The notes under the pieces: generated by a model
What the model was told of the DNA's origin: nothing
Databases searched by the model: none
What the model saw: the letters and a program-made list of their open reading frames with translations, nothing else
Translations under genes and position numbers: made by a program
From: Pseudomonas fluorescens NCIMB 11764
GTDB taxonomy: Bacteria; Pseudomonadota; Gammaproteobacteria; Pseudomonadales; Pseudomonadaceae
Length of the DNA stretch: 64,000 nt
NCBI RefSeq assembly: GCF_000293885.2
Contig: NZ_CP010945.1
Location: 248,001-312,000 of the forward strand
Reading direction: 5' to 3'
Shown: positions 1-64,000 of the stretch, in pieces
How the letters are laid out: every line of letters starts with the position of its first letter
Numbering within the stretch: the first letter of the stretch is position 1

Positions 1-2
1 TC

Positions 3-137
3 ACCCTGGACAACGCTGCGCCACTGGTGGCCCACGGGGTCGATCTGCTGGCGGTGGTCCACGGCCTGTTTGGCGCCGAAAGCACGGCGGAAGTCACCCG
101 TCGCGCCCGCGCCTTTAATGCCCTGCTTTCCAAGTAG
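3..137 (+). CDS. thiE: Thiamine-phosphate synthase, C-terminal end (partial)
   Basis: Only the last 44 codons are present; the gene begins outside the window. The frame reads [21 protein letters not shown] and ends at TAG 135-137. This matches the last strand and helix of the ThiE TIM barrel. In that family the enzyme joins the pyrimidine and thiazole halves of thiamine in the cytoplasm. hemL begins 29 bp downstream on the same strand; a thiE-hemL neighbourhood is usual in Pseudomonas. The identification rests on recognising this tail, so it is good but not complete. Confidence 0.85.
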
Positions 138-166
138 CCTTAAAAGTCTGATTTGAGAGTCCCATC

Positions 167-1450
167 ATGTCTCGTTCCGAAACCCTGTTTGCCAATGCCC
201 AGAAACACATTCCCGGTGGCGTGAACTCGCCTGTTCGCGCATTCAAGAGCGTGGGTGGCACGCCGTTGTTCTTCAAACACGCGGAAGGCGCCTACGTCAC
301 CGACGAAGACAACAAGCGCTATGTGGATTACGTCGGCTCCTGGGGCCCGATGATCCTCGGCCACAGCCATCCGGACGTGCTGGACGCGGTACGCAAACAG
401 CTGGAGCACGGCTTGTCGTACGGGGCCCCGACCGAGATGGAAACCGAAATGGCCGACCTGGTCTGCTCGATCGTGCCGTCGATGGAAATGGTGCGCATGG
501 TCAGCTCCGGCACCGAAGCGACCATGAGCGCGATTCGCCTGGCCCGCGGTTTTACCGGCCGCGACAGCATCATCAAGTTCGAAGGCTGCTACCACGGTCA
601 CTCTGACAGCCTGCTGGTCAAGGCCGGTTCCGGCGCCTTGACCCAAGGCGTGCCGAGCTCGGCCGGCGTACCGGCATCCTTTGCCAAGCACACCCTGACC
701 CTGCCGTTCAACGACATCGACGCCGTGGCAACCATGCTCGCCGAAGTTGGCCAGGACGTGGCCTGCATCATCGTCGAGCCGGTGGCCGGCAACATGAACT
801 GCGTACCGCCGGCGCCGGGCTTCCTCGAAGGCCTGCGGACCCTGTGCGACAAGCACGGCGTGGTGCTGATTTTCGACGAAGTGATGACCGGTTTCCGCGT
901 CGCTCTCGGCGGTGCTCAAGCGCATTACGGCGTCACGCCAGACCTGACCACGTTCGGCAAGATCATCGGTGGCGGCATGCCGGTTGGCTGCTTCGGCGGC
1001 AAACGCGAAATCATGTCGCACATCGCGCCACTGGGCCCGGTTTATCAGGCGGGCACCTTGTCGGGTAACCCGCTGGCGATGGCGGCCGGTCTGACGACTT
1101 TGCGCCTGATCAGCCGCCCCGGCTTCCACGCCGAACTGAGCGACTACACCAGCCGCCTGCTCGATGGCCTGCAACAGCGCGCCGATGCTGCCGGCATTCC
1201 GTTCGTGACCACGCAGGCCGGCGGCATGTTCGGCCTGTACTTCAGCGGCGCCGACGACATCGTCACGTTTGATGATGTGATGGCCAGCGACGCGAAGCTG
1301 TTCGGCCGTTTCTTCCACCTGATGCTCGAAGGCGGCGTGTACCTGGCGCCGAGTGCATTCGAAGCCGGCTTCACCTCGATTGCCCACGGCGAAACCGAGT
1401 TGAAACTGACACTGGATGCCGCCGAGCGCGCATTTGCCGCACTGAAATAA
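167..1450 (+). CDS. hemL: Glutamate-1-semialdehyde 2,1-aminomutase
   Basis: This PLP enzyme converts glutamate-1-semialdehyde to 5-aminolevulinate, the last step of the C5 route to tetrapyrroles. The 427 residues match the normal family length. The N-terminus ([23 protein letters not shown]) is diagnostic of HemL. The PLP-contacting [10 protein letters not shown] is at about 235-244 and the Schiff-base lysine is K265 in [12 protein letters not shown]. The start ATG lies 29 bp after thiE. A hairpin with a following T-run closes the unit downstream. Nothing unusual was seen. Confidence 0.97.
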
Positions 1451-1459
1451 TGCTGAGCC

Positions 1460-1491
1460 GCTGACGTTGGCGATTGCCAGCGTCAGCTTTT
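1460..1491 (+). terminator. Rho-independent terminator of hemL
   Basis: A 12-bp stem (1460-1471 with 1476-1487, one G-U pair) encloses the loop GATT and is followed by TTTTG. It begins 9 bp after the hemL stop codon. Confidence 0.8.
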
Positions 1492-1586
1492 GCCTACATT
1501 CCAGCGTCTTTTCTTACTCATCTGCCGATAATCCCCCGTAAACCGGGCGATATATTCCCCGCGCAGCAGAAAAACGAGTAAAGACT

Positions 1587-1616
1587 TTGTAAGGTTGGCC
1601 CTGCTTATTTCATAAT
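1587..1616 (+). promoter_or_regulatory. Candidate sigma-70 promoter of the Sel1-repeat gene
   Basis: TTGTAA at 1587-1592 and CATAAT at 1611-1616 are separated by 18 bp. They lie 59 bp upstream of the ATG at 1675. The match is fair and is not supported by other evidence. Confidence 0.4.
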
Positions 1617-1674
1617 GCGCGCTTATTGGATCCCTCGATGGGTCCGCGCGCCCCTCAGAGGTAAGTCGATTCCC

Positions 1675-2229
1675 ATGAACCGCACCGGCCGCGCCCTTGC
1701 ATTGGGCTGCCTGTTGCTCCTTCAGCCCCTGCTCGCGCTCGCACAAGCAGGCGGCAACTCGTTGTTAATCCCAGCGATGGGTCGCTGCACCCTCAATACC
1801 CAGCCGCAAGACCTGGAACAGGCGCTCGCCGCCTGCCAGAAAGCGTCGGATGACGGGGATGCGCAAGCGCAATACGAGTTGGGTGAGTTCTACTACGACG
1901 GCAAAAACACCCCGCGCGACCTCAAGAAAGCCCTGGATTACTTCGAAAAGGCCTCGCTGCAAGGCCATGCCCAGGCGCAATTCAAACTCGGCACCATGTT
2001 CTTCCACGGCGAAGGCGTACCGGCCAATAACGTCCAGGCGTATATCGTGCTGAAAATGGCCGCGGTCAATGGGGCGGAAGAAGCGCTGGATACTGCGGAC
2101 GAAGTCGCCGAGAAGATGCCGCGTGAAGAACTTGAGGTAGCGACTCAGGTGCTTGGGCAGATCTTCCGCAAGTACCTGATGGAATTGCAAAGCGCCGATG
2201 GGCGTACACCGTTTTCGCCACTGCCCTGA
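1675..2229 (+). CDS. Secreted Sel1-repeat (TPR-like) protein
   Basis: A 184-residue protein. The ATG at 1675 was chosen because AGAGGT lies at 1657-1662 and because this start puts a clean signal peptide at the N-terminus (basic MNRTGR, a leucine-rich core, then ALAQA cleavage near residue 25). Two Sel1-type repeats follow at about residues 60-130 (AQAQYELGEFYYDGK and AQAQFKLGTMFFHGEG), with a helical tail. Sel1 repeats bind proteins and are common in periplasmic regulators. No catalytic motif is visible and the partner is unknown. It sits alone between hemL and a REP pair. Confidence 0.8.
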   Translation: MNRTGRALALGCLLLLQPLLALAQAGGNSLLIPAMGRCTLNTQPQDLEQALAACQKASDDGDAQAQYELGEFYYDGKNTPRDLKKALDYFEKASLQGHAQAQFKLGTMFFHGEGVPANNVQAYIVLKMAAVNGAEEALDTADEVAEKMPREELEVATQVLGQIFRKYLMELQSADGRTPFSPLP

Positions 2230-2243
2230 TTGACGCAGGCCCC

Positions 2244-2377
2244 TGTGACGAGGGAGCTTGCTCCCGCTCGGCTGCGCAGCAGTCGTAACGTCAAACAATG
2301 CGGTGAATCAGAAAAACGGTGTTTGCAGAGTTTAGGGCCGCTTCGCGCCCCAGCGGGAGCAAGCTCCCTCGCCACAA
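2244..2377. repeat. REP doublet, class A
   Basis: Two inverted copies of the Pseudomonas palindrome with core GAGGGAGCTTGCTCCCGCT occupy 2244-2286 and 2335-2376, head to head around a 48-bp spacer. This is the usual doublet arrangement. It lies between the convergent Sel1-repeat gene and the DUF1820 gene. Confidence 0.85.
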
Positions 2378-2408
2378 ACAACCCAGTTCATTTCAAAAGC
2401 TTTCCTGC

Positions 2409-2738
2409 TTACTTCTCCGGCATCGGCATCGGAAACGGCATGACATTGCCGACCGCGCCGCGGGCTTCGCTGATTTTCGGCGTGCCAAGACGCTCGACTT
2501 CGTCGATGCGCACGATCGAATGCATCGGCACAAAACTGCGCACGACACCTTCGAACTGAGCCTTGAGCTTCTCTTCGCTCGGGTCGACGACCACTTGCGT
2601 GCGCTCGCCAAAGACGAACTCTTCCACTTCCAGGAAGCCCCACAGATCACTTTGATAGATCTGCTTGGCGTACATTTCGTACACCTGGCCCTGGTTGAGG
2701 AAAATCACCTTGTAGATTGGAGCTTCACGTTTGGTCAT
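2409..2738 (-). CDS. DUF1820 family protein
   Basis: A 109-residue cytosolic protein starting MTKREAPIYKVIFLNQGQVYEMYAK. It resembles the DUF1820 family, short proteobacterial proteins of unknown function. The sequence alternates short strands and ends in a proline/methionine-rich tail (PFPMPMPEK). An upstream extension stays open but runs antisense through miaB, so the ATG at 2738 is taken as the start. It is divergent from miaB with 135 bp between the two start codons. No function can be given. Confidence 0.85.
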   Translation of the reverse strand: MTKREAPIYKVIFLNQGQVYEMYAKQIYQSDLWGFLEVEEFVFGERTQVVVDPSEEKLKAQFEGVVRSFVPMHSIVRIDEVERLGTPKISEARGAVGNVMPFPMPMPEK

Positions 2739-2833
2739 GGTGGGCGAGCAACACATCGGGGGATAAAAATGAGGGCGCGAACTATAGCATAGCCACCGGA
2801 CGCACAGCGGTAGGAACCTTGGAGCATGTTCCC

Positions 2834-2839
2834 TATAAT
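2834..2839 (+). promoter_or_regulatory. Candidate -10 element of miaB
   Basis: A perfect TATAAT lies 35 bp before the miaB ATG. No convincing -35 hexamer is found 16-18 bp upstream, so this is only half a promoter. Confidence 0.4.
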
Positions 2840-2873
2840 GCGCGGTTCTTTGAATCACGTGATGACTGTATCC

Positions 2874-4202
2874 ATGGCCAAGAAGCTTTACATCGAAACC
2901 CACGGTTGCCAGATGAACGAGTACGACAGCTCGCGCATGGTCGATCTGCTGGGCGAACACCAGGCCCTGGAAGTCACCGCTCGCGCTGAAGACGCCGACG
3001 TGATCCTGCTCAACACCTGTTCGATCCGCGAACGCGCCCAGGACCGGGTGTATTCCCAGCTCGGCCGCTGGCGTGAACTGAAACTGGCGAACCCGGAGAT
3101 GGTGATTGCCGTCGGCGGTTGTGTCGCCAGTCAGGAAGGCGCCGCCATCCGCGATCGCGCTCCTTATGTCGACGTGGTCTTCGGCCCGCAAACACTGCAC
3201 CGCCTGCCGGAAATGATCGACGCCGCCCGCGCCACCAAATTGCCGCAAGTGGACGTCTCGTTCCCGGAAATCGAAAAATTCGACCATTTGCCGGAGCCGC
3301 GCATCGATGGCCCGAGCGCTTACGTCTCGGTCATGGAAGGCTGCAGCAAATACTGCACGTTCTGCGTAGTGCCCTACACTCGCGGCGAAGAAGTCAGCCG
3401 ACCGTTCGATGACGTGATTGCCGAAATCATCCACCTCGCTGAAAACGGCGTGCGGGAAGTGACGTTGTTGGGCCAGAACGTCAACGGCTATCGCGGCACC
3501 ACCCACGACGGTCGCCTCGCGGATCTGGCCGAGTTGATTCGTGTCGTCGCGGCTGTCGATGGCATCGATCGGATTCGCTACACCACGTCCCATCCGCTCG
3601 AGTTCTCCGACAGCCTGATCCAGGCTCACGCCGAAGTGCCGGAGCTGGTGAAGCACCTGCACCTGCCGGTGCAATCCGGTTCGGACCGCATTCTTTCGGC
3701 GATGAAGCGCAACCACACCGCGCTGGAATACAAATCCAAACTGCGCAAGTTGCGCGCGGCCGTGCCAGGGATCTGCATCAGCTCGGACTTTATCGTCGGC
3801 TTCCCCGGCGAGACCGAAAAAGACTTCGAACAAACCATGAAACTGATCGAAGACGTCGGTTTCGACTTCTCCTATTCGTTTGTCTACAGCCAGCGCCCGG
3901 GCACGCCGGCAGCCGATCTGGCCGACGAAACGCCGGAAGAGCTGAAAAAAGAACGACTGAACGCCCTGCAACATCGCCTGAACCAGCAGGGTTTCGAGAT
4001 CAGCCGACAAATGGTCGGTTCGATCCAGCGGATTCTGGTCACCGATTACTCGAAAAAAGACCCCGGCGAGCTGCAAGGCCGGACCGAGAATAACCGGATC
4101 GTCAACTTCCGCTGCGACAATCCAACCCTGATCGGCCAATTCGCCGATGTGCACATCGATGCGGCGCAACCGCACTCGCTGCGGGGTTCACTGATCCAGT
4201 AA
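2874..4202 (+). CDS. miaB: tRNA-2-methylthio-N6-dimethylallyladenosine synthase
   Basis: This radical-SAM methylthiotransferase adds the 2-methylthio group to i6A37 of tRNAs reading UNN codons. With the ATG at 2874 the protein has 442 residues, the family norm. The N-terminal UPF0004 domain carries three cluster cysteines, C12, C49 and C83. The radical-SAM triad is C157, C161 and C164 in [15 protein letters not shown] domain occupies about the last 65 residues. An in-frame ATG at 2862 would add only MTVS and cannot be excluded. Neither start has a strong ribosome binding site. Confidence 0.97.
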
Positions 4203-4222
4203 CCCCCGTCACAGAGAACCTT

Positions 4223-4314
4223 TGTGGCGAGGGGATTTATCCCCGTTGGGTTGCGCAGCAGCCCCAAAAACAGGACTGCTGAGCAGCCCAACGGGGATAA
4301 ATCCCTTCACCACA
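4223..4314. repeat. REP doublet, diverged class A
   Basis: Two inverted arms read GGCGAGGGGATTTATCCCCG (from 4225) and its near complement ending at 4314. The core is GGGATTTATCCCC rather than GGGAGCTTGCTCCC, so this is a subfamily of the class A palindrome. It lies between miaB and the PhoH-like gene. Confidence 0.8.
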
Positions 4315-4418
4315 GTTCAGGCGTCAAATTTCAGCATCCATTTAAGAGCTTTCGCACCCGCCTCACTGGCGTTATCCTTGATTTCATCTTAATTGCCCCA
4401 GGGCGGCTAAATACGACC

Positions 4419-5423
4419 TTGAACGCACCCATAGAACCACATCGTTTCATCCTCGAGCCCTTTGAGGCTCGCCGCTTCGCCAATCTGTGCGGGATGTTCG
4501 ACGAGCACCTGCGCTTGATCGAGCAACGCCTGACCATCGAGATCCGCAACCGCGGAAACCAGTTCGAGCTGATCGGCGACCCCAAACACACCACCTCCGC
4601 GGAAAACCTCCTGCGCCGTCTGTACCGGGAAACCAAAGGTACCGAGCTGTCGCCGGACGTGGTTCACCTGTTCCTGCAGGAATCGGCCGTCGAAGCGCTG
4701 GACAACGTTTCCCCGTCCGAACCCTCCGTGGCCCTGCGCACCAAGAAAGGCATGATTCGCCCTCGTGGCTTGAATCAGTTGCGCTACGTGAAGGAAATCC
4801 TCGGTAACGACATCAACTTCGGCATCGGTCCGGCCGGTACCGGCAAGACCTATCTGGCCGTCGCCTGCGCGGTAGACGCGCTGGAACGCGAGCAGATCCG
4901 GCGCATCCTGCTGGTCCGACCGGCGGTTGAAGCGGGCGAAAAACTCGGCTTCCTGCCGGGCGACCTGTCGCAAAAGATCGACCCGTACCTGCGCCCGCTC
5001 TACGACGCACTCTACGAAATGCTCGGCTTCGAATACGTCGCCAAGCTGATCGAGCGCCAGGTGATCGAAGTTGCGCCGCTGGCCTACATGCGCGGTCGCA
5101 CGCTGAACAACAGTTTCATCATCCTCGACGAAAGCCAGAACACCACCGTCGAGCAGATGAAAATGTTCCTGACCCGGATCGGCTTCGGCTCCACGGCGGT
5201 CATCACCGGTGACATCACCCAGGTCGACCTGCCCAAAGGCACCAAGTCCGGGCTGCACCATGTGATCGAAGTGCTGAAAGACGTGCCGGGCATCAGCTTC
5301 ACCCATTTCATGCCCAAGGACGTTGTGCGCCATCCACTGGTGCAGCGGATCGTCGAAGCCTATGAGCGCTTCGAGAATCGCGTGGCCGACGAAACGCCAA
5401 AGGACAGTCGCCGCGATGCTTGA
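4419..5423 (+). CDS. PhoH-like ATPase (YbeZ family)
   Basis: A 334-residue cytosolic P-loop ATPase. Walker A is GPAGTGKT at 137-144, with a downstream ILDESQN Walker B. YbeZ is the usual partner of the endoribonuclease YbeY and is linked to RNA metabolism and heat stress. The start is read as TTG at 4419, giving the typical N-terminus [19 protein letters not shown]. Longer in-frame translations run back into the REP element and look non-coding. The last codons overlap the ybeY start (5416). The genes ybeY, corC and lnt follow on the same strand, a conserved operon. Confidence 0.92.
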
Positions 5424-5910
5424 GCTTGATCTGCAACTCGCGACTGAAGCGCCCGCCCCCAGCGAAGCCGAGTTCCGCCAATGGTGCGAACTGGCCCTGC
5501 GCCAGCGTACCGCCGACTCCGAAATGACCATTCGCCTGGTTGACGAAGCCGAAGGCCGCGAACTGAACCACACCTGGCGGCAGAAAGATTACGCCACCAA
5601 CGTGCTGTCGTTTCCGGCCGATGTGCCTGATGAGTTTCTCGATATCCCGCTGCTGGGCGATCTGGTGATCTGCGTGGCGGTGGTCGAGCGCGAAGCCGCG
5701 GAACAAGGCAAGGAGCCAACGGCCCACTGGGCACATCTGGTCATTCACGGCTGCTTGCATCTGCTGGGTTACGACCATATAGATGACGACGAAGCCGAAG
5801 AAATGGAAGCGCTGGAACGAACGTTGCTTGCCGAACTGGGCTATCCCGATCCGTACGCGGACGACGAAATTGAAACATCCACTATCGTGACAACAAAGGA
5901 TTCAGAGTAA
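5416..5910 (+). CDS. ybeY: Endoribonuclease YbeY / rRNA maturation factor
   Basis: This metal-dependent single-strand endoribonuclease acts in 16S rRNA 3' maturation and 70S quality control. It has 164 residues. The zinc-binding signature [11 protein letters not shown] gives ligands H111, H115 and H121. The family strand [15 protein letters not shown] precedes it. The ATG at 5416 lies inside the end of the PhoH-like gene (8-bp overlap), suggesting translational coupling. corC starts 5 bp after its stop. Confidence 0.96.
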
Positions 5911-5915
5911 TCGCT

Positions 5916-6755
5916 ATGAGCGAAGATCGATCGAGCAACGGGCAGAAGTCATGGCTGGGTAAACTCACCCAGGCTTTTGCCCACGAGCCGAAGAACCGCC
6001 AGGAGCTGCTGGAGCTTCTGCGCGATGCGCACCAAAACAAGTTGCTGGACAGCGAAGCGCTGGCCATCGTCGAAGGCGCCATCCAGGTTGCGGACTTGCA
6101 AGTACGGGACATCATGGTCCCGCGCTCGCAGATGATCAGCATCAAGGCGACCCAGACACCCCGCGAGTTTTTGCCGGCCGTGGTCGACTCGGCCCACTCC
6201 CGTTACCCGGTCATCGGCGAAAGCCACGATGACGTGATGGGCGTGCTGCTGGCCAAGGACTTGCTGCCGTTGATCCTCAAGGAGAACGGCGACAGCTTCA
6301 ACATCAAGGACCTGCTGCGTCCGGCCACCTTCGTGCCCGAGTCCAAGCGCCTGAATGTGCTGCTGCGCGAGTTCCGCGCCAACCACAACCACATGGCCAT
6401 CGTTATCGATGAGTACGGCGGTGTGGCGGGTCTGGTGACCATCGAAGACGTACTGGAACAGATCGTCGGCGACATCGAAGACGAGCACGACGTCGAAGAA
6501 GACAGCTACATCAAGCCTCTTCCCAGCGGTGATTTCCTGGTCAAGGCCCTGACGCCGATCGAAAACTTCAACGAGTTCTTCGACAGCGAATTCTCCAACG
6601 ACGAGTTCGACACCGTCGGTGGCCTCGTGATGAGCGCGTTCGGGCACTTGCCAAAACGCAATGAAATCACTGAAATCGGCCCCTATCGCTTCCGCATCCT
6701 GAACGCCGACAGCCGTCGGATTCACTTGCTGCGCCTGACGCCTATTGCCCGGTAA
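5916..6755 (+). CDS. corC: HlyC/CorC family transporter-associated protein (YbeX)
   Basis: A 279-residue soluble protein. A tandem CBS pair (about 65-190) includes RDIMVPRSQM and the motif IVIDEYGGVAGLVTIEDVLEQIVGDIEDE. A CorC_HlyC C-terminal domain (about 205-275) follows. Family members are linked to magnesium/cobalt efflux and to ribosome-related stress in the ybeZ-ybeY-ybeX-lnt cluster. There is no membrane domain, so it is the YbeX type rather than the larger transporter. It sits 5 bp after ybeY and 14 bp before lnt. Confidence 0.93.
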   Translation: MSEDRSSNGQKSWLGKLTQAFAHEPKNRQELLELLRDAHQNKLLDSEALAIVEGAIQVADLQVRDIMVPRSQMISIKATQTPREFLPAVVDSAHSRYPVIGESHDDVMGVLLAKDLLPLILKENGDSFNIKDLLRPATFVPESKRLNVLLREFRANHNHMAIVIDEYGGVAGLVTIEDVLEQIVGDIEDEHDVEEDSYIKPLPSGDFLVKALTPIENFNEFFDSEFSNDEFDTVGGLVMSAFGHLPKRNEITEIGPYRFRILNADSRRIHLLRLTPIAR

Positions 6756-6769
6756 TTCTAAGGATTGAA

Positions 6770-8293
6770 ATGCATCGTATGACCCGCCCCGGCTGGCCCG
6801 GTAACCTGCTGGCCGTGGCGGCCGGTGCACTCACCACCCTGGCCCTGGCGCCGTTCGACATTTGGCCGCTGGCGTTGCTGGCGGTCGGCTTTTTCTACGC
6901 CGGCTTACGTGAACTGAGCCCCCGCCAGGCCCTGGGCCGTGGCTGGTGCTTCGGTTTCGGCCTGTTTGGCGCCGGCACCAGCTGGATCTACTACAGCATT
7001 CACAACTTTGGCGGCGCTTCGGTGCTGCTCGCCGGGTTCCTGATGCTGCTGTTCACCGCGGCGATTGCCTGGTTCTTCGCACTGCCGGCCTGGATCTGGG
7101 CGCGCTGGTTGCGTCGCAACGAGGCGCCGCTGGCCGATGCCATGGCGTTTGCGGCGTTGTGGGTCGGCCAGGAAGCGTTTCGCGGCTGGTTCCTCACCGG
7201 CTTCCCGTGGCTTTATTCCGGTTACAGTCAGCTCGACGGCCCGTTGGCCGGGCTCGCCCCCGTAGGCGGGATGTGGCTGGTGTCCTTCACCCTGGCCTTG
7301 ACCGCCGCACTGATCTACAACGCTTCGCGCCTGATCAAGACCGGTCGCAAAGCCTTTATCGTGGCGGGTGCGCTGCTGTTGGTCGGCCCTTGGGTCGCCG
7401 GCATCACGCTTAAAGGCCATGCCTGGACCAGCCCGTCTGGCCCTGCGCTGAGCGTCGCGGCGATTCAAGGCAATATCGAACAAAGCATGAAGTGGGACCC
7501 GGCGCAGCTCAACGCGCAGCTGGCGCTGTACCGCGACATGAGCTTCAGCTCGAAACGGGTCGACCTGCTGATCTGGCCGGAAACGGCGGTCCCGGTGCTC
7601 AAGGAGTCCGCCGAGGGCTACCTGAGCATGATGGGCAATTTCGCCGCAGAGCGTAAAACCGCACTGATCACCGGCGTACCCATCCGCCAGGAAGTCCGCC
7701 ACGAGAAGCGTTTTTTCAACGGCATCACCGTCGTCGGCGAAGGCGACGGCACTTACCTCAAGCAGAAGCTGGTGCCGTTCGGCGAATACGTGCCATTGCA
7801 GGACATACTGCGCGGCCTGATCGCCTTCTTCGACCTGCCAATGTCGGACTTTGCCCGCGGCCCCGCCGATCAGGCGATGCTGCAAGCCAAGGGCTATCAG
7901 ATTGCGCCGTACATCTGCTACGAAGTGGTTTACCCGGAGTTTGCCGCCAGCCTCGCGGCTCGCAGCGATCTGTTGCTGACCATCAGCAACGACACCTGGT
8001 TCGGCACTTCCATCGGCCCGTTGCAACATTTGCAGATGGCGCAGATGCGCGCGCTGGAGGCCGGCCGCTGGATGATCCGTGCCACCAACAACGGCGTGAC
8101 CGGGCTCATCAACCCGTTCGGTCAGATCACCACGCAGATCCCGCAGTTCGAACGCGGCATCCTGTACGGCGAAGTGGTTCCAATGCATAACCTGACGCCT
8201 TACCTGCAATGGCGTTCGTGGCCGTTGATCATCGTGTGCGTGTTGTTGTTTGGCTGGGCGTTGATCGCGAACCGGATGGCCAAAACCGTTTAA
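6770..8293 (+). CDS. lnt: Apolipoprotein N-acyltransferase
   Basis: This inner-membrane enzyme adds the third acyl chain to the N-terminal cysteine of lipoproteins. The 507 residues are normal length. Six or more hydrophobic segments fill residues 1-200. A periplasmic nitrilase-like domain follows, with catalytic E271 (LIWPETAVP), K333 (KQKLVPFGEY) and C383 (YICYEVVYP). A last membrane helix is near 480-500. It is the final gene of the phoH-like/ybeY/corC/lnt run. The window encodes several lipoproteins that would be substrates (LptE, a transglycosylase, RlpA, the MORN/C13 protein, YceK-like). Confidence 0.97.
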   Translation: MHRMTRPGWPGNLLAVAAGALTTLALAPFDIWPLALLAVGFFYAGLRELSPRQALGRGWCFGFGLFGAGTSWIYYSIHNFGGASVLLAGFLMLLFTAAIAWFFALPAWIWARWLRRNEAPLADAMAFAALWVGQEAFRGWFLTGFPWLYSGYSQLDGPLAGLAPVGGMWLVSFTLALTAALIYNASRLIKTGRKAFIVAGALLLVGPWVAGITLKGHAWTSPSGPALSVAAIQGNIEQSMKWDPAQLNAQLALYRDMSFSSKRVDLLIWPETAVPVLKESAEGYLSMMGNFAAERKTALITGVPIRQEVRHEKRFFNGITVVGEGDGTYLKQKLVPFGEYVPLQDILRGLIAFFDLPMSDFARGPADQAMLQAKGYQIAPYICYEVVYPEFAASLAARSDLLLTISNDTWFGTSIGPLQHLQMAQMRALEAGRWMIRATNNGVTGLINPFGQITTQIPQFERGILYGEVVPMHNLTPYLQWRSWPLIIVCVLLFGWALIANRMAKTV

Positions 8294-8315
8294 TCGCAGC
8301 GCCTGCAAAAGATTT

Positions 8316-9077
8316 TCAGCGGTAAAACAATGAATACCCGATCTGGCCCACCGCCTCATTCATCAGCTGCCCGCTCTGCCAGATCGACTTGAACTCAGGC
8401 ATCCAGCCACCCAATGGCCGGGCATTGTCCACGCTTAGGAACCCCACTGGTGCGGGCACCACCTCAAATCCTGCTTTCTGGAAACTCCAGACCGCCCGCG
8501 GCATGTGCCAGGCCTGCGTCACGACCACAACACGCTTGATCCCCTGTGGCAGCAACACCTCGGCACTGAACTGCGCATTTTCCCAGGTTGTACGGCTGCG
8601 CCCTTCCTGCCAACGCACGGTTACACCGAAATCATCGAGTAACGAGTCCGCCATCAATCGGGCTTCTGTCGGTGGCGTGCCGTAATGCAGGCCGCCACTG
8701 GTCAGGATCGGCAAGCCTGACGCCTTGGCCAGTCTTGCGGCATAACGTTCTCGCTCCAGACCGACACCGGTCGGCTGATCGTCGCCCCAAGCCAGATCGC
8801 CCCGCTCACGCCCGGAACCCAGCACCACGATCGCATCAGCGCGCTGACTCAGGGTCGCCCATTCGGTGCGATCCAGCGCCGGCTCCCGCTCCAGCGCCTT
8901 GGCGCTCCATTGCACTACCACCGGCAAACTCATCAGCCAGAAGCCACCGAAGCCCAGCGCAAAGCACAGTCCGGCCAGCCGTGGCCTCGAGCGGCGAAAC
9001 CACCAGGCAAGCGCCAGCAACAGCAATAAAATGCCGGGCGGCAGCAGAAGTTGTTTTACGAAATAACGAAAAGGCAT
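8316..9077 (-). CDS. YdcF/ElyC-like DUF218 membrane protein
   Basis: A 253-residue protein with two N-terminal hydrophobic helices (about 8-25 and 34-58), then a DUF218 domain. That domain has ADAIVVLGSGRERG near 85, TSGG near 126, and TWENAQFSAE and VVTQAWHMPRAV towards the C-terminus. The two-helix architecture matches ElyC, an inner-membrane protein linked to envelope and lipid-carrier homeostasis in E. coli. The domain is also shared with SanA. It is convergent with lnt, 22 bp apart. Function by family only. Confidence 0.85.
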   Translation of the reverse strand: MPFRYFVKQLLLPPGILLLLLALAWWFRRSRPRLAGLCFALGFGGFWLMSLPVVVQWSAKALEREPALDRTEWATLSQRADAIVVLGSGRERGDLAWGDDQPTGVGLERERYAARLAKASGLPILTSGGLHYGTPPTEARLMADSLLDDFGVTVRWQEGRSRTTWENAQFSAEVLLPQGIKRVVVVTQAWHMPRAVWSFQKAGFEVVPAPVGFLSVDNARPLGGWMPEFKSIWQSGQLMNEAVGQIGYSLFYR

Positions 9078-9184
9078 CGAGCATCTCCAGAAGATGCTCG
9101 AAGCCTAAGTGGATTGACGCAATGCGACAACAAATGCGGAAGGACTATGCTTCAAAAAACCATGTGTCATGGCTTCAAGTGCCC

Positions 9185-9505
9185 TTACTTGAATTGCAGA
9201 GACCGGACCTTTACCGCGTCCCTGCCCGGTGCCTTGTCCTTGAGCCAGATGATCTTGGCCGAACGTGGTGCGTCTAGTTGCTTCACTGCTTCTGACAAGC
9301 ATCCGTGTGTTTCACGTTCACAGCGGTCCAGATACGCCTTGACCAGTGCAAATTCTGCGGGGCTCAGGCCACGCAACTCCAGCTCAAGGGGGCATTCATC
9401 GCGCAATCGGCCAGCGGTTTTTGCCGCGTCCAGGGCCATTCCCAGACGATCGATCAGTCTTTCGTACAGCTCCGGCTTTGTAACTTTTTGCTGTGACTCA
9501 ACCAT
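9185..9505 (-). CDS. Hypothetical protein, conserved position upstream of leuS
   Basis: A 106-residue, mostly helical, charged cytosolic protein beginning MVESQQKVTKPELYERLIDRLG. The segment LELRGLSPAEFALVKAYLDRC is likely a helix-turn-helix-like bundle, and the C-terminus is basic (KAPGRDAVKVRSLQFK). No signal peptide or catalytic motif was seen. An unnamed gene in this position between lnt and leuS is expected from the P. aeruginosa map. Codon use agrees with its neighbours. The family was not recognised and no function can be assigned. Confidence 0.65.
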   Translation of the reverse strand: MVESQQKVTKPELYERLIDRLGMALDAAKTAGRLRDECPLELELRGLSPAEFALVKAYLDRCERETHGCLSEAVKQLDAPRSAKIIWLKDKAPGRDAVKVRSLQFK

Positions 9506-9724
9506 CCCTCACCTCATTGAAGATAAGACTCACTCCCCATTTAGAGCTTAGCTTCGCTGAACAAACCGGCTGGATGCCGCGACCAACGGCCCTCGCGACC
9601 CTTTTTGCAGGACGCGCGGCAGTAATCAGGGTTTCCCTCGGTAGAGTGCGGTCATGTATGCTACGGCGCTTCCTGTAACTCCACTTCCAGCTCGCTTGGG
9701 CACCGCAACGCCGATTTGGCGTGA

Positions 9725-12391
<2,667 letters not shown>

Positions 12392-12399
12392 TTGGATCA

Positions 12400-12420
12400 G
12401 GCGCCAGGGAGCCTGGCGCC
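12400..12420 (+). other. Intercistronic hairpin leuS-lptE
   Basis: GGCGCCAGG and CCTGGCGCC form a perfect 9-bp stem around GAG, 8 bp after leuS. There is no T-run, so it is more likely an mRNA-stability or attenuation element than a full terminator. Confidence 0.45.
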
Positions 12421-12477
12421 GAGTAAAACCTTTCGGGCCGCACGGTCGGCCCACATGGTTTCAAGGGGAGCAACAAG

Positions 12478-13083
12478 ATGATCAAACGCAATTTGCTGGT
12501 GATGGGCCTTGCGGTCCTGTTGAGCGCCTGCGGTTTCCAGCTGCGCGGCACCGGTACCTATGAACTCGCCTTCAAGGAACTCGACCTGAGTGCACGCAAC
12601 TCCTATGGAGAAACCGTGACCATGATGCGTCAGTTGCTGGAGAGCAGCGGCGTCAATATCCACACGGGCGCACCTTACAAACTGGTGCTGGCCGATGAGC
12701 AGGAAAGCCAGCGCATCCTCAGTTATGCGGGCGCCGGTCGTACTGGCGAGTACCAGGTCACTACAGTACTCAACTACGACATCCGTGGTGAGCACAATCT
12801 TGCGCTGCTGAGCGACAAGCTCGAAGTGCAGAAAGTCTTTATCCACGACGGCAACAACCTGGTGGGTTCCGATCAGGAGGCCACCGATGCTCGCAAGGAG
12901 ATCCGACGCGAACTGGTACAACGCATGATGTTGCGCTTGCAGCAACTGTCGCCGGCCCAGCTGGATCAGTTGCAACAGACCGCCGAGGCCAAGGCCAAGG
13001 CTGAAGCTGCGGCACTGGAAGCCGCACAGAAGGCTGAAGCGGAAACGCCGCGTCAGTCGCCTATCGAAATCCCGCAGCAGTAA
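12478..13083 (+). CDS. lptE: LPS-assembly lipoprotein LptE
   Basis: This outer-membrane lipoprotein plugs the LptD barrel in the complex that inserts lipopolysaccharide into the outer leaflet. It has 201 residues. The signal sequence ends in lipobox LSAC with modified C18, followed by the family motif GFQLRG. The body matches LptE (YELAFKELDLSARN). The last 45 residues form an Ala/Glu/Lys/Gln-rich tail (QTAEAKAKAEAAALEAAQKA), longer than in E. coli and low in complexity. A position directly after leuS is the universal context. Confidence 0.95.
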   Translation: MIKRNLLVMGLAVLLSACGFQLRGTGTYELAFKELDLSARNSYGETVTMMRQLLESSGVNIHTGAPYKLVLADEQESQRILSYAGAGRTGEYQVTTVLNYDIRGEHNLALLSDKLEVQKVFIHDGNNLVGSDQEATDARKEIRRELVQRMMLRLQQLSPAQLDQLQQTAEAKAKAEAAALEAAQKAEAETPRQSPIEIPQQ

Positions 13084-13088
13084 GACTT

Positions 13089-13110
13089 ACGGGGCGCTCA
13101 GGCGCCCCGT
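13089..13110 (+). other. Intercistronic hairpin lptE-holA
   Basis: ACGGGGCGC and GCGCCCCGT form a perfect 9-bp stem around TCAG, with only TTCG after it. It begins 6 bp after the lptE stop codon and ends 13 bp before holA. Confidence 0.45.
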
Positions 13111-13122
13111 TCGCCCTCTCTT

Positions 13123-14160
13123 ATGAAACTCGCCCCCGCCCAACTCGCCAAACACTTGCAAGGTGCTCTCGCGCCGGTCTACGTCATCAGTGGCGACGAC
13201 CCGTTGCTGTGCCAGGAAGCCGCTGACGCCATTCGTGCCGCCGCTCGCCAACAGGGTTTCGACGAACGCCAAGTGTTTGCCGCCGACGCCAGTTTCGACT
13301 GGGGCACGTTGCTGCAGGCCGGCGCAAGCATGTCGTTGTTCGCTGAAAAACGCCTGCTGGAGCTGCGTCTGCCGTCCGGCAAACCCGGTGACAAAGGGGC
13401 GGCCGCGTTTATCGAATACTGCTCGCGACCAGCTGAAGACACCGTGTTGCTGATCAGCCTGCCGAAACTCGATGGCAGTGCGCAGAAAACCAAGTGGGGC
13501 AAGGCGCTGGTCGAAGGCCAGCACACTCAGTTCGTGCAAATCTGGCCGGTGGATGCCAACCAGTTGCCGAGCTGGATCCGCCAGCGCTTGTCCCAGGCCG
13601 GGCTCTCCGCCAGCCAGGACGCCGTCGAGCTGATCGCCGCGCGCGTCGAAGGCAATCTGCTGGCCGCCGCCCAGGAAATCGAAAAGCTCAAGCTGATGGC
13701 CGAAGGCGGCCAGATCACCGTCGAGACCGTACAAGCGGCGGTAGCCGACAGTGCGCGCTTCGATGTCTTCGGCTTGACCGATGCGATTCTCAACGGTGAA
13801 GCAGCGCATGCCCTGCGTATGCTCGAAGGCTTGCGCGGTGAAGGCGTCGAGCCGCCGGTGATTCTCTGGGCCCTGGCCCGTGAACTGCGCCTGCTCGCCA
13901 ACCTGTCGCTGCAATACAGTCAGGGCGTGCCGCTGGACAAAGCCTTCAGCTCTGCCCGACCGCCGGTCTGGGACAAACGCAAACCGCTGATGAGCAAAGC
14001 CCTGCAACGCTACTCGGCACAACGCTGGGCGCAGCTGTTGCTGGAAGCACAGCGGATTGACGCACAGATCAAAGGCCAGGCTGCGGGTTCGCCGTGGATG
14101 AGTCTGAGTCGGTTGTCGCTGTTGATGGCCGGGCAAAGATTGTCGTTGCCAGCGGAGTAA
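13123..14160 (+). CDS. holA: DNA polymerase III delta subunit
   Basis: The clamp-loader subunit that opens the beta clamp. It has 345 residues. The N-terminus (MKLAPAQLAKHLQGALAPVYVISGDDPLL) and the central DAVELIAARVEGNLLAAAQEIEKL are typical of HolA. Its place after lptE is conserved in gammaproteobacteria. An arm-rich C-terminal collar domain (SPWMSLSRLSLLMAGQ) ends the protein. Nothing unusual. Confidence 0.96.
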   Translation: MKLAPAQLAKHLQGALAPVYVISGDDPLLCQEAADAIRAAARQQGFDERQVFAADASFDWGTLLQAGASMSLFAEKRLLELRLPSGKPGDKGAAAFIEYCSRPAEDTVLLISLPKLDGSAQKTKWGKALVEGQHTQFVQIWPVDANQLPSWIRQRLSQAGLSASQDAVELIAARVEGNLLAAAQEIEKLKLMAEGGQITVETVQAAVADSARFDVFGLTDAILNGEAAHALRMLEGLRGEGVEPPVILWALARELRLLANLSLQYSQGVPLDKAFSSARPPVWDKRKPLMSKALQRYSAQRWAQLLLEAQRIDAQIKGQAAGSPWMSLSRLSLLMAGQRLSLPAE

Positions 14161-14272
14161 GATCAAAAGATCCTGCTTCCTACACAAAACACATCCATTT
14201 GCACTGTAGACAGAACCCCAACTTCGGCAGATGATTTCCCCCGCAACCCCCACTCACTTGCGAGAAATCATC

Positions 14273-14437
14273 ATGAGCAAAAAGCCATCTAAAAATGGCC
14301 CCAACAAGGCCAAATCCATCATCGCCCAGCCACTGTTCCGCAGCCGTCAGGAACGAGCCGGCAAGGGCAAAGGCAGCTACCGCCGCGAAGCCTTCCAGTC
14401 TGACAACTGGGAGGCTTCTTACTTTCTGGCGGCCTGA
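14273..14437 (+). CDS. arfA: Alternative ribosome-rescue factor A
   Basis: ArfA rescues ribosomes stalled on nonstop mRNA by recruiting RF2, as a backup to tmRNA-SmpB. The 54-residue protein has the family core PLFRSRQERAGKGKGSYRR at about residues 20-38 and the C-terminal SDNWEASYFLAA. The basic tail that enters the empty mRNA channel is RQERAGKGKGSYRR. A strong hairpin lies inside the coding sequence near its end, as in enterobacterial arfA. This suggests that active protein is made from truncated mRNA when tmRNA fails. It stands alone between holA and a transglycosylase. Confidence 0.93.
   Translation: MSKKPSKNGPNKAKSIIAQPLFRSRQERAGKGKGSYRREAFQSDNWEASYFLAA
14387..14418 (+). promoter_or_regulatory. 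Intragenic hairpin in arfA
   Basis: A 13-bp stem (14387-14399 with 14406-14418, one G-U pair) closes a six-base loop, CTGACA. It covers about codons 39-49 of arfA, ending 16 bp before the stop codon. In E. coli arfA a comparable stem is cut by RNase III or terminates transcription, giving nonstop mRNA. The same role is inferred here. Confidence 0.8.
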
Positions 14438-14499
14438 AAGGCAAGCCAGCGCTCAACATGTTAAGGTCTGCACCTGATTCGTATTCCCTGGACCCGTGC

Positions 14500-15822
14500 A
14501 TGCCCTTTTGTATTTCCCGTCGTTGGCACCTGCGCCAATTGATAGCTGCCTCCAGCCTCGTTCTGCTTGTCGCCTGCGCGGAAAAACCGACCGCCGCCGA
14601 CGCCCAACCGCTTCAGACCCTTCCCGTCGCGACAGCCCCTGCGGTGATCCCGCCCGTGGTGCCGACCGGAGAAAATCTCGACATCCTGCCGACCCAGACC
14701 TTCGCCGAATGGCAGGCGGGTTTTCGCAAGGATGCCCTGGCCGCCGGCATCCGCGCCGACCTGTTTGATCGCGCCTTCGCCAATGTCAGCCTGGACACCA
14801 GCGTAATCCGTGCCGACCGCAGCCAGCCGGAGTTTTCCCGCCCGGTGTGGGAATACCTCGACGGCGCCCTGTCGCCGCTGCGTGTGCGCAAAGGCCAGGC
14901 ACTGGTCAACCAATACGCCGACATCCTGCAAAGCATCGAACAACGCTACGGCGTCGATCGTCAGGCGCTGGTCGCGGTGTGGGGCATGGAAAGTAACTTC
15001 GGCCAGTTTCAGGGCAGCAAGTCGGTGATCAACTCCCTGGCGACCCTGGCCTACGAAGGCCGGCGCCCTGGTTTCGCCCATGCGCAATTGATCGCGGCCC
15101 TGCAGATCCTGCAACAGGGTGATATCGAGCCGGAGCAGATGCTCGGTTCCTGGGCCGGCGCCATGGGCCAGACCCAGTTCATCCCGACCACCTACAACAC
15201 CCATGCCGTGGACTTCGATGGCGACGGTCGCCGCGACATCTGGGGCAGCTCCGCCGACGCCCTGGCCTCGACCGCCCACTACCTGCAAAGCTCTGGCTGG
15301 CAAAAAGGTCAGCCGTGGGGCTTTGAAGTTCAGCTACCGGGGAGCTTCAACTACGTGCTGGCTGATGGCACGATCCGCAAGACTGTCGCCGAATGGCGGC
15401 AACTGGGCGTGACGCTGCCTAACGGCGGACAGGTTCCAGCGGGCTCCGAATACCTGTCCGCGGCGCTGTTGCTGCCGGCGGGTTACCGCGGCCCGGCATT
15501 CCTGGTGCTCGACAACTTCCGTGCGATCCTCAAGTACAACAACTCTTCGTCCTATGCGCTGGCGGTCAGTTTGTTGTCCGAACGTTTCAACGGCGCGGGT
15601 CTGATCAACGGCACCTGGCCCAAGGATGATTTGCCGCTGAGCCGTACCGAGCGGATCGAGCTGCAAAACCTGCTGAGCGCCCAGAAATACGATGCAGGCA
15701 CCGCCGACGGCATCATTGGTGCCAACACCCGCAAGGCGATTCGCAGTGCGCAGCAGTCGTTTGGCTGGCCGGCGGATGGGTATCCGACGCACAAGTTGCT
15801 CGAAGGCCTGCGTAACCGCTAA
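14500..15822 (+). CDS. Lytic murein transglycosylase, MltB-type, with peptidoglycan-binding domain
   Basis: A 440-residue lipoprotein. The signal ends in LLVAC with lipidated C26. After a proline/threonine-rich linker comes the SLT_2 (MltB-like) domain. Its catalytic glutamate is E164 in VWGMESNFGQFQG, and it contains the family segment WAGAMGQTQFIPTTYN. The last 60 residues form a PG_binding_1 domain (QNLLSAQKYDAGTADGIIGANTRKAI). It would cleave glycan strands to 1,6-anhydro ends from the outer membrane. The ATG at 14500 was preferred to an upstream frame start at 14458 because it begins a good signal peptide. A second MltB relative lies at 21421. Confidence 0.9.
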   Translation: MPFCISRRWHLRQLIAASSLVLLVACAEKPTAADAQPLQTLPVATAPAVIPPVVPTGENLDILPTQTFAEWQAGFRKDALAAGIRADLFDRAFANVSLDTSVIRADRSQPEFSRPVWEYLDGALSPLRVRKGQALVNQYADILQSIEQRYGVDRQALVAVWGMESNFGQFQGSKSVINSLATLAYEGRRPGFAHAQLIAALQILQQGDIEPEQMLGSWAGAMGQTQFIPTTYNTHAVDFDGDGRRDIWGSSADALASTAHYLQSSGWQKGQPWGFEVQLPGSFNYVLADGTIRKTVAEWRQLGVTLPNGGQVPAGSEYLSAALLLPAGYRGPAFLVLDNFRAILKYNNSSSYALAVSLLSERFNGAGLINGTWPKDDLPLSRTERIELQNLLSAQKYDAGTADGIIGANTRKAIRSAQQSFGWPADGYPTHKLLEGLRNR

Positions 15823-15828
15823 AAACAA

Positions 15829-15901
15829 AAGATCGCAGCCTTCGGCTGCTCCTACAGGGTTTTGCGTTCACCTGTAGGAGCTGCCGAAGGCTGCGATCTT
15901 T
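15829..15901. repeat. REP doublet, class B, likely bidirectional terminator
   Basis: AAGATCGCAGCCTTCGGC (from 15829) is inverted at GCCGAAGGCTGCGATCTT (to 15900). The pair CCTACAGG / CCTGTAGG sits inside. Runs of A before and T after make it a plausible terminator for the convergent transglycosylase and ldcA genes. Confidence 0.85.
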
Positions 15902-15917
15902 TTTGTAGCCCCGCTAC

Positions 15918-16865
15918 TTACCTGACTACCACATCCTGCTCCAGCACCAATTCCTTGCTCCCCGCATCCAGCCTCACCAACGCCCCCAGCGGCAACGTCA
16001 GGTTCGGATCGCAATGCCCGCTGCGCCACCCCGACAGCACCGGTATCCGCAACGGCTCAAAGGTCTGCTTGAGCAAACGCTCCAGCGCGACCGTATCGAC
16101 CCCCGCCACATCCCCTACCAGAACCCCGCGCAGCTTGCCCAGCGTGCCGGCCAGACGCAGATGAGTCAGCAGCCGGTCAATCCGATACAACGGCTCGTTG
16201 ATGTCCTCGATAAACAGAATGACGCCCTCGGCATCGATTTCATAAGGCGTGCCCATGGTCGCGGCAATCATCGCCAGATTGCCTCCCAACAAGCGCCCGT
16301 GAGCGATACCAGGCTCGATGGTCGTCAACGGATAGGCTACCGGGTGCGCCAGCACGCTGCCCGCCTTCACCTGCCCTCTGAGCATGTTGAAAAACGAAGC
16401 CTCGGTAGGCTTTTGCTTGTCACCCAACAGATCGGCATTGAGCAACGGACCATGAAAGGTCACGAACCCCGCATAACGGCTGATCGCCAGGTGCAGCGCC
16501 GTGATATCGCTGTAGCCGATGAACGGCTTGGCGTTGTTTTGCAGCAACTCGAAATCGATGCGGTCGAGCAAACGCGGTGTGCCGTAACCGCCGCGCAGAC
16601 AAATGATTGCATCGACCTCACAGTCGGCGAACGCCGCGTGCAAGTCATTGAGGCGCACATCGTCGCTGCCGGCCAGGTAGCCGTCCTGCTCGTAGACACC
16701 GGGAAAAATTCGCAGCGCGTAACCGCGAGCCCGCATCCAGGCCACGGCTTTGTCGGTGTCCAGGGCTGCAGGGCCGGCAGGCGCGATTACGCCGATCAGC
16801 CCTTCCCGGGGCAACGCCGGCACCGGCGTATGTGGAAACAGTGTGTGGGTCGGTCGAACGGTCAT
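15918..16865 (-). CDS. ldcA: Muramoyltetrapeptide (LD-) carboxypeptidase, S66 family
   Basis: A cytosolic serine peptidase that removes the terminal D-Ala from murein tetrapeptides during recycling. It has 315 residues. The nucleophile is S119 in FIGYSDITALH. The Glu and His of the S66 triad are expected in LFIEDINEPLYRIDR and GWRSGHCDPN. RGGYGTPRLLD lies just before the nucleophile. No signal peptide is present, which fits cytosolic recycling. It works in the same pathway as mpl at 36717. Confidence 0.93.
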   Translation of the reverse strand: MTVRPTHTLFPHTPVPALPREGLIGVIAPAGPAALDTDKAVAWMRARGYALRIFPGVYEQDGYLAGSDDVRLNDLHAAFADCEVDAIICLRGGYGTPRLLDRIDFELLQNNAKPFIGYSDITALHLAISRYAGFVTFHGPLLNADLLGDKQKPTEASFFNMLRGQVKAGSVLAHPVAYPLTTIEPGIAHGRLLGGNLAMIAATMGTPYEIDAEGVILFIEDINEPLYRIDRLLTHLRLAGTLGKLRGVLVGDVAGVDTVALERLLKQTFEPLRIPVLSGWRSGHCDPNLTLPLGALVRLDAGSKELVLEQDVVVR

Positions 16866-16987
16866 CCATGAATCTCCCTGCGCGAAATCTTCAGCACACA
16901 GTAGTCAGGAACGGGGACAAACAGAAGAGGGTCAGTCGCCCCGCAGGTCGCAGGAAAAAACGGTGATCGCCGTAGGCAAGGCGAAAA

Positions 16988-17022
16988 AATGCCCGCAAGG
17001 CCGGAAAGCCATGCGGGCATTT
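16988..17022 (-). terminator. Terminator downstream of lipA
   Basis: AATGCCCGCA at 16988-16997 pairs with TGCGGGCATT(T) at 17012-17022. An inner GGC/GCC extends the stem. On the minus strand it is followed by a run of T. It lies about 20 bp after the lipA stop codon. Confidence 0.85.
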
Positions 17023-17041
17023 TGTATTTCTCACCGCGTGA

Positions 17042-18064
17042 TCAGGACGACATCAGCTCGGCTTTAACCAGCTTCGCCTGCTCGTCGGCGTGGTACGAGG
17101 AACGTACCAGCGGGCCGGAAGCGACGTTCTTGAAGCCCATTTTGTAACCTTCCTCGGCGAACCAGGCGAAGGTGTCCGGGTGCACGAAACGCTGCACCGG
17201 CAAGTGGCTGCGGGACGGTTGCAGGTACTGGCCCAAGGTCAGCATGTCGATGTCGTGTTCACGCATGCGCTTCATGACTTCGATGACTTCTTCGTCTGTC
17301 TCGCCCAGACCCAGCATCAGGCCGGACTTGGTCGGAATGTGCGGCATCATCTGCTTGAAGCGTTGCAGCAGGGTCAGCGACCACTGGTAGTCCGAACCCG
17401 GACGCGCAGCCTTGTACAGGCGCGGCACGGTTTCCAGGTTGTGGTTGAACACATCCGGTGGCTCGGCGGCGGTGATTTCCAGCGCGACGTCCATGCGGCC
17501 ACGGTAGTCCGGAACCAGGGTTTCGAGCTGCACATTCGGCGACAGCTTGCGGATCTCGCGGATGCAGTCGGCAAAGTGCTGGGCACCGCCGTCACGCAAG
17601 TCGTCGCGGTCAACCGAGGTGATCACCACGTATTTCAGTTTCAGGTCGGCAATGGCGATGGCCAGGCTTTCCGGCTCATTGACGTCCAGTGGTTTCGGAC
17701 GGCCGTGGCCCACGTCGCAGAACGGGCAGCGACGGGTGCAGATATCGCCCATGATCATGAACGTCGCGGTGCCGCCGGAGAAGCACTCGCCCAGGTTCGG
17801 GCAGGACGCTTCTTCGCACACGCTGTGCAGCTTGTGTTTGCGCAGCAGGGCCTTGATGCGGTCGACTTCCGGGGAAACCGGGATGCGCACGCGGATCCAG
17901 TCGGGTTTCTTCGGCAGTTCGGTGGTCGGGATGATCTTCACCGGGATGCGTGCAACCTTCTCGGCGCCGCGCAGCTTGACGCCGGCTTCTACCTTGGCAC
18001 GCGGGGCCGGACGCTCGGTGACATCCAGCGTCGGGATCATGGTTTGCACTGCATCAGTAGTCAT
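17042..18064 (-). CDS. lipA: Lipoyl synthase
   Basis: A radical-SAM enzyme inserting two sulfurs into octanoyl groups on E2 and GcvH proteins. It has 340 residues. The auxiliary cluster cysteines are in [13 protein letters not shown] and the SAM-cluster motif is [13 protein letters not shown]. The C-terminal RSSY motif ([11 protein letters not shown]) carries the serine ligand of the auxiliary cluster. It follows lipB by one base on the minus strand, forming a ybeD-lipB-lipA unit ending at the terminator 16988-17022. Confidence 0.98.
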
Positions 18065-18065
18065 A

Positions 18066-18713
18066 TCAGTCGATTCCGCCCGTTAGGGTCGTCTGCTCAG
18101 CATAGTCGAGGTGTTTGACGAGCTGCGCGCGCAGCCGGGCACTTACCTCGGCAAATTCAATCGATCCTGCGTGATCGCTCAGCTGGGTCATCGCCAGCCC
18201 GGCGTAGCCGCAGGGATTAATCCGTCGAAACGGTTCCAGGTCCATGTCCACGTTCAGGGCCAGGCCATGAAAGGAACAACCGTGGCGGATCCGCAGACCC
18301 AGGGAAGCGATTTTCGCGCCGTCGACGTAGACGCCCGGCGCATCCGGCTTCGCCGCGGCAGTGACGCCGTAACTGGCCAGCAGCTCGATCAGGCAGTGTT
18401 CCATGCGGGTGACCAGGTCACGCACGCCGAAACCGAGCTTGCGTACATCGAGCAACAGGTAGGCCACCAACTGACCGGGGCCGTGATAAGTCACCTGGCC
18501 ACCACGATCGACCTGCACCACCGGAATATCCCCTGGCAGCAACAAGTGCTCGGCCTTGCCGGCCTGGCCCTGGGTGAACACCGGTGGGTGTTCCACCAGC
18601 CAGATCTCGTCAGCGGCATCGCTACCACGCTCGTTGGTGAAGCGCTGCATGGCATGCCAGACCGGCTCGTATGCCATCTGGCCGAGGTCGCGAAAGCCCA
18701 GCGTGCCAGACAT
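18066..18713 (-). CDS. lipB: Octanoyl-ACP:protein N-octanoyltransferase
   Basis: Transfers octanoate from acyl carrier protein to lipoyl domains, the step before LipA. It has 215 residues from the ATG at 18713, which overlaps the ybeD stop as TGATG. A GTG one codon upstream is possible but less likely. Family motifs [43 protein letters not shown] (active lysine) and INPCGYAGL (active cysteine) are all present. Confidence 0.97.
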
Positions 18714-18988
18714 CACAGCACCATGTGCACGAAACCGGTAGCCCGCAACTCGCTGTTGATGTCGTACAGCTGTTCTTGACCGGTGGCGATGATGTGCAGC
18801 TGGATAGTCGTGTACTTGCCGTTGGTACTCTGGCGCTCGGCCAGGGTCTTGTGGTCAACGGTCGCGTGTTTCTCGAGGATCGCGATGATCTTGTCCTTGA
18901 AACCCACGCCGGTGTCGCCGATCACCTTGATCGGATAATCCGCGCAGGGGAATTCGATCTTTGGCGCATTTACTTCGGTGTCTGTCAT
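18713..18988 (-). CDS. ybeD: DUF493 family protein YbeD
   Basis: A 91-residue cytosolic protein with an ACT-like ferredoxin fold, recognised from [17 protein letters not shown] and the C-terminal [17 protein letters not shown]. Its biochemical role is not established. Its position directly before lipB is conserved from E. coli to Pseudomonas. Its stop overlaps the lipB start by one base, indicating coupling. Confidence 0.93.
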
Positions 18989-19020
18989 GGCGTAACGGCC
19001 TCGTAAGCCGTGGCAACGGA

Positions 19021-19053
19021 CATGGCCCCGCTCCGGATTGGAGCGGGGCCATG
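19021..19053 (-). other. Strong hairpin between dacA and ybeD
   Basis: A perfect 14-bp stem, CATGGCCCCGCTCC with its complement, around GGATT. No T-run follows on the minus strand. It may attenuate or stabilise the dacA transcript before ybeD. Confidence 0.5.
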
Positions 19054-19068
19054 AGAGTCCACACTAAT

Positions 19069-20226
19069 TCAGTTGAACAAGCCGTAGAAGAATAGACGGA
19101 TGCTATCCCACATGCGACGGAAGATACCACCCTCGTCGACCGCGTCCAGGGCGATCAGATCAGCGCTGTGCACCACCTTGTCGTCCAGTTTCACTTCGAC
19201 TTTGCCGATCACGTCGCCCTTGGCGATTGGCGCAACCAGTTGCGGGTTCATGGTCATGCTGGCGGCGAGCTTTTTCAGCTGGCCTTTTGGCAGGGTCATG
19301 GTCAGGTCTTCAGCCAGGCCGGCCTTGACTTGATTGGTGCTGCCTTTCCAGACAGGGGCCTGGGCCAGCTCGGCGCCTTTCTGATAGAAGGTCTGGGTTT
19401 CGAAGAAACGGAAACCATAGGTCAGCAGCTTCTGGGTTTCCGATGCGCGGGCCACTTCGCTGTTGGTGCCGAACACCACCGCGATCAGGCGCATGCCATC
19501 ACGAACGGCCGAAGACACCATGCAGTAGCCGGCTTCTTCGGTGTGGCCGGTTTTCAGACCGTCAACGGTCTTGTCACGCCACAGCAGCAGGTTGCGGTTA
19601 GGTTGCTTGATGCCGTTCCAGAAGAACTCTTTCTGCGAGTAGATCGCGTAGTGAGCCGGGTCTTCGTGGATGATCGCGCGAGCCAGCACGGCCATGTCGT
19701 GGGCCGACGAGTAGTGCTCCGGGTTCGGCAGGCCGGTCGGGTTCATGAAGTGGCTGTTGGTCATGCCCAGGTCGGTCACGGTTTTGTTCATCATGTCGGC
19801 GAAAGCGTCTTCGCTGCCGGCGATGTGCTCGGAGAGCGCAACACTGGCGTCGTTGCCCGACTGAATGATGATGCCGTGCAGCAGGTCGCTGACCGTCACT
19901 TGCGAACCGACCTTGATGAACATCCGCGAACCGCCGGTGCGCCAGGCGTTTTCGCTGACGGTCACCGGATCGTTTTCGCCGATCTGGCCACGACGGATTT
20001 CCAGGGTCGCGATGTACGCGGTCATCAGCTTGGTCAGGCTGGCAGGCGGCAGACGCTGGTCACCGTTGTTCTCGACCAGCACGTTGCCGCTGCTGGCATC
20101 CATGAGCACGTAGGCTTTGGCGGCCAGTTGTGGCGGCGACGGCATCATCTCGACCGCAAAAGCGGCAGGCGAGAGGAGCAGCGGGACTAGAAGGCACAGG
20201 CGTTTGGCAAAGGTGGTGATGTTCAT
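19069..20226 (-). CDS. dacA: D-alanyl-D-alanine carboxypeptidase (PBP5/6 type)
   Basis: A periplasmic, membrane-anchored penicillin-binding protein that removes the fifth D-Ala of stem peptides. It has 385 residues with a cleavable signal ending AAFA near residue 24. Active-site motifs are SLTK (S63, K66), SGN in IIQSGNDASVAL, and KTG in KTGHTEEAGYC. A PBP5_C domain follows, and a C-terminal amphipathic anchor ends in SIRLFFYGLFN. The P. aeruginosa orthologue at this locus is called dacC. It lies 181 bp after rlpA. Confidence 0.96.
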   Translation of the reverse strand: MNITTFAKRLCLLVPLLLSPAAFAVEMMPSPPQLAAKAYVLMDASSGNVLVENNGDQRLPPASLTKLMTAYIATLEIRRGQIGENDPVTVSENAWRTGGSRMFIKVGSQVTVSDLLHGIIIQSGNDASVALSEHIAGSEDAFADMMNKTVTDLGMTNSHFMNPTGLPNPEHYSSAHDMAVLARAIIHEDPAHYAIYSQKEFFWNGIKQPNRNLLLWRDKTVDGLKTGHTEEAGYCMVSSAVRDGMRLIAVVFGTNSEVARASETQKLLTYGFRFFETQTFYQKGAELAQAPVWKGSTNQVKAGLAEDLTMTLPKGQLKKLAASMTMNPQLVAPIAKGDVIGKVEVKLDDKVVHSADLIALDAVDEGGIFRRMWDSIRLFFYGLFN

Positions 20227-20407
20227 CCGTCTCTCGAAATCGCTAATGGAAACTGCCCGAGGGCAAAACTAATCAGACAACCTTCTAACGGGTTGTCGCG
20301 TGTTCAGTCGTTCACTCAGAACCCTTGCCGGGCTTTTGTTCTTCAACGAGCCAACAACCAGGTTCACCCCTGAAACTGCAAGTGAACCGTCAATCAAGTA
20401 CTACGTA

Positions 20408-21421
20408 TTACTCGGCGGTGACCACGCTCGGCGAACCGAGATTGGCCAGGCGCACACTGTTCTGCACTTGCTGGATTTCACCCGGCGAGCCGATCGGCCC
20501 CAGGCGCACCCGATGCAGTGTCTGTTGATTGCGCACGATCGAGCTGATGAACACCGGAGCGCTCACCATCCCGCTGAGCTTCGATCTCAGGAGTTCTGCA
20601 GCGTCCGGGTTGGCGAACGCGCCCACCTGCAGATACTGGCCAGAGGCTGGTACAGAAGCGTTTTTTTTTGCATCGATCTGCACGGGCACGACGGCCGCGG
20701 CGTGTTGCTGCGGCGGTGGCGTCCATTGTTCGACCGTACCGGCCGAAGCGGTAATCGTCGGCGCGGTATTTTGCGCGACTTGCGGCTCGTTGAGCATCAA
20801 AGGTGCCGGACGGCCCTTGGCCGCCCACCATTGCTGCGGATCGATGCCTTCGACCTTGACCCGCGCAGTGCCGGTTTCGGCATAGCCGAGTTTTTTCGCC
20901 GCCGCGTAGGACAAGTCGATGATGCGGTCCGAGTAGAACGGGCCACGGTCATTGACCCGCAGGATCACGGTCTTGTTGTTGTCCAGGTTGGTCACCCGAA
21001 CGTAACTTGGCAGTGGCAAGGTCTTGTGGGCGGCACTCATGCCATACAGGTCATAGACCTCGCCGTTGGCGGTGTTCTGGCCGTGGAACTTGGTGCCATA
21101 CCAGGACGCCGTGCCCGAGGCGACGTAGGTCTTGGATTCCTGCAGCGGGAAGTAAGTCTTGCCCAGTACGGTGTACGGGTTGGCCTTGTAAGGACCGGTG
21201 TGCAGGGTCGGCGTGGCATCCGGGATGCGCGATACGTCGACATCCCACCACGGTGCGCCATCTTTGTGGGCGCGGTTGATGTCCAGCCCCGGCGCCGAGC
21301 GCACGGCGGTGGAAGAAGACTTCTGTGTCGGCGAGCGGCTGGTCGAACAACTGGCGACCAGCACCGCCAACGCGGCGAATGCCATCAGCTTCAGGGGTTT
21401 ATTCATAGGCAATGCCCGCAT
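20408..21421 (-). CDS. rlpA: Septal ring lytic transglycosylase RlpA
   Basis: A 337-residue lipoprotein with lipobox LVASC. A double-psi beta-barrel domain is in the middle (ASWYGTKFHGQNTANGEVYD; LRVNDRGPFYSDRIIDLSYAAA), and a C-terminal SPOR domain (about 260-335) targets denuded glycan at the septum. In P. aeruginosa RlpA cleaves peptide-free glycan during daughter-cell separation. Its ATG (21421) shares a base with the mltB stop. A second in-frame ATG at 21406 also fits the signal peptide. A run of A codes lysine in the linker, and the linker is Gln/Pro-rich. Confidence 0.94.
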   Translation of the reverse strand: MRALPMNKPLKLMAFAALAVLVASCSTSRSPTQKSSSTAVRSAPGLDINRAHKDGAPWWDVDVSRIPDATPTLHTGPYKANPYTVLGKTYFPLQESKTYVASGTASWYGTKFHGQNTANGEVYDLYGMSAAHKTLPLPSYVRVTNLDNNKTVILRVNDRGPFYSDRIIDLSYAAAKKLGYAETGTARVKVEGIDPQQWWAAKGRPAPLMLNEPQVAQNTAPTITASAGTVEQWTPPPQQHAAAVVPVQIDAKKNASVPASGQYLQVGAFANPDAAELLRSKLSGMVSAPVFISSIVRNQQTLHRVRLGPIGSPGEIQQVQNSVRLANLGSPSVVTAE

Positions 21422-22431
21422 TACTTGACGCCCCGTGCTTGGACCAGCTGTTCAGACAGTTGATGTACCGCCATGGCGTACATCACGCTGCGGTTATAAC
21501 GCGTGATTGCGTAAAAATTCGTCAGGCCCATCCAGTATTCAGGGCCATTGTCACCTTCCAGGCGGAATGCCGTGACCGGCATATCATCGCGCAGCGCATC
21601 ATGACTTGACCACCCCAGCGCCCGCAACTCCCCGACGGTTTTAGTCGGTTCGATGCCGGTGGTCAAACCTTCGTCGACCTGCTCGCCACGCACATCCGCG
21701 CGGCTGACCACCGGTTCACCGGCCACCCAGCCGTGACGTTTGAAGTAACTGGCAACGCTGCCGATGGCATCGTCGGGATTGGTCCAGATATTAATGTGGC
21801 CGTCACCGTCGAAATCCACCGCATAGGCGCGGAAGCTGCTCGGCATGAACTGCGGCAAGCCCATCGCCCCGGCGTAGGAGCCCTTGAGGGTCAGTGGATC
21901 GACCTGTTCTTCTCGGGCCAGCAACAGGAACTCACGCAATTCCTTGCGGAAGAATTCGGCACGGGGAGGATAGTCGAAACCCAGGGTCGACAAGGCGTCG
22001 ATTACCCGGTAATTGCCGGTATTGCGACCGAAAAAGGTCTCAACGCCGATGATCGAGACAATCACCTGGGCCGGGACACCGTATTCCTGCTCGGCGCGTG
22101 CCAGTACCGCCTCGTGCTGCCGCCAGAAATCCACGCCGCGGGCAATGCGCGCGTCGGTAATGAACATCGGACGATATTCGTTCCACTGCTTGACCCGCTC
22201 GGCGGGTTTCGAGATCGCGTCCAGAATCGTTTGCTTGCGCTCGGCTTCGCGGAACACGCCCATCAGCTGTTCACCGGCAAAGCCGTAGTCGCGGGTCATT
22301 TCACCGACGAATTCGGCCACCTGGGGTGTGCCTTCGTAATCGCCGGCCAACGCGTCCTGCGCAGTGCCAAGGATGCTTACCAGGCCGACCCATGGCGCGT
22401 ATCGAGTCGCCCAGCCACGCATTACTTGCAT
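21421..22431 (-). CDS. mltB: Membrane-bound lytic murein transglycosylase B
   Basis: A 336-residue periplasmic transglycosylase of the SLT_2 family. The ATG at 22431 was chosen because AAGGTG lies at 22441-22446, 9 bp upstream, and because it opens a signal peptide (MQVMRGWATRYAPWVGL...AQDALA). The catalytic glutamate is in SIIGVETFFGRNTGNYRV. SYAGAMGLPQFMPSSFR is the typical substrate-binding strand. No lipobox is seen, so it resembles P. aeruginosa SltB1. It is flanked by rodA and rlpA on the same strand. Confidence 0.94.
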   Translation of the reverse strand: MQVMRGWATRYAPWVGLVSILGTAQDALAGDYEGTPQVAEFVGEMTRDYGFAGEQLMGVFREAERKQTILDAISKPAERVKQWNEYRPMFITDARIARGVDFWRQHEAVLARAEQEYGVPAQVIVSIIGVETFFGRNTGNYRVIDALSTLGFDYPPRAEFFRKELREFLLLAREEQVDPLTLKGSYAGAMGLPQFMPSSFRAYAVDFDGDGHINIWTNPDDAIGSVASYFKRHGWVAGEPVVSRADVRGEQVDEGLTTGIEPTKTVGELRALGWSSHDALRDDMPVTAFRLEGDNGPEYWMGLTNFYAITRYNRSVMYAMAVHQLSEQLVQARGVK

Positions 22432-22448
22432 TGAAATCTTCACCTTAT

Positions 22449-23594
22449 TCAAACTTGCGCGATCCACTTACGATGGGTATGGATCGACATCAAAACCCCA
22501 AACGCTGACAGCAGCGTTACCAGCGAAGTTCCTCCGTAGCTAATGAACGGCAACGGCACCCCCACAACCGGCAACAGGCCACTGACCATACCTATGTTGA
22601 CGAAAACGTAAACAAAAAACGTCATGGTCAGGGCGCCCGCGAGCAATTTGCCGAACAATGTCTGGGCCTGGGCGGTAATCACCAGCCCGCGGCCGATCAA
22701 TAGCAAGTAAATCAGCAGCAGCGCGCAGATGCCGACCAGGCCGAACTCCTCGCCCATGACCGCAATAATGAAGTCGGTGTGGCTTTCCGGGAGGAAGTCC
22801 AGGTGCGACTGGGTGCCCAGCAGCCAGCCTTTGCCGAATACGCCGCCGGAGCCAATGGCCGCTTTCGACTGGATAATGTTCCAGCCCGTGCCCAGCGGAT
22901 CGCTTTCCGGGTCGAGGAACGTCAGGATTCGCTGCTTCTGGTAGTCGTGCATGATGAAAAACCACATCCCCACGGCCACCGGCACGGCCGCGGCCAGCAC
23001 GCTGAGAATCCAGCGCCAGCGCAGGCCACCCATGAACAGCACGAACGCACCGCCCGCGAGAATCAGCAGCGAAGTACCGAGGTCGGGCTGGCGCACGATC
23101 AGAATGAACGGCAAACCAATCAGAAACAGACTGACGCCCACATGCTTGAGCTGCGGCGGCAAGGTGCGCTTGGACAAGTACCAGGCAATGGTCGCCGGCA
23201 TCAGGATCTTCATGAACTCCGAAGGCTGGAAGCGGATCACCCCGGGAATGTTGATCCAGCGCGTGGCGCCCATGGCGTTGTGGCCCATGACGTCCACCAC
23301 CACCAGCAACAGCACGCCGAGCACGTAACCCACCGGCACCCAGCGAGCCATGAAGCGCGGCTCGAACTGGGCGATGACGATCATCGACACCAGGCCGATG
23401 CCGAACGACGTGGCTTGCTTGGCCAGCAGATCCCAGCTCTTGCCGCTGGCCGAATACAGCACGAACAGGCTACCGGCCGCGAGGGTCAGCAGCAGGATCA
23501 GCAACGGGCCGTCGATGTGCATGCGTTGCAACAGCGTCGCGCGGCGACGCATCACATCCTCACTGGAAAGGATGCGATCGAAATTACTCTTCAC
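22449..23594 (-). CDS. rodA: Peptidoglycan glycosyltransferase RodA (SEDS)
   Basis: The elongasome glycan polymerase, partner of PBP2. A GTG at 23594 gives 381 residues beginning MKSNFDRILSSEDVMRRR. GGAGG lies 9 bp upstream, inside the mrdA end, so the two genes overlap by 11 bp and are likely coupled. Upstream ATG codons would put the start before this binding site. About ten membrane helices are present, with SEDS motifs GFQPSE-like (IRFQPSEFMKI), RQPDLGTSLL and the C-terminal FISYGGTSL. Confidence 0.95.
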   Translation of the reverse strand: MKSNFDRILSSEDVMRRRATLLQRMHIDGPLLILLLTLAAGSLFVLYSASGKSWDLLAKQATSFGIGLVSMIVIAQFEPRFMARWVPVGYVLGVLLLVVVDVMGHNAMGATRWINIPGVIRFQPSEFMKILMPATIAWYLSKRTLPPQLKHVGVSLFLIGLPFILIVRQPDLGTSLLILAGGAFVLFMGGLRWRWILSVLAAAVPVAVGMWFFIMHDYQKQRILTFLDPESDPLGTGWNIIQSKAAIGSGGVFGKGWLLGTQSHLDFLPESHTDFIIAVMGEEFGLVGICALLLIYLLLIGRGLVITAQAQTLFGKLLAGALTMTFFVYVFVNIGMVSGLLPVVGVPLPFISYGGTSLVTLLSAFGVLMSIHTHRKWIAQV

Positions 23595-25479
23595 GGGCCG
23601 TAGCCTCCGCACTGATTGGGCTGGCGTATTCGGCTTTCAGTCGGCCGTCCTGGTCCAGGAGCCAGGCGTCCATGACCTGGCGCACCACCGGTGCGGCGAC
23701 GCCGGAACCGGACTCGCCGTTCTCGACCATCACCGACACCACGATTTGCGGGTTGTCGGCCGGCGCGAAGCCGACGAACAAAGCGTGGTCACGGTGACGT
23801 TCCTGAACCTTGGAGCGGTCGTACTTCTCACCCTGCTTGATCGCAACCACCTGGGCCGTACCACTTTTGCCGGCGATCCGGTATTGCGCGCCGATCGAGG
23901 CCTTGCGCGCGGTACCACGGGCGCCATGCATTACCTGCTGCATACCATGGTTGACCTTGGTCCAGTCGGACGGATCGCGCAGGATGATGTCCGGCATCGG
24001 ATTGTCATCTTTGGGCCGTTCGCCTTCGACGGTCTTGGCCAGGTGCGGACGGTTCCATACACCTTTGTTGGCCACCAGCGCCGTGGCCTGGGCCAGTTGC
24101 AGCGGCGTGGATTGCATGTAGCCCTGGCCGATCCCGAGAATCAGTGTTTCGCCCGGGAACCAGGCCTGACGACGGGTCGCGCGCTTCCACTCACGGGACG
24201 GCATCAGCCCCGGCGACTCTTCGAACATGTCCAGGGAGACCTTCTGGCCGATGCCGAACTTGCCCATGTAGGCCGACAGGCGATCAATCCCCAGCTTGTG
24301 CGCCAGGTCATAGAAGTAGGTGTCGTTGGACCGCATGATCGCCGTGTCCAGGTCGACATAGCCGTCACCGGTACGGTTCCAGTTACGGTATTTGTGGTCG
24401 TAGTTGGGCAGTTGGTAGTAACCGGGGTCGAAGACCCGGGTCGACGCCGTGACCACGCCCGAATCCAGACCGGCAATCGCCACCGCCGGCTTGATGGTCG
24501 AACCCGGCGGGTACAGACCACGCAGCACGCGGTTGAACAGCGGCCGGTCGATGGAGTCGCGCAACTCGGAATAGGCTTTGAAGCTGATGCCGGTGACGAA
24601 CAGGTTGGGGTCGAAACTCGGCTGACTGACCATTGCCAGTACTTCGCCGGTTTTCGGGTCCAGCGCTACCACCGCGCCACGGCGACCGCCGAGCGCTGCT
24701 TCGGCGGCTTCCTGCAATTTGATGTCCAGGCTCAGGACGATGTCCTTGCCGGGAATCGGATCGGTACGCTTGAGCACCCGCAATACGCGGCCTCGCGCGT
24801 TGGTTTCGACTTCTTCGTAACCCACCTGACCGTGCAACTCGGGCTCGTAGAAGCGCTCGATGCCGGTCTTGCCGATGTGGTGGGTGCCGCTGTAATTGAC
24901 CGGATCGAGGGACTTCAGCTCCTTCTCGTTGATCCGCCCCATGTAACCCACCGAGTGCGCAAAGTGCGCGCCCTGTGGGTAATGCCGCACCAGTTGCGCA
25001 ACCACTTCAACTCCCGGCAAACGGAACTGGTTCACGGCGATGCGGGCGATCTGTTCTTCGGTCAGCTCGAACAGAATCGGCACCGGCTCGAATGGCCGTC
25101 GCCCCTGGCGCATGCGTTTCTCGAAGATCACCCGATCCTCGGGCGTCAGCTCCAGCACTTCGACGATCACATCGAGCACTTGCTGCCAGTCGCCGGAACG
25201 CTCGCGGGTCATGCTCAGGCTGAAGCTCGGCCGGTTGTCGGCCACCACCACGCCATTGCGGTCGAAGATCAGCCCACGGGTGGGCGGAATCGGCTGCACA
25301 TGGACGCGGTTGTTTTCCGACAGGGTCGAGTGGTACTCGTACTGAATCACCTGGAGGAAATACAGGCGCGCGATCAGCACGCCGATCAGCGCCACCACTG
25401 CAATTGCCCCGAACACGACGCGGCCACGCACCAGACGGGCGTCTTTTTCGTGGTCCTTGATGCGGATCGGCTGGGGCAT
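23584..25479 (-). CDS. mrdA: Penicillin-binding protein 2 (transpeptidase)
   Basis: The elongation-specific class B PBP that cross-links glycan made by RodA. It has 631 residues. An N-terminal membrane anchor (about 18-38) and a pedestal domain come first. The transpeptidase domain follows, with SxxK in PPGSTIKPAVA (about residue 326), and KSGTAQV (about residue 536). MRSNDTYFYDLAH carries the SxN motif. It lies between rlmH and rodA. The P. aeruginosa name is pbpA. Confidence 0.97.
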   Translation of the reverse strand: MPQPIRIKDHEKDARLVRGRVVFGAIAVVALIGVLIARLYFLQVIQYEYHSTLSENNRVHVQPIPPTRGLIFDRNGVVVADNRPSFSLSMTRERSGDWQQVLDVIVEVLELTPEDRVIFEKRMRQGRRPFEPVPILFELTEEQIARIAVNQFRLPGVEVVAQLVRHYPQGAHFAHSVGYMGRINEKELKSLDPVNYSGTHHIGKTGIERFYEPELHGQVGYEEVETNARGRVLRVLKRTDPIPGKDIVLSLDIKLQEAAEAALGGRRGAVVALDPKTGEVLAMVSQPSFDPNLFVTGISFKAYSELRDSIDRPLFNRVLRGLYPPGSTIKPAVAIAGLDSGVVTASTRVFDPGYYQLPNYDHKYRNWNRTGDGYVDLDTAIMRSNDTYFYDLAHKLGIDRLSAYMGKFGIGQKVSLDMFEESPGLMPSREWKRATRRQAWFPGETLILGIGQGYMQSTPLQLAQATALVANKGVWNRPHLAKTVEGERPKDDNPMPDIILRDPSDWTKVNHGMQQVMHGARGTARKASIGAQYRIAGKSGTAQVVAIKQGEKYDRSKVQERHRDHALFVGFAPADNPQIVVSVMVENGESGSGVAAPVVRQVMDAWLLDQDGRLKAEYASPISAEATAREE

Positions 25480-25488
25480 GAGGCAGAA

Positions 25489-25956
25489 CTACTTGTGGTA
25501 AGGGTGGCCGGACAGAACTGTCCAGGCACGGTACAGCTGTTCGCCGATCAGAATCCGCACCAGCGGGTGCGGCAACGTCAACGGCGACAAGGACCAGCGC
25601 TGATCGGCCCGCGCACAGACTTCCGGCGCCAGCCCTTCGGGGCCGCCGACCATGAAATTCACCGTGCGCGAATCCAGCCGCCAGCGATCGAGCTCGACCG
25701 CCAACTGCTCCGTGCTCCAGGGCTTGCCGTGGACTTCGAGGGTGACAACGCGCTCGTTCGGCCCGACCTTGGCCAGCATGGCTTCGCCTTCCTGACGGAT
25801 GAAGCGCGCCACGTCGGCGTTCTTGCCACGGGTATTGAGCGGTATTTCCACCAGTTCCAGCGCCAGCTCGGACGGAAGACGCTTGGCATATTCATGCCAG
25901 CCTTCTTCCACCCATTTGGGCATGCGTGAACCGACGGCGATCAGTCGCAGTCGCAC
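25489..25956 (-). CDS. rlmH: 23S rRNA pseudouridine-1915 N3-methyltransferase
   Basis: A SPOUT methyltransferase acting on assembled 70S ribosomes at helix 69. The 155 residues match the family length exactly. Start is [20 protein letters not shown]. The AdoMet knot includes FMVGGPEGL and [22 protein letters not shown]. It lies 9 bp after rsfS and 9 bp before mrdA on the minus strand. Confidence 0.98.
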
Positions 25957-25965
25957 AGCGGTCCC

Positions 25966-26460
25966 TTATTGCTGGTCTTTGTTGAGCTTGGTGAAGTGCT
26001 CATGGGTGTTTTCCGGGCTGTGGTGCGCAGCGCTGGCCGAACGGCTCTGCTCTGCACCGGCCCACAGGCGCTCCAGGTCATAGAACTGGCGAGCCGAGGC
26101 GGTCATCATGTGCACGATGACGTCGTCCATATCCAGCAGGACCCAGTCGCTGTCGCCCTTGCCTTCTTCACCCAGTGGCTTGACGCCCTTAGCCTTGACC
26201 GCTTCGCGGACCTTGTCCAGCATCGCGCCGATCTGGCGGTTGGAGGTACCGGTGGCGATGATCATGAAGTCAGTGATGCTCTGCTTTTCACGAACGTCGA
26301 TCACCTGAATGTCCTGGGCCTTCACGTCTTCCAGGGCCGCTACGGCAACCTTCACCAGTTCTTCGCCGACCAGCTCAGGGCCGGTTGGCACTTCTACTGG
26401 CAGCGGGGCGCTCTTGAATGTGCCTTTGCGCTTAACTTTAGCTACGTCTTTGTCAGTCAT
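25966..26460 (-). CDS. rsfS: Ribosome silencing factor RsfS
   Basis: Binds uL14 on the large subunit and blocks subunit joining during starvation. It has 164 residues, longer than the E. coli protein (about 105). The conserved core ALEDVKAQDIQVIDVREKQSITDFMIIATGTSNRQ to VIVHMMTASARQFYDLERLW sits between a basic N-terminal extension of about 35 residues and a His/Asn-rich tail of about 30 residues (SPENTHEHFTKLNKDQQ). The extensions are probably disordered. It lies in the nadD-rsfS-rlmH order common in bacteria. Confidence 0.95.
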   Translation of the reverse strand: MTDKDVAKVKRKGTFKSAPLPVEVPTGPELVGEELVKVAVAALEDVKAQDIQVIDVREKQSITDFMIIATGTSNRQIGAMLDKVREAVKAKGVKPLGEEGKGDSDWVLLDMDDVIVHMMTASARQFYDLERLWAGAEQSRSASAAHHSPENTHEHFTKLNKDQQ

Positions 26461-26533
26461 ATAAAACTCGTTTTGCTCATGTGTTCGGGTGGTTCAATAC
26501 ACGTTGGTATCACGTGCCTTGAAGCACTCCCAT

Positions 26534-27256
26534 TCAGTTCGGCGCACGGTAGAGTCCGTGCGCATCGATGTAGGCCAGGACCGCGTCGGGCACCAGGAAA
26601 CGTACCGACTTACCGCTGGCCAGCAGTTGACGGATCTGGGTGGCGGATACCGCGAGCGGCGTCTGCCAGACGAATGCAATCTGTCCGCTCGGCCCTTTGA
26701 GGGCCAGCGGGTCGCTCACCGAGCGCGCTGCCAGCAGGTTGCGCAAGGCATCCGGCGGTTCGCTGTCGGCATCCGGGCGTTGCAGCACCAGGATGTGGCA
26801 ATGCTGGAGCAACTCTTCCCAGCGGTGCCAAGTGGGCAGGCCGCAAAATGCGTCCCAGCCCAAAAGTAGAAAAACCTGGTCTTCAGCGGCCAGTTCGGCA
26901 CGCATCAGTTCCAGGGTATCGATGGTGTAGGACGGTTTGTCCCGCAGCAATTCACGGGCGTCCACCACCAGCGGGGCCACACCGGCCACCGCGCACTCGA
27001 CCATCGCCAGACGGTCCTTCGCCGAGACCTGCGGCGTGCCTCGATGAGGCGGCCTGGCACTGGGTGTCAGTCGCAACTCATCGAGCGCCAGCGATTCGGC
27101 GACTTCCAGCGCACCGCGCAAATGGCCGATGTGCACCGGGTCGAACGTCCCGCCCAGCATGCCGATACGTCGAGGCGCAGGTTCGCTGGCAGTTACCGGG
27201 GCCGACGGATTAAGGTCGCCCAAGTCAGACCGACGCCTGGCCGCGCAACTGGCCAT
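26534..27256 (-). CDS. nadD: Nicotinate-nucleotide adenylyltransferase
   Basis: Makes deamido-NAD from nicotinate mononucleotide and ATP. From the ATG at 27256 it has 240 residues. The nucleotidyltransferase signature is [13 protein letters not shown] and the second ATP motif is in the C-terminus ([23 protein letters not shown]). The first 30 residues are Ala/Ser/Pro-rich and overlap the proA end by 32 bp. A start further in, near the [10 protein letters not shown] strand, is possible. The core assignment is certain, the start less so. Confidence 0.95.
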
Positions 27257-28496
27257 CACCGACCACGATGTACTTCTCGCAGGTCAGGCCTTCGAGACCC
27301 ACCGGGCCACGGGCGTGCAGCTTATCAGTAGAAATGCCAATCTCGGCACCCAATCCGTATTCGAAGCCGTCAGCGAAGCAGGTCGGCGTATTGATCATCA
27401 CCGACGACGAATCCACTTCCGCGACGAAACGCCGAGTGTCTGCAAGGTTTTCGCTGACGATCGAATCGGTGTGATGGGAGCCGTACTTGTTAATGTGCTC
27501 GATGGCCTGGTCCAGACCGTCGACCACGCGGATCGAAAGGATCGGCGCCAGGTATTCAGTGTGCCAGTCGTCTTCAGTGGCCGCCGCGGCATCGATGATC
27601 GCCCGAGTGCGCTCGCAACCACGCAGCTCAACGCCTTTTTCGCGGAACTGTGCAGCCATCGACGGCAGGAAATCTTTGGCAACGGTTTGATCCACCAACA
27701 GCGTTTCCATCGCACCGCAGATGCCATAACGGTAAGTCTTGGCGTTGAAGGCAATGCGTTGGGCTTTCGGCAAATCGGCGTGAGCACTGACATAAACGTG
27801 GCAGATGCCGTCCAGATGCTTGATCACCGGCACGCGAGCGTCGCGACTGATCCGTTCGATCAGGCCACGGCCGCCACGGGGCACGATGACGTCGACGTAT
27901 TCAGGCATGGTGATCAGCGCACCCACCGCGGCGCGGTCAGTGGTTTCGACCACTTGAACCACGGCGGACGGCAGATCGGCTTCGGCCAGACCGCGCTGGA
28001 TGCAGGCGGCGATGGCGCGGTTGGAATTGATCGCCTCGGAACCGCCACGCAGGATGGTCGCGTTGCCCGACTTCAGGCACAGGCTGGCAGCATCGATGGT
28101 CACGTTGGGCCGGGATTCGTAGATGATCCCGATCACGCCCAGCGGCACGCGCATCTTGCCGACCTGAATCCCCGACGGACGGAAGCTCATGTCGCGAATG
28201 GCCCCGACCGGGTCCGGCAACGCTGCAACCTGACGCAGACCGACGATCATGCCGTCGATACGCTCCGGGGTCAGCGCCAGGCGTTCCAGCAGCGCAGGCT
28301 CCAGACCATTGGCGCGACCCGCGGCCAGATCCAGCTCGTTGGCAGCCGTCAGCTCGGCACGCGCGGCGTCCAGCGCATTGGCAGCAGCCTGCAAGGCGCG
28401 GTTTTTCTGCGCGGTGCTGGCACGGCCGATGATGCGCGACGCTTCGCGGGCAGCGCGACCCAGGCGGGTCATGTAGTCGAGAACGGACTCAGTCAT
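27225..28496 (-). CDS. proA: Gamma-glutamyl phosphate reductase
   Basis: Second enzyme of proline biosynthesis, reducing gamma-glutamyl phosphate to the semialdehyde with NADPH. It has 423 residues. It belongs to the aldehyde dehydrogenase superfamily. Diagnostic segments are [20 protein letters not shown], the catalytic-cysteine region NAMETLL-type ([13 protein letters not shown]), and the C-terminal [21 protein letters not shown]. It is the first gene of the minus-strand block ending at lipA. Its 3' end overlaps nadD. Confidence 0.98.
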
Positions 28497-28673
28497 GGTC
28501 GGTGGTGGTCTTTGCTAAGGTCTTGGTAAAGAGTAAAGCGGCAGATTATAGCTGTCGCGTCCCCCGACTAACAGCGGTGACGGGCGGATGGTCGAAATGG
28601 AGGGCAATTTGCCGACGTTCAGCCGTGATTAAGCTGCAAATTGTTATCATCACGACTCAATCAGCTTTGATAA

Positions 28674-29384
28674 ATGCCGCTCATCATGTCCAACCTGACT
28701 GTTCGTGCGCCCGCTGCGAGTCTGCCTACAGGGCTCCCGGACGCGTTTTTCGACCGGGATGCGCAAACGCTGGCCCGGGATTTACTGGGCAAAGTCATCC
28801 GTCACCGGGTAGGTGACTTGTGGCTCAGCGCCCGGATCATCGAGACCGAAGCCTATTACTTCGAAGAAAAAGGCAGCCATGCCTCTCTCGGCTACACAGA
28901 AAAGCGTAAGGCTTTGTTTCTGGATGGCGGCCACATCTATATGTATTACGCCCGGGGCGGCGACTCCCTGAATTTCAGCGCTCAAGGTCCAGGCAATGCG
29001 GTTTTGATCAAATCCGCCTATCCATGGGTCGATGAGTTGAGCGGCCCGGCGAGCCTGGCGCAAATGCTGTTGAACAATCCCGATGCCCAGGGTCGTCCTC
29101 GCCCCTCGCAAAAACTTTGCGCCGGGCAAACATTGCTGTGCAAGGCGCTGGGTTTGAAGGTGCCGGTCTGGGACGCCAAGCGCTTCGATCATGAAGTGCT
29201 GCTGGTGGAGGATGTCGGCCCGGCACCTGGCCATATCATTCAAACCACACGCCTGGGCATTCCCCATGGGCGTGACGAACACTTGATGTACCGCTTCGTC
29301 GACGCGGCTTACGCGCCGTATTGCACGCGGAACCCGCTACGACGGGGACAGGTCGAAGGTCGCGATTATTTTTTGCTGACATGA
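28674..29384 (+). CDS. DNA-3-methyladenine glycosylase (AAG/MPG family)
   Basis: Base-excision glycosylase removing alkylated purines. It has 236 residues. Family motifs include DLLGKVIRH, the catalytic-glutamate segment ARIIETEAYY, GGHIYMYYARGG and PRPSQKLCAGQTLLCKALG near the base-flipping pocket. An in-frame ATG at 28686 (MSNLTV) is an equally good start; neither has a clear ribosome binding site. The AAG fold is common in eukaryotes and in a subset of bacteria, unlike AlkA or Tag. It is divergent from proA, with 177 bp between. Confidence 0.9.
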   Translation: MPLIMSNLTVRAPAASLPTGLPDAFFDRDAQTLARDLLGKVIRHRVGDLWLSARIIETEAYYFEEKGSHASLGYTEKRKALFLDGGHIYMYYARGGDSLNFSAQGPGNAVLIKSAYPWVDELSGPASLAQMLLNNPDAQGRPRPSQKLCAGQTLLCKALGLKVPVWDAKRFDHEVLLVEDVGPAPGHIIQTTRLGIPHGRDEHLMYRFVDAAYAPYCTRNPLRRGQVEGRDYFLLT

Positions 29385-29491
29385 ACAATCAAAGAACTTG
29401 AAGCATCCGCAATCCCTGCGGGGCTTGTGTGGTGTTTGGGAAGGTTTGCTCGCCCTGAAGGCGTTTATAGAAATTCAATGGAGTTGTTTTT

Positions 29492-30808
29492 ATGGGCCCT
29501 TGGCTCGATAGCGTGACCGGATGGCTGGCGACAAACCCGCAGTGGCTGGCCGCGGCGGTTTTCATTGTGGCCTTCGTGGAATGCCTGGCGATTGCCGGGC
29601 TGATCGTACCCGGCACGGTGTTGCTGTTTGCCGTCGCGGTGCTGGCCGGTAGCGGCGCGCTGTCGTTGAGCGAAACATTGTTGCTCGGATTCGCCGCCGG
29701 CGTACTGGGCGATATCGTTTCCTACTTTGTGGGGCGACATTTCCATCAGAACATTCGGCGCCTGCCCGGCCTGCGCCATCATCCGGAATGGATCGCCGGC
29801 GCCGAGGCTTACTTCCAGCGCTATGGCATTGCCAGTCTTTTGGTCGGGCGTTTCATCGGGCCGTTGCGGCCCATGCTGCCGATGGTTGCCGGGATGTTCG
29901 ACATGCCCTTCCCGCGCTTCGTCGCTGTCAGCCTGCTGGCCGCTGCCGGTTGGAGCGTCGCCTACCTGTTGCCCGGCTGGGCCACGGGGGCTGCGATTCG
30001 TTTGCCGTTGCCGGAAGGTTTCTGGCCTGAGGCCGGGATCGTTGCCGGCAGCATCGCGGTGATGGTGGGCTTGAGCGTGACCAGCAGCCTGCGCCGCCAT
30101 CGCAAAGCGACAATACTGATCACCAGCATGAGCTTACTGATCCTCGCGGGGCTGTTTATCGGCTACCCGCACCTGACCGCCCTCGATCAGGGCGTCATGA
30201 CGCTGGTGCAGGAACACCGCAGCCCGACGCTCGACGAAGTCGCCGTCACCTTCACGCTGATTGGCGAGTTCCGCAACATGCTGCTGTTCAGCGCCCTGCT
30301 GACCGGGCTGCTGCTGGTGGCCCGGCAATGGCGACAGGCGATTTTTGCGGGGAGCACATTGCTCTTCACGGCGCTCGGCAACACGTTTACCAAACAGTTT
30401 TTCGCCCGCGTGCGCCCGGAAGTCTTGAGCGATCCGTTGGTGAGCTACAGCATGCCCAGCGGTCACGCCTCCGGGGCCTTCGCACTGTTTCTGACCCTCG
30501 CCGTTCTGGCTGGTCGCGGACAACCCCCGCGGATGCGTCTGACCTGGTTGCTGTTGGGCTGCCTGCCGGCACTCGCGATCGCGCTGTCACGCGTCTATCT
30601 GGGCGCGCACTGGCCCACGGATGTGCTGGCCGGCGCAATGCTGGCGGCGTGTGTCTGTGCGGCGAGCCTGGGGCTGAGTCAGCGCCGGACACCGCTCAAT
30701 GCCATGCCGCCGAGGATCTGGTGGCTGGTGTTGCCGGCGATGGTGGCGCTGTTCGGGTTCTTTGCGTTGCGGCATTTACCGCATGCGATGGTGAGATACG
30801 CCTACTGA
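29492..30808 (+). CDS. DedA / PAP2 phosphatase fusion membrane protein
   Basis: A 438-residue polytopic inner-membrane protein with two fused modules. Residues 1-200 are DedA-like (FVECLAIAGLIVPGT, GDIVSYFVGR, RFIGPLRPMLPMVAGMF). DedA proteins include flippases for polyprenyl or phospholipid carriers. Residues 215-410 are a PAP2 phosphatase with all three motifs: KQFFARVRPE, PSGHASGAF and SRVYLGAHWPTDVLAG. The pairing suggests dephosphorylation of undecaprenyl pyrophosphate or a lipid phosphate coupled to transport, an inference from the domains. A stand-alone DedA protein lies at 47086. Confidence 0.9.
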   Translation: MGPWLDSVTGWLATNPQWLAAAVFIVAFVECLAIAGLIVPGTVLLFAVAVLAGSGALSLSETLLLGFAAGVLGDIVSYFVGRHFHQNIRRLPGLRHHPEWIAGAEAYFQRYGIASLLVGRFIGPLRPMLPMVAGMFDMPFPRFVAVSLLAAAGWSVAYLLPGWATGAAIRLPLPEGFWPEAGIVAGSIAVMVGLSVTSSLRRHRKATILITSMSLLILAGLFIGYPHLTALDQGVMTLVQEHRSPTLDEVAVTFTLIGEFRNMLLFSALLTGLLLVARQWRQAIFAGSTLLFTALGNTFTKQFFARVRPEVLSDPLVSYSMPSGHASGAFALFLTLAVLAGRGQPPRMRLTWLLLGCLPALAIALSRVYLGAHWPTDVLAGAMLAACVCAASLGLSQRRTPLNAMPPRIWWLVLPAMVALFGFFALRHLPHAMVRYAY

Positions 30809-30814
30809 AGATCA

Positions 30815-30884
30815 AAAAATCGCAGCCTTCAGCAAGTTCCTACGCCTTACCCATGCAGGAGCTGCCGAAGGCTGCGATCTTTTC
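30815..30884. repeat. REP doublet, class B
   Basis: ATCGCAGCCTTCAGCAAG at the left is inverted at GCTGCCGAAGGCTGCGATC on the right, as at 15829-15901 but with more mismatches. It lies between the convergent DedA/PAP2 gene and the LON-domain gene. Confidence 0.8.
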
Positions 30885-30885
30885 A

Positions 30886-31482
30886 TCAGGCAAACAACTC
30901 ACCCTGCAACTCATCCAGCAGTGCCTGGATCGCATCCAGTCGCTGCTGCGGATCGTCGAGTTGCAGCAGGTCGATTTTGTCCAATTCGGCAAACGGCAAC
31001 AGGTACGCCAACTGATTGGCCAGCGATTGTTGCCCGGTCGCCTCGGTGCCCATGTTCAAGGCTTCGACCATCGGGTGTTCGGCCAGGGCCTTGAGCAGTG
31101 CAACCAGGTCGGCGTCCTCATCCTGCAACGGTTGCTCGGGCTCGTCTTCCAGCCACTCGACCTCGGCGACCGTCAACTGATCGCGCTGGACCTCGGTGCG
31201 CAACACGTGAAAACGCCGTCCGCCCTGCACCCGAATGCCCAGCAAGCCGTTGTCCTGCTGTTTGAAGTCGGTAATCAGTGCTTCACAGCCGACCAGCGCA
31301 TAGCCCGCGGGAGCGATGCCGACTTCTTCGCCATCAAGAATGCACACCACGCCGAAACCGCCGCCCTGTTTCATGCAGCGGCTGATCATGTCCAGGTAGC
31401 GCGCCTCGAAGATCTGCAAGTCGAGGATGCAGCCAGGAAACAGCACCGTGTTCAGCGGGAAAAGCGGCAAGCTCATAGACAT
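30886..31482 (-). CDS. LON N-terminal (substrate-binding) domain protein
   Basis: A 198-residue cytosolic protein made almost only of the LON substrate-binding domain: MSMSLPLFPLNTVLFPGCILDLQIFEARYLDMI at the start, then GVVCILDG and GCEALITDF. The ATPase and protease domains of Lon are absent. Such stand-alone proteins are widespread, and the function is not established. lrgB and lrgA lie upstream on the same strand, 4 bp away from its start, so all three may be cotranscribed. Confidence 0.88.
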   Translation of the reverse strand: MSMSLPLFPLNTVLFPGCILDLQIFEARYLDMISRCMKQGGGFGVVCILDGEEVGIAPAGYALVGCEALITDFKQQDNGLLGIRVQGGRRFHVLRTEVQRDQLTVAEVEWLEDEPEQPLQDEDADLVALLKALAEHPMVEALNMGTEATGQQSLANQLAYLLPFAELDKIDLLQLDDPQQRLDAIQALLDELQGELFA

Positions 31483-31486
31483 TTCC

Positions 31487-32203
31487 TTACACCACCATCG
31501 ACACTGCCAACGGCAGGAACACCGCCGTGGCCACGCCCATCAGACTCATTGCCAGCGCCGCGAAGGCGCCGCATTCTTCACTTTCCTGCATGGCCACCGC
31601 GGTGCCGACCGCATGGGCAGTCATGCCCAGCGCCATGCCGCGCGCCTCGGGGCTGTGGACGCCGAGCCGATTCAGCAGGCTCGGCCCAAAGATCGCCCCG
31701 ATCACGCCGGTGATCAACACAAACACCGCCGCCAGCGCCGCGACGCCGCCAATCTGCTCGGCCACCAGCATGGCGATCGGCGAGGTCACCGACTTCGGCG
31801 CCATGGTCATCAGGATCATGTGTTCGGCACCGAACGACCAGCCCAGCAACACGCCCATGCCGGTGGCGACGACACCGCCTATCACCAGCGTAGTAAATAT
31901 CGGCCAGAACAACTGCCGGATCCGCCGCAGATTGAGGTAAAGCGGTACAGCCAGCGCGACGGTGGCGGGGCCGAGCAAAATGCTGAGGATCTCGGTGCTC
32001 TTGCGGTACTCGGCGTACGTCAGGCCGCAGCCCACCAAAACGCCAATCACCAGCAACATGGAGACCAGCACGGGCTGCAGAAAGATCCAGCGGGTTTTCT
32101 CGAACGCCGCCAACACCAGTTGATAAGCGCCGAGGGTAATGCCGATGCCGAACAACGGATGATGAATCACCGACGTCCAGGCGCCTTGCCAGTCCAGGAT
32201 CAT
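31487..32203 (-). CDS. lrgB: LrgB/CidB family membrane protein
   Basis: A 238-residue protein with about seven membrane helices. Typical LrgB segments are LFGIGITLGAYQL, PATVALAVPLYLNL, PKSVTSPIAMLVAEQIGG and the C-terminal MTAHAVGTAVAMQESEECGAFAALAM. LrgAB-type proteins are holin/antiholin-like and linked to murein hydrolase control and pyruvate or glycolate transport in other bacteria. Its start overlaps the lrgA stop by 4 bp (ATGA), showing coupling. Confidence 0.92.
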   Translation of the reverse strand: MILDWQGAWTSVIHHPLFGIGITLGAYQLVLAAFEKTRWIFLQPVLVSMLLVIGVLVGCGLTYAEYRKSTEILSILLGPATVALAVPLYLNLRRIRQLFWPIFTTLVIGGVVATGMGVLLGWSFGAEHMILMTMAPKSVTSPIAMLVAEQIGGVAALAAVFVLITGVIGAIFGPSLLNRLGVHSPEARGMALGMTAHAVGTAVAMQESEECGAFAALAMSLMGVATAVFLPLAVSMVV

Positions 32204-32562
32204 TGCGAGTCCTCGCGGTGCGCGTGACGCTTGACCATGCGCTGCATCAGCACACCGGCGAAGGCCATGGACAACAGCAGCGACAACACCAGCGCACCGA
32301 CAATGGCCCAGAAGTCCGCGGCAATGTCCTTGGCGTACACCATCACGCCCACAGCCGGTGGCACCAGCAGCAACGGCAGGTAACGCAGCAGGCTGCTCGC
32401 GGCCAGGTTGAGCGGTTCGCCCACCTGCCCACGACAGATCAGGTACACCAGCAGAAGCAGCAGGCCGATAATCGGCCCCGGCAGCACCGGCAATAACAAA
32501 TGGTTGATGGCTGTGCCCAGCAATTGGAACAACACCAGCCAGGTCAGGCCACGTAACAACAT
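32200..32562 (-). CDS. lrgA: LrgA/CidA family membrane protein
   Basis: A 120-residue holin-like protein with four predicted membrane helices. Family motifs are PVLPGPIIGLLLLL, and LLLVPPAVGVMVY. It ends in a basic charged tail (RMVKRHAHREDSQ). It pairs with LrgB immediately downstream. Whether it serves programmed lysis or small-acid transport cannot be told from sequence. Confidence 0.9.
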   Translation of the reverse strand: MLLRGLTWLVLFQLLGTAINHLLLPVLPGPIIGLLLLLVYLICRGQVGEPLNLAASSLLRYLPLLLVPPAVGVMVYAKDIAADFWAIVGALVLSLLLSMAFAGVLMQRMVKRHAHREDSQ

Positions 32563-32744
32563 CCGTCCTCTCCCCGAAAAATCGCGCCCGGCATTATAAG
32601 CATGCCAACGCTATGGACCGGCATTCGCCAAAAGCATGGTCGGTTGACCGGAGCAATTCGCCATGTTGATCTAAAGTGGTAATCCGGGAGGTCAAATCCC
32701 CCCACCTCAAAACTATAAAACCGATGAACCCAAGGAGAGTCTCA

Positions 32745-33200
32745 ATGCCCTATGTTCCCGTTGCAGAGCTCAAAGATTATGTCGGCAAGGAACTTGGACG
32801 TTCCGAATGGCTCACCATCGATCAGGAGCGCATCAACCTGTTCGCCGAAGCCACAGGGGACTATCAGTTCATCCATGTCGACCCGGTCAAAGCCGCGCAA
32901 ACGCCATTTGGCAGCACCATTGCACACGGTTTCCTGTCGCTATCGCTGATCCCCAAACTGATGGAAGACATCCTCATCCTGCCCGAAGGCTTGAAGATGG
33001 TGGTCAATTACGGCCTGGACAGCGTGCGGTTCATTCAGCCGGTCAAGGTCAACTCGAAAGTGCGGCTCAAGGTCGACCTGACCGAAGTCACCGAGAAGAA
33101 ACCCGGCCAATGGCTGCTCAAAGCCACCGCCACGCTCGAGATCGAAGGTTCGGAAAAACCGGCCTACATCGCCGAGCCATTGTCACTCTGCTTCGTGTAA
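32745..33200 (+). CDS. MaoC-like (R)-specific enoyl-CoA hydratase domain protein
   Basis: A 151-residue hot-dog protein. The ATG at 32745 has AAGGAGAG at 32732-32739. The hydratase 2 signature is ATGDYQFIHVDPVKA, containing the Asp/His catalytic pair, followed by FGSTIAHGFLSLSLIP. Proteins of this type hydrate trans-2-enoyl-CoA or act in short-chain acyl metabolism. The substrate is not known. It is divergent from lrgA. Confidence 0.92.
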   Translation: MPYVPVAELKDYVGKELGRSEWLTIDQERINLFAEATGDYQFIHVDPVKAAQTPFGSTIAHGFLSLSLIPKLMEDILILPEGLKMVVNYGLDSVRFIQPVKVNSKVRLKVDLTEVTEKKPGQWLLKATATLEIEGSEKPAYIAEPLSLCFV

Positions 33201-33302
33201 ACCCTCCCGGATGCGAAGCAGCTCACGCTGTTTCGCGACCTCTCTCTATTTAAGGTCATAGAGCTGCGGCATACTCGGTCGCCTAATTGCCCGGATCCCG
33301 CT

Positions 33303-35021
33303 ATGCGCTCACTTGCACTCATTGCCTTGACCCTGATGCTCACCGCTTGCGGCGACGGCGAATCGCTGTTGCCGCCCGATGCGCGCCTGCCGGATGGCGG
33401 ACGCTATCGCGGCGACCTGGTCAACGGATTGCTGCAAGGCCAGGGTCGCGTCGACTACCCGAACGGCAGCTGGTACGCCGGCAGTTTCGACAAGGGTCAA
33501 TGGCATGGCCCGGGCGAATGGCACGGCAGCAACGGCGAAGTGTATCGCGGTAATTTCAACCTCGGGCTGTTCGACGGCCAGGGCACCCTGACCACCAGCG
33601 GCAGCAGCTACACCGGCGGTTTCAAGGCGGGTCGGCGCGAAGGCGAAGGCACCCTCAAAGAAAACGGCATGACCTACCGCGGCGAGTTCAAGGCCGATCA
33701 ATATTCAGGGCTCGGCCGTCTGGAGCTCGATGACGGCAGCTCGTATCAAGGCCAGTTCGCCCATGGCAAGCCCAACGGCGAAGGCCAGCGCGGTGACGCC
33801 AGCGGCAATCAGTTCACCGGACATTTCAAGGACGGTCAGCTGGAAGGCAACGGGACTTTCAACAGCGCCGAAGGCGACATCTACGTCGGCGGCTTCAAGA
33901 ACAACCAACTGCACGGCAAGGGCCGCTACGAGAATGCCGACGGCGATGTCTGGCTGGGCCAATTCAAGGAAGGTTCGCTGAACGGCAAGGGCGAGTTGAT
34001 CGGTGCCGACGGTAGCCACTACATCGGCCAGTTCAGCGACTGGCGCTTCACTGGCCAGGGCCGGCTGAACCTGCCCGACGGCAGTTTCTACATCGGTCAG
34101 TTCGACGGCGACAGTTATCAAGGTCATGGCACGCTGGTGTTGACCGATGGCACCGTACAGAGCGGCACCTGGGTCAATGGCCAGCGAGTGCGCGATGCCG
34201 ATGGCAAGCTGCTGCCCGACAGCCTCGAGCTTGGCCTGCTGGCTCAGGGGCGCTTGCTCGAAGATGCGCTGGCCAATGTGCCGGCCTCGACCCCGGCGAT
34301 CGAGTTGTACACCCTGACGCTGGGCGGTGACGGCAAGCAGAGCGTGTTCCTGCGCGAATCCGATTATGTCAGCAATATGCTGACCAGCCGCTTCGGTGCG
34401 TTTGGCCAGATTCGCCTGGTGAACCACCGCGACCATCTCGTCGATCGGCCGATGGCCACCCGGGAAAACCTGCGCCGCGCCGCGCTGACGCTGGCCGAAC
34501 GCAGCGGTCCGGAAGACTTGATCTTCATCTACCTGACCAGCCACGGCACCAGCGAACACGAACTCGTACTCGATCAGCCGCGCATGGAACTGTCCGACCT
34601 GCCGGCGGACGAACTCGCTGCCGTGCTCGCACCGCTGAAAAACCGCGACAAGATCATTGTGATTTCGTCTTGCTACTCCGGTGGTTTCATCCCCGCCCTC
34701 AAGGACGAACGCACGCTGATCATGGCGGCCGCGCGGGCCGACCGTGTGTCCTTCGGTTGCACGGAAGAAGCCAACTTCACTTACTTCGGCGATGCGCTGT
34801 TCGCCCAGGCCCTGAATCAGACCGACGACCTGGAACAAGCCTTCAAGCTGGCCAGGGCCACCGTGGCCGAGCGGGAACTGGCGGACAGCTTCGAAGCCTC
34901 TGAACCGCAGATCTGGGCACCGAAAACCGTACTCTCCCACTGGCAGCTGTTACGCAAACAGCAGGCACGAAAAGCGCTACAAAGTGTCTCTATCAGCAAC
35001 AAGGATGCAAAGAGCAACTAA
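33303..35021 (+). CDS. MORN-repeat lipoprotein with C-terminal caspase-like C13 peptidase domain
   Basis: A 572-residue protein. The signal ends in lipobox LTAC with lipidated C16; the next residues are Gly-Asp-Gly, so Asp is not at +2 and outer-membrane sorting is likely. About eleven MORN-type repeats of 22-23 residues run from about 33 to 295 (pattern YxGxFxxGxxxGxGxL). After a linker, residues 330-530 form a C13/caspase-like domain with the His-Cys dyad H414 (LTSHGTSEHEL) and C457 (VISSCYSGGFIPAL). It would be a periplasm-facing cysteine peptidase on a repeat scaffold. The substrate is unknown. Confidence 0.88.
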   Translation: MRSLALIALTLMLTACGDGESLLPPDARLPDGGRYRGDLVNGLLQGQGRVDYPNGSWYAGSFDKGQWHGPGEWHGSNGEVYRGNFNLGLFDGQGTLTTSGSSYTGGFKAGRREGEGTLKENGMTYRGEFKADQYSGLGRLELDDGSSYQGQFAHGKPNGEGQRGDASGNQFTGHFKDGQLEGNGTFNSAEGDIYVGGFKNNQLHGKGRYENADGDVWLGQFKEGSLNGKGELIGADGSHYIGQFSDWRFTGQGRLNLPDGSFYIGQFDGDSYQGHGTLVLTDGTVQSGTWVNGQRVRDADGKLLPDSLELGLLAQGRLLEDALANVPASTPAIELYTLTLGGDGKQSVFLRESDYVSNMLTSRFGAFGQIRLVNHRDHLVDRPMATRENLRRAALTLAERSGPEDLIFIYLTSHGTSEHELVLDQPRMELSDLPADELAAVLAPLKNRDKIIVISSCYSGGFIPALKDERTLIMAAARADRVSFGCTEEANFTYFGDALFAQALNQTDDLEQAFKLARATVAERELADSFEASEPQIWAPKTVLSHWQLLRKQQARKALQSVSISNKDAKSN

Positions 35022-35048
35022 GCTGATCAGTATCAAGGGGGAAACACT

Positions 35049-35690
35049 ATGTACTTGACGCCTCAGCATGTATTGCTTGCCGGAGCTACCGGCCTGACCG
35101 GTGAACACTTGCTTGATCGCCTGCTCAACGAGCCTACGATCACGCGCGTATTGGCCCCCTCGCGCCGGCCGTTGGCCAAGCACCCCCACCTGGAAAACCC
35201 GGTCGGCGACCCGGCGGAATTCCTGCCGCAACTGAACGGACGCGTCGACATCGCCTACTGCTGTCTTGGCACCACGATCAAACAGGCTGGCTCGGAAGAG
35301 GCGTTTCGCGCGGTCGATCTCGATATGGTGGTGGCTTTCGCCAAACGGGCGCGGGAAATGGGCGCGCGGCACTTGATCGTGATCAGCGCCCTGGGGGCCG
35401 ATCGCAGATCCTCGATTTTCTACAACCGGGTTAAGGGCGAGATGGAATACGCATTGCGCGCGCAAAACTGGCCGCAACTGACCATTTGCCGACCTTCGGT
35501 GTTGCTGGGCGATCGTATCGAGCCACGGCCGGCCGAGCTGTTCGCCGGTCCGTTGTCCCGCCTGATCCCGGGCAAATACCACGGCATCGAAGCCTGCCAA
35601 CTGGCTCGCGCGATGTGGCGGCTGGCACTGGAGGAGCAGGATGGGGTGCGGATTGTCGAGTCGGATGAGTTGCGCAAGCTCGGCAAGTAA
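35049..35690 (+). CDS. NAD(P)-binding SDR-like oxidoreductase
   Basis: A 213-residue atypical short-chain dehydrogenase related to HTATIP2/TIP30-like and YbjT-like proteins. The N-terminal Rossmann motif is [18 protein letters not shown]. The later [16 protein letters not shown] supplies the usual Tyr and Lys. [17 protein letters not shown] and [15 protein letters not shown] segments follow. No reaction can be assigned. It starts 27 bp after the MORN/C13 gene and may be cotranscribed with it. Confidence 0.85.
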
Positions 35691-35700
35691 CCCGCGAACC

Positions 35701-35793
35701 TGTGGCGAGGGAGCTTGCTCCCGTTGGACTGCGCAGCAGTCCCGATTTATGGGGCCGCTTCGCAGCCCAACGGGAGCAAGCTCCCTCGCCACA
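35701..35793. repeat. REP doublet, class A
   Basis: Inverted arms GGCGAGGGAGCTTGCTCCCG and its complement flank a short spacer. It lies between the convergent SDR and YceK-like genes. Confidence 0.85.
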
Positions 35794-35810
35794 AAAAGCC
35801 TCGCTTACTC

Positions 35811-36095
35811 CTACAACCCGCCGGTCGCCTGAAAACTCACGCCGATCACCGTCAACACCGACAACGGCAACAGCAACGTATCCAGCAAAGCACTGGCCGG
35901 CAGATCAATACCAGGATAGCTCGGTGCTTCTGCCCCAAAACGATCCATCGCGCAGCAACCGCCATTCATGGCGTACAAATCCAGTCGCGTTCCCGCATAC
36001 ACCACCGGAGCCCCCGGCTTGGCAGCATCCAGCGTGCGCACCGTGGCACAGCCCGCCAGTTGCAGCGCCAGCACAACCATCAGCAGCTTATTCAT
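35811..36095 (-). CDS. YceK/YidQ-like lipoprotein (DUF1375)
   Basis: A 94-residue lipoprotein: [16 protein letters not shown] with the lipobox LAGC at 13-16, then [12 protein letters not shown] and a C-terminal hydrophobic segment ([17 protein letters not shown]). This matches the small YceK family of unknown function. Its ATG lies inside the ubiX end (8-bp overlap), suggesting coupling with mpl-ubiX. Confidence 0.82.
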
Positions 36096-36720
36096 CGCTG
36101 GTCAGATGGTGTTCGCCCCAACGTGGCAGCATGTCTTGCGGGATGTTCAGCAGGTTGAGAATCCGTGCCACGACGAAGTCGATCAGGTCATCGATGGTTT
36201 GTGGCTGATGATAGAAGCCCGGCGACGCGGGCAAGATCGTCACACCCATGTTCGACAACTTGAGCATGTGCTCCAGATGAATACTCGAATACGGCGCTTC
36301 GCGCGGCACCAGGATCAGCTGGCGACGCTCTTTCAGTGTGACGTCAGCGGCCCGTTCGATCAGGTTGTTACAAGCACCGGTCGCGATAGCCGACAGCGTG
36401 CCGGTCGAACACGGCACCACCACCATCGCCGACGGCGCGCCGGAGCCCGAGGCCACCGGCGACATCCAGTCCTCCTTGCCGTACACCCGAATCTGCCCCG
36501 CGGCAGCGCCGGTGTATTCGGTGAGAAAGGCCTGCATCATCTGGGTTTTCGGCGGCAACGTAACGTCGGTTTCGGTGGCCATCACCAGCTGCGCAGCCTT
36601 GGAGATCAGGAAGTGCACCTCGCGATCTTCGCGAATCAGGCAGTCCAGCAGGCGCAAGCCGTACTGGGCGCCCGAAGCGCCGGTCATCGCCAGCGTGATG
36701 CGTTCCGGGCCATTGTTCAT
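36088..36720 (-). CDS. ubiX: Flavin prenyltransferase UbiX
   Basis: Makes prenylated FMN, the cofactor of UbiD decarboxylases in ubiquinone synthesis. It has 210 residues from the ATG at 36720. The flavoprotein N-terminus is [53 protein letters not shown] and [18 protein letters not shown] form the active site. The ATG overlaps the mpl stop as ATGA. ubiD is not in the window. Confidence 0.96.
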
Positions 36721-38066
36721 TTGAGCGCCTCGGCCAGTTTGCCGTGCAGGCCGCCGAAGCCGCCGTTGCTCATGATCACCACGTGAGTGCCGGGTTGAGC
36801 CTGGCTTTTCACGCGCTCGATAATGCCTTCCAGAGAATCGCTGACAATCGACGGCACCGTGCACAGCGCCGCGGTAGCGCTCAGGTCCCAGCCGAGGTTG
36901 GCCGGTGCGTACCAAATCACTTGATCGGCATCGACCACGCTTTCCGGCAAGCCATCACGGTGAGCGCCGAGCTTCATGGAATTGGAGCGCGGCTCGATGA
37001 TGGCGATCAATGGCGCGTCGCCAATGCGTTTACGCAGACCGTCGAGGGTCGTGGCGATGGCAGTCGGGTGGTGAGCGAAGTCGTCGTAGATGGTGATGCC
37101 ACGGACTTCGGCGACTTTTTCCATCCGGCGCTTCACGCTTTTGAACGCGCTCAACGCAGCGATGCCCATGGACGGCACGACACCGACATGCCGCGCCGCC
37201 GCCAAGGTGGCCAAGGCGTTGGCGACGTTGTGTTGACCGGTCATGTCCCACTCGACCACGCCTTGAGCGACGCCTTCGAACATCACTTCGAATGTCGAAC
37301 CGTCTTCACTCAGCAGTTTGACCTGCCACTGACCACCAGCGCCGGTGGTTTGCACCGGGGTCCAGCAGCCCATCTCGATCACACGCAGCAAGGCCGGTTC
37401 GGTGGTCGGGTGGATCACCAGGCCTTCACTCGGGATAGTCCGCACCAAATGGTGGAACTGTCGCTCGATAGCCGCCAGATCAGGGAAGATGTCGGCGTGA
37501 TCGAACTCCAGGTTGTTCAGAATCGCCGTACGGGGGCGGTAGTGAACAAACTTGGAGCGCTTGTCGAAAAATGCACTGTCGTATTCGTCGGCTTCGATCA
37601 CGAAGAACGGCGTGCCGCCCAGACGCGCCGACACCGAGAAATTCTGCGGCACGCCGCCAATCAGGAAACCGGGGCTCATGCCCGCGTGCTCCAGCACCCA
37701 GGCGAGCATGCTGCTGGTGGTGGTTTTGCCATGCGTGCCGGCGACGGCCAGCACCCAGCGACCTTGCAACACGTGATCGGCCAGCCACTGCGGGCCGGAG
37801 ACATACGGCAAGCCCTTATTCAGGACGTATTCGACCGCCGGATTGCCGCGGGACATGGCGTTGCCGATGACCACCAGATCCGGGGCCGGATCGAGTTGCG
37901 CCGGGTCGTAGCCCTGGGTCAACTGAATGCCCTGAGCCTCAAGTTGAGTGCTCATCGGCGGATAGACGTTGGCATCGGAGCCGGTCACATGATGGCCCAG
38001 CTCTTTGGCCAGAACCGCCATCGAACCCATGAAAGTGCCGCAGATACCAAGAATATGAATGTGCAT
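36717..38066 (-). CDS. mpl: UDP-MurNAc:L-alanyl-gamma-D-glutamyl-meso-DAP ligase
   Basis: A Mur-ligase that reattaches the recycled tripeptide to UDP-MurNAc. It has 449 residues. The N-terminus is [25 protein letters not shown]. The ATP-binding loop is [17 protein letters not shown]. The central [19 protein letters not shown] is typical of Mpl. It completes a recycling set with ldcA at 15918. It overlaps ubiX by 4 bp. Confidence 0.97.
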
Positions 38067-38148
38067 TAGTCGACCTCGTAAAACATGGCCGCAGGTTAGC
38101 TTAGAGAGGCAGAAATCGCACTCTTTAGCTGAGACTTGCCACCACCAC

Positions 38149-38261
38149 TGTGGCGAGGGAGCTTGCTCCCGCGGGGGCGTGCAGCGGCCCCCACCTGCGC
38201 TCGCGATTACTCTGGCTTATTGCATTCCTTGATTGCGACGGGAGCGAGCTCCCTCGCCACA
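38149..38261. repeat. REP doublet, class A
   Basis: Inverted arms GGCGAGGGAGCTTGCTCCCG (from 38151) and CGGGAGCGAGCTCCCTCGCC (to 38258). It occupies most of the gap between mpl and the sigma-54 regulator. Confidence 0.85.
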
Positions 38262-38269
38262 AAAGCGGT

Positions 38270-40183
38270 TTACCGGGCAATCCCGTGCTTGCGCAGTTTT
38301 CGGTAAAGGGTATTGCGGCTGACACCAAGCTGTTCGGCGGTATGCGTCATATGCCAGCGCGTCTGTTCCAGCACATTCAACAACGCCAGCCGCTCGGCAT
38401 CGTCCAAGGGGTGTTCGGAAGGCTGGTCAACGGCAACCACCGGCATCGGTCGCGCCTGACGAATCATCACCGGCAAATCCTCCAGCCCGATCCGCCCGCC
38501 GTCGCACAACGCTGCCAACGTGCGCAGCACATTGCGCAACTGCCGCACATTTCCGGGCCAGGCAAAACCCAGCAACGCCTGGCGTGCCGGCTCATCAATC
38601 AGCACCGTCTCCCCGCCCGCCTCTTGCGCCAGCAGAAAATCGAGCAACTGGGATTTGTCACTGCGCTCGCGCAACGCCGGCAGTGCGATCTCCAGACCGT
38701 TGAGCCGGTAATACAAATCCTCGCGGAAGCTGCCGTCCTGCACCCGTTCCAGCAAATTACGGTGAGTGGCGCTGATGATCCGGACGTTGACCGACTCCGG
38801 CTCACCGCCAATCGGCACGACTTGCCGGTCTTCGAGCACCCTTAATAGCCGGGTCTGCAATGCCAGGGGCATGTCGCCGATTTCATCCAGAAATAATGTC
38901 CCGCCATCTGCCTGCTGCAACTTGCCGCGCATGCCTTCCTTGCGCGCACCAGTGAAGCTGCCGCCGCGATAACCGAACAGTTCGCTCTCGATCAGGCTTT
39001 CGGGGATGGCCGCGCAATTGAGCGCAACGAAGGCCTTTTGCGCCCGCTGACTGGCCTGATGCACCGCCTTGGCGAAGGCCTCCTTGCCGGAGCCGGTTTC
39101 GCCGTTGATCAGCAGCGGTACGTCCCGTTCGAAGACGCGAAGGGACTTGCGAAAATCTTCCTGCAACCCGACGTCGCCCAAACATATGCCCGACAACCGC
39201 GACGGCTCGCTGATCACCGGAGCAGGCACCACGGGCACCGGAATGCTGCGCGGCTGACCACGCAACACGGCAAACAGACTTCGCCCGTCGCGGGTGCGCA
39301 GCGGCCAACTGGCGCTGGCATTCACACTCGCTCGGCCCAGCAACTCGTCCAGCGAGCAATCGAAAAACGCCTCGACCGGTTTCCCCAGCAGTCCGCCGCG
39401 AACATGGCCCAGCAGGTTGAGCGCACTCTGGTTAACCGCGCAGATCCGCCCTTCCCCGTCGAACGCCAGCAACCCTTCGCTGAACAGCCCGACGGATTCG
39501 GCCTGCAGGTGGAAGCGCAGCAACCACTGATTGTCGAAGTAACGCAGGAAGTAGCAGCTCTCGATCATCTTCGCCGACAGATTGACCAGCGCCATGGTGT
39601 GAAACTGGCTTTGCCGCGAGACGTCGTGACGCGCCGAGGACACGTCGAGCACCGCCAGCAATTCGCCATGCGGGTCGAACACCGGGCTCGCCGAGCAGGT
39701 CAAGCCGGTGTGGCGGCCGCGAAAGTGTTCGTCCTGGTGGATGGTCAGCGATTGGCGTTCCACCAGGCAGGTGCCGATGCCGTTAGTGCCTTCACAGGCT
39801 TCGCTCCAGTCGGCGCCGAGCCAGAGGCCGGCGCGTTCGAAAATCTTCCGCTCGGCGGGCGCAGTCACGCAGTTGAGGATCACCCCGCGCGCATCGGTCA
39901 GCAGCACCGCATGACCGGCGCCGGAGAGTTGCTGATGCAGGCTGCTCATTTCGTTGCCGGCGATGTGCAGCACTTGCTGCAAGCGTTCGCGGCTCTCAAG
40001 GACGCGGCCATGCTCCAGCACCGTCGGCGCCATGGTCAGGGCGGGGTCGAGGTGATAGTCCTCAAGACAGCGCAGCCAGGACCGGGCGATGGACGGGTCG
40101 CTGCCGGGACCGTGCAGGTGGGATTTGCCCTGGGTCACGGTCAGCACTTGCTGGGCATGGCGACTCAAATGGTTGTCGTGCAT
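38270..40183 (-). CDS. Sigma-54-dependent activator of the ethanolamine genes (AcoR/EatR-like)
   Basis: A 637-residue enhancer-binding protein. A GAF domain spans about 60-205 (EACEGTNGIGTCL) and a PAS-like region about 225-310. The AAA+ domain has Walker A GETGSGKE at 361-368 and Walker B TLFLDEIG near 429-436. A Fis-type HTH is at about 595-637 (AEQLGVSRNTLYRKLRK). The sigma-54 contact loop reads GSFTGA at 408-413 instead of GAFTGA. It is divergent from the aldehyde dehydrogenase. The P. aeruginosa gene in this place (PA4021, EatR) controls ethanolamine use. The ligand is inferred, not shown. Confidence 0.9.
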   Translation of the reverse strand: MHDNHLSRHAQQVLTVTQGKSHLHGPGSDPSIARSWLRCLEDYHLDPALTMAPTVLEHGRVLESRERLQQVLHIAGNEMSSLHQQLSGAGHAVLLTDARGVILNCVTAPAERKIFERAGLWLGADWSEACEGTNGIGTCLVERQSLTIHQDEHFRGRHTGLTCSASPVFDPHGELLAVLDVSSARHDVSRQSQFHTMALVNLSAKMIESCYFLRYFDNQWLLRFHLQAESVGLFSEGLLAFDGEGRICAVNQSALNLLGHVRGGLLGKPVEAFFDCSLDELLGRASVNASASWPLRTRDGRSLFAVLRGQPRSIPVPVVPAPVISEPSRLSGICLGDVGLQEDFRKSLRVFERDVPLLINGETGSGKEAFAKAVHQASQRAQKAFVALNCAAIPESLIESELFGYRGGSFTGARKEGMRGKLQQADGGTLFLDEIGDMPLALQTRLLRVLEDRQVVPIGGEPESVNVRIISATHRNLLERVQDGSFREDLYYRLNGLEIALPALRERSDKSQLLDFLLAQEAGGETVLIDEPARQALLGFAWPGNVRQLRNVLRTLAALCDGGRIGLEDLPVMIRQARPMPVVAVDQPSEHPLDDAERLALLNVLEQTRWHMTHTAEQLGVSRNTLYRKLRKHGIAR

Positions 40184-40243
40184 TTCTTATTATTCTCTCC
40201 GAGAGCTGTGCTGAAACCCCACTAAGGAGCCTGGAACACATCC

Positions 40244-40353
40244 TGTGGCGAGGGAGCTTGCTCCCGCTCGAGTGCGAAGCGCTCGCCAAACCTGACCGGC
40301 AGACATATCCGGGGCCGCTTCGCAGCCCAGCGGGAGCAAGCCCCCTCGCCACA
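40244..40353. repeat. REP doublet, class A
   Basis: Inverted arms GGCGAGGGAGCTTGCTCCCG (from 40247) and GGGAGCAAGCCCCCTCGCC (to 40350), in the 449-bp gap between the divergent regulator and aldehyde dehydrogenase genes. It leaves 200 bp on the dehydrogenase side for control elements. Confidence 0.85.
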
Positions 40354-40437
40354 CACGTTATCCGTGTGGCAATTGTGGTCCAGCATCCTCCAGCCATCGA
40401 CCCAATGCAATGCTGGCAAGACCGCCCGGTCACAGGC

Positions 40438-40455
40438 TGTCCCACAAACGGCACA
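40438..40455. promoter_or_regulatory. Candidate upstream activator site
   Basis: TGTCCC-N6-GGCACA is an inverted repeat with 5 of 6 pairs matching, about 100 bp upstream of the -24/-12 element. A related TGTCAC follows at 40459. The position suits an activator of the AcoR type. The match is not strong. Confidence 0.35.
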
Positions 40456-40551
40456 AAGTGTCACGGGCACCGTACCGAAAGCGTCACAGGCGCTGCCCGT
40501 CCGTCCGACAAAAATCGCGCAAAGCCTTGATTTGCCTGACCTGCAGGGCAG

Positions 40552-40567
40552 TGGCCCGGCCTTTGCT
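40552..40567 (+). promoter_or_regulatory. Sigma-54 promoter of the aldehyde dehydrogenase gene
   Basis: TGGCCCG-N4-TTGCT has the -24 GG and -12 GC at the canonical spacing. It differs from TGGCACG-N4-TTGCW at one base. It lies 65 bp before the ATG and is consistent with the divergent sigma-54 activator. Confidence 0.8.
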
Positions 40568-40632
40568 CTACGCTTAAAGCAAGCGCACAGGCGCTCTTCC
40601 TTACAAATACAAAAAGCCAAGGAGAAAACATC

Positions 40633-42153
40633 ATGCGTTACGCTCACCCCGGTACTGAAGGCGCTATCGTTTCGTTCAAGAGCAAATACGGTAACTACAT
40701 CGGCGGCGAGTTCGTCGCGCCTGTCAAAGGTCAGTACTTCACCAATACCTCGCCAGTGAATGGCCAACCGATTGCCGAATTCCCGCGTTCCACGGCCGAA
40801 GACATCGACAAGGCCCTGGACGCTGCCCACGCCGCTGCCGACGCCTGGGGCGCCACGTCCGCCCAGGCTCGCTCGCTGGTGCTGCTGAAAATCGCCGACC
40901 GCATCGAACAGAACCTCGAACTGCTGGCAATCACCGAATCCTGGGACAACGGCAAAGCCGTGCGTGAAACGCTCAACGCCGACATCCCGCTGGCCGCGGA
41001 CCATTTCCGTTATTTCGCCGGTTGCATCCGCGCGCAGGAAGGCAGCGCTGCCGAGATCGACGGCAACACTGTGGCTTATCACATCCATGAACCACTGGGC
41101 GTTGTCGGGCAGATCATCCCGTGGAACTTCCCGATCCTGATGGCCGCCTGGAAACTCGCCCCGGCCCTGGCCGCCGGTAACTGCGTGGTGCTCAAGCCTG
41201 CCGAGCAAACCCCGCTGGGCATCACCGTGCTGATGGAGCTGATCGGCGACCTGCTGCCGCCGGGCGTGCTGAACGTGGTGCAGGGCTTCGGCAAAGAGGC
41301 CGGTGAGGCTCTGGCCACCAGCAAGCGCATTGCCAAGATAGCCTTCACCGGCTCGACCCCGGTCGGCTCGCACATCATGAAATGCGCCGCCGAAAACATC
41401 ATTCCGTCCACCGTGGAGCTGGGTGGCAAGTCGCCGAACATTTTCTTCGAAGACATCATGAAGGCCGAACCGTCGTTCATCGAGAAAGCTGCCGAAGGCC
41501 TCGTGCTGGCATTCTTCAACCAGGGCGAAGTCTGCACCTGCCCGTCCCGGGCACTGGTACAAGAGTCGATCTACGACGAATTCATGAAAGTAGTCATGAA
41601 CAAAGTCCTGCAAATCAAACGTGGCGACCCACTGGACACCGACACCATGGTCGGCGCACAGGCGTCCGAGCAACAGTTCGACAAAATCCTTTCGTACCTG
41701 GAAATCGCCAAGGGCGAAGGCGCCGAACTGCTGACCGGCGGCAAGATCGAAAAACTCGAGGGCAGCCTGGCGACGGGTTATTACATCCAGCCGACCCTGC
41801 TCAAGGGCACCAACAAAATGCGCGTGTTCCAGGAAGAAATCTTTGGCCCTGTGGTGAGCATCACCACGTTCAAGGACGAAGCCGAAGCCCTGGCCATCGC
41901 CAACGACACCGAGTTCGGCCTGGGTGCCGGCCTCTGGACCCGCGACATCAACCGCGCCTATCGCATGGGCCGCGCCATCAAGGCCGGTCGCGTGTGGACC
42001 AACTGCTACCACTTGTACCCGGCGCATGCCGCGTTCGGCGGTTACAAAAAATCCGGCGTCGGTCGTGAAACCCACAAAATGATGCTCGACCACTATCAGC
42101 AGACCAAAAACCTGCTGGTGAGCTACGACATCAATCCGTTGGGGTTCTTCTAA
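40633..42153 (+). CDS. exaC: NAD-dependent aldehyde dehydrogenase (acetaldehyde), ExaC-like
   Basis: A 506-residue class I/II aldehyde dehydrogenase. The catalytic cysteine is C301 in NQGEVCTC, with another cysteine two residues on, as in ExaC/AcoD-type enzymes. [22 protein letters not shown] and [11 protein letters not shown] form the NAD site, and [13 protein letters not shown] carries the general base. In this locus it would oxidise acetaldehyde released by EutBC to acetate. The P. aeruginosa orthologue is PA4022, also described as a hydrazone dehydrogenase (HdhA), so substrate range may be wide. AAGGAG lies 8-13 bp upstream of the ATG. Confidence 0.92.
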
Positions 42154-42165
42154 AAACCGGGGGCC

Positions 42166-42221
42166 ACACGGGTATTCCCGTGTCGCCCTTTCGATAGCCA
42201 TCGCGGGCTTGCCCGCGATGG
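42166..42221. repeat. Hairpins after exaC: terminator-like stem and REP class C
   Basis: ACACGGG-TATT-CCCGTGT (42166-42183) is a perfect 7-bp stem 12 bp after exaC. It is followed by the 11-bp palindrome CCATCGCGGGC-TT-GCCCGCGATGG (42198-42221), a third Pseudomonas REP class. Together they separate exaC from the permease unit. Confidence 0.7.
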
Positions 42222-42260
42222 CGCCCTGAACGACAACATCAAATCATCGCCCTGCCGCTC

Positions 42261-42276
42261 TGGCACGGGCTTTGCG
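42261..42276 (+). promoter_or_regulatory. Sigma-54 promoter of the permease-eutBC unit
   Basis: TGGCACG-N4-TTGCG matches the -24/-12 consensus at every core base, with canonical GG-to-GC spacing. It lies 72 bp before the permease ATG and implies a second unit under the same activator. Confidence 0.85.
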
Positions 42277-42348
42277 TGCCCGCTCTACAGGTAAATGCAG
42301 TTCCCGAAAGTCCAACAGATCAAACAATAAAAAAGACAGCGAGGACTT

Positions 42349-43719
42349 ATGACTTCTTCCACACAGCTCAAACCCACACTCGGCACCCTGCATTTATGGG
42401 GCATTGCCGTCGGCCTGGTGATTTCCGGCGAATACTTCGGCTGGAGTTACGGCTGGGGCACCGCAGGCACCCTGGGTTTCCTCGTCACCGCGCTGATGGT
42501 GGCGACGATGTACACCTGCTTTATCTTCAGCTTCACCGAATTGACCACCGCCATTCCCCATGCGGGCGGGCCGTTTGCCTACAGCCGGCGGGCCTTTGGC
42601 GAGAAAGGCGGCCTCATCGCCGGCATCGCCACCCTGATTGAGTTCGTCTTTGCGCCACCCGCCATTGCGATGGCCATCGGCGCTTATCTGAACGTGCAAT
42701 ACCCGGAACTTGACCCCAAGATTGCAGCCGTTGGCGCCTATTTCGTCTTCATGACCTTGAATATCCTCGGCGTCAGCATCGCCGCGACCTTCGAACTGGT
42801 GGTCACCGTTCTGGCCGTCGCCGAGCTGCTGGTGTTCATGGGCGTGGTCGCGCCGGGCTTCAGCTTCAGTAACTTCGTGCTCAACGGCTGGTCGGGCTCG
42901 AACGAGTTCACCATTGCCTCCATCCCCGGCATCTTTGCGGCGATCCCGTTTGCGATCTGGTTTTTCCTCGCCATTGAAGGCGCGGCGATGGCAGCTGAAG
43001 AAGCCAAGGACCCGAAACGCACGATTCCCAAGGCCTACGTCAGCGGCATTCTGACCCTGGTGTTCCTCGCGATCGGCGTGATGGTGATGGCGGGCGGCGT
43101 GGGCGACTGGCGTCAACTGTCGAACATCAACGACCCATTGCCCCAGGCGATGAAAGCCGTGGTCGGCAACAATTCGACCTGGATGCACATGCTGGTCTGG
43201 ATCGGCCTGTTCGGGCTGGTGGCGAGCTTCCACGGGATCATTCTCGGTTACTCGCGCCAGTTCTTCGCCCTGGCCCGTGCCGGTTACCTGCCTCGCTCGC
43301 TGGCCAAACTGTCGCGCTTCCAGACCCCGCACCGGGCCATTCTGGCCGGCGGCGTGATCGGCATCGCGGCGATCTACAGCGACGGCCTGGTCAACCTGCA
43401 AGGGATGACCCTGACGGCGGCAATGATCACCATGTCGGTATTCGGCGCCATCGTGATGTACATCATCAGTATGCTGAGCCTGTTCAGACTGCGTAAAACC
43501 GAGCCGAACCTGGAGCGCTCCTTCCGCGCGCCGGGCTATCCGATCGTCCCGGGGATTGCGCTGTTCCTGGCGGTGGTGTGCCTGGTGGCGATGGCGTGGT
43601 TCAACCCGCTGATCGGCTGCGTGTTCCTCGGGTTCATGGCGGCCGGTTACCTGTATTTCCAACTGACCGCCAAGCAGCGCTTCGATGCGCCGGCGGATGC
43701 GATGCTCGAAGGCGTCTGA
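42349..43719 (+). CDS. eat: Ethanolamine permease (APC family)
   Basis: A 456-residue amino acid/polyamine/organocation transporter with about twelve membrane helices. The N-terminus LHLWGIAVGLVISGEYFGWSYGW and LTTAIPHAGGPFAYSRRAFG are typical of ethanolamine permeases. WFFLAIEGAAMAAEEAKDPKRTIPKAY is the APC consensus loop. A position between exaC and eutB supports the substrate. The P. aeruginosa counterpart is PA4023. Confidence 0.92.
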   Translation: MTSSTQLKPTLGTLHLWGIAVGLVISGEYFGWSYGWGTAGTLGFLVTALMVATMYTCFIFSFTELTTAIPHAGGPFAYSRRAFGEKGGLIAGIATLIEFVFAPPAIAMAIGAYLNVQYPELDPKIAAVGAYFVFMTLNILGVSIAATFELVVTVLAVAELLVFMGVVAPGFSFSNFVLNGWSGSNEFTIASIPGIFAAIPFAIWFFLAIEGAAMAAEEAKDPKRTIPKAYVSGILTLVFLAIGVMVMAGGVGDWRQLSNINDPLPQAMKAVVGNNSTWMHMLVWIGLFGLVASFHGIILGYSRQFFALARAGYLPRSLAKLSRFQTPHRAILAGGVIGIAAIYSDGLVNLQGMTLTAAMITMSVFGAIVMYIISMLSLFRLRKTEPNLERSFRAPGYPIVPGIALFLAVVCLVAMAWFNPLIGCVFLGFMAAGYLYFQLTAKQRFDAPADAMLEGV

Positions 43720-43727
43720 GTTGCACC

Positions 43728-43752
43728 GGCGCCGGGCCATGAGCCCGGCGCC
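43728..43752 (+). terminator. Hairpin after the permease gene
   Basis: A perfect 10-bp GC stem (43728-43737 with 43743-43752) encloses CATGA and is followed by TGCTTTATT. It begins 8 bp after the stop codon. It may be a partial terminator between permease and eutB. Confidence 0.65.
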
Positions 43753-43781
43753 TGCTTTATTGAAGTGCACGCAGTTCCTCA

Positions 43782-43869
43782 GTGGGAGCCAGCCTGCTGG
43801 CGATTGCGGCCTGACAGTCAGCATGGATTTCGACTGACACACTGCAATCGCCAGCAGGCTGGCTCCCAC
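43782..43869. repeat. REP doublet, class D
   Basis: GTGGGAGCCAGCCTGCTGGC with GATTGC at the left is perfectly inverted at GCAATC plus GCCAGCAGGCTGGCTCCCAC at the right. A smaller CTGACAGTC / GACTGAC repeat lies in the loop. It sits between the permease and eutB genes. Confidence 0.85.
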
Positions 43870-43917
43870 AAGGGTTTGGCGGTGTATTTGAGACATTTAC
43901 AGAATCAGGAGGACACC

Positions 43918-45312
43918 GTGGCCACATTTGCCCATTCCGTCGGCGCCCAGACCTATCGCTTCGCCAGCCTGAAAGAGGTCATGGCCAAGGCCAGCCCGGC
44001 GCGTTCCGGGGACTTTCTGGCCGGCGTCGCCGCCCTCAACGATGGCGAGCGTGTGGCCGCGCAAATGGCCCTGGCCGATATCCCGCTGACTCATTTCCTG
44101 CAGGAAGTGCTGATTCCCTATGAGGCCGATGAAGTCACCCGACTGATCATCGACACCCACGACAAACAAGCCTTCGCCGCGGTCAGCCACCTGACGGTCG
44201 GCGGATTCCGCGACTGGCTGCTCAGTGACGCTGCCGACGAACAGAGCCTGCGCGCCCTCGCCCCCGGACTGACGCCGGAAATGGCCGCGGCCGTGTCGAA
44301 AATCATGCGCGTGCAGGACCTGGTGCTGGTCGCGCAGAAAATCCGCGTGGTCACGCAATTCCGCGGCACCATGGGATTGCGCGGACGCTTATCCACACGC
44401 CTGCAACCCAATCACCCCACCGACGAACCGGCGGGCATCGCCGCGAGCATTCTCGACGGTCTGTTGTACGGCAACGGCGACGCGATGATCGGCATCAACC
44501 CGGCCACCGACAGCATCGCCTCGATTTGCGCAATGCTGGAAATGCTCGACGCGATCATCCAGCGCTATGAGATTCCTACACAGGCCTGCGTGCTGACCCA
44601 CGTCACCACGTCCATCGAAGCGATCAATCGCGGCGTTCCACTGGACCTGGTGTTCCAGTCGATCGCCGGCACCGAAGCGGCCAATGCCAGCTTCGGCATC
44701 AACCTGAACGTTTTGCAGGAAGGCTACGACGCCGGTTTGAGCCTGAATCGCGGCACCTTGGGGCAAAACCTGATGTATTTCGAGACCGGCCAGGGCAGCG
44801 CCCTGTCGGCCAACGCCCACCACGGCCTCGATCAACAGACCTGCGAAACCCGCGCCTACGCCGTGGCGCGACATTTCAAACCGTTTCTGGTGAACACGGT
44901 TGTAGGGTTCATCGGCCCGGAGTACCTCTACAACGGTAAACAGATCATCCGTGCCGGTCTGGAAGACCACTTCTGCGGCAAATTGCTCGGCGTGCCGATG
45001 GGCTGCGACATCTGTTACACCAATCACGCCGAAGCCGATCAAGACGACATGGACACCCTGCTGACCCTGCTGGGCGTGGCCGGGATCAACTTCATCATGG
45101 GCATCCCCGGATCCGACGACATCATGCTCAATTACCAGACCACCTCGTTCCACGACGCGCTCTATGCCCGACAAACCCTGGGCCTGAAGCCGGCTCCGGA
45201 GTTCGAACAGTGGCTGGCCAGAATGGGCATCTTCACCCAGGCAGACGGCAAGATTCATTTCGGCGACAGCCTGCCGCCCGCCTTCCGCCAGGCGTTGGGG
45301 CAACTGGGATGA
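43918..45312 (+). CDS. eutB: Ethanolamine ammonia-lyase large subunit
   Basis: The catalytic TIM-barrel subunit of the adenosylcobalamin enzyme that splits ethanolamine to acetaldehyde and ammonia. The GTG at 43918 follows AGGAGG at 43905-43910 and gives 464 residues ([32 protein letters not shown]), the family length. The extension upstream runs into the REP and was rejected. [17 protein letters not shown] and [17 protein letters not shown] are typical. It overlaps eutC by 4 bp. No cobalamin riboswitch and no EutA reactivase or shell genes are visible nearby. Confidence 0.97.
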
Positions 45313-46145
45313 GTGTCGAAATGGATAAACCGCCTGTTGATGCAGAAAATCCATTGCTGGCACTTCGGCGCCTGACCCCGGCGCGGATTGCCCTGGGCCG
45401 CACCGGCACCAGCATGCCCACCAGCGCACAGCTGGATTTTCAGTACGCCCACGCCCAGGCCCGGGATGCGGTGCACCTGCCCTTCGACCATGCCGGGCTC
45501 ACCGCCCAATTGGCCGAGTGCGGATACGAAAGTGTGCTCCTGCACAGCGCCGCCGCAAACCGGGACACTTATTTGCAGCGCCCTGACCTGGGGCGGAAAT
45601 TGAGCGATGAGTCGGCGCAAATCTTGCGCAATCATGCTTCAGCCCATCCCGGCGGCGTCGATCTGGTGATTGTCGTGGCCGATGGTTTGTCGGCACTGGC
45701 TGTGCACCGTCACACGGTGCCCTTCCTGGCGCGCATGCGAGAGCAGATCGAAGTCGATGGCTGGACGGTTTCTCCGGTGATTCTGGTAGAGCAAGGCCGG
45801 GTCGCTGTGTCCGATGAAATCGGTGAGCTGCTGGGCGCAAAAATGGTGGTGATCCTGATCGGCGAACGCCCTGGACTCAGCTCGCCAGACAGCCTGGGGT
45901 TATATTTCACCTACAGTCCAAAGGTCGGCCTGACTGATGCTTACCGCAACTGCATCTCCAATGTGCGACTGGAAGGCTTGAGTTATGGCATGGCGGCACA
46001 CCGTTTGCTTTATTTGATGCGTGAAGCCTGTCGGCGGCAGCTGTCGGGGGTCAACCTGAAGGACGAAGCGCAGCTTCAGACGCTGGAGTCGGACGCAGGA
46101 GCGGACATCAAAGGTAATTTCCTACTGAATTCGCCGAAGGCCTGA
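45309..46145 (+). CDS. eutC: Ethanolamine ammonia-lyase small subunit
   Basis: The cobalamin-binding partner of EutB. The ATG at 45309 overlaps the eutB stop as ATGA and gives 278 residues. An in-frame ATG at 45321 is an alternative. Diagnostic segments are [17 protein letters not shown] at about 28-44, [18 protein letters not shown], and [16 protein letters not shown]. The variable first 20 residues lack conserved motifs. Confidence 0.96.
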
Positions 46146-46259
46146 ACCGTTTCCGCATTGCGTTTCTCATTCGGTTTCAGGCAGGATCGAAACACGGCTG
46201 CCCGAGTGAGAACCGTTCGCCGTCAGAGCAAGACAGCCACTTGAAGACGAGACCTATCG

Positions 46260-46721
46260 ATGCGGATTATTCAAGCGACCCTCGAACACCTGGACCTGCT
46301 GACCCCGTTGTTCGTCAAATATCGCGAGTTTTATGGTTCCCTGCCGTATCCGGACTCGTCTCGGGCGTTCCTCGAGAAACGTCTGCGCCGCAAGGAATCG
46401 GTGATCTACCTGGCCCTGGCCGATGACGACGACAAGAAGCTGATGGGTTTCTGTCAGCTGTACCCGAGCTTTTCGTCGCTTTCGCTCAAACGCGTGTGGA
46501 TCCTCAATGATATCTACGTCGCTGAAGACGCCCGCCGTCAGTTGGTCGCCGACAATCTGATGCGCACCGCGAAAAAAATGGCCAAGGAAACCAACGCCGT
46601 GCGCATGCGCGTTTCCACCAGCAGCGACAACCAGATCGCGCAGAAAACCTACGAATCCATCGGGTTCAAGGAAGACACCGAGTTCAAGAACTACGTGTTG
46701 CCGATCAGCGACGAGCTGTAA
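46260..46721 (+). CDS. GNAT family N-acetyltransferase
   Basis: A 153-residue GNAT protein. The acetyl-CoA loop region is LNDIYVAEDARRQLVADNLMRTA, with a variant of the Q/RxxGxG/A signature. MRVSTSSDNQIAQKTYESIGFKED forms the C-terminal strand. The substrate is unknown. A gene of this kind follows eutC in P. aeruginosa (PA4026), so the position is conserved, although a role in ethanolamine use is not implied. Confidence 0.88.
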   Translation: MRIIQATLEHLDLLTPLFVKYREFYGSLPYPDSSRAFLEKRLRRKESVIYLALADDDDKKLMGFCQLYPSFSSLSLKRVWILNDIYVAEDARRQLVADNLMRTAKKMAKETNAVRMRVSTSSDNQIAQKTYESIGFKEDTEFKNYVLPISDEL

Positions 46722-46732
46722 CGCCTCCACGC

Positions 46733-46894
46733 TGTGGCGAGCTCTTTGTGGCAAAGGAGCTCGTCGGATCGCCGCACCGTCCCGCTCGGCTGCGCAGCCG
46801 TCGTAAAATCGGCCAATGTAATTCCCTTGGCTGACCGCGAACCCAGGTTCTGGGAGTGCTTCGCCCTCCAGCGGGAGCACGCTCCCTCGCCACA
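46733..46894. repeat. REP doublet, class A, with an altered left arm
   Basis: The right arm is a normal GCGGGAGCACGCTCCCTCGCC. The left side starts TGTGGCGAGCTCTTTGTGGC and only then shows CCCGCTCGGCTGCGCAGCCG, as if the arm had been rearranged or partly duplicated. It fills half of the 364-bp gap before the DedA gene. The rest of the gap shows only a TATAAT at 46977-46982, without a clear -35. Confidence 0.7.
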
Positions 46895-47085
46895 GGTGGT
46901 GTGTGCAGCCTGTCGGACTGTGATTTTCGAGACATCCCCCGCTACAAACTCGACGCGCTTTTCACTTTCCAGCCCGTATAATGCCGACCTTTCCGGCTTG
47001 TAAGAAAAACTACACCCGTCTGTAGCCTTACGCGAAGTCATCCGCACAGGCCTGCCGAGTCGGGCCGTCACCACAGGTGCCCCCC

Positions 47086-47742
47086 ATGGATTTCAACCCG
47101 CTCGACCTTATCCTGCATCTCGATGTTTACCTCGACTTGCTGGTGAACAACTACGGGCCATGGATCTACGCCATTCTGTTTCTGGTGATCTTCTGCGAAA
47201 CCGGCCTGGTGGTGATGCCCTTCCTGCCGGGTGATTCCTTGCTGTTTATTGCGGGTGCCGTGGCGGCGGGTGGCGGCATGGACCCTGTGCTGCTGGGCGG
47301 TTTGCTGATGCTCGCGGCGATCCTCGGTGACAGCACCAACTACGTCATCGGACGAACGGCAGGCGAACGTCTGTTCAGCAATCCGAACTCGAAAATCTTC
47401 CGTCGCGATTACCTGCAACAAACCCACGATTTCTACGACAAGCACGGTGGCAAAACCGTGACCCTGGCGCGGTTCCTGCCGATCATCCGCACCTTCGCAC
47501 CGTTCGTCGCCGGCGTGGCAAAAATGCCTTATCCGCGTTTCTTTGCCTTCAGCGTCCTCGGCACCATCCTTTGGGTGGGCGGCCTGGTGACCCTCGGTTA
47601 CTTCTTCGGCAACGTTCCGTTCATCAAGCAAAACCTGTCGCTGCTGGTAGTGGCCATCATCCTGCTTTCGCTGGTGCCAATGATCATTGGCCTGGTCCGC
47701 AGCCGCTTCGGCAGCTCCGCCTCCAAAGCCGAACCCCGCTGA
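47086..47742 (+). CDS. DedA family inner-membrane protein
   Basis: A 218-residue protein with about five hydrophobic segments. DedA motifs include FCETGLVVMPFLPGDSLLF, LGDSTNYVIGR and ARFLPIIRTFAPFVAGVAKMPYPRFF with the essential arginines. Family members help recycle undecaprenyl phosphate or flip phospholipids. It precedes mtfA by 3 bp and is probably cotranscribed. It is a separate protein from the DedA/PAP2 fusion at 29492. Confidence 0.92.
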   Translation: MDFNPLDLILHLDVYLDLLVNNYGPWIYAILFLVIFCETGLVVMPFLPGDSLLFIAGAVAAGGGMDPVLLGGLLMLAAILGDSTNYVIGRTAGERLFSNPNSKIFRRDYLQQTHDFYDKHGGKTVTLARFLPIIRTFAPFVAGVAKMPYPRFFAFSVLGTILWVGGLVTLGYFFGNVPFIKQNLSLLVVAIILLSLVPMIIGLVRSRFGSSASKAEPR

Positions 47743-47745
47743 GCG

Positions 47746-48558
47746 ATGTGGTCGCTCAGCGCCTGGCGTCGCCGGCGCATTCTCGCCAGACACCCGATTG
47801 CCGATGACATGTGGCAGCGGGTGCGCCATCACCTGAGTTTTCTCGACGGCATCAGCGCCGCTGAAGACCAATGGCTGCGCGAGGCCAGTGTGTTGTTCCT
47901 GGAAGACAAACACCTGACCGCCCTGCCCGGCGTCGAACTCCATCAGGAACAGCGCTTGCTGCTCGCCGCCCAGGCGCAATTGCCCTTGCTGAACCTGGGC
48001 GATCTGAACTGGTATCAGGGTTTTCACGAAATCGTCCTCTACCCCGACGACTTCCTCAGCCCCCAGCGCCATCGCGACGCCAGTGGCGTGGAGCACGAAT
48101 GGGACGGCGAGCACAGCGGTGAGGCCTGGCAGCAAGGCCCTATCATCCTCGCCTGGCCCGGCGTGATGGCCAGTGGCGGCTGGGAGGGCTACAACCTGGT
48201 GATCCACGAACTCGCGCACAAACTCGACATGCTCAACGGCGACGCCAATGGCCTGCCGCCGCTGCACGCCGACATGCGAGTCAGCGACTGGGCCAGGGTG
48301 ATGCAAGAGGCCTACGACGACCTCGACCGGCAACTGGAGCGCAACCCTGACGCCGAAACCGCCATCGACCCGTATGCGGCGGAAAACCCCGCCGAGTTCT
48401 TTGCGGTGACCAGCGAATACTTCTTCAGCGCTCCGGATTTGCTGCACGAGGCGTATCCTCGGGTGTATGAACAGCTGAAGCTGTTTTACCGACAGGACCC
48501 ATTGGCCCGGCTGCGGCAACTTCTGGCCGAAGACCCGGTCTATCAGGCACGCGACTAA
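47746..48558 (+). CDS. mtfA: Zinc-dependent peptidase of the MtfA (M90) family
   Basis: A 270-residue cytosolic metallopeptidase. The zinc motif is HELAHKLDM in NLVIHELAHKLDMLNGDANG. A downstream glutamate in PYAAENPAEFFAVTSEYFF completes the site. In E. coli MtfA binds the repressor Mlc and affects glucose uptake; the Pseudomonas target is not known. It starts 3 bp after the DedA gene and precedes ppa. Confidence 0.92.
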   Translation: MWSLSAWRRRRILARHPIADDMWQRVRHHLSFLDGISAAEDQWLREASVLFLEDKHLTALPGVELHQEQRLLLAAQAQLPLLNLGDLNWYQGFHEIVLYPDDFLSPQRHRDASGVEHEWDGEHSGEAWQQGPIILAWPGVMASGGWEGYNLVIHELAHKLDMLNGDANGLPPLHADMRVSDWARVMQEAYDDLDRQLERNPDAETAIDPYAAENPAEFFAVTSEYFFSAPDLLHEAYPRVYEQLKLFYRQDPLARLRQLLAEDPVYQARD

Positions 48559-48603
48559 GGTCTACAAGACCCTTGGTGCATGGCATCGACGGCGGAATAT
48601 GCC

Positions 48604-48609
48604 TATAAT
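48604..48609 (+). promoter_or_regulatory. -10 element of ppa
   Basis: A perfect TATAAT 62 bp before the ppa ATG. The hexamer 17 bp upstream, TGGCAT, is a weak -35. Confidence 0.5.
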
Positions 48610-48671
48610 CGCCGCCACTTTTTGGTCAATCCGGCCAAGTGTTTTTGGTCAACTAACGGGGGCACCGCCCA

Positions 48672-49199
48672 ATGAGCTACAGCAAGATTCCGGCTGGCAA
48701 AGACCTGCCGAACGACATCTACGTCGCGATCGAGATTCCGGCCAACCACGCGCCGATCAAATACGAAATCGACAAAGACAGCGATTGCCTGTTCGTTGAC
48801 CGTTTCATGGCCACCCCGATGTTCTACCCGGCCAACTACGGTTACATCCCGAACACCCTGGCTGACGACGGTGATCCCCTCGACGTGCTGGTCGTGACCC
48901 CTTACCCGGTTGCTCCAGGCTCCGTCATCCGCGCCCGTCCGGTCGGCATCCTGAACATGACCGACGACGGCGGCGGCGATGCCAAAGTCATCGCAGTCCC
49001 GCACGACAAGCTGTCCCAGCTGTACGTCGACGTGAAGGAATACACCGACCTGCCACCCCTGCTGATTCAGCAGATCGAGCACTTCTTCGCGAACTACAAA
49101 GATCTCGAAAAAGGCAAATGGGTGAAAATCGAAGGCTGGGCCGGTGCAGACGCCGCCCGCGAAGCGATCACCAAGTCGGTTGCTGCCTATAAAGGCTGA
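48672..49199 (+). CDS. ppa: Inorganic pyrophosphatase
   Basis: A family I soluble pyrophosphatase of 175 residues. Signature segments are [38 protein letters not shown] (metal-binding aspartates), and KVIAVPHDK. It has its own -10 element and a textbook terminator at 49232-49260, so it is likely monocistronic. Confidence 0.98.
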
Positions 49200-49231
49200 G
49201 ACGCCACTGGCCTTGCGCCACTGACGACTTG

Positions 49232-49260
49232 AAAAAACCCCGGTTGATCCGGGGTTTTTT
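49232..49260 (+). terminator. Terminator of ppa
   Basis: AAAAAACCCCGG pairs perfectly with CCGGGGTTTTTT around TTGAT, 32 bp after the stop codon. The run of T on both strands makes it bidirectional. Confidence 0.95.
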
Positions 49261-49331
49261 GTGCGTGTTTGAATCAGCTTAAACAGCACGTTTAACTGGC
49301 GGGTGCAGCGGTTTTTCCTTGTTTAATTCTT

Positions 49332-49383
49332 ACCAAAGACGTCTTACATCAAGACTTAAATTTCACGTCAAATTTGAACGTTT
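49332..49383. promoter_or_regulatory. Candidate operator cluster for the S24 repressor
   Basis: The AT-rich stretch upstream of the repressor holds the 10-bp palindrome AAGACGTCTT near 49336-49345. It also holds the near-dyad ACGTCAAATTTGAACGT near 49366-49382, centred on the perfect palindrome CAAATTTG. Such dyads in front of a repressor gene suggest autoregulation. No footprint or paralogue supports it. Confidence 0.4.
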
Positions 49384-49425
49384 TGTTGAATCAAAGCCTT
49401 ATGCCGCGCGGCTAGACTCGTGTTT

Positions 49426-50178
49426 ATGAAAAAGAACAAAACCTGCGGCCCACGATTCAGAATGCTCCTGAAAGAGGTCCAAATCACGACCACGAGATTT
49501 GCCGAATTCCTGGGCATTTCCGACCCTCAAACTGTCCACAACTGGTATTCCCGCGGAGTGCCCGACTACCGCATGGAGGATGTCGCCAGAAGACTCTCCG
49601 TGAACAGCGAATGGCTGAAAACCGGGGAAGGGCCAAAAGACGCCAGGGAATTACGTCTGGTCGACGACTCCGGCAACGCCTTCGACGCCCAGTCGATCCG
49701 CGGCACCTATCGGGTCATCGAACCCGTCGACATCGAACTGCCCTTTTACAAAGAAACGGCCATCACACCCGGCGCTGACAAAACCCACGTCATCAAAGAC
49801 CCCAGCGAATCGATCCGCCTGCCTCGAAGCGGTCTCGACTCCCTGGAAATCAATCACGCCGACGCCATCTGCGCCCGGATGGTCGGCAACAGCATGGCCG
49901 AAAGAATCGAAGACGGCTCCATCGTCGCCATTGATCGCGGGCTCACGCAAATTGTCGACGGAGAGATCTACGCCATCGAGCACGACGGCATGTTGCGCAT
50001 CAAGTACCTGAGCCGGGTGCCGGGCAACGCGATTCGCATGCGCAGCCACAACAGCGCCGAATACCCGGACGAGGTCATCAGACCTCCGCAAATCGAAGAA
50101 GAAAACATCAGGGTGCTGGGATGGGTGTTCTGGTGGTCGACGCTAAACAAACGCAGGCCGCCGGTGCCATTCCTGTAA
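49426..50178 (+). CDS. Orphan CI-like repressor with S24 peptidase domain
   Basis: A 250-residue protein from the ATG at 49426 (a GTG two codons earlier is possible). An N-terminal HTH lies at about 10-65, with TTRFAEFLGISDPQTVHNWYSRG. The C-terminal S24 domain has the Ser-Lys pair S156 (MVGNSMAERIEDG) and K193 (LRIKYLSR). No Ala-Gly dipeptide occurs anywhere and the only Cys-Gly is at 7-8, so a LexA/CI-style cleavage site is not evident. Pyocin and prophage repressors of Pseudomonas look like this, but no phage genes are near. Base composition is slightly more AT-rich upstream. Confidence 0.85.
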   Translation: MKKNKTCGPRFRMLLKEVQITTTRFAEFLGISDPQTVHNWYSRGVPDYRMEDVARRLSVNSEWLKTGEGPKDARELRLVDDSGNAFDAQSIRGTYRVIEPVDIELPFYKETAITPGADKTHVIKDPSESIRLPRSGLDSLEINHADAICARMVGNSMAERIEDGSIVAIDRGLTQIVDGEIYAIEHDGMLRIKYLSRVPGNAIRMRSHNSAEYPDEVIRPPQIEEENIRVLGWVFWWSTLNKRRPPVPFL

Positions 50179-50611
50179 CACTGCATTGTTTTCATACGGA
50201 TATGCTCACTTCCACTGGCATCACACGATCCCTGTGGAAGCGGGCTTGCCCGCGAAGACGGCAGAACATTCGCTCAAACCCCGGATCAGCCACTCCATCC
50301 AAGGCACCTGGCAGCCCTGCCCCGCACACCAAGCTGGGAATTCTCCAAAAAAATCAGTATGCTGCGCCCCACATTTGCGCATCGACCCGCCCCGCGGCTC
50401 CGATCGCACCGACAAGGCAGATGATTTTCTCGCCGAGTCCCACAGCCGGACGCAAGATCCGGGTGTACGTTTTGAAGGCTGGCGCGGTTTACCAAAAATG
50501 AACCAAGCCAGTCCCCGAGAAGCCGGCCACAAGCCGGCTTTTTAATGTCTGGAAGAAAGCACGCAGCATCAATGCATGTAATGCAGAATCGGTCAGCGGC
50601 CTGCTGACCAA
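50179..50611. other. 433-bp gap; one REP fragment and a possible small RNA with terminator
   Basis: A degenerate class C REP (GAAGCGGGCTTGCCCGCGAA, about 50236-50255) lies near the left end. A convincing plus-strand terminator ends at 50543: AAGCCGGC-CACAA-GCCGGCTT plus TTT, starting at 50520. TATGCT at 50358-50363 could be a -10, which would give an RNA of about 170 nt. The only start-to-stop frame just before the terminator codes for about 24 residues (MIFSPSPTAGRKIRVYVLKA...) without a good ribosome binding site. GGTCAGC-GGCCT-GCTGACC at 50591-50609 is a further stem near the magF stop. Confidence 0.35.
50520..50543 (+). terminator. Terminator of an unassigned transcript
   Basis: An 8-bp perfect stem (AAGCCGGC with GCCGGCTT) has the 5-base loop CACAA, continued by T residues. 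It is 340 bp beyond the S24 repressor gene, too far to be its obvious terminator. Confidence 0.7.
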
Positions 50612-51427
50612 TTATGGATAACTAAACCCCTTAACCAACGTCAACTCCCCCACCGCCCGCATCGGCACCAGAAAAGTCTCCATCTTCTCGTCCGGCGTCC
50701 CCTCCTCCGTAATCACCGTCACCTGCGCCGTGGTCAGCGGTTGAACCGCATTTTCCTGCCCGTCCTCATCACTGCGATACCCGCCCCCGAAGTAATTCAC
50801 ATACACCAAATACTGCCCCTTGATCGGCGCTGGCATGGCAAAAATTTCCGGGCCATACCCCGTCGTCACGTCCACATCCAGCGCCGCACCATTCGCCACA
50901 ACCCGGTCGCCATACCAGATGTGCGCGCCATCGGGCGTGACGAGGTGCAAGTCCAGATCCGTACCGTCGCTGTCCCAGGCCAGTAACACGCGCAATTTCG
51001 CCGGGGTGGCGCCGCCACTGGTATTGAGAAATTGCGTGCGGTGGCGCTGCTGGCCATCGGGGCTGCGGACTTCGACGCTGTTGCTGCCGTTGGGGAAGGA
51101 GAACGGTCGATCGAAGCGGCCAGCGGAGTCGATCTTCAGCGGCATGCTGACGCCGTTGACGATCAATCGGCCGGGTTCAGTGGACTTGGGTGTGGCTTTG
51201 ATCTGGCCGGTGATGCGTGCGGTGTTGGCCTGTCCTGCCGGCGTGTTCACCGAGGAAGCCGGGTAGTTGACAGTCTGGCGGAAGTTTTCGCCTTCGCCCT
51301 CGACTGCACCGGTGCGCCAGCCGCCGACGGGGGTGTCGAGTTTGGCGGCGCTTTCAGCCGCGGAAACCGTCGGCAACATGCAAACAGAACAAAGGAACAG
51401 GAAGACCTGTGGATAACGGAGTTTCAT
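50612..51427 (-). CDS. magF: MagF-like DUF2135 (YfaP) secreted protein
   Basis: A 271-residue periplasmic protein with a signal peptide ending in TVSAAE near residue 24. Motifs: DTPVGGWR after the signal, NSVEVRSPDGQQRHRTQF in the middle, DLDLHLVTPDGAHIWYGDR with QYLVYVNYF of the DUF2135 beta domain, and a C-terminal ETFLVPMRAVGELTLVKGF. It is the last gene of the minus-strand mag/yfa operon and a clear paralogue of the first gene (59999). Symbol by comparison with P. aeruginosa magA-F. Biochemical role unknown. Confidence 0.8.
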   Translation of the reverse strand: MKLRYPQVFLFLCSVCMLPTVSAAESAAKLDTPVGGWRTGAVEGEGENFRQTVNYPASSVNTPAGQANTARITGQIKATPKSTEPGRLIVNGVSMPLKIDSAGRFDRPFSFPNGSNSVEVRSPDGQQRHRTQFLNTSGGATPAKLRVLLAWDSDGTDLDLHLVTPDGAHIWYGDRVVANGAALDVDVTTGYGPEIFAMPAPIKGQYLVYVNYFGGGYRSDEDGQENAVQPLTTAQVTVITEEGTPDEKMETFLVPMRAVGELTLVKGFSYP

Positions 51428-51430
51428 GGC

Positions 51431-53050
51431 CTATTCCAGCAAGAGGTGGCGGGCGAGCCCTTCAATGTAGGTTTCATCCTGGCCGTTGGGATGAGCTTCA
51501 AAAGCCAGGTGCAGGTATTCGTGGGTCAGGTCGAGGCGGTCTTGCAGCGACAGCACGCCGCGCACGTAGATGCGCTGACGCTCGCGGTCGACATAGGGGC
51601 GGCCGAAGGCGAGGCGACAGACGGCGAACGTGCTGACTTCGTTGTAGCCGACCTCGCTGTCCAATCGCGCACGCCAGCCGCGGCGTTGGGTTTGCAGCCA
51701 GTCTTGCGCGGCGGGCAGCACGTCGCAGGAGGCGACGGGGTTGTCCCAGCGGCTGAGGCTGGCGCGCGGGTAGGCGTGCAGCAGGATGGCGTCGTAGCGT
51801 TGGCCGGCGTTGGCTTGCTCGACGGCTTGTTGCCAGGAGAGTTTGTCCGGGCCGGGTTGGTCGGAGTGGTAGGTGACGGTGCTGCCGGCGAGGACGAGGT
51901 CGCTGGTCCACGCGGCGATGTTGCGTGATTCGGCGGTGGCCGGGCGTGGTGCGACCCGCTGGCGACTGCTGCTGTCGTCGATGCTCAGGCAGTCGCCGTG
52001 GCGGGTGGCGTTTTGCAGCAGGTAGGTGCGAATGGCGACGGCCAGGGCTTTGGCGGCTTCGGCGGGTTCAGGTTTGGCTTCCCGTTGCAGCACTCGGGCG
52101 ACGTATTCTTCGCGATCCAGACGGGCGACCAGATTGTCGCCCACCAAAAACAGCTCACCGTCGCTGTGAATATCCAGTTGATTGCCATTGGCGAATTCAA
52201 CGCGATAGTCGCCCTGCAAAGGCCCGGAAGACACAACCCTATCCCCCGCCAGAACGCGTCCAATCGGATAACGAGAAAACAAGCCGACTTCAACGCAGCG
52301 CCCCGCATCCAACGGCCAATCAACCGGCAACACCGACGCCAACGCCTGACCGTAATTGCGCAGAACCATCTGACTGGTCCCGCGCCCACCGGCCCAGATC
52401 GGCGTGCCATCCACGGTCCAACCGGCAAACCCACCCTGACGCGACGATGGATCGTGATCACCCAACCAGCTCCAGGTTTTCACCCGCAACCGGCTACCGA
52501 GTTCGCCGACGACATTGCCGTCAGCGGCATTCAACACCACATCAAGCAACACCCGCCGCGCCTGATCCTGTGCGGGCATCACGGCCAACATTCGCAGTAG
52601 TTCCACCACCGAAACCCGCGTGGATGGTTGCAACGAAGGCAAGTCCAGCAGCCACTCGGGCGCTTTCCGTGCCTGCCAATACGTGCGCCAACCTGTGCCG
52701 GAAATACCCAACCGAGCAGGCTCAAAATACAAACCGCAGGACTTCACCAGCGCCTGATCACGTTCGATCTTGCCGCCCGCGGTGCAACAATAAACTTCTT
52801 CTTTCGACTGCCCGCGACATTCATACGCCGGCTCTCGGGCACCGCTGTCCACCAGCCAGCCGTAGACAAACAACTTCCACACACTGCCCAACGGCGTCTG
52901 CAAAGCGTCGGGCAACGGCTCGCGAGAAATCACCTGAGTCGGGCTCAGCGCCAGCAATTCACCCTTGAAGCCCAGTCGCAACGGTTCGTCCTGCGCTGCC
53001 GCCAGCGCAGGGATCAAACACAGCAGCCACCAGACCAAACGTCGGGTCAT
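51431..53050 (-). CDS. magE: MagE-like DUF2300 (YfaQ) protein, PBP-like + SpoIID-like + HExxH
   Basis: A 539-residue secreted protein with signal MTRRLVWWLLCLIPALAAAQ. Residues 30-250 carry penicillin-binding-like motifs in order: SVWK at 56-59 (SxxK), SCG at 104-106 and KTW at 191-193. Residues 310-430 resemble SpoIID: EEYVARVLQREAKPEPAEA (E324) and KALAVAIRTYLL. The end has HEYLHLAFEAH at 510-520, an HExxHxxxxxH metal-type motif, with D525-E526. Each match is by eye. The ATG is 1 bp after the magD stop. It may act on peptidoglycan beside MagD. Confidence 0.8.
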   Translation of the reverse strand: MTRRLVWWLLCLIPALAAAQDEPLRLGFKGELLALSPTQVISREPLPDALQTPLGSVWKLFVYGWLVDSGAREPAYECRGQSKEEVYCCTAGGKIERDQALVKSCGLYFEPARLGISGTGWRTYWQARKAPEWLLDLPSLQPSTRVSVVELLRMLAVMPAQDQARRVLLDVVLNAADGNVVGELGSRLRVKTWSWLGDHDPSSRQGGFAGWTVDGTPIWAGGRGTSQMVLRNYGQALASVLPVDWPLDAGRCVEVGLFSRYPIGRVLAGDRVVSSGPLQGDYRVEFANGNQLDIHSDGELFLVGDNLVARLDREEYVARVLQREAKPEPAEAAKALAVAIRTYLLQNATRHGDCLSIDDSSSRQRVAPRPATAESRNIAAWTSDLVLAGSTVTYHSDQPGPDKLSWQQAVEQANAGQRYDAILLHAYPRASLSRWDNPVASCDVLPAAQDWLQTQRRGWRARLDSEVGYNEVSTFAVCRLAFGRPYVDRERQRIYVRGVLSLQDRLDLTHEYLHLAFEAHPNGQDETYIEGLARHLLLE

Positions 53051-53051
53051 G

Positions 53052-56000
53052 TCAGTTGACCGTGACCTGACCCAGCGCCGGTTTCTGTTCCAGAGCCTGA
53101 TGCTGTGGCGCGTAGACCTGAGTGAAACGCACTGGCGGCAGGTTGAACTGGCCTTTCTGCGAGAAGCGCACCAGATGACGCAGCCGCAATTCACCACTCA
53201 AGGCGTCCACCGGAATCGCGTAAGCCATCTGACCCGGTTCGAAGCGCGCCTTCTCCAGCGCAGTCGGTTCAGTACCGGCCTTGCCCATCAATTTGATGCC
53301 CCACGTGGTGCGCTCGACATCCGCGCCCGGCGGCAGAGGCACTTCGATCATCCCGTAACGCAGCGGCTTGGCGGCTTTGCTGGTGATGATCACTTCGTCC
53401 AGATACAGGCTGTCGCTGGACAACGGCTTGCTGCCAACCGCTTCGAGTTTGAAGGTGAAGGCCGCGTCACCCGGCACCAGACGCGACAGCCGACGGGTGA
53501 TGGTCACGGCCATCGGATCAACCGGCGGTTGTTTAGTCTGGAAACTCAACGCTGCCCGCAACGGGCGCTCTTGCGTCCCGGTCAGCGACAACACTGCCGG
53601 TACGGGCGCAGCGCCCTGCCACGTCCAATACATCTCACCGGTATCACCGTAGTTTTTCTTCCAGCCGTCACCCGGTGCCAGTGCGATGGTGGGCGAAGCC
53701 TGCTCGATGCTGCGTTGCAACCAGGTCAGCGCCAACGCGCGCTCCAGGGTCGATTGCTGCGGCAACAGACGTTGCAACAAGGCTTGCGCGTGAGCCTGAT
53801 CGAAGGCTTGCAACGACAGGTTCAACGCTTCGGTAAACGGCTGGGAACTGACCGCCAGACGCTGTTGCGCATCGGCCAATTGACGATTGAAAGCATCGGG
53901 CAATGTCACCTTGGACTGACGAGCCAACGATGCCGTCAACGCACGCGCAGCCGCCAACCCGAGCGCCGAATCCGGATCACTCATGACGAGGCTGTCTTCG
54001 CCATCCTCCATCAGGTTCGCGGCGTTGCCCTCGCCCGCTTTCGCCAGATCATCCATCAAACCGCTGAGCAAGGTGTTCACCGGCAATTGCATCTGTTTGG
54101 CGAACGACAGGATCAGCGCTCTCTGCAACAGCGGCGTATTTTTGGCCTGTTTCGAATAGACCTCCAGCACCCGCTGCCAATGCTCCGGCGGCAGGCTCAG
54201 TTCCAAGGCTTTGCTGGCGTGCCAGTCGGCGTAATACGCGTAAGCCGTGAGAAACGCGTCCGGCTCACCGTCCATGCCCCACCAGGTGAAGCTCGCCGAA
54301 GGCCCGGCCATTTGCACCAGGCGCAGACGGCTGTTTTGCATGATCAACCGCAAGCGATCGCGGATCTGCGGGTTCGACGATAAGGTCGGGTACGCGATGC
54401 TCAACGGCAGCAAACGACTGGCCGTCTGCTCGACGCCGCCGTACGGATAGCTCAGCAAATCGTCGAGCGCCGAGCGGAACATCGCTTGCGGGCTGTCATC
54501 CAGCCGCAGGCGAATGTCCGTTGCGTCCACCGGCAAGGTCAGCGGCGTATCACCGCTGGCCACGTCCAGGCTTTGGCTTTGTGTGACCTGCCAGCCTTCG
54601 CCGGTCGCGGTCAGGCGCACGGCCAGCGCGTCAGCGGTTTTGCCGTCCTGCACCAGCTCGGCGGTCCACTCGCCCGTGGCCAAGTCGAACGCCGGCAACG
54701 CGATGTAGTTGATGCCGTTGTTCAGCGTCACCGGCACCCGCTGTTCGGCACCGGCGAAATGAATCACCAGCTCAGCCTTGACCGGTTTGTCCGCCTGGCT
54801 GAAGGCGAACACACCGAGATCCGGCTTGTCGCCCGTACGGAATTTGCTCGGGCCGCTCCACTTCAGGTACAGCGGTTTTTCCGAGCGCACGAATTGCTTT
54901 TTCTGCCCGACCTGACCGTCATCGGCGATGGCTCGCGCGGTGATGCGCCAGCGGGTCAGCGAGTCCGGCATCTTGAAGGTGAAGCGGGTTTTGCCGTTGG
55001 CGTCGGTGATCAATTCCGGCTGCCATGCGGCGGTGTCGACGTCTTCACGACGTGGCCGCTCCAGCACTTTCACCCCGCGCTCGCTGCGGTTGGCTTTGCC
55101 CGGTGCACCGGGGCTACCCGGCAACGCGACGTCGTAGCTGATGAACGACAGACTGGCGCTGGTGCGCACGTTGTTGCGGCGCGGGTGGTAGAAGAACTGG
55201 TCGATGGTCGGCGCGACTTCCGGTTGCAGCGCGTAGACCATTTCGTCGACCACGCTGACCGTCAGGTGCGCCGGAATCGGCTCGCCGGCGAATTGGGTGG
55301 TGAGGTCGACGGACACGGTATCGCCCGGTTGATAGGCCTCTTTATCGGTGGTGATAGCCACGTCGATCTGCGGCGCAATCACCTTGATGCCGGCGTTCTG
55401 GAAGCTGTATTGACCGCCCTTGGTGTACAGAACCGAGAACGTCAGGTTCGGCGCGAAATTGTCCTTCACCGGGATGCGTGCTCGGTATTGGGTGTCGCTG
55501 AGTTTTTCCATCTTCAGCCAGTCACCGCCCTTGGACAGCAGCGCAGTCGCCTCGACCTTGTCGCGCTCCAGCGACAGCAGTGCATCGCTGACGGGCTCCG
55601 GGAAAGTGATCAACGCAAGGGCTTCGTCGCCTGCCTTGTACTCGGGTTTGTCGAGGACGATTTCAACGGTGCCGGGCACGGCTTTGACGCCATCGCCGGT
55701 GACTGAATGGCCTGTGGCGCCGACCACGCGACCGTGGTCATCCTTCAAGGTCAGGTTGTAAGTGCCAGGACGCTCGAACGCCAGCGTGAAGCCCTTATCG
55801 GATGCGGCAAGTTTGCCTTCACCGGTGCTCTGATCTTCCAGACGCACCCAGCTGTAGCCGCTCGGCGTGACCGCTTTGCTCTGCTCGCTGCCACCTTCGT
55901 TGGCGTAGCTGAAAACAACCTTGTCACCCACCGCACTGAAGCGCTGCGGCGCCCGCAGACTGAAACTCGCGGCCCCCCGGTCGATGAGGATTTCCTTGGT

Positions 56001-57617
56001 GGTCCTGACCCGATACGCCGCACCATCGCTGGCGAAAACGGTGAGCATGTAGCGGCTCGGTTTCTCGGCGGCGGGCAGGTCGAGGGTCGCGTTGCCTTTG
56101 GCGTCGGTGGTCAATTCGGTACTGGTCAGTTCCACCGGGAATTGCCCGAGGTATTGCAGCTCGTTATCGACCATCGACAGTTGCTGGGCGCGCAGGCTCA
56201 GGGTCAGTTTGGCATTCGCGACGGGCTTGCCGTCCGGGTACAGCAGCACCAGGCTGCCTTTGACCGGCTCGCCGGTGCGGTAATCCTGCTTGGCCAGGTT
56301 CAACGAGATTTCGAAGTGCGGCTTGATGTATTCGGCAACCCGGAAAGCGCTGCTGTAGGCCTGGTCCTTGTAGCTGAAACGCAGTTCATAACCGCCGGCC
56401 ACGGCGTTATCCGGCAACTGGAATCGGCCTTGAGTGCCAGCCTTGGAATCAAGCTTCAGCGCCAGCGATTGCAGCGCGGTGCCGGTGGCATCGAGTACCG
56501 TCACGTTGACGTCGGCAGCGGTCGGTGCCACGGAATCCCGGGCGTTCTTGAACTCGCGACCGACGATTTTCAGCGACACCCAATCCCCCGGCCGATACAG
56601 CGGCCGGTCGGTGAAGGCATAGAGTTTGGTGTCGTAGATTTCGCTGTCGTAATAGAAGTTCTCGGAGACAAACACCCCGCCCTCTTCGTCCTCGCCGATC
56701 ACGAACGAACGCTCGGGGCTGACGTGTTTCAGTCGCAGCAAACCATCGGTATCGGTGGCGCCGCTGCTCATCACGCCGAGGCCATCGGTCCACAGCACAT
56801 TCACTTTCGGCACCGAACTGCCTTCATGTTTGCGCGCAGCCCACACCAGCAATTCATCACCGGCAATCTTGCTCACGGCCACGGTGTTGGAGACGAAGAC
56901 CATGGTGGTCGCTCGGTACTTGCCGATCAGCGCTTCCACCAGATACAGGCCCGGTTTCAGGTTGCCCAACGGGATGTACACGTTGCCTGGCGCGACAGTG
57001 ACGAACTCGCTGGACGAACCGGCCAGATTCACGCCTTCTGGCGGCTGGATCGGTTTGGCTTGCCACAGCGGATAACGGAACTGGCTGACCACCGGCAGGC
57101 CTGGAATCAGTGCGAATTGCGGCTGGGCGTCGTAAGGCGTTGGCGCGGCAATCGCGGTGCCCATCTTCAGTTCAGGCACTTCCTCGGTGACTTGTTTGCG
57201 CGACTCGTAGGAAAACGCCCGCTGCATCACGCGACGGGATTTTCGGTACCAGTTGTCCCACAGGTACGCGAGGGTGTTCGACAGACCTTCACCCTTGAAT
57301 TGACCGTCGCTGACCACGCGATGCAGGTTCTTCTGGCGCTTGAGGAAATCCAGCGGCTTGTCGATGCGATACACCCGAATGTCCGCGCCGCCGTAGGGCT
57401 CCATGCGGAAGCGGCGATAGTCACGGCCCGGCGCTTCGAGGCGCACCATTGCCTGCTCGTCACTGGCAAAACTGCTGTCCGCCAGCAGAAAAAAACTTTC
57501 ACCGGCCACCGGCGTGTAGCCGCTCGGCTCGACGGTATCTTCGGCGTTCACTGCCGAAAAAGGCAGGACCAACACCAACAATAGAGACAGAAAGCGCAGC
57601 ATGCGGGCACCGGTCAT
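53052..57617 (-). CDS. magD: Alpha-2-macroglobulin family protein (MagD/YfaS type)
   Basis: A 1521-residue periplasmic macroglobulin. The ATG at 57617 overlaps the magC stop as ATGA and starts signal [21 protein letters not shown]. Repeated MG (fibronectin-like) domains fill the N-terminal 900 residues, e.g. [18 protein letters not shown] and [18 protein letters not shown] strands. The region that carries CLEQ in thioester macroglobulins reads [11 protein letters not shown]; the cysteine position is glycine (G1061), so no thioester can form. That is typical of MagD/YfaS. In P. aeruginosa MagD associates with the other Mag proteins and PBP1b. A protease-trap or scaffold role is inferred. Confidence 0.92.
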
Positions 57618-58252
57618 TGGGAGAGAAAGTTCAGTCGATAGACGCCGATGAAGTTGGGGTTGGCTGCGTCGGGTATCCATCGGGTGTCCTTCCATGTCAT
57701 GAGTTGCTGCAGGCTCGCGGATCGCATGCCGTTGTCAGTGGGGGTGGTGGTGCCGGTGTGATAGGCGATGTAGCGGCCCATCCAGATCATCAGGTGCTGG
57801 TCGTCGCCCTGATCGAAAAACATCAGGTCGCCGGGCCGCGCTTGCGCCACGTCGCGGCCCACCAGATGGCTGTTGAACTGAATCAGTTTGATCGCGTTGA
57901 CGTAAGGCCCGACCTTGCCGCCGCCCTGCTGCCATTGCTGGGCGAGGCCGCGTTGGGCGTCGCTCAGTTGCAGCTCCGGCGGCAGGTAGCGGTTGGACAG
58001 GCCATTGCTGCGCAGCCATTTGTCGTCATGGACTTTCAGCGCTTCGTTGGCGGCAAAACGCACCAGCCCTGCGCAGTCCTGCTGATACCAGCGCGGGCTC
58101 GGGCCTTGGGTCAGTTGCTCCTGGGCGATGCGCACGAACCAGGCGCGAAACACCTGGGATTGCTGCGGGTCGAGCGGCGCGGCGTCACTGGCAAATGCGC
58201 GACTGCCGAGCAACATCGCCAGCAGGCCGAGGCCTCGGATAAGTGCGGTCAC
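57614..58252 (-). CDS. magC: MagC-like DUF1175 (YfaT) protein, NlpC/P60-like
   Basis: A 212-residue secreted protein. The start is set at GTG 58252, which overlaps the magB stop as GTGA and opens a signal peptide ([21 protein letters not shown]) behind GGAAGG. An ATG at 58264 is the alternative. The motifs resemble NlpC/P60 cysteine peptidases: [17 protein letters not shown] (C60), [22 protein letters not shown] (H153) and YIAYHTG. DUF1175 proteins have no assigned activity, so murein endopeptidase or amidase activity is an inference. It overlaps magD by 4 bp. Confidence 0.8.
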
Positions 58253-59961
58253 AGGGCCTTCCATTCCAGTGGCAGCCATTGCCAGTGGCCGTCGGGCTCG
58301 CTGCCTTCCGGCAACGTCAGCGCGTATTTTCCGTAGCCACCGAGCTTGCGCAGTTTCGGGATCAGGTAAGTTTGCGCGGCGTTATAGAACACCGGCTCCA
58401 TGTCCTGCGGCAGGCTGTCGAGGGTTTCCTGTTGCATCAGTTGCGCCATGGAATCCGGGCCGAAGTAGACCGGCATCAGCAGGTCTTTCGGCACCACGTC
58501 GGCCATCGGCGGGAAACGTTTGTCGAGGGTGCCGAGGGCTTTGTCCACCAGCTTGTCATCGAGGGAAAACAGCAGTGTCGAACCGTGGCGCGCCAGGCTG
58601 ACTTTCATGAAGGCCTTGCCGGTGATCGCGTCCGGGTTCTCGGCATCCTTGGCTTTGTAAGGGCCGAAGTTGGAGCTGACCTGACGCTGCCACTGGTGGT
58701 GTTCACCTTCCTGTTTTTCCACCACCGGGAACGCGTGTTCTTCGACGTTACCTTCGTAGGCGCCGACCATCGAACCGAAAAGGCTGCCCAGGTCGCCGTC
58801 GAGTTTGGCGCTGTCATCATCGTTCAGGCTGGCCACCAGCAGCGGCGTGTACAGCCGCGAATCGGCGTACCAGCAGAGGCCGGCAGCACCGGCCATGTGT
58901 TCGGTCAGGGCATGGGCCACGGTTTCTTCGGCGCCGAGTTTCACCAGCAACGGTTTCTGTTGTTCGGCGGCGAGCGGTAGCGCCACACAAGCGCTGGCCC
59001 CCATCGGCATGGCTTGCCAGATCGGTTTGAAATCGAAGTCCGGCTGGTTTTCCAGTTCGTCCATGGCGAGGAAGCTGTGCCAGCCCTTGTCGTCCATATC
59101 GAAACGCAGGCCGGCGAAGTTCGGGATGAAACGCTGGTAACCCATGGCCAGGACGCTGGAATTGACCGAGAGGCGTTGTTTCACTTCAGGGGCGCGGGGT
59201 GGCAGGCCGAAGGCTTCGGGGAACAGTTTCTGCCCGCCAAGCAGTGCTTCCAGCGATTCAGTCGAGACCATGCCGGGTTCATCGACCGGACCGTGGCCGG
59301 TCTCGTAGAGTTTGGCCGGGTTGGACAGCACCACCAGTTTGTCGCCATGGGAGGCGAACAGCAGCGCTTTGCTGTGGTTGTAGGTGAGCTGATAAAGCGG
59401 CACCACATCACCGCCGACCTTGATCTCACTGAGCTGGGTCAGCTGCGAATCATCCAGCGCCACTTTCGCCAGCGGCTCCAGCACTTTGGCCAGACCACCA
59501 CGATCCATCACCAACAAAAAGTCTTTCAGGCGGCCATCCGCCCCGCGCCACAACGCTACGTCCGCCGGTTGATCGAAAAGCTGTTCGATCAGGCTGTCCT
59601 GCAATTTCAGGTCATGTTCGTAGATGATCCGGCGCAGACTGCCGATCAAGCCAAGGCGATCGGCATGGGCTTCGTAATAGAAGACGAAATCTTCGGTGAG
59701 GGTTTCCTTGAGGAACGGCACCGCCAGCAAGTCTTTGGGCAACTGGCTCAAGGAGTGGGTTTCGAGCAGACCGTCCGGCCGGCTCATGCCCAGTTTATCG
59801 CTGGCCAACTCCGCCGGAGGCGCCTTGGGTTTGTGCATGAACCAGCCCAACCCGGCCGCGACACCGGCCACTAGGACCAGCCCGACCAGCAGCGCCGGCC
59901 AGCGGCGAGGAGTTTTGGCTGCAGGCGTTTCGGCGGCCGGAGAAACAGTGTTATCGCTCAT
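58249..59961 (-). CDS. magB: MagB-like DUF2138 (YfaA) membrane-anchored protein
   Basis: A 570-residue protein. A 20-residue cytoplasmic, Thr/Pro/Ala-rich start is followed by a single helix at about 20-42 ([22 protein letters not shown]). The large periplasmic domain matches DUF2138 ([40 protein letters not shown]). No catalytic motif was recognised. It may be the inner-membrane anchor of the Mag complex. The ATG at 59961 is the first that puts the membrane helix near the N-terminus. It starts 37 bp after magA. Confidence 0.82.
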
Positions 59962-59998
59962 GTTCACAAAACCCGATGTCATCCGTGGAGCGGGATGC

Positions 59999-60790
59999 TT
60001 AATAGTTGAAAGTCTTGACCAGCAGCAGGTCACCGATCGCGCGCAGGGGCACGATGAAGGTTTCGCGTTTTTCGTCGACGGTGTTTTCGTTGAGCACCAG
60101 ATTGATCTGCGAGGTGATCACCTCGTTCTGGTTGCTGGTCTCATCGAAGTTATAGCCGCCGCTGCCGAAGTTGCCCCAATAGTTCACGTAAACCAGATAG
60201 GTGCCATGCAGCGGCGCGGTCATGGTGAACATTTCCGGGCCGGGGCCATCGACGCCGTCCGGGTCCAGGCCTCCGCCGTTGCTCATCGCCGGGCGAGCCC
60301 AGAACGCATGCTGGCCGTCGGGGGTAACAATGTGCAGGTCGAGTTCAGCCTTCGGATCGTCCCAACCCAGCACCACGCGAATCCGCGCCGGGGTGCGCAG
60401 GTTATTGGCTTCGTAGAACTGAACGCGCTTGAGGGATTTGCCTTCGGCACTGCGCACTTCGACGCTATTGGAACCGGCGCCAAACGCGTACGGCCGGGCG
60501 AAACGTCCTTGGTCGTCGGTGTAGAGGTTCAATGGATTGCCGTTGACCGCCAGCGTGTGCGGCCCGCGTTGCGTGCCAATGGCCTTGAGCTCGCCCTGGA
60601 TCATCGTGCGATTGCGCTGCACGCCCCGGTCGATGGGCGGCGTGGGATAGGCCACTTGTGGGTTTTCGCTGCGATCGAGCAGGCCGTTGTAGCGCCAGCC
60701 GCCCACCGGCTCCGACAGCTCGGCCGCCGGCTCGGCGCAGGCAGCCGTCGCGCAGACCCACCCCATCAGGCATAGAAAAAATGAACGCAT
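59999..60790 (-). CDS. magA: MagA-like DUF2135 secreted protein
   Basis: A 263-residue protein with signal MRSFFLCLMGWVCATAACA. The ATG at 60790 has GGAGG 7 bp upstream. It shares with magF the order of motifs SEPVGGWR, NSVEVRSAEG, ELDLHIVTPDGQHAFW, GTYLVYVNYWG and ETFIVPLRAIGDLLLVKTF, so the two arose by duplication. It is the first gene of the operon. Symbol by comparison with P. aeruginosa, where the order magA-F corresponds to PA4492-PA4487. Confidence 0.8.
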   Translation of the reverse strand: MRSFFLCLMGWVCATAACAEPAAELSEPVGGWRYNGLLDRSENPQVAYPTPPIDRGVQRNRTMIQGELKAIGTQRGPHTLAVNGNPLNLYTDDQGRFARPYAFGAGSNSVEVRSAEGKSLKRVQFYEANNLRTPARIRVVLGWDDPKAELDLHIVTPDGQHAFWARPAMSNGGGLDPDGVDGPGPEMFTMTAPLHGTYLVYVNYWGNFGSGGYNFDETSNQNEVITSQINLVLNENTVDEKRETFIVPLRAIGDLLLVKTFNY

Positions 60791-60934
60791 GTGACGCCTC
60801 CTGCCATGCATAACGAAACCTTGCGCCTGATCCTCGGCGCGTTACAGATCCAAAAACTGCGTTTCGTCAGAAAGACCCGTGACTATTGGGTCGTAGAAGC
60901 CGCGAAGGTTAGCCATTTGGAGGATTTTTAACAA

Positions 60935-61050
60935 TCGGATACATCTCGAATTGCGGGGGTTATCACGATGTTGTCAGGCGTGAGCCGAATAGCAGCCTTA
61001 TTCGGCTCACAAAATGAGCCGAACAATTCTGTTCTCGCGGATGTATCCGA
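60935..61050. repeat. Nested inverted repeat upstream of magA
   Basis: Three paired segments are nested. TCGGATACATC (60935-60945) pairs with 61040-61050; GAATTG (60948-60953) with CAATTC (61024-61029); GTGAGCCGAATA (60980-60991) with its perfect complement at 60999-61010 around a 7-base loop. A third copy, TGAGCCGAA, follows at 61015-61023. The whole 116 bp lies 145 bp upstream of the magA ATG in the 420-bp gap before xseB. It could be a structured leader RNA, an operator or a miniature element. Confidence 0.7.
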
Positions 61051-61053
61051 AAC

Positions 61054-61086
61054 CCTGTGGGAGCTGGCTTGCCTGCGATGACGGTG
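61054..61086. repeat. Single REP-like fragment
   Basis: CCTGTGGGAGCTGGCTTGCC plus TGCGATGACGG resembles one arm of the Pseudomonas repeat with core TGTGGGAGC-N-GGCTTGCC. No inverted partner is seen. It abuts the nested inverted repeat. Confidence 0.6.
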
Positions 61087-61210
61087 TATCAGGCAGCGGG
61101 GGGTTGATGGTGTACAACCAAATCCCCAGCTGACAACGGCCGCTCATTTGCCCATAACCCCCATGTCTGCTAGTGTCGCGCCGGTTTAACGTCAACCGGA
61201 AATCGCCGCC

Positions 61211-61453
61211 ATGGCCCGTAAAAAAGCTGCACTGGATTTCGAACAATCCCTCGCCGACCTGCAAACGCTGGTGGAGCGACTGGAGAACGGCGAACTGTCG
61301 CTGGAAGACTCGCTGACCGCTTTCGAGCAGGGCATCGGTCTGACCCGCGATTGCCAGGCAGCGCTGGCCCAGGCCGAGCAAAAGGTTCAAGTGCTGCTCG
61401 AGCGTGATGGCGAGCTGGCCGAGGAACCCTTCGACGCGGATCAACCAGAATGA
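61211..61453 (+). CDS. xseB: Exodeoxyribonuclease VII small subunit
   Basis: An 80-residue protein with the XseB core [29 protein letters not shown] and [22 protein letters not shown]. It pairs with XseA to degrade single-stranded DNA. Its stop overlaps the ispA start by 4 bp. xseA is not in the window. Confidence 0.96.
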
Positions 61454-62337
61454 TTGCAGCGTATTCGGCGACCAGCCAGGCCCGCGTCAATGCGGCACTG
61501 GAAACCTTGTTCAACGCGCCAAGCCCGGAACTCGCGCGGCTGTACGAAGCCATGCGCTACAGCGTGATGAACGGCGGTAAACGCGTTCGTCCATTGCTGG
61601 CCTACGCCGCGTGCGAAGCGTTGGGCGGCAAGGCTGAGCAAGCCAACGGCGCGGCCTGCGCGGTGGAGCTGATTCACGCTTACTCCCTGGTTCACGACGA
61701 TCTGCCGGCGATGGACGACGACGATCTGCGGCGCGGCCAGCCAACCACCCACAAAAAATTCGATGAAGCCTGCGCAATTCTCGCCGGCGACGGTTTGCAG
61801 AGCCTGGCGTTCAGCGCCCTGCTCGACCCGCGCCTGAGCTCATCGGAGGCAGAGATTCGCCTGCAAATGGTCAGCGCTCTGGCGTTGGCGGCAGGCCCGG
61901 CGGGCATGGTCGGCGGCCAAGCCATCGACCTCGGTTCGGTGGGCTTGAAGCTCGATCAAAAAGCCTTGGAAACCATGCACCGGCACAAGACCGGCGCGCT
62001 GATCGAGGTCAGCGTCAAACTCGGCGCCCTGGCCAGCGGCCGTGCCGAGAAGGACGAACTGAAGTCCTTGAAGGCGTATGCACAGGCCATTGGCCTGGCA
62101 TTTCAAGTGCAGGACGACATTCTTGACGTCGAAAGTGACACCGAGACCCTTGGCAAACGCCAGGGCGCCGACATCGCTCGCGACAAGCCGACCTACCCGG
62201 CCCTGCTCGGCCTCGATGCGGCCAAGGCCTACGCCCTGGAACTGCGCGACCAGGCCCTGCACGCGCTGCGACCGTTTGACGCGGCCGCCGAGCCGTTGCG
62301 CGACCTGGCCCGTTATATCGTCGACCGCCGCAGCTGA
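61450..62337 (+). CDS. ispA: Farnesyl diphosphate synthase
   Basis: A 295-residue trans-prenyltransferase making the C15 precursor of undecaprenyl phosphate and ubiquinone. The first aspartate-rich motif is [15 protein letters not shown] (preceded by LIHAYSLV) and the second is [20 protein letters not shown] near residue 37 binds the diphosphate. The ATG overlaps the xseB stop as ATGA. dxs follows 91 bp downstream, the conserved isoprenoid cluster. Confidence 0.97.
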
Positions 62338-62428
62338 CGGCGTATCCGCCAAAAAAGACCAACGCGTGGGCAGGGGCCGATGCATCAGGTAAACTGCCGC
62401 CTCTTCTATACCTATAACGATTCGCCTG

Positions 62429-64000
62429 ATGCCCACGACGTTTCATGAGATTCCCCGCAAGCGCCCGACCACGCCCCTGCTCGACCGTGCCAACACGCCG
62501 GACGGCCTGCGCCGGTTAGGCGAAGCCGAGCTGGAAACCCTGGCCGATGAGTTGCGCCTGGAATTGCTCTACACGGTCGGTCAGACCGGCGGGCATTTCG
62601 GTGCAGGCCTGGGCGTCATCGAGCTGACCATCGCGTTGCATTACGTCTTCGACACCCCGGACGACCGGCTGGTGTGGGACGTGGGTCATCAGGCTTATCC
62701 GCACAAAATCCTCACCGGCCGTCGCGAGCGCATGGCCACCCTGCGCCAGAAGGACGGCGTTGCAGCCTTCCCGCGTCGTTCCGAGAGCGAGTACGACACC
62801 TTTGGCGTCGGCCACTCCAGCACCTCGATCAGCGCAGCGCTGGGCATGGCCATTGCCGCCCGCCTGCAGAACAGTGATCGCAAGGCCATTGCGGTGATCG
62901 GCGACGGCGCGTTGACCGCCGGCATGGCGTTCGAAGCGCTGAACCACGCGCCGGAAGTGAACGCCAACATGCTGGTGATCCTCAACGACAACGACATGTC
63001 GATCTCGCGCAACGTCGGTGGCTTGTCGAATTACCTGGCGAAAATCCTTTCCAGCCGCACCTACGCGAGCATGCGCGAAGGCAGCAAAAAAGTCCTGTCG
63101 CGCCTGCCCGGCGCCTGGGAAATCGCCCGCCGCACCGAAGAATACGCCAAAGGCATGCTGGTCCCCGGCACGCTGTTCGAAGAGTTGGGCTGGAACTACA
63201 TCGGCCCGATCGATGGCCATGACCTGCCAACCCTGATCGCCACCCTGCGCAACATGCGCGATCTGAAAGGCCCGCAATTCCTGCACGTCGTCACCAAGAA
63301 AGGCAAAGGCTTCGCCCCGGCGGAAGTCGACCCGATCGGTTACCACGCGATCACCAAGCTCGAACCCGTCGATGCGCCGGCCGCTGCGCCGAAAAAGGCG
63401 GGCGGGCCGAAGTATTCCGGTGTGTTCGGTGAATGGCTGTGCGACATGGCGGCGTCTGATCCACGCCTGGTCGGTATTACACCGGCGATGAAGGAAGGCT
63501 CCGATCTGGTGGCGTTCAGCGAGCGTTTTCCGCTGCGCTATTTCGACGTAGCCATCGCCGAGCAACACGCCGTGACCTTCGCGGCCGGCATGGCCTGCGA
63601 AGGTGCGAAACCGGTGGTGGCGATTTACTCGACCTTCCTGCAACGCGGCTACGATCAACTGATCCACGACGTGGCGGTGCAAAACCTCGACGTGCTGTTC
63701 GCCATCGACCGCGCAGGCCTGGTGGGCGAAGACGGCCCGACGCACGCGGGCAGTTTCGATCTGTCGTTCCTGCGCTGCATCCCCGGCATGCTGGTGATGA
63801 CCCCGAGCGATGAAAACGAACTGCGCAAAATGCTCACCACCGGCCACCTGTACAACGGCCCGGCGGCGGTGCGTTACCCGCGCGGCAACGGCCCGAACGC
63901 AACCATCGAAAAAGACCTGCAACCGATCGAAATCGGCAAAGGCGTGGTTCGCCGCCAGGGCAGCAAAGTTGCCCTGCTGGTGTTTGGCGTACAACTGGCC
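62429..64000 (+). CDS. dxs: 1-deoxy-D-xylulose-5-phosphate synthase (partial, 3' end outside)
   Basis: The first 524 codons are present, reading [20 protein letters not shown] onward without a stop to the window edge. This thiamine-diphosphate enzyme makes DXP from pyruvate and glyceraldehyde 3-phosphate, the first step of the MEP pathway. Landmarks: [36 protein letters not shown], the TPP motif [15 protein letters not shown], and [18 protein letters not shown] with the catalytic glutamate. About 100 residues are missing. Confidence 0.97.

Follow-up and report, generated by a model that had tools for sequence, protein, structure and literature searches.

The 64,000 nucleotides of Pseudomonas fluorescens DNA analysed here (the window) include a gene, magE/yfaQ, whose product had been given a preliminary description as a three-part, peptidoglycan-directed protein; this raises the question whether a transpeptidase-like, a SpoIID-like and a metallopeptidase-like part are indeed joined in one polypeptide, and what such a protein would do beside a macroglobulin. 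The first two folds were borne out, and the third, metallopeptidase-like fold is moderately supported; the part that had been taken for a C-terminal end is the core of the protein. The transpeptidase-like and SpoIID-like parts of Escherichia coli YfaQ have been in print since 2025 (PMC12282094); the protein is called bipartite there, and the available part of the main text names neither a metallopeptidase part nor core-only forms. No account of the metallopeptidase part of YfaQ/MagE was found in the literature searched, which for PMC12282094 comprised main-text passages; measured against that same literature, domain 3, its predicted conserved ligand set, its stand-alone life, its co-occurrence with MagB and the fact that the "tandem" label misleads (see below) are apparently new.

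Gene and operon context

The minus-strand frame 53050..51431 runs from ATG to stop and a single gene fills the interval; the plus-strand reading of 51431..53050 in the matching frame is interrupted by stops. According to Pfam, magE is the fifth of six minus-strand genes encoding, in this order, DUF2135, DUF2138, DUF1175, macroglobulin, MagE and DUF2135 proteins (Table 1). MagC gave a weak NlpC/P60 match (Pfam, E 9e-4, under the cut-off), and its DCAGLV stretch resembles the NlpC/P60 catalytic motif; the operon may therefore also encode a cysteine peptidase. The macroglobulin neighbourhood had been recognised correctly: magD, with MG2, bait region and A2M domains (Pfam), adjoins magE, which lies between magD and magF with magC and magB alongside. 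This place is shared with P. aeruginosa MagE (PMC5764988) and E. coli YfaQ (PMC12282094), and the six-gene order is that described for the P. aeruginosa mag operon (PMC5764988). E. coli YfaQ shares the MagE motifs, and a signal peptide has been predicted for it (PMC12282094). In E. coli K-12 MG1655 (L026, L107), yfaA-yfaT-yfaS-yfaQ-yfaP reproduce the order of the window without its first gene; yfaS is annotated as a pseudogene, yfaQ, yfaT, yfaA and yfaP are not.

Table 1. Positions of magE, its predicted domains and motifs, and the neighbouring genes in the window.
Feature	Position	Strand	Basis
magE/yfaQ (P0001), 539 aa	51431..53050	minus	ORF and translation; Pfam DUF2300 (two stretches) and SpoIID
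MagE residues 1-19, putative Sec-type signal peptide	52994..53050	minus	by eye: RR, hydrophobic core, ALAAA
Domain 1, residues ~20-245, serine beta-lactamase/BlaR1-sensor/PBP fold	52316..52993	minus	
S56-V-W-K59 (SxxK)	52874..52885	minus	S56 308/309, K59 307/309
S104-C-G106 (SxN position)	52733..52741	minus	SxN register from non-significant class A PBP profile alignment
K191-T-W193 (KTG position)	52472..52480	minus	KTG register from non-significant class A PBP profile alignment
Domain 2, residues 248-437, SpoIID/SleC lytic-transglycosylase fold	51740..52309	minus	
E324, counterpart of C. difficile SpoIID E101	52079..52081	minus	profile alignment to 5txu; 309/309
Domain 3, residues ~440-539, predicted minimal gluzincin-like metallopeptidase	51434..51733	minus	AlphaFold2, Foldseek, VIA-align, stand-alone relatives
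H510-E-Y-L-H514 (HExxH)	51509..51523	minus	H510, E511, H514 309/309 and 90/90
E526-x3-E530, candidate third metal ligand	51461..51475	minus	E526 309/309, E530 308/309; both 90/90
magF/yfaP, DUF2135	50612..51427	minus	Pfam
magD/yfaS, type II macroglobulin (MG2, bait region, A2M domains)	53052..57695	minus	Pfam
magC/yfaT, DUF1175, weakly NlpC/P60-like	57614..58279	minus	Pfam
magB/yfaA, DUF2138	58249..60033	minus	Pfam; start codon provisional
magA-like, DUF2135	59999..60811	minus	Pfam

The SxxK and SpoIID folds

Conservation was assessed in 309 long forms (303 distinct, strongly Pseudomonas-weighted), made up of the 236 proteins with a length of 500-660 aa in a set of 242, and of 73 of the 80 loci from a scan of genome contigs, all 80 from Pseudomonas; a more diverse set held 90 rows, 29 of them without domains 1 and 2. 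The motifs singled out in the preliminary description were all found in MagE (S56-V-W-K59, S104-C-G106, K191-T-W193, E314-EYVARVLQR-E324...KALAVAIRTY, H510-EYLH514...H520), and the residues it had named are conserved among the long forms: E324, H510, E511 and H514 are invariant (309/309), as are S104, G106, K191, T192, E526, C442 and C478, followed by S56 (308/309), K59 (307/309), C105 (308/309), E530 (308/309) and H520 (301/309). The same residues are retained in four long forms that are more distant from the MagE of the window (44-66% identity). In the diverse set, H510, E511, H514, E526, E530, C442 and C478 were present in 90/90 rows and H520 in 80/90.

The folds of domains 1 and 2 are assigned with near certainty. 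Domain 1 has the common fold of serine penicillin-recognising enzymes (PBP/beta-lactamase/BlaR1 sensor); of the PBP-like motif series attributed to it, the SxxK motif held together with the fold, whereas SxN (or YxN, SxV) and KTG were not found. Position 193 is occupied by W in 221, Y in 84 and F in 4 of the 309 long forms, and never by G. As a result of SCG standing for SxN and KT[WYF] for KTG, an ordinary transpeptidase activity of this domain is doubtful. The same residues set MagE apart from the class D beta-lactamases and BlaR1 sensors (1nrf, 1xa7, OXA enzymes), to which domain 1 is 9-16% identical. The SxxK fold did not emerge from sequence alone: when profiles were compared with those of PBPs and of two class-D-like proteins from other genomes, none of the probabilities reached significance (0.04, 0.09 and 0.5%), and the PDB single-sequence search with P0001 gave no match at E up to 10. 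The best profile alignment (class A PBPs) placed SVWK on SxxK, SCG on SxN and KTW on KTG; being non-significant, it is usable for the motif register only.

The SpoIID-like region that had been read from its motifs was confirmed by Pfam (PF08486, E 2.1e-7, 31.9 bits, cut-off 23), by the fold and by the location of E324 on the catalytic Glu position; the NCBIfam model SpoIID_LytB scored 23.5 bits, under its cut-off of 83.3. Residues 248-437 of MagE have the fold and catalytic Glu position in common with the SpoIID/SleC lytic transglycosylases, from which MagE differs by the junction with two other domains. In C. difficile, SpoIID depends on prior action of the amidase SpoIIP (PMC6221140).

The domain 3 core and its occurrence

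One Pfam model (DUF2300, PF10062) matches MagE at residues 80-201 and again at 402-522. A "tandem DUF2300" repeat, as in the RefSeq name of YfaQ, was considered and rejected: comparison of residues 70-215 with 390-539 gave a profile probability of 0.4%, and the folds are different. The C-terminal match breaks off within the presumed metal site, at residue 522 and thus short of E526 and E530; together with a "tandem" name laid over two unrelated folds, this may explain why domain 3 was overlooked.

The AlphaFold2 model of residues 429-539 was compared by Foldseek and VIA-align (with the zincin families listed there): the best structural matches were the minigluzincins (selecase, abylysin, jannalysin) and IrrE/M78, at moderate similarity. 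Like these, the modelled domain 3 comprises ~100 aa and has a HExxH helix with a Glu-bearing helix after it; it differs from them by its predicted export, its invariant cysteine pair and its link to a macroglobulin operon. In the predicted structure, the long helix that comes after the HExxH helix carries E526 and E530, and the gap from H514 (12 or 16) falls below the 20-60 stated in PMC3356374. Of the metal-type motif HEYLHLAFEAH claimed for this region, HExxH stood in both sample sets (309/309, 90/90), but the extended reading HExxHxxxxxH fails at H520, since this residue is Tyr in E. coli and Tyr, Phe or Ser in other rows. A metzincin site (HExxHxxGxxH) was rejected: there is no Gly at that position, and H520 is replaced by Y, F or S in 10/90 rows. 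A variable H520 next to invariant or nearly invariant E526 and E530 makes the site look like that of a gluzincin and not of a metzincin. Based on the model, domain 3 probably has a zinc-peptidase fold, and an active peptidase appears somewhat more plausible than an inactive one; that it is a true zinc peptidase, with metal binding, peptidase activity and a substrate, and that MagE binds peptidoglycan, is what we infer. By sequence, the PDB offered no credible relative of domain 3 (the top angiogenin rows apparently reflect chance; selecase E 1.4). For M56, the family of the BlaR1/MecR1 membrane protease, there was no match of P0001 in Pfam at E up to 1, nor was it one of the 19 families to which 57 domain-3 members gave matches.

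In a phylum draw of 398 genomes, in which DUF2300 was counted over its cut-off, 15 carried DUF2300 and the identical 15 carried DUF2138 (MagB); a sixteenth DUF2300 match was under the cut-off and stop-interrupted. Nine of the 15 mag-bearing genomes encode a long MagE, always with domain 3; the other six, judged to belong to class Magnetococcia, have domain 3 only, as a small predicted-secreted protein in MagE's place. A search of that class found the core in these six of 48 genomes; of 369 genomes drawn from the window's class, only the genome of the window itself and G461, with a core-only form, gave a match. A hydrophobic leader was recognised by a script rule in 4/5 scored Magnetococcia core-only forms, P0247 falling short of the rule. 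A DUF2135-like gene directly follows the core in 7/7 core-only loci, recognised in two by Pfam and in the other five by its position and end motif; all five loci whose contig extends further have a macroglobulin-sized gene immediately before the core. No SpoIID match was found in the seven core-only genomes (G125 being 78% complete); in each of the five long-form genomes included in this comparison, the sole SpoIID match was MagE.

The domain 3 tree (68 rows, 105 columns, unrooted, with many forks unresolved and silent on which form is older) needs three changes between long and short forms, at least two of which are forced by well-supported branches. Serratia P0274, with 135 aa consisting of leader and domain 3, forms a long branch inside the long forms; this nested position suggests that domains 1 and 2 were lost there. 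Domain 3 is the conserved core of MagE and no appendage: it is the only MagE part present in all 15 mag-bearing genomes, six of which, like one additional genome, have it standing alone. As the core occurs without domains 1 and 2, peptidoglycan may or may not be its target.

Possible role of MagE

Tentatively, at slightly less than even chances, we favour an exported three-domain MagE with a gluzincin-type zinc metallopeptidase core of ~100 residues that serves proteolysis within the Mag system. The putative zinc would be held by H510, H514 and E526 or E530, with E511 as base; the SxxK-fold and SpoIID-fold domains of the gamma- and betaproteobacterial forms would most likely dock the core on peptidoglycan or sense it, and the most likely task would be a maturation or activation cut in MagD, or the clearing of proteins at the wall. 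MagD itself as the substrate is conceivable but rather doubtful. A P. aeruginosa magE mutant showed higher-mass MagD forms, taken by the authors for unprocessed precursor; they considered MagE cytoplasmic on the basis of earlier work and proposed a chaperone or signal-peptide role, and they saw no stable MagD-MagE complex (PMC5764988). The missing complex is compatible with an enzyme-substrate contact, which need not be stable, and the predicted leader on MagE argues for export. According to PMC12282094, deletion of yfaQ in E. coli yields wider cells with a profile resembling that of mepS, mepK and nlpI deletions; the widening counts against a role in MagD processing alone, with the proviso that yfaS, a pseudogene in MG1655, may not be one in the deletion strain. 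Both the MagD effect and the widening are compatible with a peptidase that domains 1 and 2 direct to the wall region, and equally leave room for enzymes acting on the wall itself.

In that alternative, which is the view of the preliminary description, all three domains of MagE would act on peptidoglycan (as penicillin-binding/DD-peptidase-like enzyme, lytic transglycosylase and metallo-endopeptidase), as the folds of domains 1 and 2, the alignment of E324 with the catalytic E101 of SpoIID, the deletion phenotype of yfaQ and its likeness to mepS, mepK and nlpI (PMC12282094), and the weakly NlpC/P60-like MagC would lead one to expect; yet the SxN and KTG motifs are altered, seven genomes retain the operon although domain 3 is all they have of MagE and a SpoIID match is absent, and loss of magE affects MagD (PMC5764988), so that it is possible but on the whole unlikely. 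The published suggestion, by which MagE would serve the export of MagD as chaperone or docking protein and its enzyme-like domains would be binding relics, accounts for the presumed MagD precursor in the magE mutant (PMC5764988) and for the partly altered motifs of the SxxK domain; it is improbable in view of the invariance of E324, H510, E511, H514 and E526 (309/309), which would be needless in binding relics, and of the leaders on long and core-only forms, which point to the periplasm. Equally poor prospects, or slightly worse, attach to a protease-trap pair in which MagD restrains the MagE peptidase, MagE being the inhibited partner and not the processing enzyme of MagD: MagD does trap a target protease (PMC5764988), and the macroglobulin adjoins the peptidase-like domain in long and core-only operons alike, but a stable MagD-MagE complex was not seen in the same study, and E. 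coli K-12 retains yfaQ next to the yfaS pseudogene.

The favoured peptidase reading can be extended by comparison with BlaR1, in which an SxxK domain is likewise joined to a gluzincin (a predicted one in MagE); BlaR1 structures are among the matches listed for either end of MagE. BlaR1 is a membrane protein with N-terminal protease and without SpoIID, in contrast to MagE with its reverse order and absent M56 match in Pfam; since order, topology and sequence differ, the relation is one of analogy, not membership. By this analogy, MagE might be a soluble exported BlaR1 counterpart, in which a PBP-type domain reading the state of peptidoglycan is connected via a glycan-binding SpoIID fold to a minimal zinc protease, and the latter would mature or fire the adjacent macroglobulin, the protease being universal in type II macroglobulin operons and the wall modules optional; this is a speculative and rather improbable proposal. 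A constant, minimal peptidase-like domain bears on the processing of type II bacterial macroglobulins and on the roles of the partner genes: E511 would be the single decisive residue, and the core-only protein is a natural version of ~100 residues that can be made alone.

Two minor observations concern wall-related genes. A PBP with transpeptidase domain (PF00905, E 4e-76) is encoded at 23668-24678 (minus) of the window, ~27 kb from magE. In one Magnetococcia genome (G069, L113:15393-16484), the protein in MagF position carries, in addition to DUF2135, a lysozyme-inhibitor LprI domain (PF07007, E 4e-7), a further tie of the operon to wall-degrading enzymes.
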